Shown here: positions 1 through 64,000 of the stretch, in pieces | Layout of the letters: the number at the start of each line of letters is the position of its first letter | How positions within the stretch are numbered: position 1 is the stretch's first letter | Assembly (NCBI RefSeq): GCF_028993555.1 | Contig: NZ_CP118611.1 | Span: 1,420,001-1,484,000, forward strand | Source of the DNA: Ensifer adhaerens | GTDB lineage: Bacteria > Pseudomonadota > Alphaproteobacteria > Rhizobiales > Rhizobiaceae | Reading direction: 5' to 3' | DNA length: 64,000 nucleotides | The notes under the pieces: model-generated | Seen by the model: the letters and a program-made list of their open reading frames with translations, nothing else | The model's database searches: none | Told to the model about the DNA's origin: nothing | Position numbers and translations under genes: made by a program

Positions 1-2
1 TC

Positions 3-1100
3 GACTGGAGCCACGAGATCATTCTGATCAACGGCGTGACGACGACCGTGAAGGTGGCGCATGTCCGGCTCTGCCACAGCCGGATGATGTTCGTCCGGGC
101 CTACATGCGCGAGAGCCAGGAGATGGTGTTCGACGCGCACGACAAGGCATTCGCCTTCTTCCATGGCACCTGCACGCGCGGCATCTACGACAACATGAAG
201 ACGGCAGTCGAAGCCGTGTTCGTTGGAAAGGAACGACAATACAATCGCCGTTTTCTGCAGATGTGCAGCCATTATCTGGTTCACCCGGTCGCCTGCACGC
301 CCGCATCTGGGTGGGAGAAGGGACAGGTCGAGAACCAGGTTGGTCTCGTGCGTGAACGCTTCTTCACCCCGCGACTGCGGGTCAAAAGCCTGGAAGAGCT
401 GAACGTCTGGCTGCTCGATAAGTGCATCGCCTACGCCAAGGCTCACCGCCATCCCGAGCAGACCGAGCGGATGATCTGGCAGATGTTCGAGGCGGAGCGC
501 GCCAGCCTGGTGCACTATGTCGGGCCGTTCGACGGTTTCCACTGCGTTCCGGCCTCGGTGTCGAAGACCTGCACCGTCCGCTTCGACAACAACAAATACT
601 CCGTCCTCTCGACGGCGGTCGGCCGCCCTGTCGAGATTCATGCCTACGCCGAGAAGATTGTGATCCGGCAGGATGGCGTGAACGTCGGTGAACATCCTCG
701 TTGCTTTGGCCGTGGCGAGACGGTCTACGATCCCTGGCATTATGTCCCTGTTCTGGCTCGCAAACCCGGAGCTTTGCGCAACGGAGCGCCGTTCCGGGAA
801 TGGGTCTTGCCCGCAGCGATGGAGAAAGTGCGCCGGCGGCTGAAGAGCGTCCATGACGGTGATCGGCAAATGGTCACCATCCTCGGCTGCGTTCCCACCG
901 ACGGTCTGGCGGCCGTCGATGCTGCCTGCCAGGAGGCTTTGGAGCACGGCGTCTGCTCGGCCCCGGTGATCCTCAACATTTTGGCCCGGAGCCGTGATCC
1001 GGCTCCGACCGCAACCCTGCAAACCCCGGATGCGCTGCGGTTGACCCATGAGCCGGTCGCCGACTGCGCCCGCTATGACAGCCTCAGGAGGGCAAGCTGA
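3..1100 (+). CDS. istA: IstA transposase of IS21 family, 5' end missing
   Basis: This is the DDE transposase of the element, which cuts and joins DNA ends together with IstB. The frame is open to the left window edge, so the N-terminal helix-turn-helix is not seen. The visible part contains the integrase core. It starts at DWSHE, the usual first catalytic Asp region. The second Asp lies in YDNMKTAV and the Glu in [10 protein letters not shown], so all three acidic residues are present. The C-terminal part has the typical Mu-transposase-like beta domain (FDNNKYSV). The stop overlaps the istB start (TGATG at 1098-1102), the translational coupling known for IS21. Nothing suggests the gene is broken within the window. 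Confidence 0.93.
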
Positions 1101-1834
1101 TGGAACGCACACAGGTTCTCGAACTGATGAGTACGCTGAAGCTCTTTGGAATGCGTAGCGCTTACGACGAGGTCATGGGCAACGGCATCAAGCGGCAGCA
1201 CGAACCACCCCGCATCGTCGGCGATCTCCTGCAGTCGGAGATCGCCGAGAAGCAGGCTCGCTCCATTCGCTACCAGCTCAGCATCGCCAAGCTGCCGCTC
1301 GCCAAGGACATCGACGACTTCGACTTCACCAATACGCCGGTCAATGAATCCCTGGTGCGGGAGCTGTCGACCGGCACCTTCGTCGCTGATCAGCGCAACG
1401 TCGTCCTCGTCGGCGGCACGGGAACCGGAAAGAGCCACCTCGCCATTGCAATTGCCCGTGCACTGATCCGCAACGGAACACGCGGGCGCTTCTTCAATGT
1501 CGTCGACCTGGTCAATCGGCTGGAAACGGAAACGCGCAGCGGCAAGCAGGGGCGGACGGCCGACTATCTCAACCGTCTCGACTTCATCATCCTCGATGAA
1601 CTCGGCTATCTGCCATTTGCTCAGGCCGGTGGCCAACTGCTGTTCCATCTGATCAGTAGGCTCTACGAGCGCACCTCGATCATCGTCACCACGAACCTGG
1701 CCTTTGGAGAATGGCCGACCGTGTTCGGCGATGCCAAAATGACTACGGCGCTCCTCGACCGCCTGACCCACCACTGCGAGATCGTCGAAACCGGGAACGA
1801 GTCCTGGCGCTTCAAGAACCGCTCTCAAAGCTAA
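1100..1834 (+). CDS. istB: IstB helper ATPase of IS21 family
   Basis: This is a 244-residue AAA+ ATPase of the DnaC/IstB type, the partner that assists IstA in target choice and strand transfer. Walker A is [11 protein letters not shown] near residue 105, and Walker B is [12 protein letters not shown] near residue 160. Length is normal for the family. The ATG overlaps the istA stop by one base. The gene is complete, and the element's right end follows about 140 bases downstream. Confidence 0.95.
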
Positions 1835-1923
1835 AGCCGAAGATGCCCGTCACCCGCACTTGGCCTACCCTCTGCATCCCCGGCCAGCGCCGGGCAGGCC
1901 AAGCGCTGATCTACACCACCAGG

Positions 1924-1973
1924 GGGTCAAAATTGGATGCCGATAAGGGGTGAATTTTGGACGCTGATTGACA
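1924..1973 (+). repeat. IS21 right-end tandem terminal repeats
   Basis: Two related 22-base units start at 1924 (GGGTCAAAATTGGATGCCGA...) and at 1948 (GGGTGAATTTTGGACGCTGA...), 24 bases apart, and finish in TTGACA at 1973. Multiple terminal repeats near the ends are transposase binding sites in IS21-like elements. The sequence changes to host-gene coding right after 1973. Confidence 0.8.
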
Positions 1974-2209
1974 AATGGGTCGCTCTCAATGGTCTTTCCG
2001 GCGATTATCTGCGGTCTGCCAACGTGGCCCAGGCCAAGGCGGTCGAGTACCTTCGGGATTCTCCGACCATCGAAGAAGCGATCCGCCGGGCACCGGAGCT
2101 CGCAAAGAAGCTCAGCGTCATCGTTGAACACGATCTGTCTGAATCGCGCCAAGCCACCATCGAACTCGAACAGCAACGCGCCTTGATCGAGCAGGTTCGC
2201 GCCGCCTGA
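1974..2209 (+). pseudogene. 3' remnant of a gene cut by the IS21 element
   Basis: After the IS end the frame reads WVALNGLSGDYLRSANVAQA and continues to RALIEQVRAA and a stop at 2209. It is about 75 residues of Ala/Glu-rich helical sequence. It can only be joined to upstream codons that lie inside the IS, so it is a truncated tail and not a gene with its own start. It ends 28 bases before the next gene, suggesting that the two once formed an operon. The family is not identified. The all-helical character resembles the following protein, so it may be the partner subunit of a two-component system (inference). Confidence 0.7.
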
Positions 2210-2237
2210 TCCTCTCGCCCCAAAGGAGATTTTTACG

Positions 2238-3188
2238 ATGAACAACGTCGCGGTCGCAGACAGTCATCAATCCGCCGGCACGCAAGTCATAGAGTTCAAG
2301 ACAATTCTTGAACGATTGACCGAGGCCACCGAGCTTTTGAAAGAGCAAAGACATGAAGAGGCCCAAGCATCGATCTCCGCCATGTCGGATGCCGTGGACT
2401 ACCTCTTCTCCCAAGCAAAACTTGGCGAACGCATGTATGCCAAGGAGCAACAGGTTACCTCAGAACTCGTCAAGTCGATCATCGCCGACCTAGGCCTGCT
2501 CAACCAGAAGATTACGGGGATCCAGCAGGAAATCGCTTCCGTCAGCATCGAAATTCACAAGGATGAGCAAGATGTCGAGCTTCTCAACCAACGGATTGGG
2601 CAGCTCATCAATCAGATGAGGGCGGCTGAGAACGAGCTTGCCCATCATCGCCGAAAGCTGGACGAACTCAACGACAAGTCGGCCGCTAGCATCGTCCGAT
2701 CAATCTTCTGCCTTGGCCTCGATCGGGCGATCATGGGAATTATCACCCTTGTCGACCAGGACGAGGCCAAGATCCGGTCGCTCACGGACGAGCGAGAAAG
2801 ATACCGTCAAGAGCGTGAGCGGGACGAGGGACGGCTTAGCGCGACCCGCGATCTGCTCTCGAGTCTGCAGAGCCAGCGCGACGAGTACACCCGGACCATC
2901 AAACAGCTGGAAGCAACGGAAGACACGCTTCACCAGAACGAGAAGGCCGCGCGCCGCAAGCTCGCGTTTTTTACCGATATCTCCCTCTTTTACGGGAAGC
3001 TGCAGGCTGTCTGCGACGGTATTGGCACCAATATCGCTTCAGTTGCTGATGTGGTGGAGGAACTAAACGATAGTCAGCCGCGTATTGTCGACATTGATGC
3101 TTCCGGTTCAGAACTTATCTCGCTCAAGGCTGCACTCATCAAGTTTGACGCCCTGCTTGGCGACGAACCGGTCGAAGCTCTTTTCTGA
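2238..3188 (+). CDS. Coiled-coil protein, possible helical pore-forming-toxin-like subunit
   Basis: This is a 316-residue, almost wholly helical soluble protein without signal peptide. Heptad-like charged helices span about residues 60-160 and 185-250. A short hydrophobic segment in the middle (SIVRSIFCLGLDRAIMGIIT, about residues 152-171) interrupts the coiled coil, and a less charged C-terminal helix pair follows (FFTDISLFYGKL). Long helices with one central hydrophobic patch are known from two-component alpha-helical toxins (ClyA, XaxAB/YaxAB, Cry6 types). The resemblance is one of architecture only, and I could not confirm a family. AGGAG at 2224-2228 precedes the ATG. The gene upstream is cut by IS21, so any partner is lost. 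A terminator hairpin follows at once. Confidence 0.6.
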   Translation: MNNVAVADSHQSAGTQVIEFKTILERLTEATELLKEQRHEEAQASISAMSDAVDYLFSQAKLGERMYAKEQQVTSELVKSIIADLGLLNQKITGIQQEIASVSIEIHKDEQDVELLNQRIGQLINQMRAAENELAHHRRKLDELNDKSAASIVRSIFCLGLDRAIMGIITLVDQDEAKIRSLTDERERYRQERERDEGRLSATRDLLSSLQSQRDEYTRTIKQLEATEDTLHQNEKAARRKLAFFTDISLFYGKLQAVCDGIGTNIASVADVVEELNDSQPRIVDIDASGSELISLKAALIKFDALLGDEPVEALF

Positions 3189-3192
3189 AGTT

Positions 3193-3216
3193 GAAGGGGC
3201 GGACAACCGCCCCTTC
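3193..3216 (+). terminator. Hairpin terminator after the coiled-coil gene
   Basis: A perfect 10-base stem, GAAGGGGCGG (3193-3202) with CCGCCCCTTC (3207-3216) around an ACAA loop, starts four bases after the stop codon. There is no T-run, so it may be an inefficient or Rho-assisted terminator or a 3'-end stabiliser. Confidence 0.65.
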
Positions 3217-3245
3217 AAACCCACCCGTCTCGGATGACGAACGCC

Positions 3246-3281
3246 TCGTGAAGCAGATGTGTATGTGGACCTGCTTCACGA
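3246..3281. repeat. 11-base inverted repeat
   Basis: TCGTGAAGCAG (3246-3256) and CTGCTTCACGA (3271-3281) form a perfect inverted repeat with a 14-base loop. It lies in the 235-base gap between the coiled-coil gene and the convergent DUF6220-like gene. No T-run follows on either strand. It could be a second terminator or a protein site. Nothing else was seen in this gap. Confidence 0.5.
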
Positions 3282-3423
3282 CAGTGTTAGAACGACAGCA
3301 ATGCTCCCTGCTTTTCTGGATCCCAGACGGCTAGGCTAAGGCTAATTCCGCATATCTAAGGCCTATGGCAGAGAGTGCACACTTCGCAAAGCACTTGCGA
3401 CCCTTTCCTGCCCTAGTTGGCAT

Positions 3424-3870
3424 TTATCTATCGGCTATTGGACGTTCCACTCCCTGGTGGATTCGGGCGGTCTTTCCAGCCGCAACACGGCGTTCAACCT
3501 TGAACAGCACGATCGAAGCTGCGCCAAAGAGGAGCGTCCCATTGAAGGGATGAAGCCAGAGCAAAGGTGGCGTCGAGCCGGCCGCCAATATCACCTGCCC
3601 CACATAGAGACCGAACGTCAAACCCGCCCACCATCCGAAACCGCGCAGTCGTGCAACGATTAACGAACCTGTGAGAAGGGAGGTCACCGGAATGAACAGG
3701 GCGCCGCCCAAGAACGCGTGCAGCCCCCAATGACCACTGTCGCTGAAGAGCGCCAGGCCGGCGCTCAGGAATTGTCCGAGGATTCCGACCGGGAGAATGC
3801 ACGCCGCCACTGTGAACCATACAGGCGTGCCACCGCTGAGATCGGCCAATGTGTCGTGGATCTTGTCCAT
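3424..3870 (-). CDS. Small integral membrane protein, DUF6220-like
   Basis: This is a 148-residue protein with four hydrophobic helices (about 17-40, 47-68, 75-95 and 105-125). The pattern of small residues and His (HWGLHAFLGGALF) matches the DUF6220 type of four-helix membrane proteins. Function is unknown. The start lies three bases after the quinone reductase stop, so the two are translated from one message. The tail (RRVAAGKTARIHQGVERP) is basic and probably cytoplasmic. Family assignment is by pattern only. Confidence 0.65.
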   Translation of the reverse strand: MDKIHDTLADLSGGTPVWFTVAACILPVGILGQFLSAGLALFSDSGHWGLHAFLGGALFIPVTSLLTGSLIVARLRGFGWWAGLTFGLYVGQVILAAGSTPPLLWLHPFNGTLLFGAASIVLFKVERRVAAGKTARIHQGVERPIADR

Positions 3871-3873
3871 GGC

Positions 3874-4449
3874 TCAGGCCGTCACTTGGCAAGCCGCAGT
3901 CGTTTCCACGATCCAGCGTTTGAGGGTATTGGCATAGTCAGCGGCTGCGGCTTCGAGTACTCCCGGGGCGAGTTTGTCCGCCTCATAGACGACGAACGGA
4001 TTGGTCCAGGCAAGACCACAGCGATGCGCGGTGGCCCGCAGCGGCGCCAGCAGGTCAATTATCGAAAACATATTGCGCCCGTCGGTACGATAGGCATCCG
4101 ACACGTTGCCGGCAGTGGCCGCGATCATCAACGGCTTGCCTTCGAGCGCGCGGCCTTCCTGCTCATAAGCGATGTAGAACATGCGAGTCAGCACCGCGTC
4201 CTGCCAGCCTTTCATCAGCGCTGGGGTGGAATACCACTGGATGGGAAACTGGAACACGATGCGGTTGGCGGACAGTAGCCGGGCGGCCTCGCGTTCGCCA
4301 TCCCGGAGCATATTCACGCCGTCCGGATAGAGTGCCTGCATGTCGACGACTTCGACATCCGGCAATTCGGCGGCTGCTGTTGCGAGCGCGACGTTGGCCT
4401 TTGAAGCCGACAGATCGCGGTGGAAGAGAAGGATGAGGGTCTTGGTCAC
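3874..4449 (-). CDS. Flavodoxin-fold NAD(P)H:quinone oxidoreductase
   Basis: This 191-residue enzyme of the KefF/MdaB/YwrO type uses FMN and NAD(P)H to reduce quinones or electrophiles in two-electron steps. Visible marks are an N-terminal beta-strand and phosphate loop region (LILLFHRDLSASKAN), the FPIQWYSTPALMKGWQD motif that contacts the flavin, and ATAGNVSDAYRTDG. The GTG at 4449 is chosen because CAGGAG sits seven bases upstream; an ATG exists 30 bases earlier without a good ribosome site. It is divergent from a LysR gene with a palindromic site between, which is the classical arrangement for LysR control. It probably forms an operon with the membrane protein behind it. Confidence 0.85.
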   Translation of the reverse strand: MTKTLILLFHRDLSASKANVALATAAAELPDVEVVDMQALYPDGVNMLRDGEREAARLLSANRIVFQFPIQWYSTPALMKGWQDAVLTRMFYIAYEQEGRALEGKPLMIAATAGNVSDAYRTDGRNMFSIIDLLAPLRATAHRCGLAWTNPFVVYEADKLAPGVLEAAAADYANTLKRWIVETTAACQVTA

Positions 4450-4506
4450 GACTGACTCCTGTTTCAATAGGGCAATCATGCGGCCGCATTAAAAATACCT
4501 CCAATC

Positions 4507-4529
4507 GATAATTTATTTAGTCTATTATC
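4507..4529. promoter_or_regulatory. LysR-type T-N11-A box
   Basis: GATAAT (4507-4512) and ATTATC (4524-4529) form a perfect inverted repeat separated by 11 bases, with T-N11-A at 4512/4524. It sits in the 86-base divergent promoter region between the quinone reductase and the LysR gene, seven bases before the LysR ATG. The likely role is autoregulation and activation of the divergent gene. Confidence 0.65.
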
Positions 4530-4535
4530 TGTTTC

Positions 4536-5423
4536 ATGAATTTACGCTCGCTAGATCTCAATTTGCTCGTCATCCTTGACGCCCTTCTAGACGAGGCCCA
4601 TGTCAGCCGGGCGGCAGACCGGCTGGGCCTCTCGCAGCCCGCCGCCTCGGCGGCCCTACAACGCTGCCGCAGCCTGTTCCGCGACGACCTTCTCGAGCGC
4701 GGCCGGGGCACCATGCGCCTGACGGCGAAGGCCGCGGCCCTGCGCGCTCCGCTGAAGTCGCTACTGGCCGGCGTGACCGATCTGATTGCTCCACCTGAGG
4801 TGCCGCTGGCGGAGATTCGTCAACTGCTGCGCATCACCACCGCCGACTATCCGGCCCTGTTCATGCTGCGCCCACTACAGCAGGAATTGCAGCGCTCCGC
4901 GCCGGGGATCGACCTGGTCATCCAGCCTTGGCATGGCGCCGAGATGGCGCGTCTTGCGCTGATCGATGGCAGTACGGACATCGCAATCTCCGTACTGCCA
5001 TCCGCCGAGGACGACCTGCACCGTGAGGAACTCTTCTTCGAGCACTATCTTGTCGCCATGCGCGCCGGACATCCGGCGGCAAAAACCTTCAGTTTGGATT
5101 CCTGGCTTTCTTATCCGCACATCCTCGTGTCCGGCCGTGGCGACACACGGACGCCGACTGACGACGAACTAGCGCGTCAGGGCCTTTCTCGGCGCATCGG
5201 CCTGGTGGTGCCAAATTTCCAAATGGTGCCCGAGCTGCTCATTGGTTCGGACATGATCGCGCTTTTGCCTTCACGCGTCCTTGCCGAATTTACGGGGTGC
5301 GTCGCGTTCCTGCCGCCCCTCCCCATACGTGGCTTTCCCTTACACCTCGCCTGGCACCGTCGGCGCGCCAAGGACACCGCACTTCGGCACGTCGCGGCCA
5401 TCCTCGGCGAATTGCTGCGTTGA
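4536..5423 (+). CDS. LysR-family transcriptional regulator
   Basis: This is a 295-residue regulator. The N-terminal winged helix (about residues 1-60) reads LDLNLLVILDALL and HVSRAADRLGLSQPAASAAL, the standard LysR helix-turn-helix. The remainder is the two-lobed effector domain (RITTADYPALFMLRPLQQEL, PNFQMVPELLIGSDMIALLP). It resembles the NodD/NahR-like subgroup in having the short helix-turn-helix followed by GRGTMRLTAKA. It is divergent from the quinone reductase, so that gene pair is the obvious target. The effector is unknown, perhaps an aromatic or quinone-like compound. Confidence 0.9.
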   Translation: MNLRSLDLNLLVILDALLDEAHVSRAADRLGLSQPAASAALQRCRSLFRDDLLERGRGTMRLTAKAAALRAPLKSLLAGVTDLIAPPEVPLAEIRQLLRITTADYPALFMLRPLQQELQRSAPGIDLVIQPWHGAEMARLALIDGSTDIAISVLPSAEDDLHREELFFEHYLVAMRAGHPAAKTFSLDSWLSYPHILVSGRGDTRTPTDDELARQGLSRRIGLVVPNFQMVPELLIGSDMIALLPSRVLAEFTGCVAFLPPLPIRGFPLHLAWHRRRAKDTALRHVAAILGELLR

Positions 5424-5509
5424 GTAGGAGGCCGGACCCAGCGAAATTTGCCCGCGACCATACTCCGGCGGTCGAAGCGAAGTCGCTCTCCTGCGAGACC
5501 AAAGGCGAC

Positions 5510-5880
5510 CTAGCGGATCGACAAAGGACATCGCTCAGATGAGGGAGAGTTCGCCCCGAAGATAGGTGTCGAACGACCGAAACCATTTGCAAACTCGCGC
5601 TTATACGTGATCGGCAACTTGGAGACGATCATCTGATCGAGGGTCACCTCGGCCCACCTCTCGATCATCCGGGCCGGAACCGGAACCTCGACAACACTCT
5701 AGGCGCGGCACCGCACTCAGGACGGTGCGTCGGCAGACCGCGGGCGCCGGGACAATCCTGACTTTGTCGCAGGTGTTTTCACCGATCATCGAGATCGTCA
5801 GCGCAGCATAGGAATTCATGGGTACCTTGGCAAGGACGCCACGATTAGTTGGTACGCGTCCGCGTCGAGAGTCGGCCCGC
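5510..5880 (-). pseudogene. Decayed coding remnant, family not recognised
   Basis: On the minus strand a protein-like reading runs about 5880 to 5695 (GVLAKVPMNSYAALTISMIG) and then needs a frame change to continue as ARMIERWAEVTLDQMIVSKL and NGFGRSTPIFG, ending at a stop at 5510. Neither half has a start or ribosome site. The two frames together look like one gene with a frameshift and no 5' end. The rest of the 462-base interval between the LysR gene and the next gene (5424-5885) shows nothing else. Confidence 0.4.
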
Positions 5881-5885
5881 CTCAG

Positions 5886-6704
5886 TCAAGACTTCCATTC
5901 GGAAATTCGCCTCTTGCCACTCGGGGACAACACGGCATCAAGGAAGTCGTTGCACTTCTCATGATCAATCTCTCGCCTCGACGCCTTCAGTACATGATGA
6001 GCCGCTGGAACCGCGCCGCCGACCTGCACCAAGATCAGACCCACTCCGTGGCGCACACATTCATCCTTTACGCGTCTTTCTTGGGCAGGATTAGACGAAC
6101 GCCAAGTGTCCGGATCGACAGGAAAGACCACATATCCACGAGTAGCTGCGGAAACATGTGAAAGAGCTTCAAATACCGCCAGCACGTTCGCGCTGTCCGG
6201 TCGCTTTATTTCAAAAGTAACGACATCGAACTCCGAGCCGATCGTCCAAGGGAACTTCTTATGAGAAACCAGCGTAAGGTCCGGCCGAGTCCACGGACCC
6301 TCAATCTTCGTGTCGCGACGAGACGTGTTTTCTATGTAGAAATTCGATTTGTCGTAGCCATCCTCAACCCACAGGGATACCAGGCTTTCGAGGATGACAG
6401 GATAATATGCTTCCTCGGGCACTACAAAGGGCTTTAGAAGCGTATACCTGTTGTGGCTGTTCCATTTCAGATGTTTCTTTGTGCATCCATAATCGGCCGC
6501 CTCGTCGAAGATTGCCTCATTGAGGTCGAGAGTCCGCTTGAGCTTTGTGGCGGTCAGTGCATCACCGGACAGTTCGATTTGCTGGGTTATAGAGTTGAGT
6601 GCCTCCAGCACTGCCAAGCTAGGAAAGTTTTCACTCTTTGACAAAGGACAGTCCCCACCTTCTTCGACTTCGTATCGAATCGCCCCCCCCGCGACCTGTC
6701 TCAA
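5886..6704 (-). CDS. Hypothetical protein with PD-(D/E)XK nuclease-like core
   Basis: This is a protein of about 270 residues with no close family recognised. Its centre carries Pro141-Asp142 (RPDLTLVS), 22 residues, then Glu165-Ile-Lys167 (VVTFEIKRPDS). This spacing and strand pattern is that of the PD-(D/E)XK restriction-endonuclease fold. A helix Glu (ILESLVSLWVEDGYD, about 105) precedes it and GVGLILVQV (about 221) follows, as in Mrr/REase-like proteins. No methylase or helicase neighbour is visible. Base composition looks more AT-rich than the flanks, which suggests transfer. The start is uncertain: the frame opens with TTG at 6704, no ATG lies near, and a run of eight C at 6684-6691 could hide a frameshift. 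It is a candidate orphan nuclease or defence protein (inference). Confidence 0.6.
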   Translation of the reverse strand: MRQVAGGAIRYEVEEGGDCPLSKSENFPSLAVLEALNSITQQIELSGDALTATKLKRTLDLNEAIFDEAADYGCTKKHLKWNSHNRYTLLKPFVVPEEAYYPVILESLVSLWVEDGYDKSNFYIENTSRRDTKIEGPWTRPDLTLVSHKKFPWTIGSEFDVVTFEIKRPDSANVLAVFEALSHVSAATRGYVVFPVDPDTWRSSNPAQERRVKDECVRHGVGLILVQVGGAVPAAHHVLKASRREIDHEKCNDFLDAVLSPSGKRRISEWKS

Positions 6705-6868
6705 CTAAGCGTTGATAGAGGTGACAATCAAGCAAGAAATATGCGGAGGCTTAACCTCCAAGACCACTGGCATCAGCGCAGCTCATCAACGCCGCCGTCA
6801 CCTCAGGAGCGGGCGTAAGCCACAGCGTTTTCCTCCTGACGGCCGTGTTGAAGCTCTTGAACGGAATT

Positions 6869-6903
6869 GAACTCACCGCCCCTATATGCTGAGCGGTGAG
6901 TTC
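6869..6903 (-). terminator. Hairpin downstream of pntB
   Basis: GAACTCACCGC (6869-6879) and GCGGTGAGTTC (6893-6903) form a perfect 11-base stem with a 13-base loop, 17 bases after the pntB stop on the minus strand. There is no long T-run. The likely role is 3' end or terminator of the long minus-strand transcript. The remaining bases between this hairpin and 6704 hold no gene I can support. Confidence 0.55.
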
Positions 6904-6919
6904 TCCTTCCAGGGTAAGG

Positions 6920-8353
6920 TCACGCCAACGCCGGCAGCAACTGGTCGATGCTCTTCTTGGCGTCACCGTAGAACATGCGGGTGTTGTCCTTGTAGAACAG
7001 CGGGTTCTCAATGCCGGAGTACCCGGTGCCCTGGCCGCGCTTGGAGACGAACACCTGCTTGGCCTTCCAGACTTCGAGCACCGGCATGCCTGATATCGGC
7101 GAGTTCGGGTCTTCCTGGGCGGCCGGATTGACGATGTCGTTGGAGCCGATGACGATGACGACATCGGTTTCGTGGAAGTCCTCGTTGATCTCGTCCATCT
7201 CGAGCACGATGTCGTAGGGAACCTTCGCCTCGGCCAGAAGCACGTTCATGTGGCCCGGCAGACGCCCGGCGACCGGATGAATGGCGAAGCGCACGTTCTT
7301 GCCGGCCGCCCGCAGTTTGCGGGTGAGTTCGGAGACCGACTGCTGCGCCTGCGCCACCGCCATGCCGTAGCCCGGCACGATGATCACCGAGTCCGCGTCA
7401 TTGAGGGCTGCGGCCACGCCATCGGCATCAATGGCGATCTGCTCGCCGGTGATTTCCATCTGCGGCCCACTCGTCGCGCCAAAGCCGCCGAGGATGACCG
7501 AGATGAAGGAGCGATTCATCGCCTTGCACATGATATAGGAGAGGATCGCGCCCGAGGAGCCGACGAGCGCGCCGGTGACGATCAACAGGTCGTTGCCGAG
7601 CGTGAAGCCGATGGCGGCAGCCGCCCAGCCGGAATAGGAGTTCAGCATCGACACGACCACCGGCATGTCGGCGCCGCCGATGCCCATGATCAGGTGATAG
7701 CCGATGAAGAAGGCGGCGAGCGTCATGACGAGCAGTGTCCAGGTGCCGGCACCATTGACGTAGAGCACCAGGAGCACGAGCGAGAGCAGTGCTGCAGCAG
7801 CGTTGAGCAGATGACCGCCCGGCAGCTTCTTCGCCTTGCCGTCGACCTTGCCGGCAAGCTTGCCGAAGGCGATGACGGAGCCGGTGAAGGTGACGGCGCC
7901 GATGAAGACGCCGAGGAACACCTCGACCTTCATGATCGACAGTTCGACCGGTTCCTTGTGCGCAAGGATCGCGGCAAAGCCGGTCAGTGCGGAGCGGGCC
8001 GCCGCGTCGAGTCCGGCAACGTCAGCCGCTTCGATGTGGGCGTTGAAGCCGATGAACACGGCGGCAAGACCGACGAAGGAATGGAGTGCCGCAACCAACT
8101 GCGGCATCTCGGTCATCTGGACGCGGGAGGCGACGAAATGACCGAGCACGGCGCCACCCGCAATCATCAGGACGATGACGAGCCAGTTGCCGACCTCTGG
8201 TCCAAAGACCGTGGCGATGATGGCGAGCGCCATGCCGACAATGCCGTACCAAACGGCGCGCTTGGCGCTTTCCTGGCCCGAGAGCCCGCCGAGCGAGAGG
8301 ATGAAGAGAACGGCTGCCGCGATATAGGCGGCCGATACGATACCGATCATCAT
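6920..8353 (-). CDS. pntB: NAD(P) transhydrogenase subunit beta
   Basis: This is the 477-residue membrane subunit of the proton-translocating transhydrogenase, which makes NADPH from NADH at the cost of proton motive force. The first part (about 1-260) contains nine or so membrane helices. The C-terminal part is the NADP-binding domain III, with [15 protein letters not shown], the Gly-rich loop, and [20 protein letters not shown], both diagnostic. The end ([24 protein letters not shown]) is also typical. It lies 19 bases behind pntA. It ends the minus-strand gene run and may supply NADPH balance for the many dehydrogenases upstream, though that link is inference. Confidence 0.96.
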
Positions 8354-8372
8354 GATGTTTACCCCTGCCCGA

Positions 8373-9959
8373 TCAGGATTTCTGGAACATGGCGAGCATG
8401 CGCCGTGTGACGAGGAAGCCGCCGACGATGTTGACCGTGGCGATCAGCACCGAGAGTGCCGCAAGCAGCACCACCAGCCAGTTGGCTGACCCGATCTGCA
8501 GCAGCGCGCCGAGAATGACGATGCCGGAGACCGCATTGGTGACGGCCATCAGCGGCGTGTGCAGCGAATGCGAGACGTTCCAGATGACCTGGAAGCCGAC
8601 GAAGCAGGCGAGCACGAAGACGACGAAGTGGCCCATGAAGGCTGGTGGCGCAAAGGCGCCGACGATGAGCAGCAGCGCCGTACCGACGGCAAGCAGTGCA
8701 AGCTGGTTCTTCGTCTGGGCCTTGAAGGCTGCGGCCTCTGAAGCGCGCTTTTCCTCCGGTGTCGGCTCCTTCACCTTCTCCTTTGGTTTCTGCGCCGCGA
8801 TCGCGGCGATCTTCGGCGGCGGCGGCGGATAGGTGATCGCCCCGTCGAAGGTGACGGTCGCTCCACGGATGACGTCGTCCTCCATGTTGTGGACGAGCTT
8901 GCCGTCCTTTCCGGGCGTCAGGTCGGTCAGCATATGCCGGATATTGGTGGCATAGAGCGTGGAGGCCTGCGCAGCCATGCGGCTCGGGAAGTCCGTGTAA
9001 CCGATGACGATCACGCCATTGTCGGAGACGATGCGCTGATCGGCGACGGTGAGATCGCAGTTGCCGCCGCGTTCGGCGGCAAGGTCGACCACCACCGATC
9101 CCGGCTTCATCGCAGCCACCATGTCGGCAAGCCAAAGTTTCGGCGCATCGCGGCCGGGGATCAGCGCCGTGGTGATAACGATGTCGATCTGAGGTGCGAG
9201 CTCCCGGAACTTGGCAAGCTGCTTCTCGCGGAACTCTGGCGAGGACGGGGCCGCATAGCCACCGGTTGCCGCACCGTCCTGCTGAGCGCCCCCCTCGCCA
9301 TCGGCAAAATCGAGATAGACGAACTCGGCCCCCATGCTTTCGATCTGCTCGGCGACCTCAGGGCGAACGTCGAAGGCATAGGTCTGGGCGCCGAGCGAGG
9401 TGGCAACGCCGATCGCAGCAAGACCGGCGACGCCGGCGCCGATTACCAGCACCTTGGCTGGCGGCACCTTGCCGGCGGCTGTGACCTGGCCGGTGAAGAA
9501 ACGGCCGAAATTGTTGCCGGCCTCGATCACCGCGCGGTAGCCGGCGATGTTGGCCATCGACGACAGCGCGTCCATCTTCTGGGCGCGCGAGATGCGCGGC
9601 ACCATGTCCATGGCGATGACGTTGGCGTCCTTCGAGCGCGCAAGCTCCAGCAACTCACCGTTCTGGCCGGGATAGAAGAACGAGATCAGCGTCTTGTCCG
9701 CAGACAGAAGCGCGACCTCGCTCGGCTCAGGCGGTCGCACCTTGAGGACGACGTCTACAAGCGAAAAGAGCGCGCCTGCATCGTCAACCACCGTCACCCC
9801 TGCGGCGCGGTAGGCATCGTCGGATATGCCAGCCCCAAGTCCGGCGCCCGTCTGAACAAAGCAATCATGTCCGAGCTTGCGCAACTGAACGGCAGAATCC
9901 GGCGTCATCGCCACGCGCAGCTCGTTCGCCGCACGCTCCCTTGGCGCTCCGATCTTCAT
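8373..9959 (-). CDS. pntA: NAD(P) transhydrogenase subunit alpha (single-chain)
   Basis: This 528-residue protein carries the NAD(H)-binding domain I and C-terminal membrane helices. The N-terminus [20 protein letters not shown] and the Rossmann segment [20 protein letters not shown] are characteristic, as is [12 protein letters not shown]. Residues about 430-528 hold four membrane helices (domain II). Many alphaproteobacteria split this subunit into two genes; here it is one chain as in enterobacteria, joined by a Pro-rich linker ([13 protein letters not shown]). The ATG at 9959 follows GAGAGAGG by six bases; a start six codons earlier has no such site. The gene lies 68 bases behind the secreted-protein gene on the same strand. 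Confidence 0.95.
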
Positions 9960-10027
9960 GTTAAACCTCTCTCTCACCGGCGCTTCACCGGGTCATTTCT
10001 TTGTCGAATGGGTATGAATCGTCTAGG

Positions 10028-11305
10028 TCAGTCGGGCAGTCCGTTCTTCGAGGCACCAAGCATGCGGAGCCTAAGACCGAACCAGCCGACCAGGGGCAGA
10101 AAGGCGAGCCCGAGCGCGAGGCCGCCACTTCGAGGCCGCACGATCACGATGTCGCGCGTGAAGCCGACACCGACGTCTGCTTTCGCCGAAACCTCTCCCG
10201 AAACGGCTGCACCGGATGATGGTGCGGTGATCGCGAAGGCAGTCAAATCCTCCTTTTCACCTTCCTTAGCGGGACGGACGCGGTAGCCAAAGCCGGACCC
10301 AGCTACCTGCTCGACCTTCAGTCGCGCCAGCGAAGCCCCCTGCTTCACCTCGCCGAACCGGATATCGGCGTTTTCGATGGCAGCGGGTTTGCGTCGCACC
10401 CAGATGTCCCGTCCGGCCACGACCTCGACTTGCGGCGACACGACTGGCAGATACTCTGCCTCCTGGAAACGGTCGGCGGCAGAAAGCGTCAAATAAAATG
10501 TCGAACCAGGGCGCACGAAGATCCGCGCGTCCTCGTGGTTGCTCGGGATCGGGCGCGTCCAGCGCTCCTCGGGCACAACGTCGCCGACGAGAACGCCTCG
10601 GCCGGCGGCCTCGACCACGTCCAGATCTCGAGCTGTTCCTGCAACAACCACATCATTCACATATAACGCCATCTCATACCGGCCGGCGGCGAGAGCAAGG
10701 CGATAGGCCTGCGATGGCTTCGTCACGAGCTTGAGGCTCGGCTCAGGCAGGGCGGCGGGCGGCGGAATGATCTCGACGCCGCCCCCCTTGGCGCGAGCGG
10801 CGCCGGCTTCAACGAGCTTTTTTTCATAGGCCGTTTGACGCGCCAAAGCCTCAGCGTAACGTCGGTTGAATGACCTTTCCTCGTTCCAGTAGGTTTCGTA
10901 CTCGGCGGTCGCGGCGTCGCCCCAAAGCAAACGTCCGTCACCATTCACGGCTCCGCGCGGATAAAGGACGACATAGGAGGATGGGCGTACGGCGGCGACT
11001 TCCTGGCCGTCTTTCGTGATCTTCAGGAAGCCGACGACGTCCTCTCGCTTCTTCTCGAGATCCACATACACTTGGCGCGAGAGCGGCCAATAATATTCCT
11101 CCGTGCCGACGAAGGAGAGCGCGCTGTCCTCACCCGATATCAGGTGCAGGGCTGGAGATTGCGACGGCAGGAACATCTCCCGGAAAGAAAAGCCGTCCCA
11201 GACGCGACCTGTCACCACGATGGCGTCTCGACGCTCGGGCTCGACTGCGGTTGCAGAACCAGTCACAAGGGAAACAAAGACAAGGGCGAGGAGGATGCGT
11301 CTCAT
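10028..11305 (-). CDS. Secreted or membrane-anchored protein of an ABC-2 exporter set
   Basis: This is a 425-residue protein, not assigned to a family. It has a signal peptide (RRILLALVFVSLVTGSATA, cut near residue 20), a large periplasmic part rich in beta-type sequence, a charged helical stretch around 135-170, and a C-terminal membrane helix (GGLALGLAFLPLVGWFGL, about 397-415) with a short basic tail. The domain therefore faces the periplasm and is tethered at its C-terminus. The ATG overlaps the stop of the ABC-2 permease by four bases, so the two are translationally coupled and probably work together, for example as a periplasmic receiver or adaptor of the exporter. The function itself is unknown. 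Confidence 0.8.
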   Translation of the reverse strand: MRRILLALVFVSLVTGSATAVEPERRDAIVVTGRVWDGFSFREMFLPSQSPALHLISGEDSALSFVGTEEYYWPLSRQVYVDLEKKREDVVGFLKITKDGQEVAAVRPSSYVVLYPRGAVNGDGRLLWGDAATAEYETYWNEERSFNRRYAEALARQTAYEKKLVEAGAARAKGGGVEIIPPPAALPEPSLKLVTKPSQAYRLALAAGRYEMALYVNDVVVAGTARDLDVVEAAGRGVLVGDVVPEERWTRPIPSNHEDARIFVRPGSTFYLTLSAADRFQEAEYLPVVSPQVEVVAGRDIWVRRKPAAIENADIRFGEVKQGASLARLKVEQVAGSGFGYRVRPAKEGEKEDLTAFAITAPSSGAAVSGEVSAKADVGVGFTRDIVIVRPRSGGLALGLAFLPLVGWFGLRLRMLGASKNGLPD

Positions 11306-12162
11306 GCGCTGGCTCCTTTCATGCGGACCATCAAGCGTGCAGCTGCGAGCAGGGCCACCGCCAGTATCGCTGAGGCGAGCATGTGTACCGAACCCGGCGC
11401 GACCTGCGTGAAGACACCTTGGATGAGCAGCCCGACGCCTGCGACGGGAGAGAGAGCATGGATGACTGGTGCGACGCCTTCAAGCGCAGCGCGTAAATAG
11501 AGCGCGAAGAGGCTCATTTCGTCGGAACCCATGGTGCGCAGCAGGCCGAGCAGAGCTTCATACACCGCCAGCAGCGAGACCACTGACAGATAGACTACGA
11601 CCGCGCTACGGACGGAACCGGCCGAAGCAGAGACCAGCAATCCCAAGCCCATGATGGGCAAAACAAGACTGATGGATCCCGCAAACGAGAGAAGCTCACC
11701 AGGACTGATGACGCCGCCGCCGAGCGGCTGAGCAAGGAGAAGGTAAAGGCAATAGAGCCCCATCAGCCCAACGAACGCGACCAGTTCGACAAGATATTTT
11801 GACACGATTATCGCCGTCCATGAGACCGGCCCTACCAGAAGCACCTCCAGCGTACCGTGCTCTCTCTCCCAACTCAGCCCCGCGGCAAGGCGCAGGCCAA
11901 GGACAAGGCCGAGGAAAGTGATCACTGCGGCATTCAAACCCGCGAGGGGATCGGCGGCCACGACGACGGTTTCCGTCTCGAACGTATTCTGAAAGCCCGC
12001 CCCGTAGAGATAGGCCATCAGCGAGATCGTCGTGGCCACCAGCCAGAACCAGATCGCATGGAACTTCGCCGCCGTCTCCCGCAACACCAAAAGCGTGACC
12101 TGCCGTACGAGACCGGGCGGGCTGAGTTTCAATCCGACGAAGACGGGGCGAACGTGTTCCAT
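11302..12162 (-). CDS. ABC-2 type transporter permease
   Basis: This is a 286-residue permease with six membrane helices in the ABC-2/NosY arrangement. An amphipathic N-terminus (QVTLLVLRETAAKFHAIWFW) leads into helix 1. A central segment contains GLSWEREHGTLEVLLVGPVS, the conserved cytoplasmic E-rich loop of ABC-2 permeases where the ATPase docks. The matching ATPase is probably the gene at 12979-13956, with an SDR gene in between. It overlaps the following periplasmic-protein gene by four bases. Direction of transport is most likely export or membrane maturation. The substrate is unknown. Confidence 0.85.
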   Translation of the reverse strand: MEHVRPVFVGLKLSPPGLVRQVTLLVLRETAAKFHAIWFWLVATTISLMAYLYGAGFQNTFETETVVVAADPLAGLNAAVITFLGLVLGLRLAAGLSWEREHGTLEVLLVGPVSWTAIIVSKYLVELVAFVGLMGLYCLYLLLAQPLGGGVISPGELLSFAGSISLVLPIMGLGLLVSASAGSVRSAVVVYLSVVSLLAVYEALLGLLRTMGSDEMSLFALYLRAALEGVAPVIHALSPVAGVGLLIQGVFTQVAPGSVHMLASAILAVALLAAARLMVRMKGASA

Positions 12163-12173
12163 GACTGGCTTTC

Positions 12174-12962
12174 CTACATGACGGTGCGGATAAGACCGCC
12201 GTCGATCCGCAATGCCGCGCCGTTGACAATGCCGGTGCGGGAGGATCCGAGGAAGGTGACGAAATCCGCCACTTCCTCCGGCTTAGAGAGGCGCTGGATC
12301 AGTGATGTCGGCCGGTTTTCGGCGACGAAGCGGCGCTCTGCATCCGGTTTCGGCACGCCTGGATAAAGGCCTGCTATGAGGGCGGCTACGCCTTCGGTGC
12401 TGCACGGACCAGGAAGGACGGAATTCACCGTAACGTTCGTGCCCTTTGTCGTCTCGGCGAGGTTGCGCGCAAGCGAGAGCTGCATGGTCTTGGTCGCGCT
12501 GTAGGCCGGCATCTCCGGGGCCGGATTGATGCCCGATTCACTTGCCATGAAGATGACGCGGCCAGCGTCGCGTGCCAGCATCTTCGGCAGGTAGTGCCGG
12601 GCGAGCCGAACGCCGCTCATAACATTGACTTCGATGAGTTCGTACCAGCGGTCATCGCCGGCTTTGTAGACATCGACGGCCTCGTAGATGCCGAGATTGA
12701 CGATCAGCACATCTACGTCGGGGCAGTTCGCGATCAGTTCCTCGCAGCCTTCCCGCGTGCCGGAATTGCCGACGGCCGTCTCCAGCTTCGCCTCGGGAAG
12801 CTCGTCGCGAAGACGCGCCGCGGCTCGATCGATCGTATCGGCGCTACGGCCGTTGAGTACGACCGTCGCGCCTTCGCGGGCCATCGCACGCGCGATGGCG
12901 AAGCCCAGGCCGCCGGTCGAGGCGGTAATCAGGCAGCGTCGGTTTTTGTATCCCAAGTCCAT
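12174..12962 (-). CDS. Short-chain dehydrogenase/reductase
   Basis: This is a 262-residue NAD(P)-dependent SDR. The cofactor motif is altered to TASTGGLGFAIA (usual TGxxxGxG), catalytic Ser is in FMASESGI and Tyr/Lys in YSATK, and the C-terminus is GAALRIDGGLIRTVM. It is clearly paralogous to the SDR at 24103-24888 (shared blocks such as LAETTKGTNV against LAELTRGTNV, and the GGxIR end). It lies between the ATPase and the permease of an ABC-2 exporter, with gaps of 16 and 11 bases, an unusual place for a soluble enzyme. The substrate is probably the sugar or polyol intermediate of the locus (inference). Confidence 0.88.
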   Translation of the reverse strand: MDLGYKNRRCLITASTGGLGFAIARAMAREGATVVLNGRSADTIDRAAARLRDELPEAKLETAVGNSGTREGCEELIANCPDVDVLIVNLGIYEAVDVYKAGDDRWYELIEVNVMSGVRLARHYLPKMLARDAGRVIFMASESGINPAPEMPAYSATKTMQLSLARNLAETTKGTNVTVNSVLPGPCSTEGVAALIAGLYPGVPKPDAERRFVAENRPTSLIQRLSKPEEVADFVTFLGSSRTGIVNGAALRIDGGLIRTVM

Positions 12963-12978
12963 CGGTCAATATCCTTTC

Positions 12979-13956
12979 TTAGTTCAAAGTGTCGTCTGGA
13001 CGGTAAACCGCCGAAGGTTCCGGCCGTGTCAGACCGAGGAATACGTCCTCCAGCGTGGGCGTATCCGCGTCGACGGAGAGGACGGTGAGACCCGCCGCCG
13101 ACAACAGGGCTGCCACGCGAGCACGGGCAGCCCGCACGTCGTCTGGCGGAGTCTTCAGGACAATGCGTACGTGCTGCGGACCGACCTGCCGGGCTCCTTC
13201 AATGTCGTTGACGGATGCAATCACTCGGAGCGCCTCAACCGCGGGCTCGAAGAGTTCGACTTGCAGGCCGCCCTGCCCCCACCCGGCGGCGGCGATGTCG
13301 CAAGGCCGACCGTCGGCGATCACCGCACCTTCGCGCATAAAGACGACGCTATCGCAGACCCGCTCCATCTCAGCCAGCTGGTGGGATGAAAACAGCAGCG
13401 TGACTCCGTCGGCCTTCATCTCACGAAAGACGGCGCGCATGTCGGCCACTCCGTTGGGATCGAGGCCAAGGGTCGGCTCGTCTAGCATCAGAAACTCCGG
13501 CCTGTGCAGCATGACGCGCGCGAGGCACGCCCGTTGCTGCATCCCACGGGAAAATGCGCCGAGCCGCCGTTCGGCCGCCTGCCTTAGCCCGACGCGGTCG
13601 AGTGTTTCGCGGACGCGCGCCGCGGCTTCGGGCACGCCATAGAGATCGGCAAAGAAGCGAAGATAGGCCTTCGCCGTCATGTCCGGATAGATGCGCGGCC
13701 TCTCCTGCAGGTAGCCGATGCGCGTCCGCATGCCGGCAAGTCTGCGACGGTCTCGGATACCAAAAAACTCGATCTCGCCGGCATCCGGTTCCACCAACCC
13801 CATGATCATGCCCATGACGGTGGTCTTTCCAGCGCCATTCGGTCCGAGGAATCCGGTGACCTCGCCGCTGGCCACGGAGAAGCTCGCCTGCCGGACCGCC
13901 AGCTTCGCTCCGAAGGCCTTGGTGAGACCGTCAACGACAAGAGCATGCGTCGCCAT
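12979..13956 (-). CDS. ABC transporter ATP-binding protein (ABC-2/CcmA type)
   Basis: This 325-residue ATPase has Walker A LGPNGAGKTTVMGM (about residue 38), signature FSRGMQQRACLARVM (LSGGQ replaced by FSRGM), Walker B EFLMLDEPTLGLDP, and a C-terminal extension typical of exporters of the DrrA/NatA kind (LTVLSVDADTPTLEDVFLGL). The ATG at 13956 begins MATHALVVDGL, with AAGG upstream. A longer frame upstream has no family similarity. It follows the small membrane protein by 14 bases and is thus continuous with the sugar importer genes, although by type it belongs with the permease at 11302-12162. Confidence 0.9.
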   Translation of the reverse strand: MATHALVVDGLTKAFGAKLAVRQASFSVASGEVTGFLGPNGAGKTTVMGMIMGLVEPDAGEIEFFGIRDRRRLAGMRTRIGYLQERPRIYPDMTAKAYLRFFADLYGVPEAAARVRETLDRVGLRQAAERRLGAFSRGMQQRACLARVMLHRPEFLMLDEPTLGLDPNGVADMRAVFREMKADGVTLLFSSHQLAEMERVCDSVVFMREGAVIADGRPCDIAAAGWGQGGLQVELFEPAVEALRVIASVNDIEGARQVGPQHVRIVLKTPPDDVRAARARVAALLSAAGLTVLSVDADTPTLEDVFLGLTRPEPSAVYRPDDTLN

Positions 13957-13970
13957 TAACGTCAGCCTTC

Positions 13971-14213
13971 TCAGTAAATCGCCGGCATCATGTAGAGCCG
14001 CGAGAGGTTGATCACGATCATCGTGACGCCGGCTGCGAGCAGGAACTCCATCGGCCAAGCGAGCAGCTTCACCCGGTCGTTCCAGACCTTCAACGCCACG
14101 ATCACTACGACGGCGGTCAGTGAAGCCGGCCAGTGCGACACGTTGCCGGTCATGACGGTGCAGGAACCGAGAAGCAGCGCCAGAATGAGGCAAAGCACGA
14201 ATTTTCCCTGCAT
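13971..14213 (-). CDS. Small membrane protein of the carbohydrate ABC operon
   Basis: This is an 80-residue protein starting at the ATG one base after the ATPase stop. An N-terminal hydrophobic stretch ends in LLLGSC, which could be a lipobox or simply helix 1. Two further hydrophobic helices follow (ASLTAVVVIVALKVW and MEFLLAAGVTMIVINL). Small membrane proteins of unknown role occur in glycerol-type ABC operons with two ATPases (GlpSTPQ), and this gene holds a comparable place. I did not recognise the family. The tight spacing argues that it is real. Confidence 0.65.
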   Translation of the reverse strand: MQGKFVLCLILALLLGSCTVMTGNVSHWPASLTAVVVIVALKVWNDRVKLLAWPMEFLLAAGVTMIVINLSRLYMMPAIY

Positions 14214-14214
14214 C

Positions 14215-15360
14215 TCAGTTCTCCTCGTTTTCTGACCGGCTCGCAGCCGCTTGCGCGATCGTGCGGCCCGAACCGCGCTCAAATAGATATATCCAGTTCG
14301 GGTCGAAACCGGCGTAGAGGCGGCTACCCTCCTCCTTAGCCAGATGAGCGGTTTCAGTTGTGGAACTGCGCGTGGTGACGGTCACGGGGCCGCACTTCAG
14401 GACATAGAGGTTCTCGGCGCCAGTGGGCTCGAAGGAATAGAGTTCGACGGCGACAGCATGGGCGCTATCGGCGGTGTCGCTGATGGAAATGTGCTCCGGC
14501 CGGATTCCAAGCCTCACGCTTTCTCCAACAAGCCTCTCGACGCCATTGTCCCGGACCCAGCCCTCAGCGAGCGGGATTTCGAAATTCTCCGTCAAGGCGA
14601 CGATCCGACCGTCGATGCGGGCTATGCGCACATCGAACACGTTCATCTGCGGTTCGCCCACGAAACTGGCGACAAACTCCGTCGCGGGACGCTCGAAAAT
14701 TTCGCGCGGGTTGGCGAATTGCAACATCTCGCCATCCTTCATAACGATGATGCGGTCCGCCATAGTCATGGCTTCGAGCTGATCGTGCGTCACGAAGATC
14801 GTGGTGACGCCGACGGTCTTCTGGATGTGGCGCAACTCGGCGCGCATCTGGCCCCGCAATTGCGCGTCGAGATGGGACATCGGCTCGTCCATGAGAAAGA
14901 CGTCAGCGTCGCGCACCAGCATGCGGGCAATCGCTACGCGCTGCAGCTGGCCCGCCGAGAGTTGATCGGGTTTGCGCTGCAGCACTTCGGTGATCTGCAT
15001 GGTGCGGGCGACCGCTTCAACCTTGCGAGCGATCTCGGCACGCGGAAGCCGCCGCACTTCCAGCGGATAGGCAATGTTGCCGAAGACCGTCAGGTGACGG
15101 TAGAGGCCATAGTCCTGGAACACCATTCCCACATTGCGATGACGCGGACGCAGGTAGGTGACGTTCCGGCCGCCGATGGCGATGCGTCCGTCGCTTGGCA
15201 TTTCAAGGCCGGCGATCATGCGCAGCGTCGTCGTCTTGCCGCACCCCGAGGGGCCAAGAAGGAAGACGAACTCGCCGTCGTTGACCGTGATGTTCACGCC
15301 ATGCACGGCCTGGAACGCGCCGAACTGCTTCACCAAACCATTGATCTCGATTTCAGCCAT
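14215..15360 (-). CDS. Carbohydrate ABC importer ATPase 2 (MalK/UgpC type)
   Basis: This 381-residue ATPase has Walker A LGPSGCGKTTTLRM, Q-loop GMVFQDYGLYRH, signature LSAGQLQRVAIARML (Ala in place of the first Gly) and Walker B DVFLMDEPMSHLDAQL, followed by a C-terminal TOBE domain from about residue 240. It is a different protein from the ATPase at 18816-19970, so the importer probably uses a heterodimer of ATPases. The altered signature may mean the two sites are not equivalent. It lies 42 bases behind the second permease. Confidence 0.93.
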   Translation of the reverse strand: MAEIEINGLVKQFGAFQAVHGVNITVNDGEFVFLLGPSGCGKTTTLRMIAGLEMPSDGRIAIGGRNVTYLRPRHRNVGMVFQDYGLYRHLTVFGNIAYPLEVRRLPRAEIARKVEAVARTMQITEVLQRKPDQLSAGQLQRVAIARMLVRDADVFLMDEPMSHLDAQLRGQMRAELRHIQKTVGVTTIFVTHDQLEAMTMADRIIVMKDGEMLQFANPREIFERPATEFVASFVGEPQMNVFDVRIARIDGRIVALTENFEIPLAEGWVRDNGVERLVGESVRLGIRPEHISISDTADSAHAVAVELYSFEPTGAENLYVLKCGPVTVTTRSSTTETAHLAKEEGSRLYAGFDPNWIYLFERGSGRTIAQAAASRSENEEN

Positions 15361-15402
15361 GGCGGTGCTCCAATGTTTTGCTTGCGCTGTTGCGGAAGGG
15401 GA

Positions 15403-16260
15403 TCATTTGCGTACCACCCCCTGTGAGAGACCGCTGATGAACTGGCGCTGCAGCAGCAGCACGAAAAGGATCAGAGGCGCTGTGATAAGGACGACCGCGG
15501 CGCCTAGCACGTTCCAGCGAATGTCCGCTCCGATCGAATAGGCCATGATGGCCGGCGGCATGGTCTTCGCCTGATTGCTGGTGAGGAAGGTGGCAAAGGC
15601 GAATTCGTTCCAGGAGAGGATCATAACGAAGATAGCGGTCGCTGTGATCGAAGGCGCCATGACCGGCAGCGTCACCTTGCGGAAGGCGGCGAACCAAGTG
15701 TCGCCGTCAACCATCGCTGATTCTTCGTATCGGCGCGGGATGTCACGGAAATAGCCGGTCAGCATCCAGACAACGAAGGGTAACTGCATGGCGGTGTAGA
15801 GGATGATGAGCCCAAGCAGCGTATCTAGCAGACCTGCGGTCTGGAACGTGACGAAGATCGGGATCAAGACCGCTACCGGCGGCATCATGCGGTTAGTGAG
15901 CACCCAGAAGGACACGTCGTCCCGACCGGGAAAATCGTAGCGCGCGAGCGCATAGGCGCAGAACATTCCGATCGTCACCGAGAAGAACGTGGAGGCGAGC
16001 GAAACGACCACGCTGTTGAAGAAGTTCTTGAGGATGCCCTTCTCGGAAATGAGGTAGTTGAACGCTTCGAGGGAGGGCGTGAAGAACCAGGTCGGTGTTG
16101 CGGATGCCGACGTTGCGCCGTCCATGAAGCCTGTCATCACCACCCAGAGATAAGGCAGGAAGTTGACGACGCAGACGAGGACGATGACGACATAGACCCA
16201 CCAGTTGCGCTGCACCGGCGGCGCATTGGGCGATTCCATCGTGTAGCTGAGCTTTTTCAT
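15403..16260 (-). CDS. Carbohydrate ABC importer permease (MalG-like)
   Basis: This is a 285-residue inner-membrane permease with six predicted helices. The cytoplasmic EAA loop that contacts the ATPase is seen as YEESAMVDGDTWFAAFRKVT, followed by LPVMAPSITATAIFVMILSW. It forms the channel with the permease encoded nine bases upstream and takes substrate from the periplasmic binding protein at 17341-18765. Length and topology are usual for carbohydrate uptake CUT1 permeases. Confidence 0.93.
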   Translation of the reverse strand: MKKLSYTMESPNAPPVQRNWWVYVVIVLVCVVNFLPYLWVVMTGFMDGATSASATPTWFFTPSLEAFNYLISEKGILKNFFNSVVVSLASTFFSVTIGMFCAYALARYDFPGRDDVSFWVLTNRMMPPVAVLIPIFVTFQTAGLLDTLLGLIILYTAMQLPFVVWMLTGYFRDIPRRYEESAMVDGDTWFAAFRKVTLPVMAPSITATAIFVMILSWNEFAFATFLTSNQAKTMPPAIMAYSIGADIRWNVLGAAVVLITAPLILFVLLLQRQFISGLSQGVVRK

Positions 16261-16269
16261 GGAAACCTC

Positions 16270-17235
16270 CTATTCGGCCAGTTCGGTTTTCGAGCGGAAG
16301 ACGCGAATGAACACGAAGCTCATGACGATGATGATCATCATCATGATCAGCGAGAGCGCTGCGGCCTTGGACGCGTCGAAGAACTCGAGACCGGTCTTCG
16401 TGAGATAGACATTGAGGGTGGTGGTGGCGTTGCCCGGGCCGCCGCGCGTCATGATGACGATGAGTTCATAAGTGCGGAAGGCGTCCATGGTGCGGATGAT
16501 CACTGCAATGAGGATCGCGGGCCGCAGCAGCGGCATGGTGATCGTCCAGAAAACACGCCAGGATCCGGCCCCGTCGATTTCCGCCGCCTCGTAAGGTTGT
16601 CGCGGAATAGAGGCAAGTCCAGCCGAAAGCATCAGGAACATGAACGGTGTCCATTCCCAAACATCGACGAAGACAAGGGTCTGGAAAGCGATGTTCGGAT
16701 CGGACAGGAACGGGATTTCACCAAGTCCGAGCGCCCGCGTGATGCCGCCGACATAATAGGTCATGAGACCGGCGCCCGGATAGAACATGTAGCGCCAGAT
16801 GAGCGCAGCGACGAGTGGCGGCAGAATCATTGGAATGAGGATGAAAATGCGCATGTAGGCGATGCCGCGCAACTGTCGCTGGAACAGTAGCGCAAGCCCG
16901 AGCCCCAGCCAGAACTCGATAAAAACCGCCTGCACCGTGAAGAACAACGTCTTGCGCATGGCGTGCCAGAATTCCGGGTCCTGCACGACGGCCTGATATT
17001 GGTACAGTCCGACGAAGAATTGCGGAATATAGGGCTTGGACAGGATGACGTTGTGGCTCGCGATGTAGAGCGAGTATAGGAACGGATAGATGCCAAGCGC
17101 GAACAGAATGATCAGCGTCGGCGCCATCAGCACCCAGGGAAAAATGGTCCGGTTCGAGGGACCGAAACGGGACAGGAAACCCCGTTGCCCGAAGGCCAGC
17201 GTCGGGGTTGCAGTGGTATGTTCCGAGATCGACAT
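16270..17235 (-). CDS. Carbohydrate ABC importer permease (MalF-like)
   Basis: This is a 321-residue permease with six membrane helices after a cytoplasmic N-terminus. The EAA motif reads YEAAEIDGAGSWRVFWTITM, followed by PLLRPAILIAVIIRTMDAF. It is the first permease of the pair; the second starts nine bases behind. A GC-rich hairpin lies between this gene and the binding-protein gene upstream and may lower permease expression relative to the binding protein. Confidence 0.93.
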   Translation of the reverse strand: MSISEHTTATPTLAFGQRGFLSRFGPSNRTIFPWVLMAPTLIILFALGIYPFLYSLYIASHNVILSKPYIPQFFVGLYQYQAVVQDPEFWHAMRKTLFFTVQAVFIEFWLGLGLALLFQRQLRGIAYMRIFILIPMILPPLVAALIWRYMFYPGAGLMTYYVGGITRALGLGEIPFLSDPNIAFQTLVFVDVWEWTPFMFLMLSAGLASIPRQPYEAAEIDGAGSWRVFWTITMPLLRPAILIAVIIRTMDAFRTYELIVIMTRGGPGNATTTLNVYLTKTGLEFFDASKAAALSLIMMMIIIVMSFVFIRVFRSKTELAE

Positions 17236-17304
17236 GTCTCAGTCCCCTTGCATTACGATTGAGAAAAGGGGCGCGCGCTTCTGGAGGAAAGGCGCGCCGG
17301 CCGG

Positions 17305-17327
17305 CCCGGGTGCCGATCGCACCCGGG
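17305..17327 (-). terminator. Intercistronic hairpin after the binding-protein gene
   Basis: CCCGGGTGC (17305-17313) and GCACCCGGG (17319-17327) form a perfect 9-base GC-rich stem with a 5-base loop, starting 14 bases after the binding-protein stop on the minus strand. No T-run follows. The likely role is partial termination or mRNA 3'-end protection giving excess binding protein, as known in many ABC operons. Confidence 0.6.
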
Positions 17328-17340
17328 ATAGACCTAGAGC

Positions 17341-18765
17341 TCAGTTCCACTTCGACGGCAGGCGATCGTAGTAGCTCAGGTCGCGCCAAAGCTGTTTGGG
17401 CAGATCGTTGCGGCCTGGAATGTAATAGCCGCCCTTGCGCATCGCATCGGTCATGCGCTTTTCCATGTTGGCGGCGGCCGTCTTGCTATCGATCTCGCCG
17501 ATCCAGACCCGGTTGCCCTCCTCACCCATGATGTCGGAGATTTCCGCCCATTCCGGCACCCGGATACGCTCGTCCGGATTGGTTTCCTTCAGCATGAAGT
17601 CATAGACCACCGGCCACCAGGGTTGATACTTGGCGAGCGTCTCGCTCTTGTAGGTGGAGTGCCGCGAAGGACCCGCGCCATACTGGGTGGCTCGCGTCTG
17701 GATGTCCTTCGACGTCAGCCATTGAATAAAGGTCCAGGTGGCTTCCTTATTTTTGGAATCCTTGGAAAGGCCGAGCGACCAGGCACCGAACCAGGGGTCG
17801 ATCACGCCGTTCGGGCCGACTGGCGTGTGAAGATGGACGTTCTTGCCGGCGACCTTCGCCTGGCTATCGGGGTCTTCGAAGAACCCCTTGACGAAGTCCT
17901 GGTAGTTCCAGGTCCCGAAAGCGTTGCCGGTCTGATAGACTGCGGTTGCTTCGCCGATGCCCCAATTGGCGCTATCGGCCGGCATGAACTGCTTGAAGCC
18001 CGTGAAGTAGTCGATTGATGCGATCGTACGCTCGTTGTTGATCGAAATCTTCCAGTCCTTGTCGACGTATTCATCACCCTTGGTCTCGGGCGTCTGGAAG
18101 GCATAGAGATAGGGCAGATAAGTGACGCCCCAGAACCAGCGGCCCGGGATGTTCGCGAAGCCGATCATGTTGCTTTCGGGGTTGTTCACTTTCTTGGCAG
18201 CGTCGAACATGTACTGCGTGGTGAACTCCGGCGAGAAGCGTTCGGGCAGCTTGAAGCCGGCCTTTTCCGCAATGTCCGTGCGGAAGGTGGTGCCTACAGG
18301 ACCCGCCCCGATCGGCATAGTAAAGAGCGTATCGTTGAAGACGCCCGTGCCGCTGATGACCCGCGGCAGGAAATCGTCGATGTCGTAGTCGGCGTCGGTC
18401 AGGTCCGCATTCTTGACGTAGGGCATCAGCGGTTCGAGGAAACCTGCGGCCGCATATTCGGCGAGCCACATCACGTCCACGGCGAAGAAATCATACGTGC
18501 CGGTGCCCTGCTGCATCTCGACCAGTGACTTCTGCCGGTAGTTTTCGAACGGCACCTCGTCGACGACGATCTTGATACCGTATTTCTTCTCAAATTCGGG
18601 AAAGAACTTCGAGAGCGCGGCGAACTGCGGCATGGATGGCGCAAGGAAATGGATGGTGGTGCCGGCCAGCGATTTTTGCGCCTCGGTCTGAGCGTGCACG
18701 GGCAACGCCAGCGTCCAAAGCGAAAGACCGGCCGCGAGAGCGCCCGTAGTTTTCATGATGTTCAT
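17341..18765 (-). CDS. Carbohydrate ABC importer substrate-binding protein
   Basis: This is a 474-residue periplasmic solute-binding protein of the SBP_bac_1 (CUT1) type. The signal peptide is KTTGALAAGLSLWTLALPVHA, cut before QTEAQ. The mature part starts with TTIHFLAPSMPQFAALSKFF and has EKKYGIKIVVDEVPFENYRQ and the YDFFAVDVMWLAEYAAAG block where ligand contacts usually sit. Many Trp and Tyr residues suit sugar or polyol stacking. The ligand is not predictable from sequence. The start could be the first or the fourth codon, since both are Met. It is the second gene of the importer operon. Confidence 0.92.
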   Translation of the reverse strand: MNIMKTTGALAAGLSLWTLALPVHAQTEAQKSLAGTTIHFLAPSMPQFAALSKFFPEFEKKYGIKIVVDEVPFENYRQKSLVEMQQGTGTYDFFAVDVMWLAEYAAAGFLEPLMPYVKNADLTDADYDIDDFLPRVISGTGVFNDTLFTMPIGAGPVGTTFRTDIAEKAGFKLPERFSPEFTTQYMFDAAKKVNNPESNMIGFANIPGRWFWGVTYLPYLYAFQTPETKGDEYVDKDWKISINNERTIASIDYFTGFKQFMPADSANWGIGEATAVYQTGNAFGTWNYQDFVKGFFEDPDSQAKVAGKNVHLHTPVGPNGVIDPWFGAWSLGLSKDSKNKEATWTFIQWLTSKDIQTRATQYGAGPSRHSTYKSETLAKYQPWWPVVYDFMLKETNPDERIRVPEWAEISDIMGEEGNRVWIGEIDSKTAAANMEKRMTDAMRKGGYYIPGRNDLPKQLWRDLSYYDRLPSKWN

Positions 18766-18815
18766 TTTCTCCTCCTCAGGTTTGTCAGTGCATGCGTACC
18801 CACCACCAAGCCCAG

Positions 18816-19970
18816 TCAGGCGTGGATTCTTGTTTTCCCCTTTGTCGTGAAGCGCGCCTGGCGCACGGTGCGGCCGGCGCCCGCATCAAACAGATACGCA
18901 AAGTCCGGATCGATACGGAACGAGATCGGCGCGCCTATGGTCCGGGGATACTTGAGCGCGGCGTCGATCGAAGACATCGCGCGGATCACCGTGCCATTGA
19001 CCTCGATATCGAAGACAACACGCGAGCCTAGCGTTTCAACAGCAAACACCGTGCCGTTGACCCGGCAGGCATGCACGCTATCGATCGGGCACAGGGAAAT
19101 GTGCTGCGGACGGAGGCCCAGGAGATACTTCTCCCCGGTCTTCAGCGGCTCCCCCTCCTGCATCCAATCCGGATCCACCTCGATATCGGACGTGCCGATA
19201 CGCAGGAAGTGGCGCCCGTTCGATTGCGAAATAGCCGCCTGCATAACGTTCATCGGCGGCTCGCCGATAAAGGTCGCTGCGAAAAGTGTTGCCGGCCGGT
19301 CGAAGAGTTCCTGCGGCGCGGCGATCTGCTCGATCCGCCCCTTGTTGATCAACACGATCCGGTCCGCCATGGTCATGGCTTCCAGCTGATCGTGGGAGAC
19401 ATAGAGCATTGTCGCTCGGAAATCGCGCTGCAAACGTTTGAATTCGACGCGCATGCGCGCCCGTAGCTGAGCGTCGAGATGAGAAATCGGCTCATCCAGC
19501 AGGAAGACGTCGGCGTCGCGCACCAGCGCCCGACCGATCGCCACACGCTGCTGCTGGCCGCCAGAGAGTTGGCTTGGGCGACGCTCCAGCAGCTTTTCGA
19601 TCTGCAGGGTCTCGGCCACTCCGGCAATGTGACGACGGATATCGGCGTCCGGCATTTTCCGGATGCGCAGCGGGTACGCGAGATTCTCAAAGACCGTTAG
19701 GTGCGGAAACAGCGAGTGTTTGTCATAGACCATCGCGAGGTTACGCTCGCGCGGAGTCCAGCGGGTCACGTCGCGGCCGCCGATCATTATGCGACCCGAA
19801 CTCGCCTCTTCCAAGCCTGCGACGAGACGCAATGTCGTGGTCTTACCTGCGCCTGACGGACCAAGCAGAAAAACCGCCTCACGGTCGGCCACGTCGAGCG
19901 AAACGCCATTCAGCGCTGAAAAGCCACCCTTGAAGGCCTTTGCAAGATTTTCGATCTGAAGATCAGCCAT
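18816..19970 (-). CDS. Carbohydrate ABC importer ATPase 1 (MalK/UgpC type)
   Basis: This 384-residue ATPase has Walker A LGPSGAGKTTTLRLV, signature LSGGQQQRVAIGRAL, Walker B DVFLLDEPISHLDAQL and a C-terminal TOBE region. It is the first gene of the importer operon, with a 461-base leader upstream that carries an AT-rich inverted repeat. With the ATPase at 14215-15360 it gives a two-ATPase importer like the rhizobial glycerol system, whose gene order differs. Confidence 0.93.
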   Translation of the reverse strand: MADLQIENLAKAFKGGFSALNGVSLDVADREAVFLLGPSGAGKTTTLRLVAGLEEASSGRIMIGGRDVTRWTPRERNLAMVYDKHSLFPHLTVFENLAYPLRIRKMPDADIRRHIAGVAETLQIEKLLERRPSQLSGGQQQRVAIGRALVRDADVFLLDEPISHLDAQLRARMRVEFKRLQRDFRATMLYVSHDQLEAMTMADRIVLINKGRIEQIAAPQELFDRPATLFAATFIGEPPMNVMQAAISQSNGRHFLRIGTSDIEVDPDWMQEGEPLKTGEKYLLGLRPQHISLCPIDSVHACRVNGTVFAVETLGSRVVFDIEVNGTVIRAMSSIDAALKYPRTIGAPISFRIDPDFAYLFDAGAGRTVRQARFTTKGKTRIHA

Positions 19971-20431
19971 TTTCTTCTCGCCTCGAAGTCAGAGAAAGGC
20001 ACAGACTGCGTGGCGCGGGCGGCCCGCACCAAGACAACCGAAAACCTGCGCGTACGCGCTCCATAGAACCTTAGGCACTGTTCGATCCTCCCTTTCCTGC
20101 ACTCCACTGCAGGCGCAGCCTTCCAGCAGATGATCGCGCCATTCCCCTTGGCCTCGTGCGATACCCGTCATCTGCGGTATGTAGAATTAAATTTTTTCGA
20201 TAACATTTGCAAGAAAAAAAATTTGATGCGATCGAAAATCTGCGACATTCGCTTTCATCGCTACGGTTAAAAACACCGGTCCCGGCGTGATCCAGCGACT
20301 GGCGGACTATTCAGCCCTACGGCGTCGCCCACCCTGGAGAGCAAACGGCAATTGTTCGCCGAACGCGAAGACCGCATTCGTCGCACTAGTCAAAGAATGG
20401 TTAGGCAAGAGGCCCCGAGTGGCCGTCGCGG
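19971..20431. other. Long leader between phosphatase gene and importer operon
   Basis: This 461-base interval has no gene that I can support. It contains an AT-rich patch with an inverted repeat at about 20183-20224, some 210 bases before the importer start. The rest is GC-rich, without clear hairpins or coding signs. The long distance between patch and start suggests a sizeable 5' untranslated leader. Confidence 0.6.
20183..20224 (-). promoter_or_regulatory. Candidate RpiR operator upstream of importer operon
   Basis: AGAATTAAATTT (20183-20194) matches the motif AGAATKAAATTT also found before the rpiR gene and before the KDPG aldolase gene. The site is extended by an inverted repeat: AAATTTTTTC (20189-20198) against GAAAAAAAATTT (20213-20224). 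All three copies have the same orientation relative to the gene behind. Assignment to the RpiR protein encoded nearby is inference. Confidence 0.45.
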
Positions 20432-21247
20432 TCACGGCACCTGAAAGAGGTCCGTCAGGCCGCAATAGAGCCCCGAACCACTAGCCAGAACTAGTCCGCC
20501 GTTTCCCAGTGATCCAGGCGCCTGCGGATAGGTCGAGAAACGACCGCCGGCCGCTTTGATGAGCGCGAGCCCTGCCACGGCATCCCAGGGCCACATATGG
20601 CGCTCGAAATAGCCGTCCACTCGGCCCGCCGCCACATAGGCCAACATCAGGGCACCAGCGCCTACCTGACGAAAACTGCCTCCGGCGGAGAACAGACGTT
20701 CCGCGTCGGCTGCAAATGCCGCCGGCGGGATGCGATGATTGTGCCCCAGGCCAAGGGCTGTACGATCGATGCTGGCGGTAGCGCTCGTCGAAATCGGCAT
20801 TCCATTGAGAACTGGGGTGATTTCATCAGCGCCGGCGAAAAGCTCGTCGCGTATGGGATCGTAAACCACGCCGAGTACAGGCTCGCCCTTCGACCAGAGG
20901 CCGATCGAAACGCACCAGTTGGGCGCGCCCTTTAGATAATTCGTTGTGCCGTCGAGTGGATCGACGCACCAGGTGCATTCCGCCGCTTCCGCCCCGGAGA
21001 TGCCGGTTTCCTCGCCGAGAAAACCATCTTCAGGAAAGGCCGGCCGGAGAATGGATGCGATCGCCTCCTCCGCCTCACGATCGGCGATGGATACGAAGTC
21101 GTTCAGACCCTTCTGTTCGATGACGAGTCCGGCGCGGCGACCATAGTGGTCGAGCAGCAAGCGCCCGGCCTTGCGGGCGGCCTGCTCGGCCATTGCCAAT
21201 CGGGATTCCAGCCGTTGGGAGGAGGCGAATTTATGGGCCAACCTCAA
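20432..21247 (-). CDS. Inositol-monophosphatase-family phosphatase
   Basis: This is a Mg-dependent sugar phosphatase of the IMPase/FBPase/HisN fold, about 270 residues. The metal-binding motifs are visible: GEETG (78-82), VDPLDGTTNY (95-104) and WPWDAVAGLALIKAAGG near residue 216. The frame begins with TTG at 21247; a nearby second TTG has GAGG seven bases before it, and an ATG at 21193 (MAEQAARKAG) is another choice, so the start is uncertain. It lies three bases behind the RpiR gene and must be co-transcribed with it. It might dephosphorylate a sugar or polyol phosphate of the pathway, perhaps the regulator's ligand (inference). Confidence 0.85.
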   Translation of the reverse strand: MRLAHKFASSQRLESRLAMAEQAARKAGRLLLDHYGRRAGLVIEQKGLNDFVSIADREAEEAIASILRPAFPEDGFLGEETGISGAEAAECTWCVDPLDGTTNYLKGAPNWCVSIGLWSKGEPVLGVVYDPIRDELFAGADEITPVLNGMPISTSATASIDRTALGLGHNHRIPPAAFAADAERLFSAGGSFRQVGAGALMLAYVAAGRVDGYFERHMWPWDAVAGLALIKAAGGRFSTYPQAPGSLGNGGLVLASGSGLYCGLTDLFQVP

Positions 21248-21250
21248 TCC

Positions 21251-22150
21251 TCAGTAGCGTGTCAACGCAGTCACATCAGACGTGCGCTCGAGCCCTTCGA
21301 TTGCCCGCCCGAAGTTGCGAACTGCGTACAGCGAATAGAGCACGTCGATGACCTGCAGCTGCGCGATCTTCGAAACCATGGATTCGTGGTATTCGCCTGG
21401 CCCGACAACACCGGTAATGGTGGGCGTAAAAAGGCAGATATCCGCGTGCCGCACGATCGGTGAATCCGGGAAGGAAGTGATCGCCAATGTCGTCGCGCCT
21501 TGGAGTTTCGCTTGTTGCAGGCTGTCGACGGTCGAAATCGTGCGGCCGGAATTCGAGACGCCGATCGCCAGCGATTTCGGCCCAAGCGTCGAGGTCGAGA
21601 TCTGCCGGATACCAAGGTCACGGAAAAACAGGCAGCGTTTGCCGACCCGCATGAAACGCAGCAGCGCATTTTCCACACATATCAGCGAGGCTCCCATGGC
21701 GAAGAAACCGAGCACGTCAGCCTCTTCGATCGCCCCCACGGCGCGCTCCAATTCCTTTTCCGCAAGCCCGGCCCGCGTATCGGAGACGGTCATCGCATAC
21801 CGGGCGGCCACCTTCGAGAGCACCGATGACGTATTGTCCTGATCGGTGATGTCTTCATAGACGTGGCGGTCGGACAGCGTTTCGGCGGTCGACGCACCTT
21901 GGGACAGTTCCTCCGCGATAAGGATCTTAAACTGCTGGAAACTCTGGACATCGATCTCGCGAACGAAGCGTGTCACCGTGGATTCCGATACCTCGCACTG
22001 GACAGCGAGATCCTTAATCGAGATAGACTTGATTTCCTCCGGCGCCTTGAGGACCCGGTCGGCGATACGCCGCAAGGCTGGATTCATGTACCCGGCCTTC
22101 CAGCGTATCCGCATCAAAATGGATTGCCTGTTGTCCGCTGCATTGTCCAT
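21251..22150 (-). CDS. RpiR-family transcriptional regulator with SIS domain
   Basis: This is a 299-residue regulator. The N-terminal HTH_6 domain (about 1-80) shows LADRVLKAPEEIKSISIKDL-like helices and VSESTVTRFVREIDVQSFQQ (recognition helix region). The C-terminal SIS domain (about 125-260) holds LAIGVSNSGRTISTVDSLQQ, the phosphosugar-binding Ser loop. SIS regulators sense phosphosugars. It sits between the catabolic block and the importer block and is co-transcribed with the IMPase-like gene, so it is the natural regulator of both. A copy of AGAATGAAATTT lies 52 bases before its start, which fits autoregulation. Confidence 0.93.
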   Translation of the reverse strand: MDNAADNRQSILMRIRWKAGYMNPALRRIADRVLKAPEEIKSISIKDLAVQCEVSESTVTRFVREIDVQSFQQFKILIAEELSQGASTAETLSDRHVYEDITDQDNTSSVLSKVAARYAMTVSDTRAGLAEKELERAVGAIEEADVLGFFAMGASLICVENALLRFMRVGKRCLFFRDLGIRQISTSTLGPKSLAIGVSNSGRTISTVDSLQQAKLQGATTLAITSFPDSPIVRHADICLFTPTITGVVGPGEYHESMVSKIAQLQVIDVLYSLYAVRNFGRAIEGLERTSDVTALTRY

Positions 22151-22201
22151 CGATCACGACTCCGACTGTTGCCTCGCAATTCTATAACCGTCAAACTCAC
22201 A

Positions 22202-22219
22202 AGAATGAAATTTCTTTTT
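22202..22219 (-). promoter_or_regulatory. Candidate RpiR operator upstream of rpiR gene
   Basis: AGAATGAAATTT (22202-22213) is followed by CTTTTTC, giving the near-palindrome TGAAATTTCTTTTTCA (22206-22221). It lies between the epimerase stop and the rpiR start, 52 bases from the latter. It matches the motifs at 20183 and 33901. Confidence 0.45.
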
Positions 22220-23097
22220 CACCAGACCTTGCATCCGGCTTTGGCATTTTTCCGCATCACGCAGAGAACGTCGTATGCCGAACGCGCAGCCACCAGCGAA
22301 TCTTCCCAAGCCTCGCGCCATAGACGCACGCCACCGACGAGCGCATCGCTCAGCACGCGGGAGGAAAAGGCCTCGACCGTGAAGTCCCCTGTGTAGCCAG
22401 CGCTTTCCAACGTCCTAAAGTAGGCCGAGAGGTCGAAATGACCACCACCCAGCACTCCGCGATTGCTGTCAGCGACATGGGCGTATCCGAGCAGGGACGC
22501 GTTGCGGTGGATGGCTGCGGCGATGTCCCCCTCTTCGATGTTCATGTGGAATGTGTCCATGTGGATGAAGAGGTTGGACCCGCCCGAAGCACGGATGAGG
22601 GAAGCCGCCTCGTCGAGCGTGTTCGCAAGATAGCTTTCATAGCGATTGACCGGCTCCAGCCCCAGGCGGACGCCCAGTTCGCCCGCGCGGCGGTCGAGTC
22701 GGGATAGGCTTTCGGCGACTCGCGCCCGCGCATCCTTGGTCGCCGGCGCGCCATAGTTGGAAAAGGCGGCATAGGTAATGCCTGACACCGCGGGTGCCTC
22801 GAGTTCCGAGGCGATTTCCAGAGCGCGGGCGACCGTCTCTTCGCCACGCCGGGCGAGCATCCCGTCTGCCGAAGAAATGTCCGCGTCGGGCCCGAGCGCC
22901 ATACCGAGGCGAAGCCCCAGGCCGGTCTCGCGCGTCACCCGCCGGGTAAGTGGGATATCGAGCGCCGAGGGATCGAACATCAGCACCTCTATCAGGTCGT
23001 AACCGATTTCGGATGCCGCGCGACATGCCGCGCTCGCGTTGGACGCGTCCCATTGGTCCGAAAATACGAGGGAGTGGACGCCGATCTTGCCTGACAT
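22219..23097 (-). CDS. Sugar isomerase/epimerase, tagatose-3-epimerase-like (copy 2)
   Basis: This is a 292-residue TIM-barrel enzyme of the xylose-isomerase-like/AP-endonuclease-2 fold. The metal and catalytic residues of D-tagatose/D-psicose 3-epimerases are all present: Glu148 (GLEPVNRYE), Asp181 (HMDTFHMNIEE), His207 (AHVADSNRG) and Glu242 (FTVEAFS). The NRYE and FHMNIEE blocks are typical of ketose 3-epimerases. It would interconvert ketoses or 2-keto sugars epimeric at C3. It is the last gene of the catabolic block, 91 bases behind its paralogue. GGAGGAG lies before the ATG. Confidence 0.88.
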   Translation of the reverse strand: MSGKIGVHSLVFSDQWDASNASAACRAASEIGYDLIEVLMFDPSALDIPLTRRVTRETGLGLRLGMALGPDADISSADGMLARRGEETVARALEIASELEAPAVSGITYAAFSNYGAPATKDARARVAESLSRLDRRAGELGVRLGLEPVNRYESYLANTLDEAASLIRASGGSNLFIHMDTFHMNIEEGDIAAAIHRNASLLGYAHVADSNRGVLGGGHFDLSAYFRTLESAGYTGDFTVEAFSSRVLSDALVGGVRLWREAWEDSLVAARSAYDVLCVMRKNAKAGCKVW

Positions 23098-23188
23098 GAA
23101 TTGTACTCCTCCATTTCCATCCGGGCCGGGACTTGCCGCGCCAGGCCGGATTTTCTTCTAACGACGGGGTCAGTAGCCCGGATGCCTT

Positions 23189-24088
23189 TCAAGCGACTTC
23201 CCGGCGGGGCAAGGGCTGCCGCGCGTTCATGCTCGCGACCGCAGCATCGATGTGACCACGCATGAAGCGCAGCCCCTTGGTCGCAAGATCCAAGCTATCG
23301 GTCCAATGAGTGGTCCACGCAGCCAGGACATCGGCCACGCCTCCCTTGAGGACGGCCGGCGAGAACGCCTCGAACACCACTGGCCCATCATAGGAGGTGC
23401 GGACCAAAGCCCGGAAATACTCGTGGAAGTCAACCGATCCAGAGCCGAGATAGCCGCGATTGCTCTCGCCGACGTGGACATGGCCGATGGCATCGACGTT
23501 GCGCGCGATGGTGTCGGCGAAGTCGTGCTCCTCGATGTTCATGTGGTAGCTGTCGATATGGGCGAATAGTGCCGGCGACCCCACCGTCCGAACGATCCGC
23601 GCGGCGTCATCCACCGTGTTGACCACGTTGCTCTCATAGCGGTTGACCGCCTCGATACCGAGCCGGACGCCGGCGGCGTTGGCCCGCGCAGCGAGACGAG
23701 CATAAGTTTCGGTGACGCGGTCGATCGTACCAGCCGCCGCCGCTTGCCCGTAGCGGTGCATCGCCGAGTGTGTGACGCCGCCGAGAAGCGTCGAGCCCAT
23801 GTCTCGCGTCGCCAGGATCGCGTCCGAGATGAACTGCTCGCCGGCCCTTGCCACTGCCGGATCTGCGCTGGAGATATCGGCGGCTGGGTTGAGCGCCATG
23901 CCGGTGACGGCGCCGATGCCAGCCGCGGCAAGCGCCTTTGCTGTGACGTCAGGACGTGCATCTTTGGGCTCGAAGATCACCGCCTCTATCAGGTCGTATC
24001 CAGTCTCTGCCGTATTACCGACGGCATAACGTATTGACTCCTCGGTCCAGTCGGTGACCCAGACGAGTGCGTGAACACCAAGCTGCAT
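23189..24088 (-). CDS. Sugar isomerase/epimerase, tagatose-3-epimerase-like (copy 1)
   Basis: This 299-residue TIM-barrel protein is paralogous to the next gene, with the same catalytic set: Glu146 (IEAVNRYES), Asp179 (HIDSYHMNIEE), His205 (HVHVGESNRG) and Glu240 (VVFEAFSP). Two tandem, diverged copies suggest two different epimerisations or a hetero-oligomer. A long C-terminal helix ends in a basic tail (RQPLPRREVA). It starts 14 bases after the SDR... in transcription it follows the SDR gene directly. Confidence 0.88.
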   Translation of the reverse strand: MQLGVHALVWVTDWTEESIRYAVGNTAETGYDLIEAVIFEPKDARPDVTAKALAAAGIGAVTGMALNPAADISSADPAVARAGEQFISDAILATRDMGSTLLGGVTHSAMHRYGQAAAAGTIDRVTETYARLAARANAAGVRLGIEAVNRYESNVVNTVDDAARIVRTVGSPALFAHIDSYHMNIEEHDFADTIARNVDAIGHVHVGESNRGYLGSGSVDFHEYFRALVRTSYDGPVVFEAFSPAVLKGGVADVLAAWTTHWTDSLDLATKGLRFMRGHIDAAVASMNARQPLPRREVA

Positions 24089-24102
24089 CCGCCGATCCCT
24101 CC

Positions 24103-24888
24103 TCAGCCGAAGATGGAGCGGATTGTGCCGCCATCGGCGCGATGGCAGACGCCGTTCATGGCCGCGTTTGTCATCAGCTGAACGACGCCACGCCCGTGCA
24201 GTGCTGGATCGATCAGCTTCTGCGTAAGGTTGGAGGGCTGGACGTCACGGTAGAAGTCCGCCAGCGTCTGCTCGACGGTCTTGCCCTGCTGCGCGGCGAG
24301 GTCGGCGAAGTAGGTTTCCACCGATTCGGTGGCAGTCGAGCCCGGCATGTAGCTGTTTACGCGCACATTCGTGCCGCGCGTCAGTTCCGCCAGCGAGCGA
24401 CTGAGGCCAAGCATCGCGGTCTTGGTGGTGGAGTACGGCGTCATGTTGCCAATGGAGCGGATCGCGGCTTCCGAGGAGATAAAGACGATGCTGCCATCGT
24501 TCCGCGCCAGCATGTCCTTCATCACCAAGCGGGTAATGCGGATCGCCGTCATGAGATTGTGCTGGAAGTACTCCATCCAGCGCTCATCGCTGACTTCGAA
24601 GAAGTCATTGACGTCAAATACTCCGATATTGTTGACGAGGAACGATACGGGACCGAGACGGGCGGCATAGTCTGCCAAAGTCTGAGCTCCCTCCTTTGTC
24701 AGAAGATCGGCGACCACGCCGTGGGCCTGCGGGCCGATCGACGCTGCAGCCTTGTCGAGTTTGGCCTGGTCGCGGCCGTTGATGATGACGACCGCGCCCT
24801 CTTCATGGAAGGTACGCGCAATCGCGTGGCCGATGCCCGTCGCGCCGCCAGTCACGACGACGATCTTGTCCTTGAGTCCGAAATCCAT
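24103..24888 (-). CDS. Short-chain dehydrogenase/reductase
   Basis: This is a 261-residue SDR with cofactor loop VVTGGATGIGHAIA, structural NNIGV (usual NNAG), catalytic Ser in FISSEAA and YSTTK. The C-terminal lid is long (TYFADLAAQQGKTVEQTLAD). It is paralogous to the SDR at 12174-12962. The ATG at 24888 is preceded by GAGTGAGGACC; an upstream extension of the frame has no similarity to SDRs. It is part of the catabolic block, 28 bases behind the MBL-phosphatase fusion gene. Confidence 0.9.
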   Translation of the reverse strand: MDFGLKDKIVVVTGGATGIGHAIARTFHEEGAVVIINGRDQAKLDKAAASIGPQAHGVVADLLTKEGAQTLADYAARLGPVSFLVNNIGVFDVNDFFEVSDERWMEYFQHNLMTAIRITRLVMKDMLARNDGSIVFISSEAAIRSIGNMTPYSTTKTAMLGLSRSLAELTRGTNVRVNSYMPGSTATESVETYFADLAAQQGKTVEQTLADFYRDVQPSNLTQKLIDPALHGRGVVQLMTNAAMNGVCHRADGGTIRSIFG

Positions 24889-24916
24889 GGTCCTCACTCC
24901 CTTGTCTTTTGTTCGG

Positions 24917-26215
24917 TTAAGCGGTCCGCGCGAATTGCGACAGCCGCTCGCAGGCCGCGTTGATCTGGTCGAAGACGGCCTCGAAGGCTGCCCGCGATTG
25001 TCCCCACGGGTCGATGATTGTGGATTCCTCGCCTGGAACCCCATACGCGCCGAGGCGACCGATGCGCGCGTGAGAGCCCTCCGGACGGAGCGTCCGGATG
25101 GCCTCCATGTTTTCGTCGTCCATGCCAAGGATCAAGTCGAACTCCTCGAAATCGGTCTTCCGGATCTGCCGTGCAACCAGTCTGTCCAGCGCGACGCCTC
25201 GGGCCGCTGCCACGGCTGTTGTTTCGGCGTGCGGCGGCTTGCCGACGTTCCAGTCCATGATCGCGGCGCTGTCGATCCGATGATGCGGCAGAGCGGCGCG
25301 CAGAATGCCGTCGGCAGTCGGTGAGCGGCAGATGTTCCCGCGGCAGACGATGAGGATTGAAAGCGCAGACTGTTCGACAGGGCGGATTTGATAGGCGGTA
25401 GATATCTCCGCCAGCCGCACTTCGGCCCGAGGTGTCAGAGCGGCTAACCGCCGCGCGCCGTCCTCGGGATCAAGCGTGTTGAAGTCGAAAAGTCCGAAGT
25501 GATGACCGATCATGGCCCGTGCGCCGATCTCATCGACGAGCGCGACAGCCTCTTCGAGCGTCAGGTTGCCAGGCACGCCGTTGGCGGCGCGCAGTGCGTC
25601 CCGGCCGTTCACCGGCAGAAGTGCCAAGTCGACCCGGAATGGCATAAGCCATTCCGCAAGACCGGGGAAAGGAATGGTGTCGCCGGAATGCCAGAGCGTT
25701 ACGCCGCCGCCGGAAAGGACATAACCGAGGAAGAGATAACCGTCCGCTGTGCGCTTCAGATCCTCGTGCGCCGCGGCCGTCGCGGTGACGATGACGCCGC
25801 CGAGGTCCACGCTTTCCCCGGCGTCGATCAGCACCAGGCGCTCTTCCGGCGCGCCCCGTTCGATCACCCGCGCCTTTTCGGCGCGGGGCGCGAGCACCTT
25901 CGCCTGCGGATTGGCTGCGAGAAGCGCGGGGATCGTGCCCGGATCCATGTGATCGGTATGCCCATGGGTACAGAGCAGCCAGTCGACGCCGCGCAGGCCT
26001 CCCGGCTCGACTGGTGTTGGCGTCATCCGCTGATGCGGAAACCGGGTTCCCAGGTACTTTTCCGCAAGAGAATCGGAGAGGTAGGCATCGATGACGATGG
26101 TGAGCCCCGCCTGTCGGATTAGGAAACCCGCCTGGCCGAGCCAGGCCAGGCTGGCGCCCACCACCGCATCAAGCGCGTCCACCGTAGCAAGAGGATAAGC
26201 CTCTATGACACTCAT
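24917..26215 (-). CDS. Fusion: metallo-beta-lactamase-fold hydrolase + low-Mr tyrosine phosphatase
   Basis: This is one 432-residue chain with two enzyme domains. Residues about 15-275 are a metallo-beta-lactamase-fold hydrolase of the UlaG/L-ascorbate-6-phosphate lactonase-like type: WLGQAGFLI, the metal motif HGHTDH (84-89), HSGDT (175-179) and IGHHFG (235-240). Residues about 285-432 are a low-molecular-weight protein tyrosine phosphatase: VCRGNICRSPTA with Cys290 and Arg296 (CX5R), and the acid Asp401 in IDPWGQ. Both active sites look intact. The frame is continuous, with a short linker (YQIRPVEQSA). It overlaps the upstream dehydrogenase gene by four bases. I know each family, but not this fusion. 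It may open a sugar-phosphate lactone and remove phosphate, or couple metabolism to phosphotyrosine control (both inference). Confidence 0.88.
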   Translation of the reverse strand: MSVIEAYPLATVDALDAVVGASLAWLGQAGFLIRQAGLTIVIDAYLSDSLAEKYLGTRFPHQRMTPTPVEPGGLRGVDWLLCTHGHTDHMDPGTIPALLAANPQAKVLAPRAEKARVIERGAPEERLVLIDAGESVDLGGVIVTATAAAHEDLKRTADGYLFLGYVLSGGGVTLWHSGDTIPFPGLAEWLMPFRVDLALLPVNGRDALRAANGVPGNLTLEEAVALVDEIGARAMIGHHFGLFDFNTLDPEDGARRLAALTPRAEVRLAEISTAYQIRPVEQSALSILIVCRGNICRSPTADGILRAALPHHRIDSAAIMDWNVGKPPHAETTAVAAARGVALDRLVARQIRKTDFEEFDLILGMDDENMEAIRTLRPEGSHARIGRLGAYGVPGEESTIIDPWGQSRAAFEAVFDQINAACERLSQFARTA

Positions 26216-27135
26216 GTCCGCACCAGGTTTTTCAAGAGGTTGTCCACAGCGACACTCGTCGCCCGGTCGACGCTTTCCTCCGTAAAACCGCCGGCATGCG
26301 GGGTCAGGATCACACGCTCGTGGCTGAGCAAAGAGGAGCTTTCCGGCGGCTCACTATGGAATACGTCGGTCGCCAGCGTCGAGACCTGTCCGCTATCAAG
26401 CGCCGCCAACATCGCGGCGTCATCGATCAGCTCGGCCCGTGCCGTGTTGACGATGATCACGCCCTTCTTCATGCGCGAGATCATGGTGCCGTCGAGAATG
26501 GGCTTTTCCCCCGGCGGGCAATGGAAGGAGACCGCGTCCGCCGAAACGAGCGCGTCTTCCAGTTCCGCGAAGCGAAATCCGGGGGGCGCGAAGCGGTCGT
26601 TCGGATAGGGATCATAACCGATCACCTCCATTCCCAACCCAAGAGCCATGCCCACAACCTCGCGGCCGATCGCACCGCAACCGATGACGGCAAGTGTTCG
26701 TCCTTTCACCTCCTGCCCTATCCGCCTGCGCCATTCTCCCTTGGCGAGTTGCTGATGCGACCAGGGGATATGCCGGTAGGACGAGAGCAGAAGCCCGACC
26801 GCGAGCTCTGCAACGCCACGGGCATTTGCCCCCATGGCACGCTCCACCGTTATGCCGCGAGCCTCGGCTTCACGAAGGTCGATGTTGTCGACCCCCGTGC
26901 CGTTGCGGCTGATGACGCGCAAGTCCTTGGCAGCGTCGAGCACCCGAACGCTGATCGGTTCTACGCCGGCCAGCCAGCCGACGCAGCCTGGGATCGCCCG
27001 CAAAAGGTCTTCCTCCGAAGGCGTTTTGCCCGGTGCAGGAAAGACGATTTCGAAACCCTCGTCCATCAGGCGCGAGAGGATTGGATGGCCCGAACCGGAG
27101 AGTGAACGGGGCGTGATAGCGATCCTACCGGGCAT
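26212..27135 (-). CDS. D-2-hydroxyacid dehydrogenase family protein
   Basis: This 307-residue NAD-dependent enzyme belongs to the phosphoglycerate dehydrogenase-like family. The dinucleotide motif is VIGCGAIGREV (152-157 core). The catalytic set Arg233 (NTARAELID), Glu262 (HSEPPE) and His280 (TPHAGGFTEES) is present, and NGTGVDNIDL binds substrate. There is no ACT domain, so it is the short form. It oxidises or reduces a 2-hydroxy acid at C2. It starts 12 bases behind the cupin isomerase and overlaps the next gene by four bases. Confidence 0.92.
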   Translation of the reverse strand: MPGRIAITPRSLSGSGHPILSRLMDEGFEIVFPAPGKTPSEEDLLRAIPGCVGWLAGVEPISVRVLDAAKDLRVISRNGTGVDNIDLREAEARGITVERAMGANARGVAELAVGLLLSSYRHIPWSHQQLAKGEWRRRIGQEVKGRTLAVIGCGAIGREVVGMALGLGMEVIGYDPYPNDRFAPPGFRFAELEDALVSADAVSFHCPPGEKPILDGTMISRMKKGVIIVNTARAELIDDAAMLAALDSGQVSTLATDVFHSEPPESSSLLSHERVILTPHAGGFTEESVDRATSVAVDNLLKNLVRT

Positions 27136-27147
27136 TGTTCTACTCGC

Positions 27148-27723
27148 TCAACCGTTCCAGCGGGGATTGTCGATGACGGTCGGCTTACCGTCGCGCTCGA
27201 CCATCAGCTTGCGGAACCCCTTGCTTTCGATGGTGCCATAGTCATGTCCTGCGTTGCCTGGGAACGCGAAGAAGGTGACGAGCGGCTCCGTCGGGTGCAC
27301 GTTGATCGAGCGGTGCGCCCAGCGGCCGGGCACATAGACCGCCTTGCCGGGCAGGAACTCGAGCCACTCCGTCTTCCCCTCGGGCGTCTCCATCATCATG
27401 TAGCCGTGGCCGCGCAGGCAGTAGTAGACCTCGGCTGTATCGATGACTGTGTGAAAATGGCCCTTGGTCATGTGATATTCGTCGCCGACCTTGCCGGGAT
27501 AGGTGATCGACGTGCCATAGGCGACATCCTTCTCGCTGTCCGGCACGCCCATGTCGTAGAATTCGTAGAGAAGCGTGTCGCCCTTCGCCAGCTGCGCCTC
27601 GTACGCCGTATGGTCATGGAACATGCCTTTCATTTTCGAGAGCGTGCGGCGGATGGGCTCGCGTGTCGAGCTGAGGCCGTTGTTCAGGTTGAATTCATGG
27701 AGGCTCGGGAGCATGTCGGTCAT
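27148..27723 (-). CDS. Cupin-type glucose-6-phosphate isomerase
   Basis: This 191-residue protein is of the archaeal-type (cupin) phosphoglucose isomerase family, unrelated to classical Pgi. The signature ITYPGKVGDEYHMTKGHFH is present, with metal ligands His89, His91, Glu98 and His137 (RWAHRSINVHP). The enzyme interconverts glucose-6-P and fructose-6-P, or a related aldose/ketose phosphate. Its place inside a catabolic operon of a bacterium suggests a dedicated isomerisation for this pathway. It lies between the AroE-like and the 2-hydroxyacid dehydrogenase genes with 12-base gaps. Confidence 0.9.
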   Translation of the reverse strand: MTDMLPSLHEFNLNNGLSSTREPIRRTLSKMKGMFHDHTAYEAQLAKGDTLLYEFYDMGVPDSEKDVAYGTSITYPGKVGDEYHMTKGHFHTVIDTAEVYYCLRGHGYMMMETPEGKTEWLEFLPGKAVYVPGRWAHRSINVHPTEPLVTFFAFPGNAGHDYGTIESKGFRKLMVERDGKPTVIDNPRWNG

Positions 27724-27735
27724 TGCGTCGTCCTT

Positions 27736-28683
27736 TCAGGCGGTTGCGTCGCGGGCGATACGGCTCAAGGCCTCGAAGGCTGGCCCGGACATGGGGATGT
27801 CGATGTCGAAAACTTCGGCGATCACGCGCGTCCAGCCGTGGATGAAGTAGACCCATCCATCATGGACCGTGAGGTTTCGCACGCCTGCCGAAGCGTGAGC
27901 CTGGTCGAGAAAGACGAGGTCGCCACGATAGTTGAATTCCCAGACGAGGCCGTTTTCCGGAAACCGCACCGCATCTGTGACCGGTGACCCCGGCCCGTCC
28001 TTGCCGAGGCCCGTGGCGTTGACGACCATGGAGCCGGCGGGCAGGTCCCCCACCACCCGGTCCGCCTCTTCAGGCGTCGGTGCGAGGCGATACTCGACAG
28101 GGATCGAGAAGCCGATCTCACCGTGCACGTGGCGCATCTCGGCAAGCGAGGCTTCGCGCCGGGCCGTCACGATGAGGCGCGCCGGCACGTCACCGCCAGC
28201 TTGCTTCTTGTTGTGCAGGTAGAGGGAAAGCGCCAACGACGAGCCGCCGGAACCCAGTACGCAAAGCGTTGCGCCGGTACGCGCCCAGTAGCCTTCGGGA
28301 ACGATCGCCTCGAAGCTAGCGCCTGCGGTGATCGGATCCTTCGCATGGCCGGCGAGGCGACCGTTTCGCTTTGAGATCGAACTGATCTCGTGCAGGGTGC
28401 GCGCGTAGGGGTCAAGGTCGTCGAAAATCTCGCGCGAGGCCTTCAGCAAGTTGACCTTGTGGGTTGTTACGAGCGCCCCCAGTGACAGTGGATCGGCTTT
28501 GATGAATTCGACTGCGCGGCGATAGTCGGCCGGATCGGAATTCGGAGCAAAATCGATGCCCTTCATCTCGGCATCAAGGCCGAGGTGCGCCGACCACGCC
28601 GGAAAGACCTTCATGATCGAAGATCTTCCGGTCGTAACCCCGATAAAATACATCGTGCGCCGGGAAGCTGGAACATATGCCAT
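27736..28683 (-). CDS. Shikimate-dehydrogenase-like oxidoreductase
   Basis: This 315-residue protein has the two-domain AroE fold. Lys76-77 region VTTHKVNLL corresponds to the catalytic Lys of shikimate dehydrogenases, HAKDPITAGASFE to the NTDxxGF substrate motif (altered), and VLGSGGSSLALSLYL to the nucleotide loop. The substrate motif differs and the chain is longer than biosynthetic AroE. The surroundings are sugar genes, so the substrate is probably a sugar-derived hydroxy compound and not shikimate. ATG at 28683 with GAGGA seven bases upstream was chosen over the TTG just before it. Confidence 0.8.
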   Translation of the reverse strand: MAYVPASRRTMYFIGVTTGRSSIMKVFPAWSAHLGLDAEMKGIDFAPNSDPADYRRAVEFIKADPLSLGALVTTHKVNLLKASREIFDDLDPYARTLHEISSISKRNGRLAGHAKDPITAGASFEAIVPEGYWARTGATLCVLGSGGSSLALSLYLHNKKQAGGDVPARLIVTARREASLAEMRHVHGEIGFSIPVEYRLAPTPEEADRVVGDLPAGSMVVNATGLGKDGPGSPVTDAVRFPENGLVWEFNYRGDLVFLDQAHASAGVRNLTVHDGWVYFIHGWTRVIAEVFDIDIPMSGPAFEALSRIARDATA

Positions 28684-28693
28684 CAAGACGTCC

Positions 28694-30193
28694 TCATTCG
28701 TGCTCGGCCCAATCCCGCGACCTATCGATGGTGCGGCACCAGCCGTGGTAAAGGTGATCGGCGGACGCTCTGTCCGTCGAGGGTAGGAATTCCCGGTCGA
28801 GCGCGAAGGCGGTGTGCAAGTCCGCCATGTCCTTCCAGTAGCCGACGGCGAGGCCGGCCAGGAACGCGGCGCCCCGCGCGGTCGTGTCGATGACCTTCGG
28901 GCGCAATACCCGCACGCCGAGCTGATCGGCCTGGAACTGCAGGACGAAATTGTTCATCGCTGCACCGCCGTCGACCTTGAGTTCGGCCAGGGCGATACCC
29001 GAGTCGGCTTCCATGCGATCGATCACGTCGCGGATCTGGTAGGCCATGGATTCCAGCGAGGCGCGGATCAAGTGATTGCGGTTCGCGCCGCGGGTGATTC
29101 CGACGATCGTGCCGCGCGCGTACTGGTCCCAGAAGGGCGCCGACAGGCCATTGAAGGCGGGAACGATGTAGACGCCGTTGGTGTCCGGCACTTCGAGCGC
29201 CGCCGCTTCCGTCTCCGAGGCGCTGTGAATGATCTTCAGTTCGTCGCGCAGCCACTGCACCACGGAGCCGACTGAGAAAAGCGTGCCTTCCAGCGCATAT
29301 TCCAGCTTTCCTCCAAGGCGCCAAGCGACCGTGGTGAGCAGGCCATTGTCCGAGGCCCGCATCTGCGAGCCCGTGTTCATCAGCAACGTGCCGCCGGTGC
29401 CGTAGGTGGCCTTGACCATGCCCTCGGCAAAACAGGATTGACCGAAGAGCGCGCCCTGCTGGTCGCCGATCGAGGAGGCGACCGGAATCTCGGCACCGAA
29501 AAGATCGCGATCGGTCAAGCCGTAGACCTCGGAACTGTCGCGCACCTCCGGCAGGATGGAGCGCGGCACGTTGAGTTCTGCCAGCAGGCGCTCGTCCCAA
29601 TCCCCGGTCTGGATGTTGAAGAGCAGCGTACGCGAGGCGTTTGAGGCGTCCGTGACATGGGCACGACCGCCCGTGAGGTTCCAAATCAACCAAGTGTCGA
29701 TCGTGCCGGCCGCAAGTTCTCCGCGCCTGGCCCGTTCGAGCGCTCCCGGCGTGTTTTCGAGAATCCAGGCCAGCTTGGTCCCTGAGAAGTAAGCGTCGAT
29801 GACCAGACCGGTTGTGTCTTTGACATAGCGCTCGAGCCCCCTCGCCTTCAGCTGGTCGCAGACGCCGGCCGTTCGCCGATCCTGCCAGACGAGGGCATTG
29901 TGCAGGGGAACTCCCGTCTTGCGATCCCAGATCAGGCAGGTTTCGCGCTGATTAGTGATACCAATGGCCACGACCTGCTGGGCATCGATGCCTGCATTGT
30001 GCATAACTTCGCGCGCGACCGAGAGCTGCGTCGACCAGATTTCGTTGGCGTCATGCTCGACCCAGCCGGGCCGCGGGTAGATCTGCCGGAACTCCCTTTG
30101 CGCGAGCGAGACGATATTGCCCGCCCTGTCGAACAGGATCGCTCTTGCGCTGGACGTTCCCTCGTCCAGCGCCATGACGTAGCGCTCCACCAT
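28694..30193 (-). CDS. glpK: Glycerol kinase (FGGY family)
   Basis: This is a 499-residue carbohydrate kinase. It shows the full GlpK signature: [13 protein letters not shown] at the N-terminus, NQRETCLIW with Arg83 and Glu84, [15 protein letters not shown] with Tyr135, [10 protein letters not shown] with catalytic Asp244, and [12 protein letters not shown]. These residues bind glycerol in E. coli GlpK, so a glycerol-like triol or short polyol is the likely substrate. The ATG at 30193 is preceded by GGGAGGAG. A much longer upstream frame is only a shadow of the neighbouring dehydrogenase. It lies 23 bases behind the zinc dehydrogenase gene. Confidence 0.88.
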
Positions 30194-30216
30194 GGTAATC
30201 TCCTCCCATACATGCG

Positions 30217-31266
30217 TCAGTCGTTCGGCTTGAACAGGATCTTGTGATACCTGCCGAAGCTTCGCTCTTTCAGTGCCTTGAAAATGGACGGCGCCTCCTC
30301 GAGCGTCGCCCGGTGCGTGATCAGCGGCTCGACCGTCAGCCGGCCGTCTGCGAGCAAACCGATGATGTCGAACCATTCCTTTCCGGGGAACGGCAGCGAA
30401 TAGGAGTTCCAGGACCCGACGACCTGAAGCTCTTCGCGGACGATGCGTGCGAATGCCTTCTCCGCGAAGGAAACGTCTCCATACGCCGTGCCGTAGAGCA
30501 TGACAGTGCCCTGCTTGGCAGTTACCAAGATGGACATGTTGCGGCCCGGCTCGGAGCCGGCGCATTCCAGCGCAACCGCAACGCCGCGGCCGCCAGTCGC
30601 CTCCCGCACACGGGCGACCACATCGTCCCTTACCGGGTTCAGGCAGAGGTCCGCGCCGACCTCGCGTGCAAGCGCCAGCTTGTCGTCATCGACGTCGATA
30701 GCTATCAGCGGCCGCGCGCCGGAGAGCTTAGCGAATTGTAGCGCGAAATAGCCGAGCGCGCCGCAGCCAACCACGGCGATCGCATCGCCGAGCTTGATAT
30801 CCAGTTTGTGGATGCCGTGCAGAATGATCGCCGCAGGCTCGATGGTCGCCGCTACCTCGTAGGGCACGTTGTCCGGCACCTTCAACACGTTTGCGGCGGG
30901 CGCACAGAGGTACTGCGCGAACGCCCCGTCGCTGCGCGAGCCCATGAAGTCATAATCGTCGCACAGGTGAAACTTGCCGGCTTCGCACCACTGGCACTTG
31001 CGGCAGGGCATCAGCGGTGCAACTGCCACCCGATCGCCAACATTCAGATGGCTGACGGAAGCGCCCACCCTCTCCACACGTCCGGCGAATTCATGTCCCG
31101 GAATGGTGGGGAAGTGGTAGGTACCTGTCACCATGACGCGGCCGATGTCCGAACCGCAGATGCCGGCGGCCTTGACCTCGACCAGGACATCGTCCGGTCC
31201 GATTTCAGGGACCGGTACGTCCTCGATCCTGAGATCGCCGGGCGCATGCAACACAGCAGCCTTCAT
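30217..31266 (-). CDS. Zinc-dependent alcohol/polyol dehydrogenase (copy 2)
   Basis: This is a 349-residue medium-chain dehydrogenase of the sorbitol/galactitol-1-phosphate dehydrogenase type. Catalytic zinc ligands are Cys37 (AAGICGSD), His58-Glu59 (PGHEFAG) and the later Glu in TIEPAAI. The structural zinc is bound by the four Cys in [16 protein letters not shown]. The nucleotide motif is [15 protein letters not shown]. It would oxidise a secondary alcohol of a polyol or polyol phosphate to a ketose. The ATG overlaps the stop of the related gene upstream (ATGA at 31263-31266). Confidence 0.92.
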
Positions 31267-32321
31267 TGCAGCTTCTCCTCCTGCGGGTAGATGATCGTTT
31301 TCATGCCCTTGCCGGATAAAGCATGCTCGAACGCGGTGACCGCATCCGCAATGCCAAAGCGATGGGTAACGACGTCGGTCACACGGATCCTGCCGGTCTC
31401 GACGAGCCGGAGCGCGCGGGCGTAGTCTTCGATGCTGGAGCCGGTCGAGCCGAGAAGCTTCAGGCCCCAGTAGTGAACCTTGTTCGTATCGAGTTCGACG
31501 AGCGTTCCCTTGTTGAGACCGGAAAAGAAATTCATGCGGCCCAGACGCGCTAGGCAGGACAAGGCCTGGACCTGAAGCTCAGGAGCAGGCGCGCAGGTCA
31601 GGGCGACATCGACACCACGACCACCTGTCAGGCGCATTACCTCGTCGACCACCTCGACTTTGCTGGAATCCACCGTGTGCGTAGCACCCAGCGGGGCGAT
31701 CTCCTCAAGCCGTTCAGCGCGACGGCCGACGACGATCACTTGCCCCGCACCGTAGGCGCGGGCAAGTTGCAGGAACATGCCCGCGATCGGCCCGGTTCCG
31801 AGGATCAGCACGCGATCTTCCGGCGCTACCGAAAGATCCTTCCAGGCATTGAAGCAGCAGGAAAGCGGCTCGACCAGCGAGGCCTCCTCGTAGCTCATCG
31901 CCTCGGGGATCTCGAAGAGGTTACCACCAGAGATGGCCCCAGCGGTGACGATCATGTACTGCTGAAAGCCACCATCGATATCAATGCCGAAGGCCTTGTA
32001 GTCCGGGCACATGTTGTTGAGGCCTTTGCGGCACATATCGCAATGGCCGCATCCGATGTTTGGCACGACGGAAACCCGCTGGCCCAGCCGCCAGTGCGAC
32101 ACGTGGCGACCGACCTCAACTATCTCACCTGAAAGCTCGTGGCCGAGCACGCGCGTGTCATTGACCCCGACGCGAAAATGGCCGCCGCGCAGGACCTTGA
32201 GATCCGTGCCGCAGATCGAGGCGGCGAAGACGCGGACCAACACCTCGTCGTCCCGAGGCTGCGGGCGCGGCCTCTCCTCGAGAACGATGCGGCCCTTGCC
32301 CTGATATACGGCGGCCTTCAT
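31263..32321 (-). CDS. Zinc-dependent alcohol/polyol dehydrogenase (copy 1)
   Basis: This 352-residue medium-chain dehydrogenase has catalytic Cys37 (AASICGTD), His61-Glu62 (LGHELSG), the structural zinc cluster CGHCDMCRKGLNNMC, and Rossmann loop ILGTGPIAGMFLQLA. It is of the same broad type as the following gene but clearly diverged, so two oxidation steps or two substrates are likely. The ATG at 32321 has GGAGG upstream. The four-base spacing to the SDR stop and four-base overlap with the next gene show one operon. Confidence 0.92.
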   Translation of the reverse strand: MKAAVYQGKGRIVLEERPRPQPRDDEVLVRVFAASICGTDLKVLRGGHFRVGVNDTRVLGHELSGEIVEVGRHVSHWRLGQRVSVVPNIGCGHCDMCRKGLNNMCPDYKAFGIDIDGGFQQYMIVTAGAISGGNLFEIPEAMSYEEASLVEPLSCCFNAWKDLSVAPEDRVLILGTGPIAGMFLQLARAYGAGQVIVVGRRAERLEEIAPLGATHTVDSSKVEVVDEVMRLTGGRGVDVALTCAPAPELQVQALSCLARLGRMNFFSGLNKGTLVELDTNKVHYWGLKLLGSTGSSIEDYARALRLVETGRIRVTDVVTHRFGIADAVTAFEHALSGKGMKTIIYPQEEKLQ

Positions 32322-32325
32322 TGCG

Positions 32326-33159
32326 TCACACCTCCATGCCGTAGCGGTGGGCCTTGTGGGTCGGATAGAGCGAGATGGTTGGGATCGTGACGTCCGGAGT
32401 GCGCGTGGCAACGTAGAGCGCCAGCCAAGCGACGTTGTCGACGTCGATGCAGGAGGCGTGGATGCCTTCCTTGATCTCCTTCTCGTCGAGCCAACCGTCC
32501 ACGTAGGCTTCAAGATCGCCGTCGTAGAGGCCCTTGTCGATGATCTCGGTCATCGGCGTCTTGACGTGACTCGGATTGAGCACCGTCACCCCGATCTTCT
32601 TGTCTTTGCCTTCGAGAAGAATGTTCTTGGAGAAGCCCAGCATGCCATGTTTCGAAGCACGGTAGGGGCTATGGCCCGGCCCGGAGGCGACGCGGGTGGA
32701 GGACGAGCCCATATTGATGATGCGACCGCCCTCAGCTTGCTTTTCCATGTAGAGGAAAGCTTCGCGGCAGCACAGGAAGACCGCCGTCAGGTTCGGACCG
32801 ATCGTCTTGTTCCATTCGTCGAGGGTAACGCGGGTGACCGGTGGCGCAAGACTGTCGCGCCCGGCGGAATTGACGACCACGTCGATCGAACCGAAGGCTT
32901 CGTTGACCTGCCTGAAGAAGGAGCGGACGGTTTCTTCCTCGCAGACGTCGGCGTAGATCGGCAGAACCGTACCACCATCAGCTTTGATCTCGCTAGCGAC
33001 GCGCTCAAGGCGCTCGCGGTCAAAGTCAATCATGGCGACCTTGGCGCCGTTTTGCGCGTAGATCCGTGCGACCGCCTCGCCGATGCCGGACGCCGCACCC
33101 GTGATGATGCAGGATTTCCCCTTGAGGGACAGCCCCTCAGATAGGGTGTTGCTAGCCAT
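32326..33159 (-). CDS. Short-chain dehydrogenase/reductase
   Basis: This 277-residue classical SDR has cofactor loop ITGAASGIGEAVA, VVNSAGRD, catalytic Ser in NMGSSSTRV and YRASK. The C-terminal part is longer than usual (EAYVDGWLDEKEIKEGIHAS) and ends in SLYPTHKAHRYGMEV. Asp in MIDFDRER after beta-2 suggests NAD preference. It is the second gene of the catabolic operon, 57 bases behind the KDPG aldolase gene. Confidence 0.92.
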   Translation of the reverse strand: MASNTLSEGLSLKGKSCIITGAASGIGEAVARIYAQNGAKVAMIDFDRERLERVASEIKADGGTVLPIYADVCEEETVRSFFRQVNEAFGSIDVVVNSAGRDSLAPPVTRVTLDEWNKTIGPNLTAVFLCCREAFLYMEKQAEGGRIINMGSSSTRVASGPGHSPYRASKHGMLGFSKNILLEGKDKKIGVTVLNPSHVKTPMTEIIDKGLYDGDLEAYVDGWLDEKEIKEGIHASCIDVDNVAWLALYVATRTPDVTIPTISLYPTHKAHRYGMEV

Positions 33160-33216
33160 TTGAACCTCCGTGTTTCGCCCCTTCCGGAGCCTGTTTCGAA
33201 CGTTGTGAAAGCCGCC

Positions 33217-33861
33217 TCAGCCCCTAGCGGCCAGGGCGACGGCCTCTGCAGTCAACCGACTGATTTCCTTGAAATTTCTTTCTCGGATGAGCTTTGCGTC
33301 CACCATCCAGGAGCCACCGCAGGCAAGAACCGTGGGAAGCGCCAGGTAAGAGGCCAGGTTGGCCGGACCAATCCCGCCGGTCGGAACGAAGCGCATGCCC
33401 GGATATGGTCCAGCGAGCGCCTTGAGAAATGGCACCCCGCCACTCGGCTCCGCCGGGAAAAACTTCACCGCCTCCAGCCCGAAGCTCATCGCTTGTTCGA
33501 CACCCGTCGGGTTGTTGACGCCCGGCACGATCGGCAGCGCAGCAGCAAGCGAAGCTTCCACGATTGCGGGATTGAAACCCGGCGTAACGATGAACTGTGC
33601 GCCGGCGCTACCGGCTGCCGCCAAATGCTCCCTCGTCAGCACCGTACCAGCCCCGATCAACATTTCCGGGACGCTGTTGCGGATAAGAGAAATCGCGCCT
33701 GCAGCCGCCGCCGTGCGGAAGGTTATCTCCGCTACAGCCAAGCCGCCTTCCAGCAGCGCTGTCGCAAGCGGAATAGCATCTGCAAGGGCGTCCAGCACCA
33801 CAACGGGCAGAATGCCGGCAGCAGCGACGCGTGCGGAGACGTCGGCGGCGGTTGACTTCAT
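33217..33861 (-). CDS. eda: KDPG/KHG-type 2-keto-3-deoxy aldolase
   Basis: This is a 214-residue class I aldolase. Glu45 (AEITFRT) and the Schiff-base Lys133 (VKFFPAEPSGG) fall at the same positions as in E. coli Eda; VPTGGIGPANLASYL binds phosphate. It splits 2-keto-3-deoxy-6-phosphogluconate, or a related keto-deoxy acid, into pyruvate and an aldehyde. The ATG at 33861 has GGAGG five bases upstream; a TTG four codons earlier does not. It is the first gene of the long minus-strand catabolic block. Confidence 0.93.
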   Translation of the reverse strand: MKSTAADVSARVAAAGILPVVVLDALADAIPLATALLEGGLAVAEITFRTAAAAGAISLIRNSVPEMLIGAGTVLTREHLAAAGSAGAQFIVTPGFNPAIVEASLAAALPIVPGVNNPTGVEQAMSFGLEAVKFFPAEPSGGVPFLKALAGPYPGMRFVPTGGIGPANLASYLALPTVLACGGSWMVDAKLIRERNFKEISRLTAEAVALAARG

Positions 33862-33895
33862 CGCTTCCTCCAATCGAATTCGTTACCGTGCGTGA

Positions 33896-33924
33896 TTGAT
33901 AGAATGAAATTTGTTATTGCGCAA
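33896..33924 (-). promoter_or_regulatory. Candidate promoter with embedded RpiR-type motif
   Basis: On the minus strand TTGCGC (33924-33919), a 17-base spacer and TATCAA (33901-33896) form a sigma-70-like promoter 35 bases before the aldolase ATG. The motif AGAATGAAATTT (plus strand 33901-33912) fills part of the spacer, a position fit for repression. The divergent HAD gene starts at 34055. The remaining gap is AT-rich (33930-33957). Confidence 0.5.
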
Positions 33925-34054
33925 CCATAAAAAAATTGATTTTTATTTTTTGTACAGAACGAAATTCAAAAGCACTTCATCCAGAGGCGCGCGAAACCCG
34001 TGTGGCCACTGGTAAAAAGGCAATGACCTCAATCTCGAACAGCGCGGAACGACA

Positions 34055-34690
34055 ATGATCAAGGCAGTCTTGTGGGACATGGATGGCACATTGGTTGACA
34101 GCGAAGGCATCGCCGTTTCGGCCCTTGCCTTAGCCATGGAGGAGGCTGGATTGACGCCTCCAACGGACCTCATGCAACGGGTGGTCGGGCGCTCTGCAGA
34201 CGAGATTTACCGAAACATGGTCAGTGACTTCGGACTACGCGCCGGTCCTTTGGAATGGGAGCGCCGCAAGCACCACTTTTACTTCCGCGCGGCCGACCAG
34301 CTCAGAGGCTACGACGATGCCGTGCTAACATGGCACCGACTGGACGCCGCGAACATTCGCCAGGCGGTGGTCTCAAACAGCGACCGCGCGATCGTCGACG
34401 TGAATCTGCGAGTTGCCGGCCTTGCACGACCGGGTCTCGTCACCGTCGCTCGAAACGACGTGTTGCGGGGCAAACCTGACCCCGAGGGATATCTGAGAGC
34501 CACATACTTGTTAGGCGTCGAGCCCCACGAGTGCTTGATTGTCGAAGACAGCGCCAGCGGCGCGGCGGCGGCCCTTTCCGCCGGCATCGAGACGGTCTTT
34601 GTGCCGCACAGCCATAGCTCGGCACCGGCGGGCGTCAGGACCCTTTCGTCGATGAGCCAATTGGAGCAGGAAGTACTCGAACCAGCATGA
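34055..34690 (+). CDS. HAD-superfamily sugar-phosphate phosphatase/phosphomutase
   Basis: This 211-residue HAD subfamily IA protein is of the beta-phosphoglucomutase/2-deoxyglucose-6-phosphatase type. Motif I is LWDMDGTLVDS with nucleophile Asp8 and acid Asp10, motif II is VVSNSDRAIV, motif III Lys is in RGKPDPEGY, and motif IV is LIVEDSASGAAAA. The cap domain lies at about 17-80. It is divergent from the catabolic operon, so control by the motif at 33901 is possible. It precedes the GMC gene but with a 102-base gap carrying a separate GntR-type site. Confidence 0.9.
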   Translation: MIKAVLWDMDGTLVDSEGIAVSALALAMEEAGLTPPTDLMQRVVGRSADEIYRNMVSDFGLRAGPLEWERRKHHFYFRAADQLRGYDDAVLTWHRLDAANIRQAVVSNSDRAIVDVNLRVAGLARPGLVTVARNDVLRGKPDPEGYLRATYLLGVEPHECLIVEDSASGAAAALSAGIETVFVPHSHSSAPAGVRTLSSMSQLEQEVLEPA

Positions 34691-34754
34691 CGCCACTCGC
34701 GCGCCTCTCACAGCCGCCTCGTGGCGGTTGACGAACCACTCTCGCTTCCATTAG

Positions 34755-34769
34755 AATATATGATATATT
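34755..34769. promoter_or_regulatory. Candidate GntR operator 1
   Basis: AATATATGATATATT is a perfect 15-base palindrome. Its 13-base core ATATATGATATAT is identical (as reverse complement) to sites at 38666 and 45359. It ends 23 bases before the GMC oxidoreductase ATG, a place suited to repression by the FCD-type GntR protein encoded two genes on. Confidence 0.7.
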
Positions 34770-34792
34770 ATCGTTCTACTTGGGAGGAATCA

Positions 34793-36397
34793 ATGGTGGA
34801 TTACGTAGTTGTTGGGGGCGGTTCCGCCGGAAGCGCCCTCGCGGGCCGTCTGGCGCTCGCCGATGCTGGCAAAGTGTTGGTGATAGAGGCCGGTCCACGA
34901 GATACCAATCCACTTATCCACATTCCCGCGGGTTTCGTGAAGCTCCTGGATACGGACCTCCTCTACCATTACCAGACCGAGCGACAAGCGGCACTGAACG
35001 GCCGTTCACCCATAATGCCGCAAGGTGCAGTGCTTGGCGGAGGAGGCTCGGTCAACGCGGCCATCTACGTCCGGGGCCAGCGCCGCGACTACGACGATTG
35101 GGCCCGCCTCGGCGCAGATGGCTGGGGCTACAGCGACGTCCTGCCGTATTTTCGGCGAGCCGAGGATAACGATCGGTTTTCCGATGCCTACCACGGGACG
35201 AACGGACCACTCGGCGTTTCCGATCCTAGGCAAATTACCGACCTTACCCGCGCATTCGTGCGAAGCGCTCAAGAAGCTGGTATCCCGTTCACGTCCGATT
35301 TCAACGGCGCGCGCCAACGCGGCGTCGGCTTCAATCAGACGACGACCCGCAATGGCCGTCGCTGCAGCGCGGCAGTCGGCTATCTGCGACCGGCGATGAA
35401 GACCGGCAATCTCGAGATCCGTACCAGCTGCCATGTCACCCGAATCCTCTTCGAGGGAGATCGAGCGACCGGCGTCGAATACGTCCGCAACGGGAAGATT
35501 GAGACGGTCCGAGCAGACAAGGAAGTGATCCTGTCAGCCGGAGCGGTCCAAACGCCAAAGCTCCTTATGCTCTCAGGCGTTGGCCCGGAAGCCGAGTTGC
35601 GGCGCCACGGCATCGCCGTTAGACATCGATTGGACGGAGTGGGCCAGAACCTCCAGGATCATCTCGAGTTTCCGGCCATTCGCTATTGCACCGGACGATA
35701 CGGCTACTACGGCGAAGACACCTTCTTCCGTTCAATTCGCAACGGTCTTCAGTATCTCTTCTTTAAGTCGGGACCCGTGATGTCCAACGTGACGGAGGCT
35801 TGTGCGTTCGTGAACGTGGACGACATGGAGGCCGAGCCGAATATCCAGATGCACTTCGTGCCGATCGTATTCATGGACAGCGATCAGGAGTCGGTCAAAC
35901 GTGCAGGCGCCACCGTAAACCCATGCGTGCTGCGTCCGGAAAGCCGCGGTGAGATTCGGCTCCGCTCCGCCAATCCGGCCGATCACCCGATCGTGGACCC
36001 AAGGTATTTGACTGCACCAGAAGACATGAGGCTGTCTGTGAAGGCATTGAAGCTCGCGCGGGAGATTTTGGCTCAGTCTTCGTTTGCGGCGTACGTCGAA
36101 ACGACGGAGGCGTACCCCGGAAAGGCGATCGAGGACGACGACGCCCTCGCAGCCTACGTGCGTTCCAAGGGCAAGACGGTCTATCACCCAGCTGGAACTT
36201 GTCGGATCGGACACGACGACATGGCGGTGGTCGATCCAGAGCTCCGAGTTCACGGACTGCGGAACCTGCGAGTTGTGGACAACTCAATCATGCCAACACT
36301 TATCTCGGGCAATACGAACGCAACCGCGATAATGATCGGAGAAAAGGCTTCCGATCTCATACGAGGACTGCAACCGCTTGCGCCATCGAACGCGTGA
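34793..36397 (+). CDS. GMC-family FAD-dependent oxidoreductase
   Basis: This is a 534-residue flavoenzyme of the choline dehydrogenase/alcohol dehydrogenase-like GMC family. FAD binding is at VVVGGGSAGSALAGRL, and the first GMC signature is near GAVLGGGGSVNAAIYVRGQ. The catalytic His is in YHPAGTCRIG and the second catalytic residue is Asn in GNTNATAIMIGEKAS. It oxidises a primary alcohol or polyol, passing electrons to a quinone or other acceptor. The ATG at 34793 has GGGAGGAATCA directly upstream; a GTG 72 bases earlier lies before the operator and is rejected. Confidence 0.92.
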   Translation: MVDYVVVGGGSAGSALAGRLALADAGKVLVIEAGPRDTNPLIHIPAGFVKLLDTDLLYHYQTERQAALNGRSPIMPQGAVLGGGGSVNAAIYVRGQRRDYDDWARLGADGWGYSDVLPYFRRAEDNDRFSDAYHGTNGPLGVSDPRQITDLTRAFVRSAQEAGIPFTSDFNGARQRGVGFNQTTTRNGRRCSAAVGYLRPAMKTGNLEIRTSCHVTRILFEGDRATGVEYVRNGKIETVRADKEVILSAGAVQTPKLLMLSGVGPEAELRRHGIAVRHRLDGVGQNLQDHLEFPAIRYCTGRYGYYGEDTFFRSIRNGLQYLFFKSGPVMSNVTEACAFVNVDDMEAEPNIQMHFVPIVFMDSDQESVKRAGATVNPCVLRPESRGEIRLRSANPADHPIVDPRYLTAPEDMRLSVKALKLAREILAQSSFAAYVETTEAYPGKAIEDDDALAAYVRSKGKTVYHPAGTCRIGHDDMAVVDPELRVHGLRNLRVVDNSIMPTLISGNTNATAIMIGEKASDLIRGLQPLAPSNA

Positions 36398-36456
36398 TGC
36401 TGCAATGCTGTGCTAGGGCTTGAAAGTCAAATCAGGGACACGCCGCGGATCGTCAA

Positions 36457-37140
36457 ATGAGTCAACTGCCAAAAATCAATAAGGGTAACCTCTCAGAACA
36501 GGTTTATGGCACCATCCGCGCATCCCTGATGGACGGCCGTTACGAACCCGGCGAACGTTTGACAATCGCGAGTTTGGCGGAGCAACTCGGCGTCTCCATC
36601 ACCCCCGTGCGAGAGGCGATTTTTCGCCTCGTGACGGAGCGCGCGCTGGAAATGCGGGCAGCCACCTCGATACAAGTCCGGAGTCTGACTCCCTCCGAGT
36701 TGCGGGAGATACAGGTAATCCGGCGCCTTCTCGAAGGGGAGGCAGCCGCCCAGGCTGCCTTGAAAATATCTCAGAAGGATCTCAGCAGGCTGGAAGCCCT
36801 GCAGAGCGATTTCACAAGCGCGGCAGCAAGCGACCCGCTCGAAGCGTCACGCATCAATCGCGAGTTTCATTTCAAGCTCGCGGATGCCGCTGAGATGCCG
36901 CTGCTCTACGCGACCATCGAAAGCATGTGGGCGCAAATGGGGCCGCTTATCCATCTCTACCACCTCAACACGCCCACCCGCGTTCTCGTAAGCGGGACGC
37001 ATGGTCATTATGATGTGCTTCGCGCCCTCGCTGCGCGTGATCCCGAAGCTGCGCGACGCGCCATTCAGGCGGATATTGGCGTCGGCACAGTGATGGTTGA
37101 ATGGCTAGAGGCAAAGGAGGCGGCCGAAGCCGCCTCCTGA
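36457..37140 (+). CDS. GntR-family transcriptional regulator, FCD domain
   Basis: This is a 227-residue regulator with N-terminal winged helix (LSEQVYGTIRASLMDGRYEP, LAEQLGVSITPVREAIFRLV) and an all-helical FCD ligand domain from about residue 80. Metal-binding candidates are Asp/His in INREFHFKLAD, and His in PLIHLYH and SGTHGHYDVL. FCD regulators sense small acids or sugar acids. It stands 59 bases behind the GMC gene. It is the obvious protein for the three ATATATSATATAT sites. The last ten codons contain a terminator-like hairpin. Confidence 0.92.
   Translation: MSQLPKINKGNLSEQVYGTIRASLMDGRYEPGERLTIASLAEQLGVSITPVREAIFRLVTERALEMRAATSIQVRSLTPSELREIQVIRRLLEGEAAAQAALKISQKDLSRLEALQSDFTSAAASDPLEASRINREFHFKLADAAEMPLLYATIESMWAQMGPLIHLYHLNTPTRVLVSGTHGHYDVLRALAARDPEAARRAIQADIGVGTVMVEWLEAKEAAEAAS
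37115..37138. terminator. Bidirectional hairpin inside the end of the gntR gene
   Basis: AGGAGGCGGC (37115-37124) and GCCGCCTCCT (37129-37138) form a perfect 10-base stem with a CGAA tetraloop. It lies within the final codons of the regulator gene, three bases of gap from the convergent aldehyde dehydrogenase stop. It probably ends transcription in both directions. Confidence 0.65.
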
Positions 37141-37143
37141 CAA

Positions 37144-38640
37144 TCACAGTTCAATCCAAGTCGTCTTGAGCTCGGTGTATTTATCGAGTGCGTGCAACGA
37201 CTTGTCGCGGCCGTTGCCCGACTGCTTGAACCCGCCAAACGGTACTGTCGCATCCCCGTGATCGTAGCAGTTCACCCAAACCGTGCCGGCCCGGAGCTTG
37301 CGAGCCATCCGGTGAGCACGCGACAGATCGCGTGTCCAAACGGCCGCGGCGAGGCCATATGAGCTGTCGTTGGCGACGCGTACGGCCTCCTCGTCATCTG
37401 CGACGGTTATTGTCGAAAGGACCGGACCGAAGATTTCTTCACGGGCGATGGTCATGTCGTTGGTGACATTTGCGAAGATGGTCGGATTGACATAGTAGCC
37501 GTCCGGCGTGTTCTTTGGCCTGTCTCCGCCGAATACGAGCCGCGCGCCTTCTGCCTTGCCTTTCGCGATGTATCCTTCGACGCGATCCCGGTGGCTGCTT
37601 TCGACGAGCGCACCGAGTTTCGTCGCCGGATCAAGTGGATCGCCCGGCTGGATCGACTTCACAGTGTCGACGACGATCTCAAGAAATTGGTCCTGAATTC
37701 GCTCGGAGAGAATCAACCGCGACGGCGCGACGCATACCTCCCCTTGATTGAAGCAGATTGCCGTGGCGGCACGCTCAGCAGCAGCCCGGAGTTCAGGCAC
37801 GTCATCGAGAATGATGTTCGGCGATTTTCCGCCGCACTCAAGATAGACGCGTTTCATGTTGGATTGTCCGGCATACTGCAAGAACAGCTTGCCGACTTCG
37901 CCGGAGCCGGTAAATGCGAGGCAGTCGACATCCATATGCATTCCGAGCGCCTTGCCGGCAGTGGGACCGAAACCGGGTACGACGTTGAAAACTCCGTCCG
38001 GTATCCCGGCTTCAGCGGCGAGTTCCGCCAGCCGGATCGCTGTCAGTGGGGATTGCTCGGCGGGCTTCAGAACGACCGAGTTGCCCATGGCGAGTGCCGG
38101 AGCGAATTTCCAGGTCGCCATCAGCATCGGGAAGTTCCAAGGGACCACGGCGCCAACGACGCCGACGGGCTCGCGGGTGATCGTCGCCAACTGGTTGGGG
38201 CCTGTCGGCGCGATTTCGTCATAAAGCTTGTCCGGGCATTCCGCATACCATTGCAGCGTGTCTAGCACGACATTCACATCGATATTGCGGCTCTCTGAAA
38301 CAGGCTTTCCCATATCGAGCGTCTCGAGGACGGCAAGCTCGTCCATGTGCTTCTCGAACAACGCTGCGAAGCGTTGAAGCACCTTCTTACGCTCTTTGGG
38401 TGTCCTGTCGCGCCACACGCCCGTCTCGAACGCCCGGCGCGCCGCAGCTACGGCACGATCGACATCTTGTACATCGCAAGCTGCGACTCGGGCGATGACC
38501 TGACCATCGCGTGGCGAAATGTCTTCAAACGTTTGCCCGGAAGCCGCGTCGACAAAGCGCCCATCGATGAACGCCTGGCCCTTGATTGCGATCCGGCTGC
38601 GGATCGCAGCGATTTCCGTTTTCGTCAGTGTGAGATTCAC
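37144..38640 (-). CDS. NAD(P)-dependent aldehyde dehydrogenase
   Basis: This is a 498-residue enzyme of the PuuC/BADH-like aldehyde dehydrogenase group. Key residues are Asn169 (VVPWNFPML), Glu268 (LECGGKSPN) and catalytic Cys303 (NQGEVCVAPSR); FTGSGEVGK marks the cofactor site. It turns an aldehyde into the acid, presumably the aldehyde made by the GMC enzyme or the transketolase. GTG at 38640 is chosen because GGAGG lies five bases upstream; the ATG at 38652 has no ribosome site. It is divergent from the transketolase operon across GntR site 2 and convergent with gntR. Confidence 0.92.
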   Translation of the reverse strand: MNLTLTKTEIAAIRSRIAIKGQAFIDGRFVDAASGQTFEDISPRDGQVIARVAACDVQDVDRAVAAARRAFETGVWRDRTPKERKKVLQRFAALFEKHMDELAVLETLDMGKPVSESRNIDVNVVLDTLQWYAECPDKLYDEIAPTGPNQLATITREPVGVVGAVVPWNFPMLMATWKFAPALAMGNSVVLKPAEQSPLTAIRLAELAAEAGIPDGVFNVVPGFGPTAGKALGMHMDVDCLAFTGSGEVGKLFLQYAGQSNMKRVYLECGGKSPNIILDDVPELRAAAERAATAICFNQGEVCVAPSRLILSERIQDQFLEIVVDTVKSIQPGDPLDPATKLGALVESSHRDRVEGYIAKGKAEGARLVFGGDRPKNTPDGYYVNPTIFANVTNDMTIAREEIFGPVLSTITVADDEEAVRVANDSSYGLAAAVWTRDLSRAHRMARKLRAGTVWVNCYDHGDATVPFGGFKQSGNGRDKSLHALDKYTELKTTWIEL

Positions 38641-38665
38641 GATCTCCTCCATTTTGTTCGTGACA

Positions 38666-38678
38666 ATATATCATATAT
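38666..38678. promoter_or_regulatory. Candidate GntR operator 2
   Basis: ATATATCATATAT is a perfect palindrome centred on 38672, 25 bases from the aldehyde dehydrogenase start and 69 bases from the transketolase start. It is identical to the site at 45359 and to the reverse complement of the core at 34756. It can control both divergent transcripts. Confidence 0.7.
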
Positions 38679-38747
38679 CATGTTAGATCCCGAAATCGCA
38701 AGGCAGTTGTTACCGACGTTCGCGATCGGAAAATGAAGGAGAGGCGT

Positions 38748-39611
38748 GTGACGCAGCCAATCAGAAACGATTTCAAACCAACCGAAGCCGAGATAGCGCG
38801 GCTACGAGATCGCGCGCAGTTTGTGCGTCTTGAAACAATCAGACTCATCGAGATAGCGAAGGTCGGACACTACACGTCAGTCTTTTCCGCGGCCGAGATC
38901 TTCGCCGCGCTCTATTACGACGTGATGGCTCTTTCAGCAGATCCCAAATGGCCCGACCGCGATCGATTTTTGATGGGCAAGGGGCACGCTGCCGTGGGTC
39001 TCTTTCCGATCCTCGCGGAACTCGGCTACATCCCCACCGATATTCTGAACGGATATACCCGGCTCGGAAACCCGCTTGGCGACCATCCCGACATGCGTAA
39101 GGTTCCGGGCGTCGACTTTTCCTCTGGCTCCATTGGGCATGCCCTGTCGAACGGTCTCGGCATGGCGCTTAACGGCCGCCGCCAGGGTCGCGCCTTCACA
39201 ACCTTCGTCATGCTCGGCGACGGTGAAATGCAGGAGGGTCAAGTCTGGGAAGCGGCTATCGGCGCGGCACACTATAAGCTGTCCCGCCTCGTCGCGATCG
39301 TGGACCGCAACGGCTATCAGCTCGACGGTGCCGTCGACGACGTCATGGGGATCGAACCGCTGGATGAGAAATGGCGTGCCTTCGGCTGGGAGGTGCATGT
39401 CGTCGATGGCCATGACATCGCCGAGCTGACCTCGCTGCTGCGCCGCGTGAAGGCCGACAGCACCCGCGAGAAACCGTGCTGCATCATTGCGCGCACCCTG
39501 AAAGGCAAGGGTGTCTCCTACATGGAGACGGAGCCCGGCTGGCATCTCGGCTACCTCGACCCTTCCGACGCGGAAGCAGCCCGCCAAGAAATTCTCTCCA
39601 AGGTGATCTGA
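38748..39611 (+). CDS. Transketolase, N-terminal (thiamine-diphosphate) subunit
   Basis: This is a 287-residue split transketolase subunit. It carries the ThDP-binding block MLGDGEMQEGQVWEAA ending in VDRNGYQLDG, plus KGHAAVGLFPILAELGY and DHPDM. Together with the next gene it forms a full enzyme moving a two-carbon ketol unit. GTG at 38748 has AAGGAG six bases upstream; the ATG at 38733 precedes the ribosome site. Split transketolases in catabolic operons are known from apiose and sulfosugar pathways, but the lack of a kinase here makes the substrate unclear. Confidence 0.92.
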   Translation: MTQPIRNDFKPTEAEIARLRDRAQFVRLETIRLIEIAKVGHYTSVFSAAEIFAALYYDVMALSADPKWPDRDRFLMGKGHAAVGLFPILAELGYIPTDILNGYTRLGNPLGDHPDMRKVPGVDFSSGSIGHALSNGLGMALNGRRQGRAFTTFVMLGDGEMQEGQVWEAAIGAAHYKLSRLVAIVDRNGYQLDGAVDDVMGIEPLDEKWRAFGWEVHVVDGHDIAELTSLLRRVKADSTREKPCCIIARTLKGKGVSYMETEPGWHLGYLDPSDAEAARQEILSKVI

Positions 39612-39612
39612 C

Positions 39613-40602
39613 ATGAGCATTGCCAACCTCCGGCCGAATTCGCCAAACTCCTGGCACTACCGCGAACTCAACATGAAGAACCCCGGCCTGGACCACCTGT
39701 CCAACGGGCTGATCTCGCTCGTCGAGGAAGGACGTGACGTCGTCGCCGGCTCCGCGGACCTTCAATACTCCAACGGCCTCAACCGCTTCGCCGCCCGCTT
39801 CCCCGACCGATATTTCGGATTCGGCATCTCCGAGCAGAACATGGTGTCGGCTGCCGCAGGCATCGCGACAACAGGCACGATGCCCTATGTGGCGACCTTC
39901 GCCTCCTTCCTCGGTCTGCTCACCTGCGAGCAGATCCGTATGGACGTCGCCTACTGCGCCCTCCCCGTCCGTCTGATCGGCCATCACACGGGCATCTCGA
40001 TGGGCTTCTACGGCACGTCGCATCACGCCACCGAAGACATTGGCACGATGCGTTCGATTGCGGATCTCACGGTCGTCTCCACCGCCGACGGCCCGCAACT
40101 CGAAGCTGCGATCCGTGCCTCGGCAGACCACGACCGTCCCATCTACTTCCGCACTGGCCGAGGTCGCGAACCGGACCTCTACGATCCCAAGTCCGAGTTT
40201 ACATTCGGAAAGGCAATCGAACATGCACAGGGTGAAGAGGTGACCATCATCGCCTGCGGTCTCCCGGTACACCCCTCGGTTCAAGTCGCCAAAAAGCTCA
40301 ACGCCGATGGCCGCAGCGTCGGTGTCATCGACATGGCGACCGTCAAGCCGATCGATCGGGATGCCATTCTTGCGGCAGCCGCCCGTTCGAAGGTGATCCT
40401 GACAATCGAAGAGCACAACATCCTCGGCGGTCTCGGCGCTGCCGTTGCCGAAGTACTCGCTGAGGAGGGTAGCCCGGCGAAACTCGTGCGGCACGGCATC
40501 CGCGACGAATACGCGTTGATCGCGCCGCCGACGCATCTCTACGCCCACTACCGGCTCGACGAGGCCGGCATCGAATCGGTTGTCCGCGAGATCATCCGCT
40601 GA
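39613..40602 (+). CDS. Transketolase, C-terminal (pyrimidine-binding) subunit
   Basis: This 329-residue partner of the previous gene starts two bases after its stop. The catalytic Glu that activates ThDP is in FGFGISEQNMVSAAAGIA. The middle (VRLIGHHTGISMGFYGTSHH) and the C-terminal transketolase domain (VTIIACGLPVHPSVQVAKKL, LTIEEHNILGGLGAAVAEVL) are typical. His residues in GHHTG and TSHHATEDIG lie where substrate phosphate or hydroxyl groups bind. Two hairpins separate it from the binding-protein gene. Confidence 0.93.
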   Translation: MSIANLRPNSPNSWHYRELNMKNPGLDHLSNGLISLVEEGRDVVAGSADLQYSNGLNRFAARFPDRYFGFGISEQNMVSAAAGIATTGTMPYVATFASFLGLLTCEQIRMDVAYCALPVRLIGHHTGISMGFYGTSHHATEDIGTMRSIADLTVVSTADGPQLEAAIRASADHDRPIYFRTGRGREPDLYDPKSEFTFGKAIEHAQGEEVTIIACGLPVHPSVQVAKKLNADGRSVGVIDMATVKPIDRDAILAAAARSKVILTIEEHNILGGLGAAVAEVLAEEGSPAKLVRHGIRDEYALIAPPTHLYAHYRLDEAGIESVVREIIR

Positions 40603-40611
40603 CAACCGTCG

Positions 40612-40658
40612 CCGCGCACCGGGAGGGTGCGCGGTTTCCGATCCGCGTTGCGGATCGG
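40612..40658 (+). terminator. Two tandem hairpins before the binding-protein gene
   Basis: Stem 1 is CCGCGCACC (40612-40620) with GGTGCGCGG (40626-40634). Stem 2 is CCGATCCGC (40638-40646) with GCGGATCGG (40650-40658). Both are perfect 9-base stems between transketolase and the ABC genes. TTT follows stem 1. The likely role is partial termination, RNA processing, or 5' protection of the binding-protein message. Confidence 0.55.
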
Positions 40659-40693
40659 TCATCACATCGAACTTCAACCGAGGGAGAGAAACT

Positions 40694-41935
40694 ATGAAGT
40701 TCCTGAAATCCGCATCGCTGATGCTGTGCACGGCCGCATTGGCCTTCGCCACGACGACAGCGACGGCCGCTGACAAGCACGAAATCTATAAGCTTCTACC
40801 GAATTCGGCACTGTCCGGTGTCATAGAACCCAAATTGGCCGACCGCTCGGAAATGCCCAAAGGGTTGCCGGCCGGGCCGCGCGACAAAAGCAAGAAACTT
40901 GTGATTGGCTGGACGGAGATAACTCTTGGAAACCCCTGGTTTGTGAGCGTCGTCGATACTGCCAAGGCCAAGGCCAATGAATACGGTTACGAGCTCGATG
41001 TGCAGGTCGCCGACGGAGATCCAGCAAAAACATCCGCCCAGATCGACGCCTTCATCGCAAAGAAGGTTGACGTGATCGTCATGGATCCGACTGACCTAGC
41101 CGCAGCAGCCGCAGACGCGCAGCGTGCCGTTGACGCCGGTATTCCTGTGATCGCACTCGGAACGGTGCCGGATGAAAGCCCGATCCTCACGACCGTTCTC
41201 TTCAACCCGTATGGCAATGGCTTCGAGGCAGGCCGGTATGTCGCGCAACATTATGGTGCCGACAAGCAAATCACCGCTGCCGCGATCCTCGGCACCGTCG
41301 GCAACTCGACTTCGGAGAGCCGGGTCAACGGCATGATCACGGGTATCATCTACGAGCGCTCTCAGCAGCTTGGCCTCGGTCTTTCCAAGGAAGACGCGAT
41401 GCTAGCCGGGTTCAACAAATTCCTGCAACTGAAGACCGGCGGTTCGTTCGACTACCCAGAGGCGAAATTGAGTGTGGTCTCGATGGGCGTCGGACTTTGG
41501 ACGGAGGAAGGCGGCCTCGACGCGGCCGAGGATATTCTCACAGCCCATTCGTCGAAACTCGACATCATTCTCGCCGAGAACGATTTCATGGGCATGGGCG
41601 CATTGCGCGCCATCGACAACCAGGGGCTAAAGGGCAAGATCGCGGTAGCGAGCGCGGCGGACGGTTTTCGCACTGCCCTCGAGCTGGTGAAGTCAGGTGA
41701 CATGCTGGTGACGGGCCTTTGCTCTGGCTCGCATACCGGCGAAGGCGTCATGACGTTGATCAACCAGATCTTCGATAAGGGCTTTGACGCCAGCAATCTG
41801 CCACTGGGTTCCTACTACCCGTCGCAAATCGTGACAGAGAAGAACGTCGACGAGTTTATTGATCCGGACACGTCGAATCCCTTCTTCCGCTACACAGTTC
41901 CGCAGTTCAAGTCGATCGACGATCTCAACGGCTGA
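40694..41935 (+). CDS. Ribose-type ABC importer substrate-binding protein
   Basis: This is a 413-residue periplasmic-binding protein type 1 (RbsB/XylF-like). The signal peptide is KFLKSASLMLCTAALAFATT, with cleavage near ATAADK. The mature start LVIGWTEITLGNPWFVSVVD and KKVDVIVMDPTDLAAAAADA are typical of sugar-binding members, as is ILAENDFMGMGALRAID. It is longer than RbsB (about 290). An ATG with AGGGAGAG upstream starts the gene. Ligand is unknown, probably a pentose, tetrose or polyol. Confidence 0.92.
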   Translation: MKFLKSASLMLCTAALAFATTTATAADKHEIYKLLPNSALSGVIEPKLADRSEMPKGLPAGPRDKSKKLVIGWTEITLGNPWFVSVVDTAKAKANEYGYELDVQVADGDPAKTSAQIDAFIAKKVDVIVMDPTDLAAAAADAQRAVDAGIPVIALGTVPDESPILTTVLFNPYGNGFEAGRYVAQHYGADKQITAAAILGTVGNSTSESRVNGMITGIIYERSQQLGLGLSKEDAMLAGFNKFLQLKTGGSFDYPEAKLSVVSMGVGLWTEEGGLDAAEDILTAHSSKLDIILAENDFMGMGALRAIDNQGLKGKIAVASAADGFRTALELVKSGDMLVTGLCSGSHTGEGVMTLINQIFDKGFDASNLPLGSYYPSQIVTEKNVDEFIDPDTSNPFFRYTVPQFKSIDDLNG

Positions 41936-41949
41936 ACAAGGCCAAGAAC

Positions 41950-41970
41950 GGCGGGCCAGCTCGGCCCGCC
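41950..41970 (+). terminator. Intercistronic hairpin after the binding-protein gene
   Basis: GGCGGGCC (41950-41957) and GGCCCGCC (41963-41970) form a perfect 8-base stem with a 5-base loop, between the binding-protein stop and the ATPase ribosome site (GGAGG at 41981). It is the same arrangement as at 17305 and 61694. Confidence 0.6.
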
Positions 41971-41990
41971 CCATCAGACAGGAGGTTATG

Positions 41991-43484
41991 ATGGACCGCC
42001 TAGAAATGCGGGGGGTTTCCAAGGAGTTCGGCGGCATCGCCGCACTTGACGATGCGCAGTTCTCTGCCCGGTCCGGCGAAGTGCACGCCCTCATGGGCGA
42101 AAATGGCGCCGGCAAATCGACATTCATGAAGGTTCTCGCGGGCGCCTATCAGCACGACAGGGGCGAAATCCGCATCGACGGTGAACCGGTCAGCATTGCC
42201 AGCCCCCACGACGCGATGCGCCGAGGAATATCGATCATCTACCAGGAATTCTCCCTCGCTCAGCACCTGACAGTGGCAGAGAACATTCTCATCGAAGCTT
42301 TGGGTCACAACTTCGTAATCGACAGGAAGGCTATGAGGGCGCGCGCGGCTGCGCTTCTTTCCGGAATGGGCTTTGATGACGTTGATCCTGATGAAATCGT
42401 CGGCAACCTCACGGTCGCCCACCAGCAGGTCGTCGAGATCTGCAAGGCTCTCTCCCGAGAATGCTCGATCCTGATACTGGACGAACCGACCGCGGTACTT
42501 ACCAACCACGAGACTGAGAAGCTCTTCAAACTCGTGCGGCAACTGCGTGACCGGGGCGTCTGTATCATCTACATCTCTCACCGTCTGGACGAGATCTTTA
42601 GCCTCTGTGATCGCGTGACCGTACTGAAAGACGGCGCGACCGTCGGGACCTGGGAGACGGCTGCCCTTGATCATAAGAGCCTTGTCAACCTGATGATCGG
42701 TCGCGAGCTGACGGACTTCTTTCCGCGGCGTGAGGTAACCCTCGGCCCCGTCGCCATGGAGGTTGAGAACCTGGCAACGGGCGCGCTCGTCTCAGGCGTC
42801 ACATTCAACGTTAGACGCGGCGAAGTCCTCGGGATAGGCGGACTGGTCGGAGCCGGCCGCACGGAGGTTCTACGTGCCATTTTCGGAGCCGATCCGCTCT
42901 CTGAGGGCGAAGTTCGCCTCCGGGGTCAAGCCTTGGGAGTCCGTCGTCCGGGCGGGGCGGTGCGCGCTGGAATCGGCCTGGTGCCGGAGGACCGGAAACG
43001 CGAGGGATGTCTTCTGAACATGTCGATTCTCACGAACGCGATGCTAACTCCGGTCAACCCCCATCTCGGCTTTTTGGGGTTGCTTCGGAATCGCAAAGAG
43101 CGAGCCGCTACCGAGTCCCTGCGGAAAGGACTCAACTTGAAGACGGCGAGCATCGATGCTGATGCCGGCACTCTTTCGGGGGGCAACCAGCAAAAGGTTG
43201 TCCTGATGAAATGGCTCGTTTCCGGATGCGACGTACTTCTACTCGACGAGCCGACGCGCGGAGTAGACGTAGGCGCCAAGGTTGAGATCTATCGCGTCAT
43301 CAACGAACTGGCGGCCAACGGAGCCGCCATCGTCATGGTGTCCTCCGAAATGCTCGAACTGATCGGCATGTGCGATCGAGTGGTCGTCATGCACTCCGGG
43401 CGCATCGCCGGCGAGCTCTGCGGTGATCTCATAACGGAAGAGGGAATCATAGAATTGGCAATGGGGCCTGAAAATGTCCAATAA
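41991..43484 (+). CDS. Ribose-type ABC importer ATPase (two ABC domains)
   Basis: This is a 497-residue RbsA-like ATPase with two nucleotide-binding domains. The first has Walker A GENGAGKSTFMKVL, the weak signature NLTVAHQQVVEICKAL and Walker B ILILDEPTAVL. The second has a degenerate Walker A (GLVGAGRTEVLRAIFG), signature LSGGNQQKVVLMKWL and LLLDEPTRGVDVGAK, the usual asymmetry of CUT2 ATPases. Two ATG codons are adjacent; the second (41991) is five bases from GGAGG and is preferred. It overlaps the permease gene by 11 bases. Confidence 0.94.
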   Translation: MDRLEMRGVSKEFGGIAALDDAQFSARSGEVHALMGENGAGKSTFMKVLAGAYQHDRGEIRIDGEPVSIASPHDAMRRGISIIYQEFSLAQHLTVAENILIEALGHNFVIDRKAMRARAAALLSGMGFDDVDPDEIVGNLTVAHQQVVEICKALSRECSILILDEPTAVLTNHETEKLFKLVRQLRDRGVCIIYISHRLDEIFSLCDRVTVLKDGATVGTWETAALDHKSLVNLMIGRELTDFFPRREVTLGPVAMEVENLATGALVSGVTFNVRRGEVLGIGGLVGAGRTEVLRAIFGADPLSEGEVRLRGQALGVRRPGGAVRAGIGLVPEDRKREGCLLNMSILTNAMLTPVNPHLGFLGLLRNRKERAATESLRKGLNLKTASIDADAGTLSGGNQQKVVLMKWLVSGCDVLLLDEPTRGVDVGAKVEIYRVINELAANGAAIVMVSSEMLELIGMCDRVVVMHSGRIAGELCGDLITEEGIIELAMGPENVQ

Positions 43485-44472
43485 TCGAAGGGCCACCGGC
43501 CTCGTTTCTACGTTGATAAACTACAACATCTACATCATGCTGGCGACACTTCTGGTTGTCTCCGCGATGTTGTCGGAGCACTTCCTGACCCTGCAGAACA
43601 TCTCCAATCTGCTGCGGCAGCTTGCGCCGCTGGCGCTCGTTTCCATCGGCATGCTGCTGGTAGTCCTGACGGGCGGGATTGATCTCTCGGTGGGCTCCGC
43701 GGCCGCGATCGGCGGCATGGGCGTGGCCATGGCCATGCCGATGTTGCCTTTCGAAGGAGGAGCGGCACTGCTGGTATGCATCCTTGGCGCGGTGCTTTTC
43801 GGGACCTTGCTGGGAGCCATAAACGGCCTGCTCGTGGCAGGTTTCGGAATGGCGTCATTCGTCGCCACACTCGCGATGATGACGATGGCCCGCGGGCTTG
43901 CCTACATGCTGTCGAACGGCCAGCCTGTCCGCTTTCCGCGCGACTTGGCTACCGCACAGATCCTTACGGAGTTCGGCAGTAAAGGCGTCCCTGGGGTCAA
44001 CGTGCCCTGGCCCGTGCTGTCGGTATTGCTCGTAATCGCGCTCTTCGTGTTCCTGCTCCGCCAGACAAGCTGGGGGCGGCTCACCGTCGCAACCGGCAGC
44101 AATGAGAATGCTGTCCGCCTCGCCGGCCTGCCGGTATGGCGCTACAAGTTCCTCGCCTTTACGCTCTGCGGCGCGCTATCGGCTCTTGCGGGCGTATTCG
44201 TCACTGCGCGCACGGCGGTCGGCACACCCGTAACGGGCGTCGGTCTGGAGCTGGACGCCATCGCGGCGTGCGTGATCGGCGGCGCCCTGCTCTCCGGCGG
44301 CAAGGGCACGGTGACGAACACGATGATTGGCGTCCTAATCCTCGGGCTGATCGGCAACATCATGAATCTCATGAGCGTCCCCGCCTACCCGCAACAAATC
44401 ATCAAGGGCGTCATCATCATCCTAGCGGTGCTCATGCAAGGCTTCGGTGCACACGCGACGCGCCGCATCTGA
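43474..44472 (+). CDS. Ribose-type ABC importer permease
   Basis: This is a 332-residue RbsC-like permease with about ten hydrophobic helices. Typical blocks are LVSIGMLLVVLTGGIDLSVG, the FVATLAMMTMARGLAYMLSNGQP stretch in parts, and AIAACVIGGALLSGGKG. It overlaps the ATPase gene and is the last gene of the transketolase/ABC operon; a strong terminator follows 17 bases later. Confidence 0.94.
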   Translation: MSNNRRATGLVSTLINYNIYIMLATLLVVSAMLSEHFLTLQNISNLLRQLAPLALVSIGMLLVVLTGGIDLSVGSAAAIGGMGVAMAMPMLPFEGGAALLVCILGAVLFGTLLGAINGLLVAGFGMASFVATLAMMTMARGLAYMLSNGQPVRFPRDLATAQILTEFGSKGVPGVNVPWPVLSVLLVIALFVFLLRQTSWGRLTVATGSNENAVRLAGLPVWRYKFLAFTLCGALSALAGVFVTARTAVGTPVTGVGLELDAIAACVIGGALLSGGKGTVTNTMIGVLILGLIGNIMNLMSVPAYPQQIIKGVIIILAVLMQGFGAHATRRI

Positions 44473-44488
44473 TCCTCCCGGCCGCCTG

Positions 44489-44522
44489 GTCCGCATCGCG
44501 AGTCGATGCGGACCCTTTTTTT
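44489..44522 (+). terminator. Rho-independent terminator of the ABC operon
   Basis: GTCCGCATCG (44489-44498) and CGATGCGGAC (44504-44513) form a 10-base stem with a CGAGT loop, followed by CCTTTTTTT (44514-44522). It is the clearest intrinsic terminator in the window. The convergent AroE-like gene ends four bases further on. Confidence 0.9.
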
Positions 44523-44525
44523 CTC

Positions 44526-45308
44526 TTATCTGAGAAAATCGACCAGCAGTTGCACTTGTTGCTCAATCATATGGATTCCTCTGTGAACCCGGCATCCGCT
44601 CGCTTCGGCCGCGATGAGCAAGGGCGTCATGTCCGGCTGCATGACCACCTCCGCGACGACAGAACCCTTATCGAGCCCAACGGGATCCACCGGCAAAGGG
44701 TCCCCTTCATGCATACCGAGCGCCGTTCCATTTACAATCAAATCGTATCCGCCTGGGTGGGCCGAGCCCACCACGACCCGGGCATGCGGGAAGGAAACGG
44801 CAAGCTGTCTTGCGAGGTACTCTGCCTTCTCGGAAGACCGGTTGGCGATCGTCAGGTCAACGACACCCGCTTGAAGCAAAGCATGAGCCACACCGCTCGC
44901 GGCACCGCCCGCGCCCACAAGCAACGTCCGCCGCCCGGCAGGCTCATGGCCTTCGTGCCGAAGCCCCGCAACGAAGCCCTCTCCATCCAACATCCCCCCC
45001 GTCAAGGTGCTGTCAGCCTCTCTGCGGATCACATTGCAGGCACCGACCAGTTCCGCGGCCCCCACCCTACGATCACACAAGGCGGACACCGATCCCTTGT
45101 GTGGGATGGTGATGACCATGCCCGCGACGTTTTCCACGGCCCGCAAGCTAAAGACGGTCTGTTGCAGCATGTCGGGGCGCACGTCTAGCGGCACCATGAT
45201 CATGTCCAAGCCTTGCCTTTCGCACTCGGCATTGAAGAGGGGCGGCGTGCGCACATGGCGACACGGATGGGCGAGAAGGGGAACGAAACGCGTATTTCCA
45301 GAAATCAT
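44526..45308 (-). CDS. Shikimate-dehydrogenase-like oxidoreductase
   Basis: This is a 260-residue protein of the AroE/quinate dehydrogenase family. It has AGMVITIPHKGSVSAL with the catalytic Lys, GACNVIRREADSTLTGGMLD with the substrate Asp (GGMLDGEGF), nucleotide loop LLVGAGGAASGVAHAL and NGTALGMHEGDPLP near the end. These motifs are closer to canonical AroE than those of the copy at 27736-28683. No other shikimate pathway gene is near. The ATG at 45308 follows GAGGA by eight bases. It is divergent from gldA across GntR site 3, so it belongs to the same regulon. Confidence 0.88.
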   Translation of the reverse strand: MISGNTRFVPLLAHPCRHVRTPPLFNAECERQGLDMIMVPLDVRPDMLQQTVFSLRAVENVAGMVITIPHKGSVSALCDRRVGAAELVGACNVIRREADSTLTGGMLDGEGFVAGLRHEGHEPAGRRTLLVGAGGAASGVAHALLQAGVVDLTIANRSSEKAEYLARQLAVSFPHARVVVGSAHPGGYDLIVNGTALGMHEGDPLPVDPVGLDKGSVVAEVVMQPDMTPLLIAAEASGCRVHRGIHMIEQQVQLLVDFLR

Positions 45309-45358
45309 CTGTTTTTCCTCAAACGGGCAAATTAGACGCTTGCGCGCCGACCACAATT

Positions 45359-45371
45359 ATATATCATATAT
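45359..45371. promoter_or_regulatory. Candidate GntR operator 3
   Basis: ATATATCATATAT is a perfect palindrome centred on 45365, identical to site 2. It is 50 bases from the AroE-like start and 21 bases from the GldA start. It is followed by GACATATC, a possible extra half site. Confidence 0.7.
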
Positions 45372-45392
45372 GACATATCAACGAGGGCAAAG

Positions 45393-46496
45393 ATGACCTC
45401 CCCATTAAATATTTTTGACTCCCAACTCAAAGTTTTCGGCGCCCCGTCACGTTACGTCCAGGGGCGCGGGATCCTTGACCGAACAGGCACTTTTGCCGCG
45501 CAGCTCGGCAAGAGTGCCGTACTGGTTGCGGACGCTCAGATACTTCCGCTAGTGCGCGATGTTTTGCGGAAATCTTGCCGAACGTCTGGAGTCTCGCTTC
45601 AGATTCTGCCGTTCTCCGGGGTGCTCACCCCTGAAACCGGGCAGCAACTATCGAGCGCCTTGGGCTACGGCGCGCCAGACATCGTCATCGCTGCTGGCGG
45701 TGGGCGGGCAATAGACGCGGGAAAGGCGCTAGCCGACATTCGCGACCTGCGGCTGATCACACTTCCCACAGTCGCTTCAAACGATGCGCCGACTAGCAAG
45801 AATTACGTTCTGTATGACGAACAAGAAATGCTGGTCGAAGTCAGGCATCTCGCGCGCAATCCAGATTTCGTGGTCGTAGACACCGAGTTGCTCGCCGGAG
45901 CCCCGAAATTCATGTTTGCGGCCGGACTGGGTGATGCTCTCTCAAAAAAGGCGGAGGCCGCCGCGTGCGCCAATGGCCGCGGCCTGACCATGTTCCGCGC
46001 ACGCCCGACCCAACTTGCCGGCACGATCGCCGCCCTTTGCTACGACACGCTGATCGAATACGGCATGGCCGCCTACGATGCGGCCGGCTCTGGAAACCCG
46101 ACAGAGGAGTTCGAGGCGGCTGTTGAAGCCATGATATTGATGGCGGGACTGGGCTTTGAAAGCGGTGGTCTTTCGGTCCCGCATGCCCTGACCCGGGGTC
46201 TGCCGCGCATCCCAGGCGTTGCGCGTCGACCCCACGGATTTCAGGTGGCCTACGGGCTAGCAGTGCATCACCAGCTCATGGTCGAGCCCATGTCGCCCGC
46301 CCTTGACGATCTCTATCGACACGTGGGTCTGCCTCGAAACCTTGCTTCCCTTGCCGGTCATCCGATTGAACGGCAGCACCTGAGTACGGTTGCCGAAGCC
46401 TCGATCGCTGTGCCGCACATGCTGAACTTCCCTCATCCAGTCACGATCGACGATCTCGTCGCTGCGATGGTGGCCGTGGAAGCGGCGCCCGCATAA
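45393..46496 (+). CDS. gldA: Glycerol-dehydrogenase-like metal-dependent dehydrogenase
   Basis: This 367-residue enzyme belongs to the iron/zinc-dependent dehydrogenase family, GldA branch. The NAD loop is AAGGGRAIDAGKALAD; TVASNDAPTSKNYV is a GldA hallmark. Metal ligands are Asp181 (GLGDALSKK), His264 (GGLSVPHAL) and His281 (RRPHGFQVAYG). GldA oxidises glycerol to dihydroxyacetone; here it may act on a short polyol or its ketone made by the transketolase. It starts 21 bases behind GntR site 3 and heads a three-gene operon. Confidence 0.88.
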   Translation: MTSPLNIFDSQLKVFGAPSRYVQGRGILDRTGTFAAQLGKSAVLVADAQILPLVRDVLRKSCRTSGVSLQILPFSGVLTPETGQQLSSALGYGAPDIVIAAGGGRAIDAGKALADIRDLRLITLPTVASNDAPTSKNYVLYDEQEMLVEVRHLARNPDFVVVDTELLAGAPKFMFAAGLGDALSKKAEAAACANGRGLTMFRARPTQLAGTIAALCYDTLIEYGMAAYDAAGSGNPTEEFEAAVEAMILMAGLGFESGGLSVPHALTRGLPRIPGVARRPHGFQVAYGLAVHHQLMVEPMSPALDDLYRHVGLPRNLASLAGHPIERQHLSTVAEASIAVPHMLNFPHPVTIDDLVAAMVAVEAAPA

Positions 46497-46528
46497 TCTG
46501 GACCATTTTTAAGACAAAAGGAGACAAG

Positions 46529-47236
46529 ATGCTCAATCAAATGGAAGAACGCCTTGCGGTTGTTACTGGCGGAGGCACTGGCATCGGTCGCGCCGTGGCA
46601 GAACTACTAATCGAAAGCGGTTACAGGGTTGTCGCGCTTGGCCTCGATCGGGACCCCGACCTGAACGAGGCGGTCACATTCCGCCAGGTCGACATCACGG
46701 ACACTGCAGCAAGTGTCGCGGCGTTGCCGGAAGGCCTGCCAGTAGCGGGCCTTGTCAATTGCGCTGGGATGTTGCGTCACCAACAGGAGTGGGAGACCGA
46801 AGCCTTTGAACAGGTGATGCGTGTCAACGTAACCGCGGGCTTCGCCTTTGCCAACGCCCTCCTTGATCGACTGCAAGCGGCAGGCGGTTCGGTCGTCAAC
46901 GTCGCTTCCATGTGGGCAATTTTCGGTTCGCCTGGCGCGCCAGCTTACACTGCGAGCAAAGGCGCCGTCGCTGCAGTGACGCGATCTCAAGCTGTTGCTT
47001 GGGCTGGGCGAGGCGTGCGTGTCAATTCGGTCGCTCCAGGTTGGGTGGAAACGCGAATTTCTGAGAAGGCCCGCACGGACGCCGAGCGGGCGCAACGTAT
47101 CGGCGCCCGCATTCCGTTGGGTCGCTGGGCAAAGCCAGCTGAAGTCGCCTCCGTCGTGCGATTTCTCCTCTCAGAAGATGCTGGCTACGTGACGGGCGCA
47201 ATGATTCCCGTAGATGGCGGTTACTCTGTTTGCTAG
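46529..47236 (+). CDS. Short-chain dehydrogenase/reductase
   Basis: This compact 235-residue SDR has cofactor loop VVTGGGTGIGRAVA, VNCAGML, catalytic Ser in NVASMWAIF and YTASK, and C-terminal YVTGAMIPVDGGYSV. It is typical of 3-oxoacyl reductase-like or polyol-oxidising SDRs. AAAAGGAG precedes the ATG. It lies 32 bases behind gldA and 12 bases before the MDR gene, one operon under GntR site 3. Confidence 0.92.
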   Translation: MLNQMEERLAVVTGGGTGIGRAVAELLIESGYRVVALGLDRDPDLNEAVTFRQVDITDTAASVAALPEGLPVAGLVNCAGMLRHQQEWETEAFEQVMRVNVTAGFAFANALLDRLQAAGGSVVNVASMWAIFGSPGAPAYTASKGAVAAVTRSQAVAWAGRGVRVNSVAPGWVETRISEKARTDAERAQRIGARIPLGRWAKPAEVASVVRFLLSEDAGYVTGAMIPVDGGYSVC

Positions 47237-47248
47237 AGGGGATTTGAC

Positions 47249-48223
47249 ATGAAAGCTTGGGTTCACGACGAGACGGGCGATCCGGACGTATTGCAACTTC
47301 GTGATAGACCTGTCCCCAGGCCGGGGCGGAACGAGCTGCTCATACGCAACCGTGCTGTCGGTCTTAATCCGGTTGATTGGAAGTTCATCCTCTGGGGCCA
47401 TGATGCATGGGAATGGCCGCATGTTCCCGGTGTCGACGGCGCCGGTGTGGTAGAAGCGGTCGGCGAAGGCGTATGCCAGATCGAGGCCGGCGCACGGGTT
47501 GCCTATCACAACGACCTGCTCAAGCCCGGCTCGTTCGCCGAGTATACGGTGATCCCTGCCCGTTCGGCGATTCCGTTGCCCGATGCGCTTCCTTTTGCGA
47601 CCGCGGCGGCAATCCCCTGCCCGTGGCTTACCGCGCATCAGGCAATTGAGAAGGTAAACCTCCAGTCCGGCTGCCACGTACTCGTTACCGGCGCCTCAGG
47701 TGCGGTCGGCGGGGCTCTGCTCCAACTGGCTCACGTCCGAGGTTGGATCGTCCACGCGGTCGGTTCGTCTCCACAATTCGATCGCCTCCTGAGTCTTGGC
47801 GCGGCAACGGTCACGGACTATCGCAAGGAGGGCTGGAAGGACGGTTGGGCGCGACGAGCCAAACAGCAGCCGCTCCATGCCGTATTTGACATGGTCAGCG
47901 GCGCTCACGCCGCGAGCCTTGCCCCGCTATTAACAGCAAACGGCCATTTGGTCTGCATTCAAGATAGGCAGGAGGCCGCACCTCTTCCCGCTTTTTCCAC
48001 GACCATCTCGCTACACGAAGTCGGTCTGAATGCCATGCACTTGCACGCCTGTGATCGTCAGTGGGGTCGGCTGGTCGCGGCCGGCGCCGAGATCGCGCAG
48101 GGTATTTCCAAGGGCGTTTTCGATCCACAGATTATTGAGATTGCTGAATTCGGCGACCTCCCGAACGCGCTCAATCGCCTCAAGGCCGGTCCGAACCCCG
48201 GTAATCGCGTGGTCGCGATCTAG
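47249..48223 (+). CDS. Zinc-free medium-chain oxidoreductase (quinone-oxidoreductase-like)
   Basis: This is a 324-residue MDR-family NADPH-dependent reductase. It has LNPVDWKFILWG instead of zinc ligands, PHVPGVDGAGVVEAVGEGV and nucleotide loop VTGASGAVGGALLQLAHV. Members reduce quinones or alpha,beta-unsaturated carbonyls. It is the last gene of the gldA operon. A 289-base gap with a palindrome separates it from the LysR gene downstream. Confidence 0.9.
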   Translation: MKAWVHDETGDPDVLQLRDRPVPRPGRNELLIRNRAVGLNPVDWKFILWGHDAWEWPHVPGVDGAGVVEAVGEGVCQIEAGARVAYHNDLLKPGSFAEYTVIPARSAIPLPDALPFATAAAIPCPWLTAHQAIEKVNLQSGCHVLVTGASGAVGGALLQLAHVRGWIVHAVGSSPQFDRLLSLGAATVTDYRKEGWKDGWARRAKQQPLHAVFDMVSGAHAASLAPLLTANGHLVCIQDRQEAAPLPAFSTTISLHEVGLNAMHLHACDRQWGRLVAAGAEIAQGISKGVFDPQIIEIAEFGDLPNALNRLKAGPNPGNRVVAI

Positions 48224-48407
48224 CCTTCCGCCAGGAACCGAATTGCGCTTCGCTGCCGCACTTTTGCACGAGGCCTCTTCGCTCCTGGCGTATCCGCGAG
48301 CTGACTGCTGGCCTCCCCAGCCCATTCGACCGTCGTTGGACAGTTGCCTCATCTCTTGCTGAACTGCAATTCTGATGACGGACTTGGTGCAGCCGCAACA
48401 CGGTGAG

Positions 48408-48420
48408 ACAAACTGTTTGT
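48408..48420. promoter_or_regulatory. Palindrome upstream of the LysR gene
   Basis: ACAAACTGTTTGT is a perfect 13-base palindrome 93 bases before the LysR ATG, within an otherwise featureless 289-base gap. It may be an operator for autoregulation. No second copy was noticed elsewhere in the window. Confidence 0.4.
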
Positions 48421-48512
48421 AGAACCCACGGATGAGCAGATGGCCCTAGGCCCTGCTTACATCCGCTGCCGCGCTGGGGATAGCAACCGGATGACATTGG
48501 ATAGGAAGGCGG

Positions 48513-49418
48513 ATGGATAACAGAGCGGGTGAAATGTTGGTTTTTGTGAGAGTCGTCGAAGCCGGCAGCTTCTCCGAAGCCGCGCGACTGCTGTTGATGA
48601 CGCCGTCGACCGTAAGCAGGCTTGTCCAGCGCATCGAACAGCGGCTCGACGTGCGACTGCTCGAACGATCCACACGCAAGTTGGTGATGACCGACGAAGG
48701 ACGCCTCTACTATGAGCGAAGCAGTCAACTGCTTTCCGAACTTGAGGAGATCGAAGGTTCGTTGACCCGAGACGCGCGCACCGCCCGCGGCACAATCCGC
48801 GTAAATGCCTCGGTCGCTTTTGGGACATTCGGCATTGAGCCGCTGCTCATGGAATTTTGGAGCAAACATCCGAGCATTGTTGTCAATCTCTCACTGTCAG
48901 ACGAGATCATTGATCTCTACTTGGACCGCACCGATATCGCCTTTCGGGTGGGAGCCTTGACCGATTCGTCGCTAACGGCACGGCGGATCGGGGTAGCGCG
49001 TCGGCGAATGGTCGCCTCGCCCGGGTATCTTGAAAAACACGGTGTACCGGCAGTCATTGAAGATCTCGATAACCACAACTGTCTCGGGTTCAATTTTCGA
49101 CGCTCACAGCCAGTGTGGCCCCTCAGCCAAGGAGGCCGCATCGTCGACCGCCTAGTCCACGGGAACTTTCTTGCCAACAACGGCGAGACCGTTCGACGCC
49201 TTGCCGTCGCCGGCGCCGGAGTAGCACGACTTGCTGATTTTCATGTTGACGCCGATTTGGCCGCCGGAACTTTGGTCGAGATCCTTGCGGATACAGGTCA
49301 GGACACCGAGGAAGTGCATGCCATCTTCCTCGGTGGCCAAAACGTTCCGCAGCGCGTTCGGATCTTTCTTGATTTCATAGTGCCGCGTCTTCAGAACTTC
49401 ATGTCCGGACGATCTTAG
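48513..49418 (+). CDS. LysR-family transcriptional regulator
   Basis: This is a 301-residue regulator of the common LysR subgroup. The helix-turn-helix reads MLVFVRVVEAGSFSEAARLL and PSTVSRLVQRIEQRLDVRLL, then LVMTDEGRLYYERS. The effector domain begins GTIRVNASVAFGTFGIEPLL and ends LDFIVPRLQ. It faces the minus-strand redox cluster and may control it or the MDR gene behind it; there is no divergent partner to decide. Confidence 0.92.
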   Translation: MDNRAGEMLVFVRVVEAGSFSEAARLLLMTPSTVSRLVQRIEQRLDVRLLERSTRKLVMTDEGRLYYERSSQLLSELEEIEGSLTRDARTARGTIRVNASVAFGTFGIEPLLMEFWSKHPSIVVNLSLSDEIIDLYLDRTDIAFRVGALTDSSLTARRIGVARRRMVASPGYLEKHGVPAVIEDLDNHNCLGFNFRRSQPVWPLSQGGRIVDRLVHGNFLANNGETVRRLAVAGAGVARLADFHVDADLAAGTLVEILADTGQDTEEVHAIFLGGQNVPQRVRIFLDFIVPRLQNFMSGRS

Positions 49419-49471
49419 CCCTATTCGGTGATGCGCTGCGCTCGCTTCCAGGGCGCACGGAAATTGCAACA

Positions 49472-49495
49472 AGGGCGGCTCTAGCGAGCCGCCCT
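49472..49495. terminator. Hairpin between convergent LysR and MRJP-like genes
   Basis: AGGGCGGCTC (49472-49481) and GAGCCGCCCT (49486-49495) form a perfect 10-base stem with a TAGC loop. It lies in the 113-base convergent gap and can serve both strands. Confidence 0.7.
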
Positions 49496-49531
49496 CCTCT
49501 ATTCTGCGCACTGTAGAAAATGCTATTTATG

Positions 49532-50662
49532 TTAATCGAGTTTCAGTCTGTGGACGTAGTAGGGTGGAGACGAAACGTCCTCTCCGTTGTTCAATGCTGC
49601 CAAGGTGTTCAATTCGTTTGACACGATGTACAGCCAGCCGTCCTTTGAAACGGAAACACCGTCAGGCCAAGTTAGCTTCTCTTTGTCTTGCGCGAGTACC
49701 TTGTAGCCCGCTGGCGAAGTCACCCCGACTGCAAAGTTCTCGACATCTGTGACGTAGACTTGTCCCTTGTTGTCAACGTCAAAGCCGTCCGTCTCCGGCT
49801 TGTCGGCATAACGCTCGATCCGCTTGGATAGAGCGGCGTCGTCAAGTGATTCATCAGCGAGCGCCTCTGCAGGGATGCGGTAGACGACTTTGTTGCCCAT
49901 CGCTCCAAAGTAGACCCAATTGAAATCGGGATCGATCGAAACGGGGTTCAGCGGATACGTCGGCGGGAAAGACGGACCGTTCTTTGGTTTGTGCAGAACC
50001 GTCGTGCCGTCAATGACAATAGGTTCGCCGCTCGGGCTGAAGCTCGGATCGTTCTCGAGGACGCGGCGCGTCATTCCGGTTTTGAGATCGACGATGACGA
50101 ACGCTGGATTGCTCGGCGCCGGGCCCTCGTCGCTTGCGAAGGGTTGGGTCATGTCGGCAAGGACCGCGACCCCCCGCTCCACGTCAACCGCGAAGTCCTG
50201 CAGGAAGGAATTGTCGCGCAGTACCGGATCGGGGATGAAGAACACCTGCTTCAGCTGTCCGCTGTCGAGGTCCCAGCCGACAAGCTTCGGGGGCTGGGCG
50301 GGTGAGGCCGAGCGATTTCCCATGTCGAGAACCCAGAGAGTTCCGTCGGACGTTGCTTGGATTCCAATCGTGGAATTAATTCCCACCACATCCCGCGATC
50401 CGGGCTTGCCAGACCAAGCCTCATCCGGGAACGGCTTGGTGGTGCCGTCCTTGAGAACTTCGACAACGTTGAGCTTTGATCCGCCCAACGCCGACATCGT
50501 CACAAAAAGCCGACCATCGTCGCTGATCGCTGGATTCCCCGGTCTAAAATCGGAGAACTTCGCAATCGTTTCCAATTCGGCGGCCGAGGCGCCGGCGATG
50601 AAAGCCAGTGCGCCTGCTGCAACGGCAGCGGCACCCAACGCCATTTTCCATGAGGAGTTCAT
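49532..50662 (-). CDS. Exported yellow/major-royal-jelly-like beta-propeller protein
   Basis: This is a 376-residue protein with signal peptide (KMALGAAAVAAGALAFIAGA, cut near ASAAELE). The mature part is of the MRJP/yellow group related to SMP-30 propellers: FSDFRPGNPAISDDGRLFVT, WVLDMGNR, LQDFAVDVERGVAVLADM, ETDGFDVDNKGQVYVTDVEN and WPDGVSVSKDGWLYIVSN. Bacterial members are periplasmic or secreted with unproven enzyme activity (lactonase or tautomerase suggested for relatives). It is the last gene of a three-gene operon with an ABM protein and a cupin, all exported. Confidence 0.85.
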   Translation of the reverse strand: MNSSWKMALGAAAVAAGALAFIAGASAAELETIAKFSDFRPGNPAISDDGRLFVTMSALGGSKLNVVEVLKDGTTKPFPDEAWSGKPGSRDVVGINSTIGIQATSDGTLWVLDMGNRSASPAQPPKLVGWDLDSGQLKQVFFIPDPVLRDNSFLQDFAVDVERGVAVLADMTQPFASDEGPAPSNPAFVIVDLKTGMTRRVLENDPSFSPSGEPIVIDGTTVLHKPKNGPSFPPTYPLNPVSIDPDFNWVYFGAMGNKVVYRIPAEALADESLDDAALSKRIERYADKPETDGFDVDNKGQVYVTDVENFAVGVTSPAGYKVLAQDKEKLTWPDGVSVSKDGWLYIVSNELNTLAALNNGEDVSSPPYYVHRLKLD

Positions 50663-50686
50663 GATCTTACCTTTCTGTCTTAGATT

Positions 50687-51127
50687 TCACACGGCACGAA
50701 GGACGAAAACTTGGACCGGGCCGGCGACCAGTGGTTCGATCTCGCGAAACCAACGCTTGGTGTGCTCGGCGTCCTTGTGCGCCTGGAATGCTTCTTCGGT
50801 GGCGAAGACCTCGTAGAAGAGTATGAGGCCCGGCACGTCCGCGCCCCGATGGGTCTGAAAAAGAAGGTTGCCGGGTTCGTTTTCGCGAACTTCAGCCATC
50901 AAGTGACTGCTGATTTCCGCGAGTTTGTTTTCCCGTCCTCCGCTAGCCTGAAGGTAGGCGACAACCGTCACCGCGCCCTGCGGGAGTTCGAAGGGTGGGG
51001 CGGTCCCGGCAGGAGTCTGCGCGTTGGCCGAACCCACGAAAGCCGCAGTCATAAACGCTCCCGCGCCGAGACTTTTCGCCAGATGGCGGCGAGTTACGCC
51101 ATCCCCTTGTCTATGTGCATTGGTCAT
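50687..51127 (-). CDS. Tat-exported ABM (antibiotic biosynthesis monooxygenase-like) protein
   Basis: This 146-residue protein has a twin-arginine signal (VTRRHLAKSLGAGAFMTAAF, then ANAQTP) and a ferredoxin-like ABM domain of about 95 residues: VTVVAYLQASGGRENKLAEI, NEPGNLLFQTHR, FYEVFATEEAFQAHKDAEH. ABM proteins are cofactor-free monooxygenases or small-molecule quality-control enzymes. Export of one is less common. The ATG at 51127 has GGAGGAATCCA upstream. It lies between the cupin and the MRJP-like gene with short gaps. Confidence 0.88.
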   Translation of the reverse strand: MTNAHRQGDGVTRRHLAKSLGAGAFMTAAFVGSANAQTPAGTAPPFELPQGAVTVVAYLQASGGRENKLAEISSHLMAEVRENEPGNLLFQTHRGADVPGLILFYEVFATEEAFQAHKDAEHTKRWFREIEPLVAGPVQVFVLRAV

Positions 51128-51176
51128 TGGATTCCTCCGGCATTGTTTGAAGATGATTTTCTGGACACCATGCCGA

Positions 51177-51683
51177 CTATTTCGGCTGCTCGGTGGAAAT
51201 GAAGGCCTTGTCAGCACTCTGGCCGACGAAGACGACGTCCGACGGGTCACGCGGGGGCGTTTCGATGGTCACGAAGACAAGCGGCCCTTCGATCAGTTCG
51301 GGAAACGAGTGGACTGTCCCCTTCTTGACGAAAATTGTCGTGCCAGGACCGATTTCCTGAGCGGGCTGATCGCCGACTGCAAACTTTGCACGGCCAGAAA
51401 CCAGGTAGTTGTAGACGTCGGTGCGTTCGTGCTTGTGCGGCGGTATCGTTTGATAGACGCGCTCAACGCGCAGACCCGATGTGGGCTGCTCCACCAGACG
51501 CTTGTCGACGACCACGGTGGCGGCGGACGAAGGAAAGTCTTTCGCCACTTCAGGGGCATTGAAGACGACGTAATCTTCAGAAATACCTTGAGCCGCCGCA
51601 GGGCCGACATCGGAAAGACCGGCCGGGAGGGCGATGATGGCAACAGCGAAAAGTGCCTGCCATTTTTTATGTTTCGCATGCAT
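51177..51683 (-). CDS. Exported cupin-domain protein
   Basis: This 168-residue protein has a signal peptide (KWQALFAVAIIALPAGLSDV, cut near PAAAQG) and one cupin barrel. Metal ligands are likely in PPHKHERTDVYNYLVSGRAK and VKKGTVHSFPEL. It resembles the cytoplasmic cupin at 57399-57836 in the C-terminal block (IETPPRDPSDVVFVGQ against IDTPRRDPTDIIFVDS), so the two are paralogues. It heads the operon with the ABM and MRJP-like genes. AGGAG lies before the ATG. Function is unknown, perhaps small-molecule dioxygenase or isomerase. Confidence 0.85.
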   Translation of the reverse strand: MHAKHKKWQALFAVAIIALPAGLSDVGPAAAQGISEDYVVFNAPEVAKDFPSSAATVVVDKRLVEQPTSGLRVERVYQTIPPHKHERTDVYNYLVSGRAKFAVGDQPAQEIGPGTTIFVKKGTVHSFPELIEGPLVFVTIETPPRDPSDVVFVGQSADKAFISTEQPK

Positions 51684-52167
51684 GGAAATCTCCTATATTT
51701 TTTTAGACAATACATTGACAGTCGCCACATCAATCGTGCTTTACATGACGACGCCATGTATTGTGTCGGAAATTATTTTCTTGATAATCCGACCAATCTT
51801 CACATCACCTGTGAATCTGGACGCAAGACTTGAAGCGCCGGATTACATGCAAAGGCCGCGCAAATGCCAATTGCGCGGCGTGCCTCTTGGCTCGAACAGG
51901 AATGTTGGCGCGCGGCCTCACAGCCCCGCATTTCAAGGTAAGCTGGTGCGTGACCGTCCGAAATGGATCGGCGGCCGCGCTCGTGCTGCCGCCATCTCCT
52001 TGGAGCGACGCCCTTAATGGCGGATTGTCCGCATCCGTCGGCGGACGCGCTGAAATCGCGGGGACGGTATCAACCGACGGCCTCGATTCTGGGGCCGTAC
52101 CGGGTGCTTTGCGAGAGCTAATTTCTCCCTTAAGCACCTGCGGCGCAAGAGAAAGTTGGATCTTGGA
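51684..52167. other. Promoter region and 480-base gap
   Basis: The part nearest the cupin gene is AT-rich and holds a spaced inverted repeat (51707-51764). Beyond about 51830 the sequence is GC-rich. Short open frames there have neither ribosome sites nor recognisable protein sequence, and I see no gene in it. Confidence 0.55.
51707..51764. promoter_or_regulatory. Spaced inverted repeat upstream of the exported cupin gene
   Basis: ACAATACAT (51707-51715) and ATGTATTGT (51756-51764) are perfect 9-base inverted repeats 40 bases apart, about 24 and 73 bases upstream of the cupin start. Spaced half-sites like these can bind a dimer pair with looping. It could be the target of the LysR protein at 48513 or of an unseen regulator. 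Confidence 0.4.
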
Positions 52168-53694
52168 CTAGCCCGAGAACGGCGTTTCACCTGTCAAAAT
52201 GACCACGCGCATATCAAGCTCAGCTTCCAGCTCGCGCATGACCTCGTCGCTAATCACGTCGCGCCGCCGCATCTGCAGTATTTCTGCCCTCTCGGCGCGG
52301 ATAAGGTTAAGTTCAATGTCCTTCGTTTCCATCGCTGCCGACGATTGGCGCCATCGATACATGCTTCGCAGGCGATCCGCTTCATCCGGGCGGATCTCAC
52401 CTAAAGCTTCCATCGCATTCAGTCGGTCCGAGGCAGCGGCATGAGCGGCGTCGCGGACCAAGGCAATCTCCTGCTTGGTTAGATTGTCTCGCTCGACGGG
52501 CAGCCATCGAATGACAAGAGGAAGCGACAACCCTTGGACCAGGAGCGTCGCGAGCAACACCGAGAACGTCACGATTAGCAGCAGATCGCGATAGGGAAAG
52601 TCTCCAGGCAGTGTCATCACCATAATGAGCGACAGCGCCCCGCGCATGCCCGACCAACCAGCAACGAGGCTCTCCGCCCAGGGCCATCTATAGCCTGCTT
52701 TGCTCATCCGACGTGCAACGTTTGGCAACGATAATCCGATTCCCAAAGTGAAAAGCAAACGGGTCAGCACAACAGCCACTGTGACCAGCAGGCATATTTT
52801 CAGAACCCCGATGTCCGAAGCGGTGCCTTGAACAGCAAGAGGAAGTTGCAATCCCACGAGTACGAAGAGGATTGCTGTTAGCAAGAAGATCAACGTGTTC
52901 CAAAAGCCGTAGCCAACCAGACGGGATTGCGGTTCGTCAACAACCGCCGATCTGGCTCCGGCCACCCGTCCGGCGACACCGGCCGCCAGAATAGCCGACA
53001 CATGCAAAGCCTCTGCCGGCAGGAACGCGAGGTACGCGCCGGAGAGGGTGACTATCGGAGCGACGAGCGCATGAGAAACCCGGCTATTGATGATCGATAC
53101 TAGATAGCCGACGAGCAATCCAATCGCGATGCCGCCGACCGCAGTCGCCAGCAGCGTGAACGGTGCGTCTGTAATCGAGAATGCACCGGACAGCACGGCA
53201 TCAACGGCTAGGCCATAGACCACCAAGGCGGTGAAATCGTTCAGGAGATTCTCCCCGTCGAGCAGGCCGACAAGGCGCGGAGAGACGCCCAATCGGCGCG
53301 CGACCGTTAGAAAGGCGACTGGGTCCGTGGGGCCAAGAATGGCTCCGGCAACCACTGCAACGGCCCATGGCAGGCCGGCGACGAGGTGGAGCACAGCCGC
53401 GACAGCCGCGACGGTAAGTGCAACGAGCGGCAGTGCGAGCAAGCCGACAGCAAGCGCGTTCGCACGGATCTCGCGCGGGGTCACGATGAAGGCGTGCCAG
53501 AACAACATCGGCGGCAAGACGGCAAGAAGCAGCGCTTTCGGATCGACGGCGATCTTGGGAAGCCCGGGTACGAATGCCAAGCCGATGCCTGCGATGACCA
53601 GCAAGATAGGATCGGCTATCCGTATTTGGCGCGCCAGCAGTGTCACGGCTGCAACGACAGAAATGATGAGGGTGGCAGACCATTCAAGACTCAT
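52168..53694 (-). CDS. Sodium/proton antiporter, NhaP/CPA1 type
   Basis: This is a 508-residue membrane protein. About twelve helices span residues 1-400, and a soluble charged helical tail follows (RDAAHAAASDRLNAMEALGE onward). The transport core is visible as GAILGPTDPVAFL and LLDGENLLNDFTALVVYG, with the Asn-Asp pair of electroneutral CPA1 exchangers. It exchanges Na+ (or K+) for H+ across the inner membrane. The ATG at 53694 has AAGGA five bases upstream; earlier in-frame starts lack one. It stands alone, with long gaps on both sides. Confidence 0.92.
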   Translation of the reverse strand: MSLEWSATLIISVVAAVTLLARQIRIADPILLVIAGIGLAFVPGLPKIAVDPKALLLAVLPPMLFWHAFIVTPREIRANALAVGLLALPLVALTVAAVAAVLHLVAGLPWAVAVVAGAILGPTDPVAFLTVARRLGVSPRLVGLLDGENLLNDFTALVVYGLAVDAVLSGAFSITDAPFTLLATAVGGIAIGLLVGYLVSIINSRVSHALVAPIVTLSGAYLAFLPAEALHVSAILAAGVAGRVAGARSAVVDEPQSRLVGYGFWNTLIFLLTAILFVLVGLQLPLAVQGTASDIGVLKICLLVTVAVVLTRLLFTLGIGLSLPNVARRMSKAGYRWPWAESLVAGWSGMRGALSLIMVMTLPGDFPYRDLLLIVTFSVLLATLLVQGLSLPLVIRWLPVERDNLTKQEIALVRDAAHAAASDRLNAMEALGEIRPDEADRLRSMYRWRQSSAAMETKDIELNLIRAERAEILQMRRRDVISDEVMRELEAELDMRVVILTGETPFSG

Positions 53695-54052
53695 GACATT
53701 CCTTTCGTCACGTTCGTACCCGGCTCTGCGGCCCAATGGGTTCCGTCTGAGGGCGCGTTCCAATTTCGCGCCGTACACATACGCCGCCCACGCTGCAGGA
53801 CGACCAAGACTGGTTCCGGCGTCGCCTTTCGGCCTATGGGTCTAACGGCAAGTCAGCCAAGGCCTTCTGCCCGAAATCAGGCCCGCACTCGCCCGTGGTT
53901 TCATTCGCCGGCCGTGAAAAGATCGCCGGAATTGGCTTCGAACGTGCTTCCGGGAAACGGAAGGCGCTCAATACAATCTCCCGTTTGGGACGCACGCAAG
54001 TTCACTTCGGGATACTGGGACGAGCGGCGGCTCCGTCCGCTCCTCCGGAGTT
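53695..54052. other. Gap without recognisable gene
   Basis: This 358-base interval lies between the antiporter start and the aldo/keto reductase stop. Open frames on the plus strand lack ribosome sites and protein-like composition. No clear terminator with a T-run and no repeat was seen. It presumably contains the antiporter promoter next to 53695. Confidence 0.5.
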
Positions 54053-54886
54053 TCAGGCAGATTTGTCCCAGGCCGGAGCGAGCCCCTCTGGAGAGACAAT
54101 CCGGCCGTCAGGCTTAGCTAAGCCGTGGATCGCGTCCATTTCGTCGCCAGAGAGCTCAAAATCGAATATCGCAAAGTTTTCAGCAGCGCGGGCTTCGCCT
54201 ACGGTCTTGGATAGCGCCACGATGCCTTCCTGCTGGATGAGCCAGCGCAGGACGATCTGCGCGACCGATTTTTTGTGCTTTGCGCCGATGTCTTTCAGCA
54301 AGGCGTCGGCGAAGACCTTGCCGTCGGCCATACCGTAATACCCTGTTACCGACATACCGGCCGTCGACGCCGCCGCTATCACCACGTCCTGATCCAGGTA
54401 CGGGTGATACTCGATCTGGTTCGTGACGAGCGGAGCCTTGGAAAGCTTGATCGCTTCACCCATTAATTGCGTATTGAAATTGGAAACTCCGATATGGCGA
54501 ACCTTCCCGGCCTCCTTGACTTCGTTCAGTGACGCGATCTGTTCGGGAAGAGAAACGAATTCATTTGGCCAGTGCAGCAGCAGCAGGTCCACGTAGTCCG
54601 TCTTGAGCTTCCTCAGGCTCTCCTCAACTGATCTCGTAAAGTCGCCACGCTTGTAGTTTTCGACCCACACTTTGGTGGTCAAAAAAATGTCGCCACGAGG
54701 TACACCCGAGTTGCGGATCGCGTCGCCGACCTGCGCTTCGTTGCCATAGATTTGCGCCGTGTCGACGTGACGAAACCCAAGTTTCAGAGCGTGGGGAACA
54801 ATTTTCATGACGTCCGGACCAGGCATTCGGAAAGTGCCGAAGCCGAGAGCCGGAATGCTGGCGCCGTTGGCTGTCACAGTATGCAT
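54053..54886 (-). CDS. Aldo/keto reductase
   Basis: This 277-residue NADPH-dependent TIM-barrel enzyme is of the 2,5-diketo-gluconate reductase (DkgB) type. The tetrad Asp42, Tyr47 (VDTAQIYGNE), Lys72 (LTTKVWVENY) and His105 (LLLLHWPNEF) is complete. LSKTVGEARAAENFAIFDFE forms the cofactor-binding end. It reduces aldehydes or ketones such as methylglyoxal. It follows the LLM gene by 16 bases in one operon with the MFS exporter. Confidence 0.93.
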   Translation of the reverse strand: MHTVTANGASIPALGFGTFRMPGPDVMKIVPHALKLGFRHVDTAQIYGNEAQVGDAIRNSGVPRGDIFLTTKVWVENYKRGDFTRSVEESLRKLKTDYVDLLLLHWPNEFVSLPEQIASLNEVKEAGKVRHIGVSNFNTQLMGEAIKLSKAPLVTNQIEYHPYLDQDVVIAAASTAGMSVTGYYGMADGKVFADALLKDIGAKHKKSVAQIVLRWLIQQEGIVALSKTVGEARAAENFAIFDFELSGDEMDAIHGLAKPDGRIVSPEGLAPAWDKSA

Positions 54887-54902
54887 TGGTTTTTCTCCGA
54901 GG

Positions 54903-55928
54903 TTATTCCGCAGCGGCGTTCGTCGCGGGAGATTGTGCTTTGAAGGCAGGGATCACGTCGCGTGCCAGCTCATCGATCACCTCGTCCAGGGGACGTCGAG
55001 AGGGGCGTAACAAGAGGGCCAAATGATCAACGCCCGCCTCCTCCAGCGCGCTCAAGTGTTCGAAAAAGGCTTTTCGTCCGGTGCGGGCGCCGAAGCGGCG
55101 TGGTGTCGGTTGCTCGCCCGGATCATCGGCGAGATCTAGGTGGAAGGCGCTTATGAAGGCCCCGCGAGGCAGACCGAGGCTCTTGCGAGCGGTGGTCCAC
55201 TCACGCGCCTGCAGCGACAGCCGCTCCAGGCCGTTTGGATAGACGAAACGCCCCTGCATGTTCGCCGCGATCCAATCCGGGCTCTGCCTGCCCTGACCTG
55301 CAATCACCATCGGGATTTGTGGTTGAAGAGGCTTTGGGAGGAGTTCGAGGTTCGGTTCAATCCGCCCGTCCCCGATCGGCAATCCGTCGTTTTTCCACGC
55401 GTCACGTAGATAGGCGACAGCGCTCTGGAAGGCTTCTCCGCGACTTTCGAAATCGAGGCCGAGCAGCGGATACTCCACCGGCCGGTCGCCAGAGGCTACG
55501 CCGAGGATCAGCCGCCCGCCTGACAACCTGTCGACGGAAGCGGCGGCCTTGGCGACCATCATTGGGTGGCGCAGCGGCAGGACAACCGCCGCCGTACCGA
55601 GGGCAACATTCTTTGTAATCCCCGCGAGGAATCCCAAGTTGACAAAGGGATCGTAGACAGAGCCGGCATCTCCAAAATTGTTGGGATCAAAGACCGGCAC
55701 ATCCCGCATCCAGACGGCCGCGAAGCCTGAGCGATCGACCTGCCTAACCAACTCGGGATAGTGGGCAAGGTCGGGAACACCAAAAGGGCGACCTTCGGCG
55801 ACACGCTGTTCTTCCCGTTCCGGCGACCAATCGTTGTCGAGGGGCAGCTCGATGCCAAGGGTCAGGCCACCGCCAGGCTTGCGGATCCGGTCAAGTGCAA
55901 GGAACTGACCGGCATTGAAAGTAGACAT
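54903..55928 (-). CDS. Luciferase-like (LLM) flavin-dependent oxidoreductase
   Basis: This is a 341-residue bacterial-luciferase-fold enzyme. Family marks are LTLGIELPLDNDWSPEREEQ, FAAVWMRDVPVFDP, NVALGTAAVVLPLRHPMMVA and LSGGRLILGVASGDRPVEY. It uses FMNH2 or F420-like cofactors in monooxygenation or reduction. The ATG at 55928 follows GGAGAA; a long upstream extension overlaps the MFS gene and is not real. It lies between the MFS and AKR genes. Confidence 0.9.
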   Translation of the reverse strand: MSTFNAGQFLALDRIRKPGGGLTLGIELPLDNDWSPEREEQRVAEGRPFGVPDLAHYPELVRQVDRSGFAAVWMRDVPVFDPNNFGDAGSVYDPFVNLGFLAGITKNVALGTAAVVLPLRHPMMVAKAAASVDRLSGGRLILGVASGDRPVEYPLLGLDFESRGEAFQSAVAYLRDAWKNDGLPIGDGRIEPNLELLPKPLQPQIPMVIAGQGRQSPDWIAANMQGRFVYPNGLERLSLQAREWTTARKSLGLPRGAFISAFHLDLADDPGEQPTPRRFGARTGRKAFFEHLSALEEAGVDHLALLLRPSRRPLDEVIDELARDVIPAFKAQSPATNAAAE

Positions 55929-55993
55929 TGGGTTCTCCGGAATAAGGTTCGGTGAGAAACGCCCGGCGCTACGCGCGCCGGACGTGACGTGGA

Positions 55994-57175
55994 TCAGGCA
56001 GCGTTCAGGACGGGAGTTGCACGCCGGTCCAACGCGCCGCTCCACATCGTCAAGAACAAGGCGACGACGACGAGGATCGCTCCGACCCAGGGAGTCGCCC
56101 CAAGTCCTAGCGGAGATTCGACAATCAAACCGCCGAGCCAAGCGCCGATGGCGATACCGAGATTGAAGGCGGCTATGTTAAGCGCCGACGCGACATCAAC
56201 AGCGCCAGGACGATGTTCTTTGGCTAGCTTCACTACATAGAGCTGAAGGCCCGGTACGTTGCCGAACTGAAGGAAACCGAGGGCGACGAGCGTGATGATC
56301 GCGAGGATCGGAGAACCAGCGGTAAAGGTCAGGATCACCAGGACCGCCGCTTGAAGGATGAACAAACCGACCAGCGCCTTGACCGGATTGCTGTTGGCAA
56401 TCTTGCCGCCCGCGATGTTACCGATGGCAATGGCGATACCGTAGAGCACGAGGATCAGGCTCACGCTTTGCTCGGAAAAGCCAGTGATTTCCTGCAGGAT
56501 CGGAGCGAGGAAAGTGAACGCCACGAAGGTACCGCCATAGCCGAGGGCGGTCATGGCGAAAACAATCAGCAAGCGACCGGAACCAAGAACGCGCACTTGG
56601 TCAAGCAGGCTCGCCGGCGGCGCCTTTTTCAGGGTGTTCGGCAGAAGAGCTGCAATCCCCAAGAATGCAACTACACCCAGAGCGGCAACAGCCCAGAAGG
56701 TCGCGCGCCAGCCCAGGAGTTGACCGATGTACGTCCCGAGCGGAACTCCGGTGACAATGGCGACAGTCAGTCCCATAAACATCATGGCAATGGCCGATGC
56801 TCGACGGTTCTCCGGCACGAGATCGGCGGCAATGGTCGATCCCACGGAGAAGAAGACGCCATGAGCGAAGGCTGCAAGCACGCGGGCGACGAGCAAGAGC
56901 TCATAGCTCGGTGAAAGCGCCGCGATCGTGTTGCCGACAACAAACAACGCCATGAGGGCAAGCAAGAGCGGCTTCCTCTCGATCTTGCCCGTCAGAGCCG
57001 TCAGGACCGGCGCACCGAAGGTGACGCCAAGTGCATAGACGCTGACAATCAAACCAGCGAGCGGTAGGGTAATGCCGAGATCCGTCGCGACGGTTGGTAG
57101 GAGGCCAACGATTACGAATTCCGTTGTTCCGATTGCATACGCCGCAATCGTCAAGGCAAAGATAGCTAAGGGCAT
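55994..57175 (-). CDS. MFS transporter, AraJ/sugar-efflux-like
   Basis: This is a 393-residue transporter with twelve predicted helices. The N-terminus is IFALTIAAYAIGTTEFVIVG and the block LLPTVATDLGITLPLAGLIV is typical of DHA1 exporters of the AraJ/YdhP group. The loop RVLAAFAHGVFFSVGSTIAA matches motif C-like sequence. It probably exports drugs or excess metabolites. It heads the operon with LLM and AKR genes, 65 bases ahead of the former. Confidence 0.92.
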   Translation of the reverse strand: MPLAIFALTIAAYAIGTTEFVIVGLLPTVATDLGITLPLAGLIVSVYALGVTFGAPVLTALTGKIERKPLLLALMALFVVGNTIAALSPSYELLLVARVLAAFAHGVFFSVGSTIAADLVPENRRASAIAMMFMGLTVAIVTGVPLGTYIGQLLGWRATFWAVAALGVVAFLGIAALLPNTLKKAPPASLLDQVRVLGSGRLLIVFAMTALGYGGTFVAFTFLAPILQEITGFSEQSVSLILVLYGIAIAIGNIAGGKIANSNPVKALVGLFILQAAVLVILTFTAGSPILAIITLVALGFLQFGNVPGLQLYVVKLAKEHRPGAVDVASALNIAAFNLGIAIGAWLGGLIVESPLGLGATPWVGAILVVVALFLTMWSGALDRRATPVLNAA

Positions 57176-57398
57176 AATAAAGTCCTCTCGCCCCACGCGC
57201 GCGTGAGGTGCTTGGACAGCAGCGCTGTCGGTTGAAGGATTGCTGCGGAGCAATATGGCGAAGGAGGCTCCAGGTGATAATCCAGCGGGCCTGCCAAGAA
57301 CCTTTGAATCGATTTCAAAGAACGAACGGCGCAACGTCCGCAGTGGTCAGCGGAGACGCCTCAATTGGAAATGCCGACGACGAATTCGCCCAGCATGA

Positions 57399-57836
57399 TC
57401 ATTTTGCCTTCACGAAACTCTCAGGTGTTATTTGCGTCGAATCGACAAAGATAATGTCCGTGGGGTCTCGACGAGGCGTGTCGATGGAGACCATGAACAA
57501 CGGGTGCTCGAGTATTTCAGGCATGCCGTGGATCGTGCCCTTCTTGAAGAACAACATGTCGCCGGGACCAACGTCGAACGGAACTCGATCACCCATGAAG
57601 AAGCGGCCGCGTCCTGAAAGGACCAGCAGATACTCGTCGCAGTTCGAATGGTAGTGCGCAGGAGTCGGCTGGTAGACGCGGAACACCCGAGCGCTCGCCT
57701 CATCCTCATCTGTGAGTCGAGCGTCGATGAGCAAAGTCTCCGCGCTATCCGGAAAGCTCCTAGCGATCTCGTCAAGCTTGAATGCCGCGTGTGGGGCTGC
57801 CTCGACCAGCTTTCTGCGTCTTATTTCGATTGTCAT
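57399..57836 (-). CDS. Cupin-domain protein, cytoplasmic
   Basis: This 145-residue single-cupin protein lacks a signal peptide. The barrel core is TPAHYHSNCDEYLLVLSGRG and FKKGTIHGMPE, with His ligands in AHYHSNCDEY and TIHG. The C-terminal block is shared with the exported cupin at 51177-51683. The ATG at 57836 follows GAGGAA by ten bases. The 223-base gap to the MFS gene shows no other gene. Confidence 0.82.
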   Translation of the reverse strand: MTIEIRRRKLVEAAPHAAFKLDEIARSFPDSAETLLIDARLTDEDEASARVFRVYQPTPAHYHSNCDEYLLVLSGRGRFFMGDRVPFDVGPGDMLFFKKGTIHGMPEILEHPLFMVSIDTPRRDPTDIIFVDSTQITPESFVKAK

Positions 57837-58163
57837 GACGGAATGTTCCTCGCTTCGCATTTGAATGCGGAACAGATAGGCGAATTGCCCCCGGCCATTA
57901 GCGGCATACGGCGAACAAGACCTGCGAAGCGGATGAACAGATACCTCGGCTCTGCTGCGGCACTCGGGTTGTTGAAGCGCGATGGTTTGACACATGAGGC
58001 AACGTTCAAACTTGGCGCGCACGATCCCCCACTCGGATTGCACATGTCCACATGTTCTGTGGAGCCGTTTACGTGGCCAGAACTACGCCATCCCCAACGT
58101 TCACGACCACAAGATCAAGCGAGTTGGAACGCCGGAGGTCCGTCCGGATGTGCGCGGGCCTGG
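57837..58163. other. Gap without recognisable gene
   Basis: This 327-base interval lies between the cupin start and the LivF stop. It contains short imperfect hairpins (for example around 57848-57872) but no supported gene. It should hold the cupin promoter and the 3' end of the Liv transcript. Confidence 0.5.
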
Positions 58164-58886
58164 CTATGCTCTTGCGCGATTGCCCATATAAGCCTCCCTA
58201 ACCTTATCATGGCTAAGAAGTTCCCGCCCGGTGCCAGATAAAACCATACGTCCGTTTTCCAGCACGTAAGCGTAGTCGGCAACACTCAGGGCCAGGTTGG
58301 CGAATTGCTCAACGAGCAGGATAGTGCGGCCCTCTTCGCGCAGCCGTATGATGATGCGATAGACATCTTCAACCAGTTTTGGCGCGAGCCCCATTGAAGG
58401 CTCATCGAGCAGGATCAACTCGGGCTCCGCCATAAGCGCCCGACCGATCGCCAGCATCTGCTGCTCCCCGCCAGAGAGGGTGCCCGCCGCTTGCGCCCGT
58501 CGTTCGCGCAGTCGAGGAAACCACGAAAAGATCCGATCGAAATCGTCCGCAAGCCTGCGCCGATCTGCGCGCGCCCGCCGGAACGCGCCGAGCCTCAGAT
58601 TGTCCAGGACAGAGAGACTTGCAAAGACACGGCGTCCTTCCGGCACATGCGCCATCCCCAGAGCCGCCGTCTTGTGTGAAGGCATACTGGTGACATCGAC
58701 ATTCCGAAATTGCACACGCCCGGACGTGGGGGCAAGCATACCGGAGATCGCACGCATTGCAGTTGACTTGCCGGCACCATTTCCGCCGACGATGCACACG
58801 AGTTTGCCCCTCGGCACCGCGAGATCCACGCCTTGGAGGACATCGGAGCGGCCGTAGCCGGCAGAGAGTTTTTCGACGATCAACAT
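58164..58886 (-). CDS. livF: Branched-chain amino acid-type ABC importer ATPase LivF
   Basis: This is a 240-residue ATPase with Walker A VGGNGAGKSTAMRAI, HVPEGRRVFASLSVLDNL (LivF hallmark), signature LSGGEQQMLAIGRAL and Walker B LILLDEPSMGLAPKLVEDVY. It pairs with the ATPase half of the fused LivM-LivG protein. The ATG at 58886 follows GAAGGAAG. It is the last gene of the Liv operon. Confidence 0.94.
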   Translation of the reverse strand: MLIVEKLSAGYGRSDVLQGVDLAVPRGKLVCIVGGNGAGKSTAMRAISGMLAPTSGRVQFRNVDVTSMPSHKTAALGMAHVPEGRRVFASLSVLDNLRLGAFRRARADRRRLADDFDRIFSWFPRLRERRAQAAGTLSGGEQQMLAIGRALMAEPELILLDEPSMGLAPKLVEDVYRIIIRLREEGRTILLVEQFANLALSVADYAYVLENGRMVLSGTGRELLSHDKVREAYMGNRARA

Positions 58887-58896
58887 GTTTCTTCCT

Positions 58897-60807
58897 TCAC
58901 GCAACGGCGAGGCTGGTACCAAGGTAAGCATCCACCACTCTGGCATCGGCAGAAATGGACTGAGGTGGGCCTTCGGCGATCTTCTCGCCGAAGTCGAGGA
59001 CAGTGACCCGATCGCTCAGCGCCATCACGACATCCATGTGGTGTTCGATCAGGACCATGGTGATCCCCGATCGCTTGATCGTTTCGAGGATCGTGACGAG
59101 CTCCTGCACTTCTGACGGGTTGAGACCGGCGGCGGGTTCATCAAGCAGCAGGATTGCTGATCCGGTCGCAAGCGCCCGGGCGATTTCCAACAGCCGCTGC
59201 TTGCCGTAAGGAAGGTTGCGCGCATTTTCCCCCGCCAAGCCGGAAAGGCCGACAAGGTCGAGCAGAGCCATCGCCACGGCGGTCTGCTCCACTTCCTCCC
59301 GTTTGTATCGAGGCGTAGCGAACAGCATGTCCAGGGCGCCAGTGCGGTAGGAACGATGGCGACCGACCAGGACATTTTCCAACGCGGTTAGTTGGCCGAA
59401 CAGCTGAATATTCTGGAATGTCCTGGAAACACCGGCGCGCGCTATTCCGACGGTGGAGACGCCGTTTATCTGCCGGCCGCGGAGCCTGACCACACCTTTC
59501 GAGGGCCTGTAGATCCCGGTCAACACGTTGAGCAAAGTGCTTTTTCCCGCGCCGTTCGGACCGATCAGGCCATGAACCGTCCCCGCTTCGACCTCGACGG
59601 ACAGGCTGTTGATCGCCGTCAGACCGCCAAAGGCAACGGTCACGTCGCCCAGCTCAAGGGCTTTGCCGCCATCCACTCTCATAACGGTTGTTGGCAAGGC
59701 ATGGCCCGCTTGCCGGACGGTACTGATGGCAGCGGCGCGGCCGGTCCCACCCGGCAAGAGAGTGCCGACAATGCCATTTGGCAGATAGGTTATTGCCCCC
59801 AGCAGGATGAGGCCGAAAATAGTCAGCCGCTGATCGATCATCGAGGTTAGATGGAAGCTAAGAATCGTGACGGCAAACGTGATTGCGACCGGCAACCATA
59901 CCCGCCAATCCGGTCGTCCTCGGCCCGACCGCCATACAGCGAGCACGAACAAGGTCAGCGTCGTGGTGACCGCAATCACGCGAAACGTCGTCATATCTGC
60001 GAGCAGATTGGGCAGCCAAACCGCCAGAACGGCACCGGCGAACGCGCCCGGTCGGCTTGCCCGGCCGCCAACGATGAGTGCGAGCAGGAAGACGATGGTC
60101 AGCTCGAAGTTAAACGATTGCGGCGTGATATAGAGCTCCGAAAACGCGTAGAGCCCACCAGCCAACCCGGTGAAACCCGCGCTGAGAGTGAAAGCCAGGA
60201 CTTTGTAGCCAAAGGAGGAAATTCCGATGCTGTCGGTCGCGATCGCACTGGATTGCAATGCCTCGAAGGCGCGCCCGTAGCGTGACGAGATAATGCGTCC
60301 GACGGTGAGCCACGCCAGCGCGAAGACGCCGAGGGCAAACCAGTAGAAGCCGGGGCCGTCAAGAACGCTTGTCCCAAGTGCAGGTTTAGGCACGGCAAGG
60401 CCGCGTGCACCACCGGTGAGGTCGGTCCATTCATTGATAACGATGACGGCGATCGAACCGAACGCGAGCGTCACCATGGCGAAATAGGGACCGGCTGTCT
60501 TCAGCGCCGGGAAAGCAAGGACGGCGCCGAACAGGGCAGTCACCGCTGCCGCAAAACCAAGCGCGGGCAATAGCGACAAGCCAGCACCGGCAGCTGTCAG
60601 ACCGGCCGCATATGAACCAATTGCGAACAGCCCGAAATGACCAAGCGAGATTTGGCCGACATAGCCGATGATGAAATCGAGACCCATGAGGGCGATTGCG
60701 AAGATCAGCACAACCGTCAGCATATGGACGTAATAGGCATTCGGGACTGCAAACGGAGCAGCGGCGAGGAGCAGAAGCCCGCCTAAAGAGAGTAGGGAGC
60801 GCTTCAT
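58897..60807 (-). CDS. Fused LivM permease - LivG ATPase of a Liv-type importer
   Basis: This is one 636-residue chain. Residues 1 to about 350 are the LivM permease (LDFIIGYVGQISLGHFGLFA, YFAMVTLAFGSIAVIVINEW, VVGGR-type LALIVGGRASRPGAF). A linker of about 40 residues leads to the LivG ATPase, with Walker A GPNGAGKSTLLNVL (416-423 core), FQNIQLFGQLTALENVLVG, LPYGKQRLLEIARAL and ILLLDEPAAGLNPSEV. The permease has an extra hydrophobic pair (about 305-350) after the usual last helix. LivM-LivG fusions occur in rhizobia-like bacteria. It starts one base after the LivH stop. Confidence 0.93.
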   Translation of the reverse strand: MKRSLLSLGGLLLLAAAPFAVPNAYYVHMLTVVLIFAIALMGLDFIIGYVGQISLGHFGLFAIGSYAAGLTAAGAGLSLLPALGFAAAVTALFGAVLAFPALKTAGPYFAMVTLAFGSIAVIVINEWTDLTGGARGLAVPKPALGTSVLDGPGFYWFALGVFALAWLTVGRIISSRYGRAFEALQSSAIATDSIGISSFGYKVLAFTLSAGFTGLAGGLYAFSELYITPQSFNFELTIVFLLALIVGGRASRPGAFAGAVLAVWLPNLLADMTTFRVIAVTTTLTLFVLAVWRSGRGRPDWRVWLPVAITFAVTILSFHLTSMIDQRLTIFGLILLGAITYLPNGIVGTLLPGGTGRAAAISTVRQAGHALPTTVMRVDGGKALELGDVTVAFGGLTAINSLSVEVEAGTVHGLIGPNGAGKSTLLNVLTGIYRPSKGVVRLRGRQINGVSTVGIARAGVSRTFQNIQLFGQLTALENVLVGRHRSYRTGALDMLFATPRYKREEVEQTAVAMALLDLVGLSGLAGENARNLPYGKQRLLEIARALATGSAILLLDEPAAGLNPSEVQELVTILETIKRSGITMVLIEHHMDVVMALSDRVTVLDFGEKIAEGPPQSISADARVVDAYLGTSLAVA

Positions 60808-60808
60808 G

Positions 60809-61681
60809 TCAGACCTTCTTTGATAGGGGTTTGCCAAACAGGCCCTCGGGCTTGAACGCGAGCGCAATAAGCAGGAAGAGGAGGCCGGGAACTTCCTTGT
60901 AGCCGGTGGACACGTAGAAGGCTGTCACCGCCTCAGCGATGCCGATGACGAGCCCACCAACCAAAGCGCCGGCACCGGAGGTCAGGCCTCCGAGGATCGC
61001 CGCAGCAAACCCCTTCAGCACGAGGACAAGCCCCATGCTTGCTCCCGTCAAGGTTACCGGAGCTATGAGGATGCCTGCATAGGCGGCGCTCGCGCAGGAG
61101 ACTGCGAACGAACCGGCGATCACGGCCCGTGTGCTGATGCCCATCAACGCTGCGGCATCGCTATCGTCCGCGGTTGCAACAAAGGCCTTGCCGATCAGCG
61201 TCAGGCGATTGAGTGCTTCGATCACCAGCATCAACACCAACGCCCCTGCAACGATCAGGATCTCCATAGGCATGACGTAGGCGCTCGCGATCGACAACGG
61301 CACAGGCGGCAGCGGTGAGGGAAAGGGAAGATCCTCTTTACCCCAGATGTTCTCCGCAACGTTCTTCATGATGATGCCAAGGGCGATCGTCGAGAGGATC
61401 CACCCCTCAGTTCCAGCCCGTAGCGCAGGACGAACCGCGATGCGCTCGACCGCAGCGCCATAGAGCGCACCGAACATCATGACGACAGGGATCGCCATCC
61501 AGTAACCCAGGATGGGCTGCAGGCTCAGCCCGACAAGGGCACCGACGGCCAAGGCTTCCGCCTGACCAAAGTTCACAGTCTTTGACGTCACGTAGGTCAA
61601 CTGATAGCCGAACGCGACCAGCCCATAGATCATTCCAAGAGAAACACCGCTGACGAGGACCTGCGGAAGCAATTCAAACAT
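60809..61681 (-). CDS. livH: Branched-chain amino acid-type ABC importer permease LivH
   Basis: This is a 290-residue permease with about eight helices: GVSLGMIYGLVAFGYQLTYV, TVNFGQAEALAVGALVGLSL, MGISTRAVIAGSFAVSCASA and KGFAAAILGGLTSGAGALVG are characteristic LivH blocks. It forms the channel with the LivM half of the following gene. The ATG at 61681 follows a GGGGGA ribosome site. Gene order is LivJ, LivH, LivMG, LivF. Confidence 0.94.
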   Translation of the reverse strand: MFELLPQVLVSGVSLGMIYGLVAFGYQLTYVTSKTVNFGQAEALAVGALVGLSLQPILGYWMAIPVVMMFGALYGAAVERIAVRPALRAGTEGWILSTIALGIIMKNVAENIWGKEDLPFPSPLPPVPLSIASAYVMPMEILIVAGALVLMLVIEALNRLTLIGKAFVATADDSDAAALMGISTRAVIAGSFAVSCASAAYAGILIAPVTLTGASMGLVLVLKGFAAAILGGLTSGAGALVGGLVIGIAEAVTAFYVSTGYKEVPGLLFLLIALAFKPEGLFGKPLSKKV

Positions 61682-61693
61682 GACAATCCCCCT

Positions 61694-61717
61694 TGCCGCC
61701 GGGATCGGCCGGCGGCA
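61694..61717 (-). terminator. Intercistronic hairpin after the binding-protein gene
   Basis: TGCCGCCGG (61694-61702) and CCGGCGGCA (61709-61717) form a perfect 9-base stem, 30 bases after the LivJ-type stop on the minus strand and before LivH. It is the third such hairpin behind a binding-protein gene in this window. Confidence 0.6.
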
Positions 61718-61746
61718 CTTGAGTACCAATCGCTGTTTCGGATCTG

Positions 61747-62934
61747 TTAGCGGCCGACGCGCGCCTTGTCGGCGTCATTGGCGAAGGCGACACGCCCCTC
61801 CTTCACCACTCCGACGACAACATGGGAGGCCTCAGTCGCCTCATGGTCCTGTGCGCTGAAGGGCGCGACATAGTCCGTGATCACCCCGTCGACGGGATCC
61901 TTTAGGCCCTCGAGAGCTTGCTTTATGGCTGCTCCATCAGCACCGTCACCAGCCTGGGCGATCGCCGCTGCAAGCAGAAGCATGGCATCGTAGGATTGGG
62001 CAGCCGAAGAAGGGCTTGGAAGTCGATCCACCTTGTAAGCCGCTTGGTAGGCCTTGATGAACCGCGTCCACGCCTCGCTGACGCCCTCGTCCTGAATGAA
62101 GGTCTGGGGCATGTAGACGCCCTCACCGTTCGCGCCCGCATTGTCGATGTAGTTGGACATCGACGAGTTCCAACTCGTCACATATGGCACCTTCCAGCCG
62201 ATCTTGGCCATCGAGTTGGCGACCTGGGCCAGATCCGGGCCCAAGGCGTAGCCAAATACGGCCTGTGCGCCTGCCGCGCGCGCCTTGAGAAGCTGCGGCG
62301 TCATGTCGGGATCGCGAACGTTGAACTTCTCGGTCGCGACCGGTTGCACGCCAAGCTTGTCGAGTGCGACCTCGAGATCGGCTTGGCCCAACTGACCGTA
62401 GTTGGTCGAGTCGGCAAGGATTGCCACCTTGTCGACGCCTCGCCCCTTCACCATCAGCTCAGCCATCATCGCCGACTGGATGGTGTCATAGGCGCCGATG
62501 CGGAAAATGTAGTTTTCCGAATACTCCGGCGGCATGAACTGACGGCTGACGACGCTGCCCGTTGCCACGGGAATGATGATCGGTACCTTCGATTCCTGAT
62601 AGAAACGTGAGGCGGCGATGGCCACGGGTGTGTTGGCGATCCCAACCGCTCCAACGATGCCTTCGCTGTTGATCAGTTCCTGCGCGATCTGCACACCGCG
62701 TTCCGGCTTGGATTCGTCATCACGCTCGATCAACTCGATCTGCTTGCCGTGAACACCGCCTTTGGCGTTGATCTCGGCAACCGCGAGGCGGACGCCGTCG
62801 CGGATGGAAACGCCGAGCGGCGCTGCACCACCTGTGAACGGACCGGTCAAGCCGACGCGGATTGCGGCGTCAGCAGCCACGGCGGTGCCTGCCCAGGCGA
62901 CGCTCAGCGTCACCAGGAGAATGTGCTTCATCAT
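61747..62934 (-). CDS. Liv-type ABC importer substrate-binding protein
   Basis: This is a 395-residue periplasmic binding protein of the Leu/Ile/Val family (Peripla_BP_6). The signal peptide is KHILLVTLSVAWAGTAVAAD. Mature blocks are RVGLTGPFTGGAAPLGVSIR, AEINAKGGVHGKQIELIERD and IGAYDTIQSAMMAELMVKGR. Ligands of this family include amino acids, aromatic acids and urea; the accompanying dehydratase and dehalogenase genes speak for an acid other than Leu/Ile/Val (inference). It is the first Liv gene, 56 bases behind the HAD gene. Confidence 0.93.
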   Translation of the reverse strand: MMKHILLVTLSVAWAGTAVAADAAIRVGLTGPFTGGAAPLGVSIRDGVRLAVAEINAKGGVHGKQIELIERDDESKPERGVQIAQELINSEGIVGAVGIANTPVAIAASRFYQESKVPIIIPVATGSVVSRQFMPPEYSENYIFRIGAYDTIQSAMMAELMVKGRGVDKVAILADSTNYGQLGQADLEVALDKLGVQPVATEKFNVRDPDMTPQLLKARAAGAQAVFGYALGPDLAQVANSMAKIGWKVPYVTSWNSSMSNYIDNAGANGEGVYMPQTFIQDEGVSEAWTRFIKAYQAAYKVDRLPSPSSAAQSYDAMLLLAAAIAQAGDGADGAAIKQALEGLKDPVDGVITDYVAPFSAQDHEATEASHVVVGVVKEGRVAFANDADKARVGR

Positions 62935-62990
62935 CTTTCGTTCCTCTCTTTTGGTTATATCAGGCGCGGCCTCTTCGGGCTCTCTTGGCC

Positions 62991-63692
62991 TCAGCCCCAG
63001 TTCGCCGAACTGAGGAAAGGCGGAACACAGTCGAGTGTCGGAAAGACTGCGTTCGGGGCATAATCGGGCAAGGGTTTGCGGCCTGTACCTCTATCGATCC
63101 AGATACAGCGAAAGCCGAGATCTCGCGCCGCCGCCAAATCAAGGTGCGGGCTTGCGCAAATGTGGACGACGTCGCTGCGGCCAAGACCAAGGGCGTCGTG
63201 CGCGAAATCGAAGATCTGCTGGGTCGGCTTGTAGGCGCCCGCCTGCTGGGCGGTTACTACGCGGTCGATATGGCCGCCGAGCTGCGCGACATTGCCGGCT
63301 ATGATATCGTCGTCGGTGTTGGAGACAATGCAGAGCTTGAAGCCTTGCGCCTTCAGTTCACCGAGGGCTGCAACGACCTCCGGAAACGGCGGCATGCGCG
63401 ATATGCTGCCCGTTAGAATTTCGATATCGTCCGACGTGTAGGCAAGCTCGAGTTCCTCCATCGCCAAGCGCAAGCCCTCGCCCGCAACCACGCGGAAAGA
63501 CTTGTGCGGACGCTCCGCCTCCAGCGCATGTTCATATTTGTCGTAAACCCGGATCAAGGTCTCGGGATCGACGTCGGATCCGGGATGTTTCGCCAGGATC
63601 TGTTCGACGGCAGCAAGCAGGCCCTCGTCCCACTGGATCAGGGTGCCATAGCAGTCGAAGGTCAACCATTCGGGCTTGGGTCCGGAAAGCAT
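62991..63692 (-). CDS. Type II haloacid dehalogenase-like hydrolase
   Basis: This is a 233-residue HAD protein of the L-2-haloacid dehalogenase group. The nucleophile Asp13 is in TFDCYGTLIQWD, motif II is CIVSNTDDDIIAGN, Lys is in AGAYKPTQQIFDFA, and motif IV is HICASPHLDLAAARDLGF. True dehalogenases hydrolyse 2-halo acids; many relatives have other substrates. The ATG at 63692 follows GAGAGGAC. It lies between the IlvD-type dehydratase and the Liv importer, so all may form one operon. Confidence 0.88.
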   Translation of the reverse strand: MLSGPKPEWLTFDCYGTLIQWDEGLLAAVEQILAKHPGSDVDPETLIRVYDKYEHALEAERPHKSFRVVAGEGLRLAMEELELAYTSDDIEILTGSISRMPPFPEVVAALGELKAQGFKLCIVSNTDDDIIAGNVAQLGGHIDRVVTAQQAGAYKPTQQIFDFAHDALGLGRSDVVHICASPHLDLAAARDLGFRCIWIDRGTGRKPLPDYAPNAVFPTLDCVPPFLSSANWG

Positions 63693-63751
63693 AGAAAGTC
63701 CTCTCGTTGAAAAGAATGCGGGCGGCCGCACAGGGGCCGCCCGCGCAAGAA

Positions 63752-64000
63752 TTAGAACCGGGGCATGACGGCGCCTTCGGATGCCGGCGCCACATGCTCT
63801 GAGTAGAATTTCATGTAGCCGCGTTTGATCCTCGGTTCCGGAGCAACATAAGACGCCCAGCGCGCATCGATCACCGCCTGCGAGACATCCAGGTCGAGTT
63901 TGCGAGCTGCGAGGTCAATGTGGATCTCGTCACCGTCCTTGACTACGGCGATCACGCCGCCGCGCGCCGCCTCCGGGGTAACATATCCGATGGCCGGCCC
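63752..64000 (-). CDS. IlvD/EDD-family dehydratase, C-terminal end only
   Basis: About 82 C-terminal residues are visible and the frame is open to the right window edge. AIGYVTPEAARGGVIAVVKD followed by GDEIHIDLAARKLDLDVS is the conserved end of dihydroxyacid/6-phosphogluconate/sugar-acid dehydratases, which remove water from 2,3-dihydroxy acids using an Fe-S cluster. The end (FYSEHVAPASEGAVMPRF) resembles catabolic sugar-acid dehydratases as much as IlvD, and so the substrate is open. It is the most upstream gene seen of the Liv transcription unit. Confidence 0.88.
   Translation of the reverse strand, partial: GPAIGYVTPEAARGGVIAVVKDGDEIHIDLAARKLDLDVSQAVIDARWASYVAPEPRIKRGYMKFYSEHVAPASEGAVMPRF

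Follow-up and report, generated by a model that had tools for sequence, protein, structure and literature searches.

The region analysed here, referred to as the window, is a stretch of 64,000 nucleotides from Ensifer adhaerens (contig NZ_CP118611.1, positions 1,420,001 to 1,484,000). Its minus strand carries a gene (24917..26215) for a protein of 432 amino acids in which, as indicated by the open reading frame, Pfam, the alignment of homologs and AlphaFold2, a UlaG-like MBL hydrolase is joined to a low-Mr protein tyrosine phosphatase (LMW-PTP). The MBL-fold hydrolase domain (residues 1-280, 25376..26215) contains the aligned metal-binding motif HGHTDH (residues 84-89, 25949..25966). The LMW-PTP domain (residues 284-432, 24917..25366) contains, according to the alignment, the CX5R P-loop CRGNICR (C291-R297, 25325..25345) and the general acid Asp402 (25010..25012), the equivalent of Asp129; the codon for Arg292, which the pocket alignment equates with bovine Leu13, lies at 25340..25342. 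The gene overlaps by four bases with the upstream gene for a D-2-hydroxyacid dehydrogenase of the phosphoglycerate-dehydrogenase-like type (26212..27135). Frame, strand, length and overlap agree with the initial annotation of this DNA, and so does the position of HGHTDH; the numbers given there for the CX5R motif (290-296) and its aspartate (401) were one too low.

The hydroxyacid dehydrogenase belongs to the operon core together with a cupin-type glucose-6-phosphate isomerase (PF06560, 27148..27723), a shikimate-dehydrogenase-like protein (27736..28686) and a KDPG/KHG aldolase scoring over the cut-off of the eda subfamily (33217..33873), all encoded on the minus strand. The same strand encodes, between the last two, an FGGY kinase that passes the cut-off of the GlpK (glycerol kinase) models (28694..30190), two zinc alcohol dehydrogenases with best NCBIfam scores, both under the cut-off, for galactitol-1-P 5-dehydrogenase (30217..31266) and IolM (31263..32318), and the short-chain dehydrogenase SDR1 (32326..33159). 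On the other side of the fusion gene, again on the minus strand, lie the short-chain dehydrogenase SDR2 (24103..24888), two TIM barrels, one ketose-3-epimerase-like (EPIa, 23189..24088) and one IolO/psicose-epimerase-like (EPIb, 22219..23097), an RpiR-family regulator (21251..22150) and a phosphatase of the inositol-monophosphatase family (20432..21247). A HAD-family sugar-phosphatase-like gene on the plus strand (34055..34690) is divergent from the operon. These neighbours support the earlier placing of the fusion gene in a sugar/polyol catabolic operon. No obvious dehydratase, which the ordinary Entner-Doudoroff route needs, was seen in the window. The shikimate-dehydrogenase-like protein, with no Pfam match at E<=1e-5 and 41.8 bits against an NCBIfam cut-off of 413, is apparently an uncharacterised enzyme of the same pathway. 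As to the Thermotoga inositol pathway (IolM, IolN, IolO), the product of 31263..32318 scores best against the IolM model (206.8 of 450) and that of 22219..23097 against the IolO model (128.1 of 300), both far under the cut-offs.

The in-frame joining of an MBL hydrolase to a complete LMW-PTP has been confirmed. Pfam matches to Lactamase_B_2 (1e-23, residues 40-240) and LMWPc (PF01451; 1.3e-35, residues 287-425; 123.1 bits against a cut-off of 23.2) were obtained with the same protein; its N-terminal part has the MBL fold with HxHxDH and its C-terminal part the LMW-PTP fold. The structure prediction proposed with the initial annotation was made with AlphaFold2 and gave two folded domains (mean pLDDT 93.2, pTM 0.93). 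Pfam, motifs and alignment all bear out the view that a single frame holds two intact active sites. Between residues 251 and 300 the only candidate internal starts for a free PTP are GTG and CTG codons at 260-268. The claim that no such enzyme had been described holds in so far as a full-text literature search returned no description of the MBL and LMW-PTP pairing; it does not extend to uniqueness, as several relatives are already named "UlaG (beta-lactamase superfamily)/protein-tyrosine-phosphatase" by JGI.

The MBL domain is UlaG-like in fold, though it scores under the cut-offs of the UlaG model (NF008688, NCBIfam equivalog; 38.9 bits against 306) and of the UPF0173 model (NF001911/PRK00685, NCBIfam; 52.9 bits against 144). 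UlaG is not known to have a PTP domain. The fusion differs from this L-ascorbate-6-phosphate lactonase (PDB 2wyl/2wym) also in its operon and in reaching 38.9 of 306 bits, and from the UPF0173 metal-dependent hydrolases (TM_1162, 3x2z) in reaching 52.9 of 144. Activity of the domain as a lactonase is unproven, since its score lies so far under the UlaG cut-off.

Counting of homolog architectures, proposed with the initial annotation, gave at least 87 full-length MBL-PTP proteins: 7999 candidates were scored, and 87 proteins of at least 380 amino acids extending over both domains stood among the best 120 of 2493 matches, so a frameshift or missed stop in one genome is not the cause of the fusion. 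In one of the 87 (P0081) the PTP part has decayed and carries no LMWPc label. The fusions among the matches listed come from Ensifer, Rhizobium, Gemmobacter, a Geminicoccaceae MAG and many metagenomes. In the family sample 3 of 297 genomes, the own genome included, encode a full-length fusion; in the order (397 genomes) and class (385 genomes) samples it occurs in the own genome only.

An alignment of 89 rows was built from the window protein and 88 homologs, 87 of them full-length and one partial. In it the MBL ligands H84, H86, D88, H89, H150, D179 and H239 are conserved throughout the rows that extend to these positions (88-89 of 89), and the catalytic Cys, Arg and Asp of the PTP are present in 88, 87 and 87 rows, respectively, with all three in 86 of 89. 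At least one of them has been lost in P0063, P0071 and P0081, the MBL ligands of which are intact; P0073, considered as a further protein without the catalytic Cys, was rejected because the altered residue is C296. The dN/dS values obtained between five close Rhizobiales loci are 0.09-0.12 (MBL) and 0.11-0.15 (PTP); comparison with three more distant Rhodobacterales loci gives 0.10-0.27 and 0.27-0.36, respectively (9 of 11 fusion loci were used, L003 and L007 being left out, and L010 is saturated). The PTP is less constrained over these larger distances.

LMW-PTPs are commonly regarded as phosphatases acting on proteins. Their substrate pocket was compared, in the numbering of mouse ACP1, between 87 aligned fusions (P0063, which has no motif, was left out) and the 100 nearest stand-alone LMW-PTP matches, which are not a random set. 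In the fusions hardly any variation is seen at positions 12, 14, 15, 18, 19, 92, 129 and 130 (at least 85 of 87 alike), and the same holds for Ile16 (86 of 87) and for Trp49, a part of the pTyr clamp (85 of 87). At position 13 (bovine Leu13), which adjoins the catalytic Cys, 84 of 87 fusions have Arg or Lys, whereas the stand-alone proteins have Leu (71), Met (22), Thr (6) or Arg (1). Differences are also found at position 131 (Trp in 63 and Tyr in 21 of 87 fusions against Tyr in 98 of 100 stand-alone proteins), at position 132 (Gly in 66 of 87 against Tyr in 80 of 100), at position 47 (Met in 72 of 87 against G/A/H/S) and at position 50, where the fusions resemble the mouse enzyme (Asn in 84 of 87) and the stand-alone proteins have His. 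The window protein has R292, W404 and G405 at positions 13, 131 and 132. A second control of 30 LMWPc loci from the family of the window contained no Arg or Lys at position 13 (Leu 16, Thr 7, Met 3, His 1, Ala 1, Ile 1); 29 of these loci (21 LMW-PTPs and 8 of the NSARS type) have the motif and one has none.

The fused domain resembles the LMW-PTPs mouse ACP1 (2p4u), YfkJ (4etm) and Primo-1 (7cuy) in fold, CX5R motif, Asp general acid and Trp49, and differs from them in being joined to an MBL domain, in Arg/Lys13 and in the residues, mostly Trp and Gly, at 131 and 132. The combination of Leu/Met13 with Tyr131/Tyr132, usual in stand-alone relatives, is absent from it; this combination is a feature of specificity and does not define the LMW-PTP fold family. 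The new aspect of these proteins is the pocket, which differs from that of stand-alone LMW-PTPs while the catalytic residues stay. The only stand-alone protein with Arg13 among the 100 (P0126, 194 amino acids, from a metagenome) is possibly an unfused sister or the donor of the fused domain. The genome of the window also encodes a conventional LMW-PTP (L115, C1:3686118-3686552) with the motif CLGNICRS, 36% identical to the fused domain.

A precedent for a basic residue at position 13 comes from redesigned human LMW-PTP. In that study (PMC7316235), the L13R substitution raised the activity towards PI(5)P from none to 4.4 nmol/min/mg and towards PI(3)P from 0.5 to 4.4 nmol/min/mg with retention of pNPP activity (1215 against 1303 nmol/min/mg), and L13R combined with I16K reached 42.5 with PI(5)P; the gain is credited there to new contacts of the basic residues with phosphate groups. 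The engineered enzymes L13R and L13R-I16K (6y2v; PMC7316235) share with the fusions the basic position 13 and an intact P-loop; they are man-made, and the fusions retain Ile16 and differ at 131 and 132. The Arg/Lys13 that the fusions have by nature suggests, short of proof, that their substrate carries another anionic group besides the phosphate, e.g. a phospho-sugar acid.

The history of the fusion was followed in trees of both domains. In a quick PTP tree 29 fusions are separated from 71 stand-alone proteins by a branch with SH-aLRT 92, which is not starred; the starred set of 30 rows comprises the 29 fusions and one stand-alone protein. The MBL tree has 96 domains (49 from fusions, 47 MBL-only), and 24 MBL-only proteins of 278-295 amino acids lie among its fusions; most of them are metagenomic, and a separate downstream PTP is possible there. 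The state changes 11 times in this tree, at least four changes being forced by well-supported branches, and a single clade of the 49 fusions is rejected (p-AU 1.8e-57); such a clade, obtained with 12 fusion rows (SH-aLRT 98) in a tree with MBL rows from eight phyla, was overturned by the addition of metagenomic MBL-only proteins. As the fused PTPs group together while MBL-only proteins are nested among the fusions of the MBL tree, the PTP was, by parsimony, probably gained once and then lost several times, the fusion having probably occurred once in Alphaproteobacteria. Spreading of the PTP module by recombination instead of a gain with losses is possible. One fusion followed by repeated loss would make the PTP domain a conditional asset.

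Gene neighbourhoods were compared in the best 80 of 219 relatives' genome loci, some of which are on contigs cut short, with identity thresholds applied. The core around the MBL gene comprises the shikimate-dehydrogenase-like protein (76 of 80 loci), the cupin glucose-6-phosphate isomerase (71), the hydroxyacid dehydrogenase (61) and the KDPG aldolase (58), and it occurs, whole or in part and with swappable kinases, dehydrogenases and transporters, across eight phyla. The fusion is present in 11 of the 80 loci, and the other 69 are without LMW-PTP: no separate LMW-PTP gene was found in the DNA fetched for them by BLAST at 1e-5 or by motif, the neighbourhood being partial in 11 loci shorter than 15 kb. 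The finding that would have refuted the claim according to the initial annotation, homologs that are always two separate genes, was thus not made: none of the 69 has an LMW-PTP gene in the DNA fetched. The C.GN..R motif was likewise absent from 26 further MBL-only loci, each shorter than 4.1 kb. At L086 an alignment into the PTP part with three stops was considered as a PTP remnant and rejected: the MBL frame ends and no remnant follows. A GlpK-type kinase like that of the window is found in 17 of the 69 non-fusion loci, most of which also have the same dehydrogenases. Since the core occurs without LMW-PTP in 69 of 80 loci, the PTP is accessory and dispensable for the core chemistry.

Close relatives of EPIb (at least 50% identity) are present in 11 of 11 fusion loci against 0 of 69 others, and close relatives of SDR2 (at least 60% identity) beside 10 of 11 fusions against 0 of 69 MBL-only genes. 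The link depends on the identity threshold and is suggestive only. Distant relatives of EPIb (26-41% identity) are encoded in 7 of the 69 non-fusion loci and epimerase-like proteins in general (26-46%) in 8, one of which, from Xenophilus (L015), shares the kinase type of the window; when any SDR is counted, 51 of the 69 have a protein resembling SDR2, at up to 41% identity. The association may reflect shared ancestry.

Considering all these features, we propose that the fusion is a bifunctional pathway enzyme with the PTP domain repurposed for the phosphate of an anionic small molecule, a reading held tentatively, at slightly under an even chance, in which both substrates, the order of steps and the branch are inferred. 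The MBL domain would catalyse a core hydrolysis step, most likely the opening of a phosphorylated lactone or keto-ring intermediate, in an Entner-Doudoroff-like route ending in the KDPG aldolase. The fused LMW-PTP would keep the two-step phosphatase chemistry of Cys, Arg and Asp in a pocket rebuilt (Arg/Lys at 13, mostly Trp at 131, mostly Gly at 132) for a small phosphate ester with a further negative charge, probably a phospho-sugar acid supplied by the MBL domain or a neighbouring enzyme. Once freed of phosphate, the product may enter a lineage-specific side branch of non-phosphorylated compounds (EPIb, SDR2); alternatively, the step may act as an overflow valve. The conserved active sites, the low dN/dS at close range, the shift of the pocket at several positions and, by analogy, the L13R precedent are consistent with such repurposing, as are the close relatives of EPIb and SDR2 that track the fusion and the conventional LMW-PTP elsewhere in the genome. 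Against it, the core runs without PTP in 69 of 80 loci, 17 of them with the same GlpK-type kinase; dephosphorylation of what the kinase of the operon has phosphorylated could amount to a futile cycle; 85 of 87 fusions retain Trp49 of the pTyr clamp; R292 might contact the MBL domain rather than the pocket; and L13R does not abolish aryl-phosphatase activity, its phosphoinositide rates being small in comparison with pNPP (PMC7316235). The fuller version of the proposal, a natural LMW-PTP shifted from protein tyrosine to sugar-acid or inositol-type phosphate by the charge at position 13, joined to the hydrolase making its substrate and giving access to a branch without phosphorylated compounds (EPIb, SDR2) in a widespread Entner-Doudoroff-like pathway not described so far, is possible though rather unlikely as a whole.

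Two functions had been put forward in the initial annotation, and phosphate removal from a pathway compound is favoured over phosphotyrosine signalling since the pocket differs systematically from that of stand-alone LMW-PTPs. If the PTP domain were a genuine phosphotyrosine phosphatase, attached to a metabolic enzyme and coupling pathway flux to tyrosine-phosphorylation signalling, this would account for the conserved fold and catalytic residues, for Trp49 and for the mouse-like Asn50, and tyrosine phosphorylation is plausible in this genome, as two of its proteins score over the TIGR01007 (BY-kinase-type) cut-off; with the deviating positions 13, 47, 131 and 132, a conventional LMW-PTP in the same genome and none of the genome's 11 TIGR01007 matches within the window, we consider this coupling unlikely. 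Metabolite repair, in which the PTP destroys a dead-end phosphorylated by-product of the promiscuous kinases or dehydrogenases of the operon and is not a pathway step, is equally doubtful: it would explain a useful yet dispensable PTP, the MBL-only proteins among the fusions, the AU rejection of one fusion clade in the MBL tree (p 1.8e-57) and the other phosphatases nearby (HAD, inositol-monophosphatase family), but the by-product remains hypothetical and the close relatives of EPIb and SDR2 that track the fusion better fit a branch. A mainly structural role of the PTP domain, stabilising or tethering the hydrolase with catalysis being secondary, seems highly improbable with all three catalytic residues in 86 of 89 rows and low PTP dN/dS among five close loci, even if P0063, P0071 and P0081 (3 of 89 rows) have lost a catalytic residue while keeping the MBL ligands and the pTM of 0.93 suggests a fixed arrangement. 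An assembly or gene-prediction artefact, two genes read as one, was rejected as having practically no chance of being true: no point in its favour was found, the same single frame recurs in many independent genomes and metagenomes, and MBL and PTP identities co-vary between fusions (Mantel r 0.79, 43 fusions, reached by 0 of 2000 permutations).

If the PTP is repurposed, a clade with intact chemistry and a recharged pocket would show an LMW-PTP turning into a metabolite phosphatase, with R292 as the concrete residue behind the hypothesis, and the labels "protein-tyrosine-phosphatase" or "arsenate reductase" on fusion proteins would mislead. A literature search found no description of the conserved catabolic core (MBL, shikimate-dehydrogenase-like protein, cupin isomerase, hydroxyacid dehydrogenase, KDPG aldolase); as this core occurs, whole or in part, in eight phyla among the 80 loci, the fusion offers an entry point into a part of sugar metabolism that is still open. 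The core is present without PTP on pSymB of Sinorhizobium meliloti, and a published passage on pgiA2 lists SMb20857 as one of three annotated glucose-6-phosphate isomerases of this species. A plasmid of Shinella zoogloeoides carries the operon with the fusion, and a HAD phosphatase gene adjoins the operon there.
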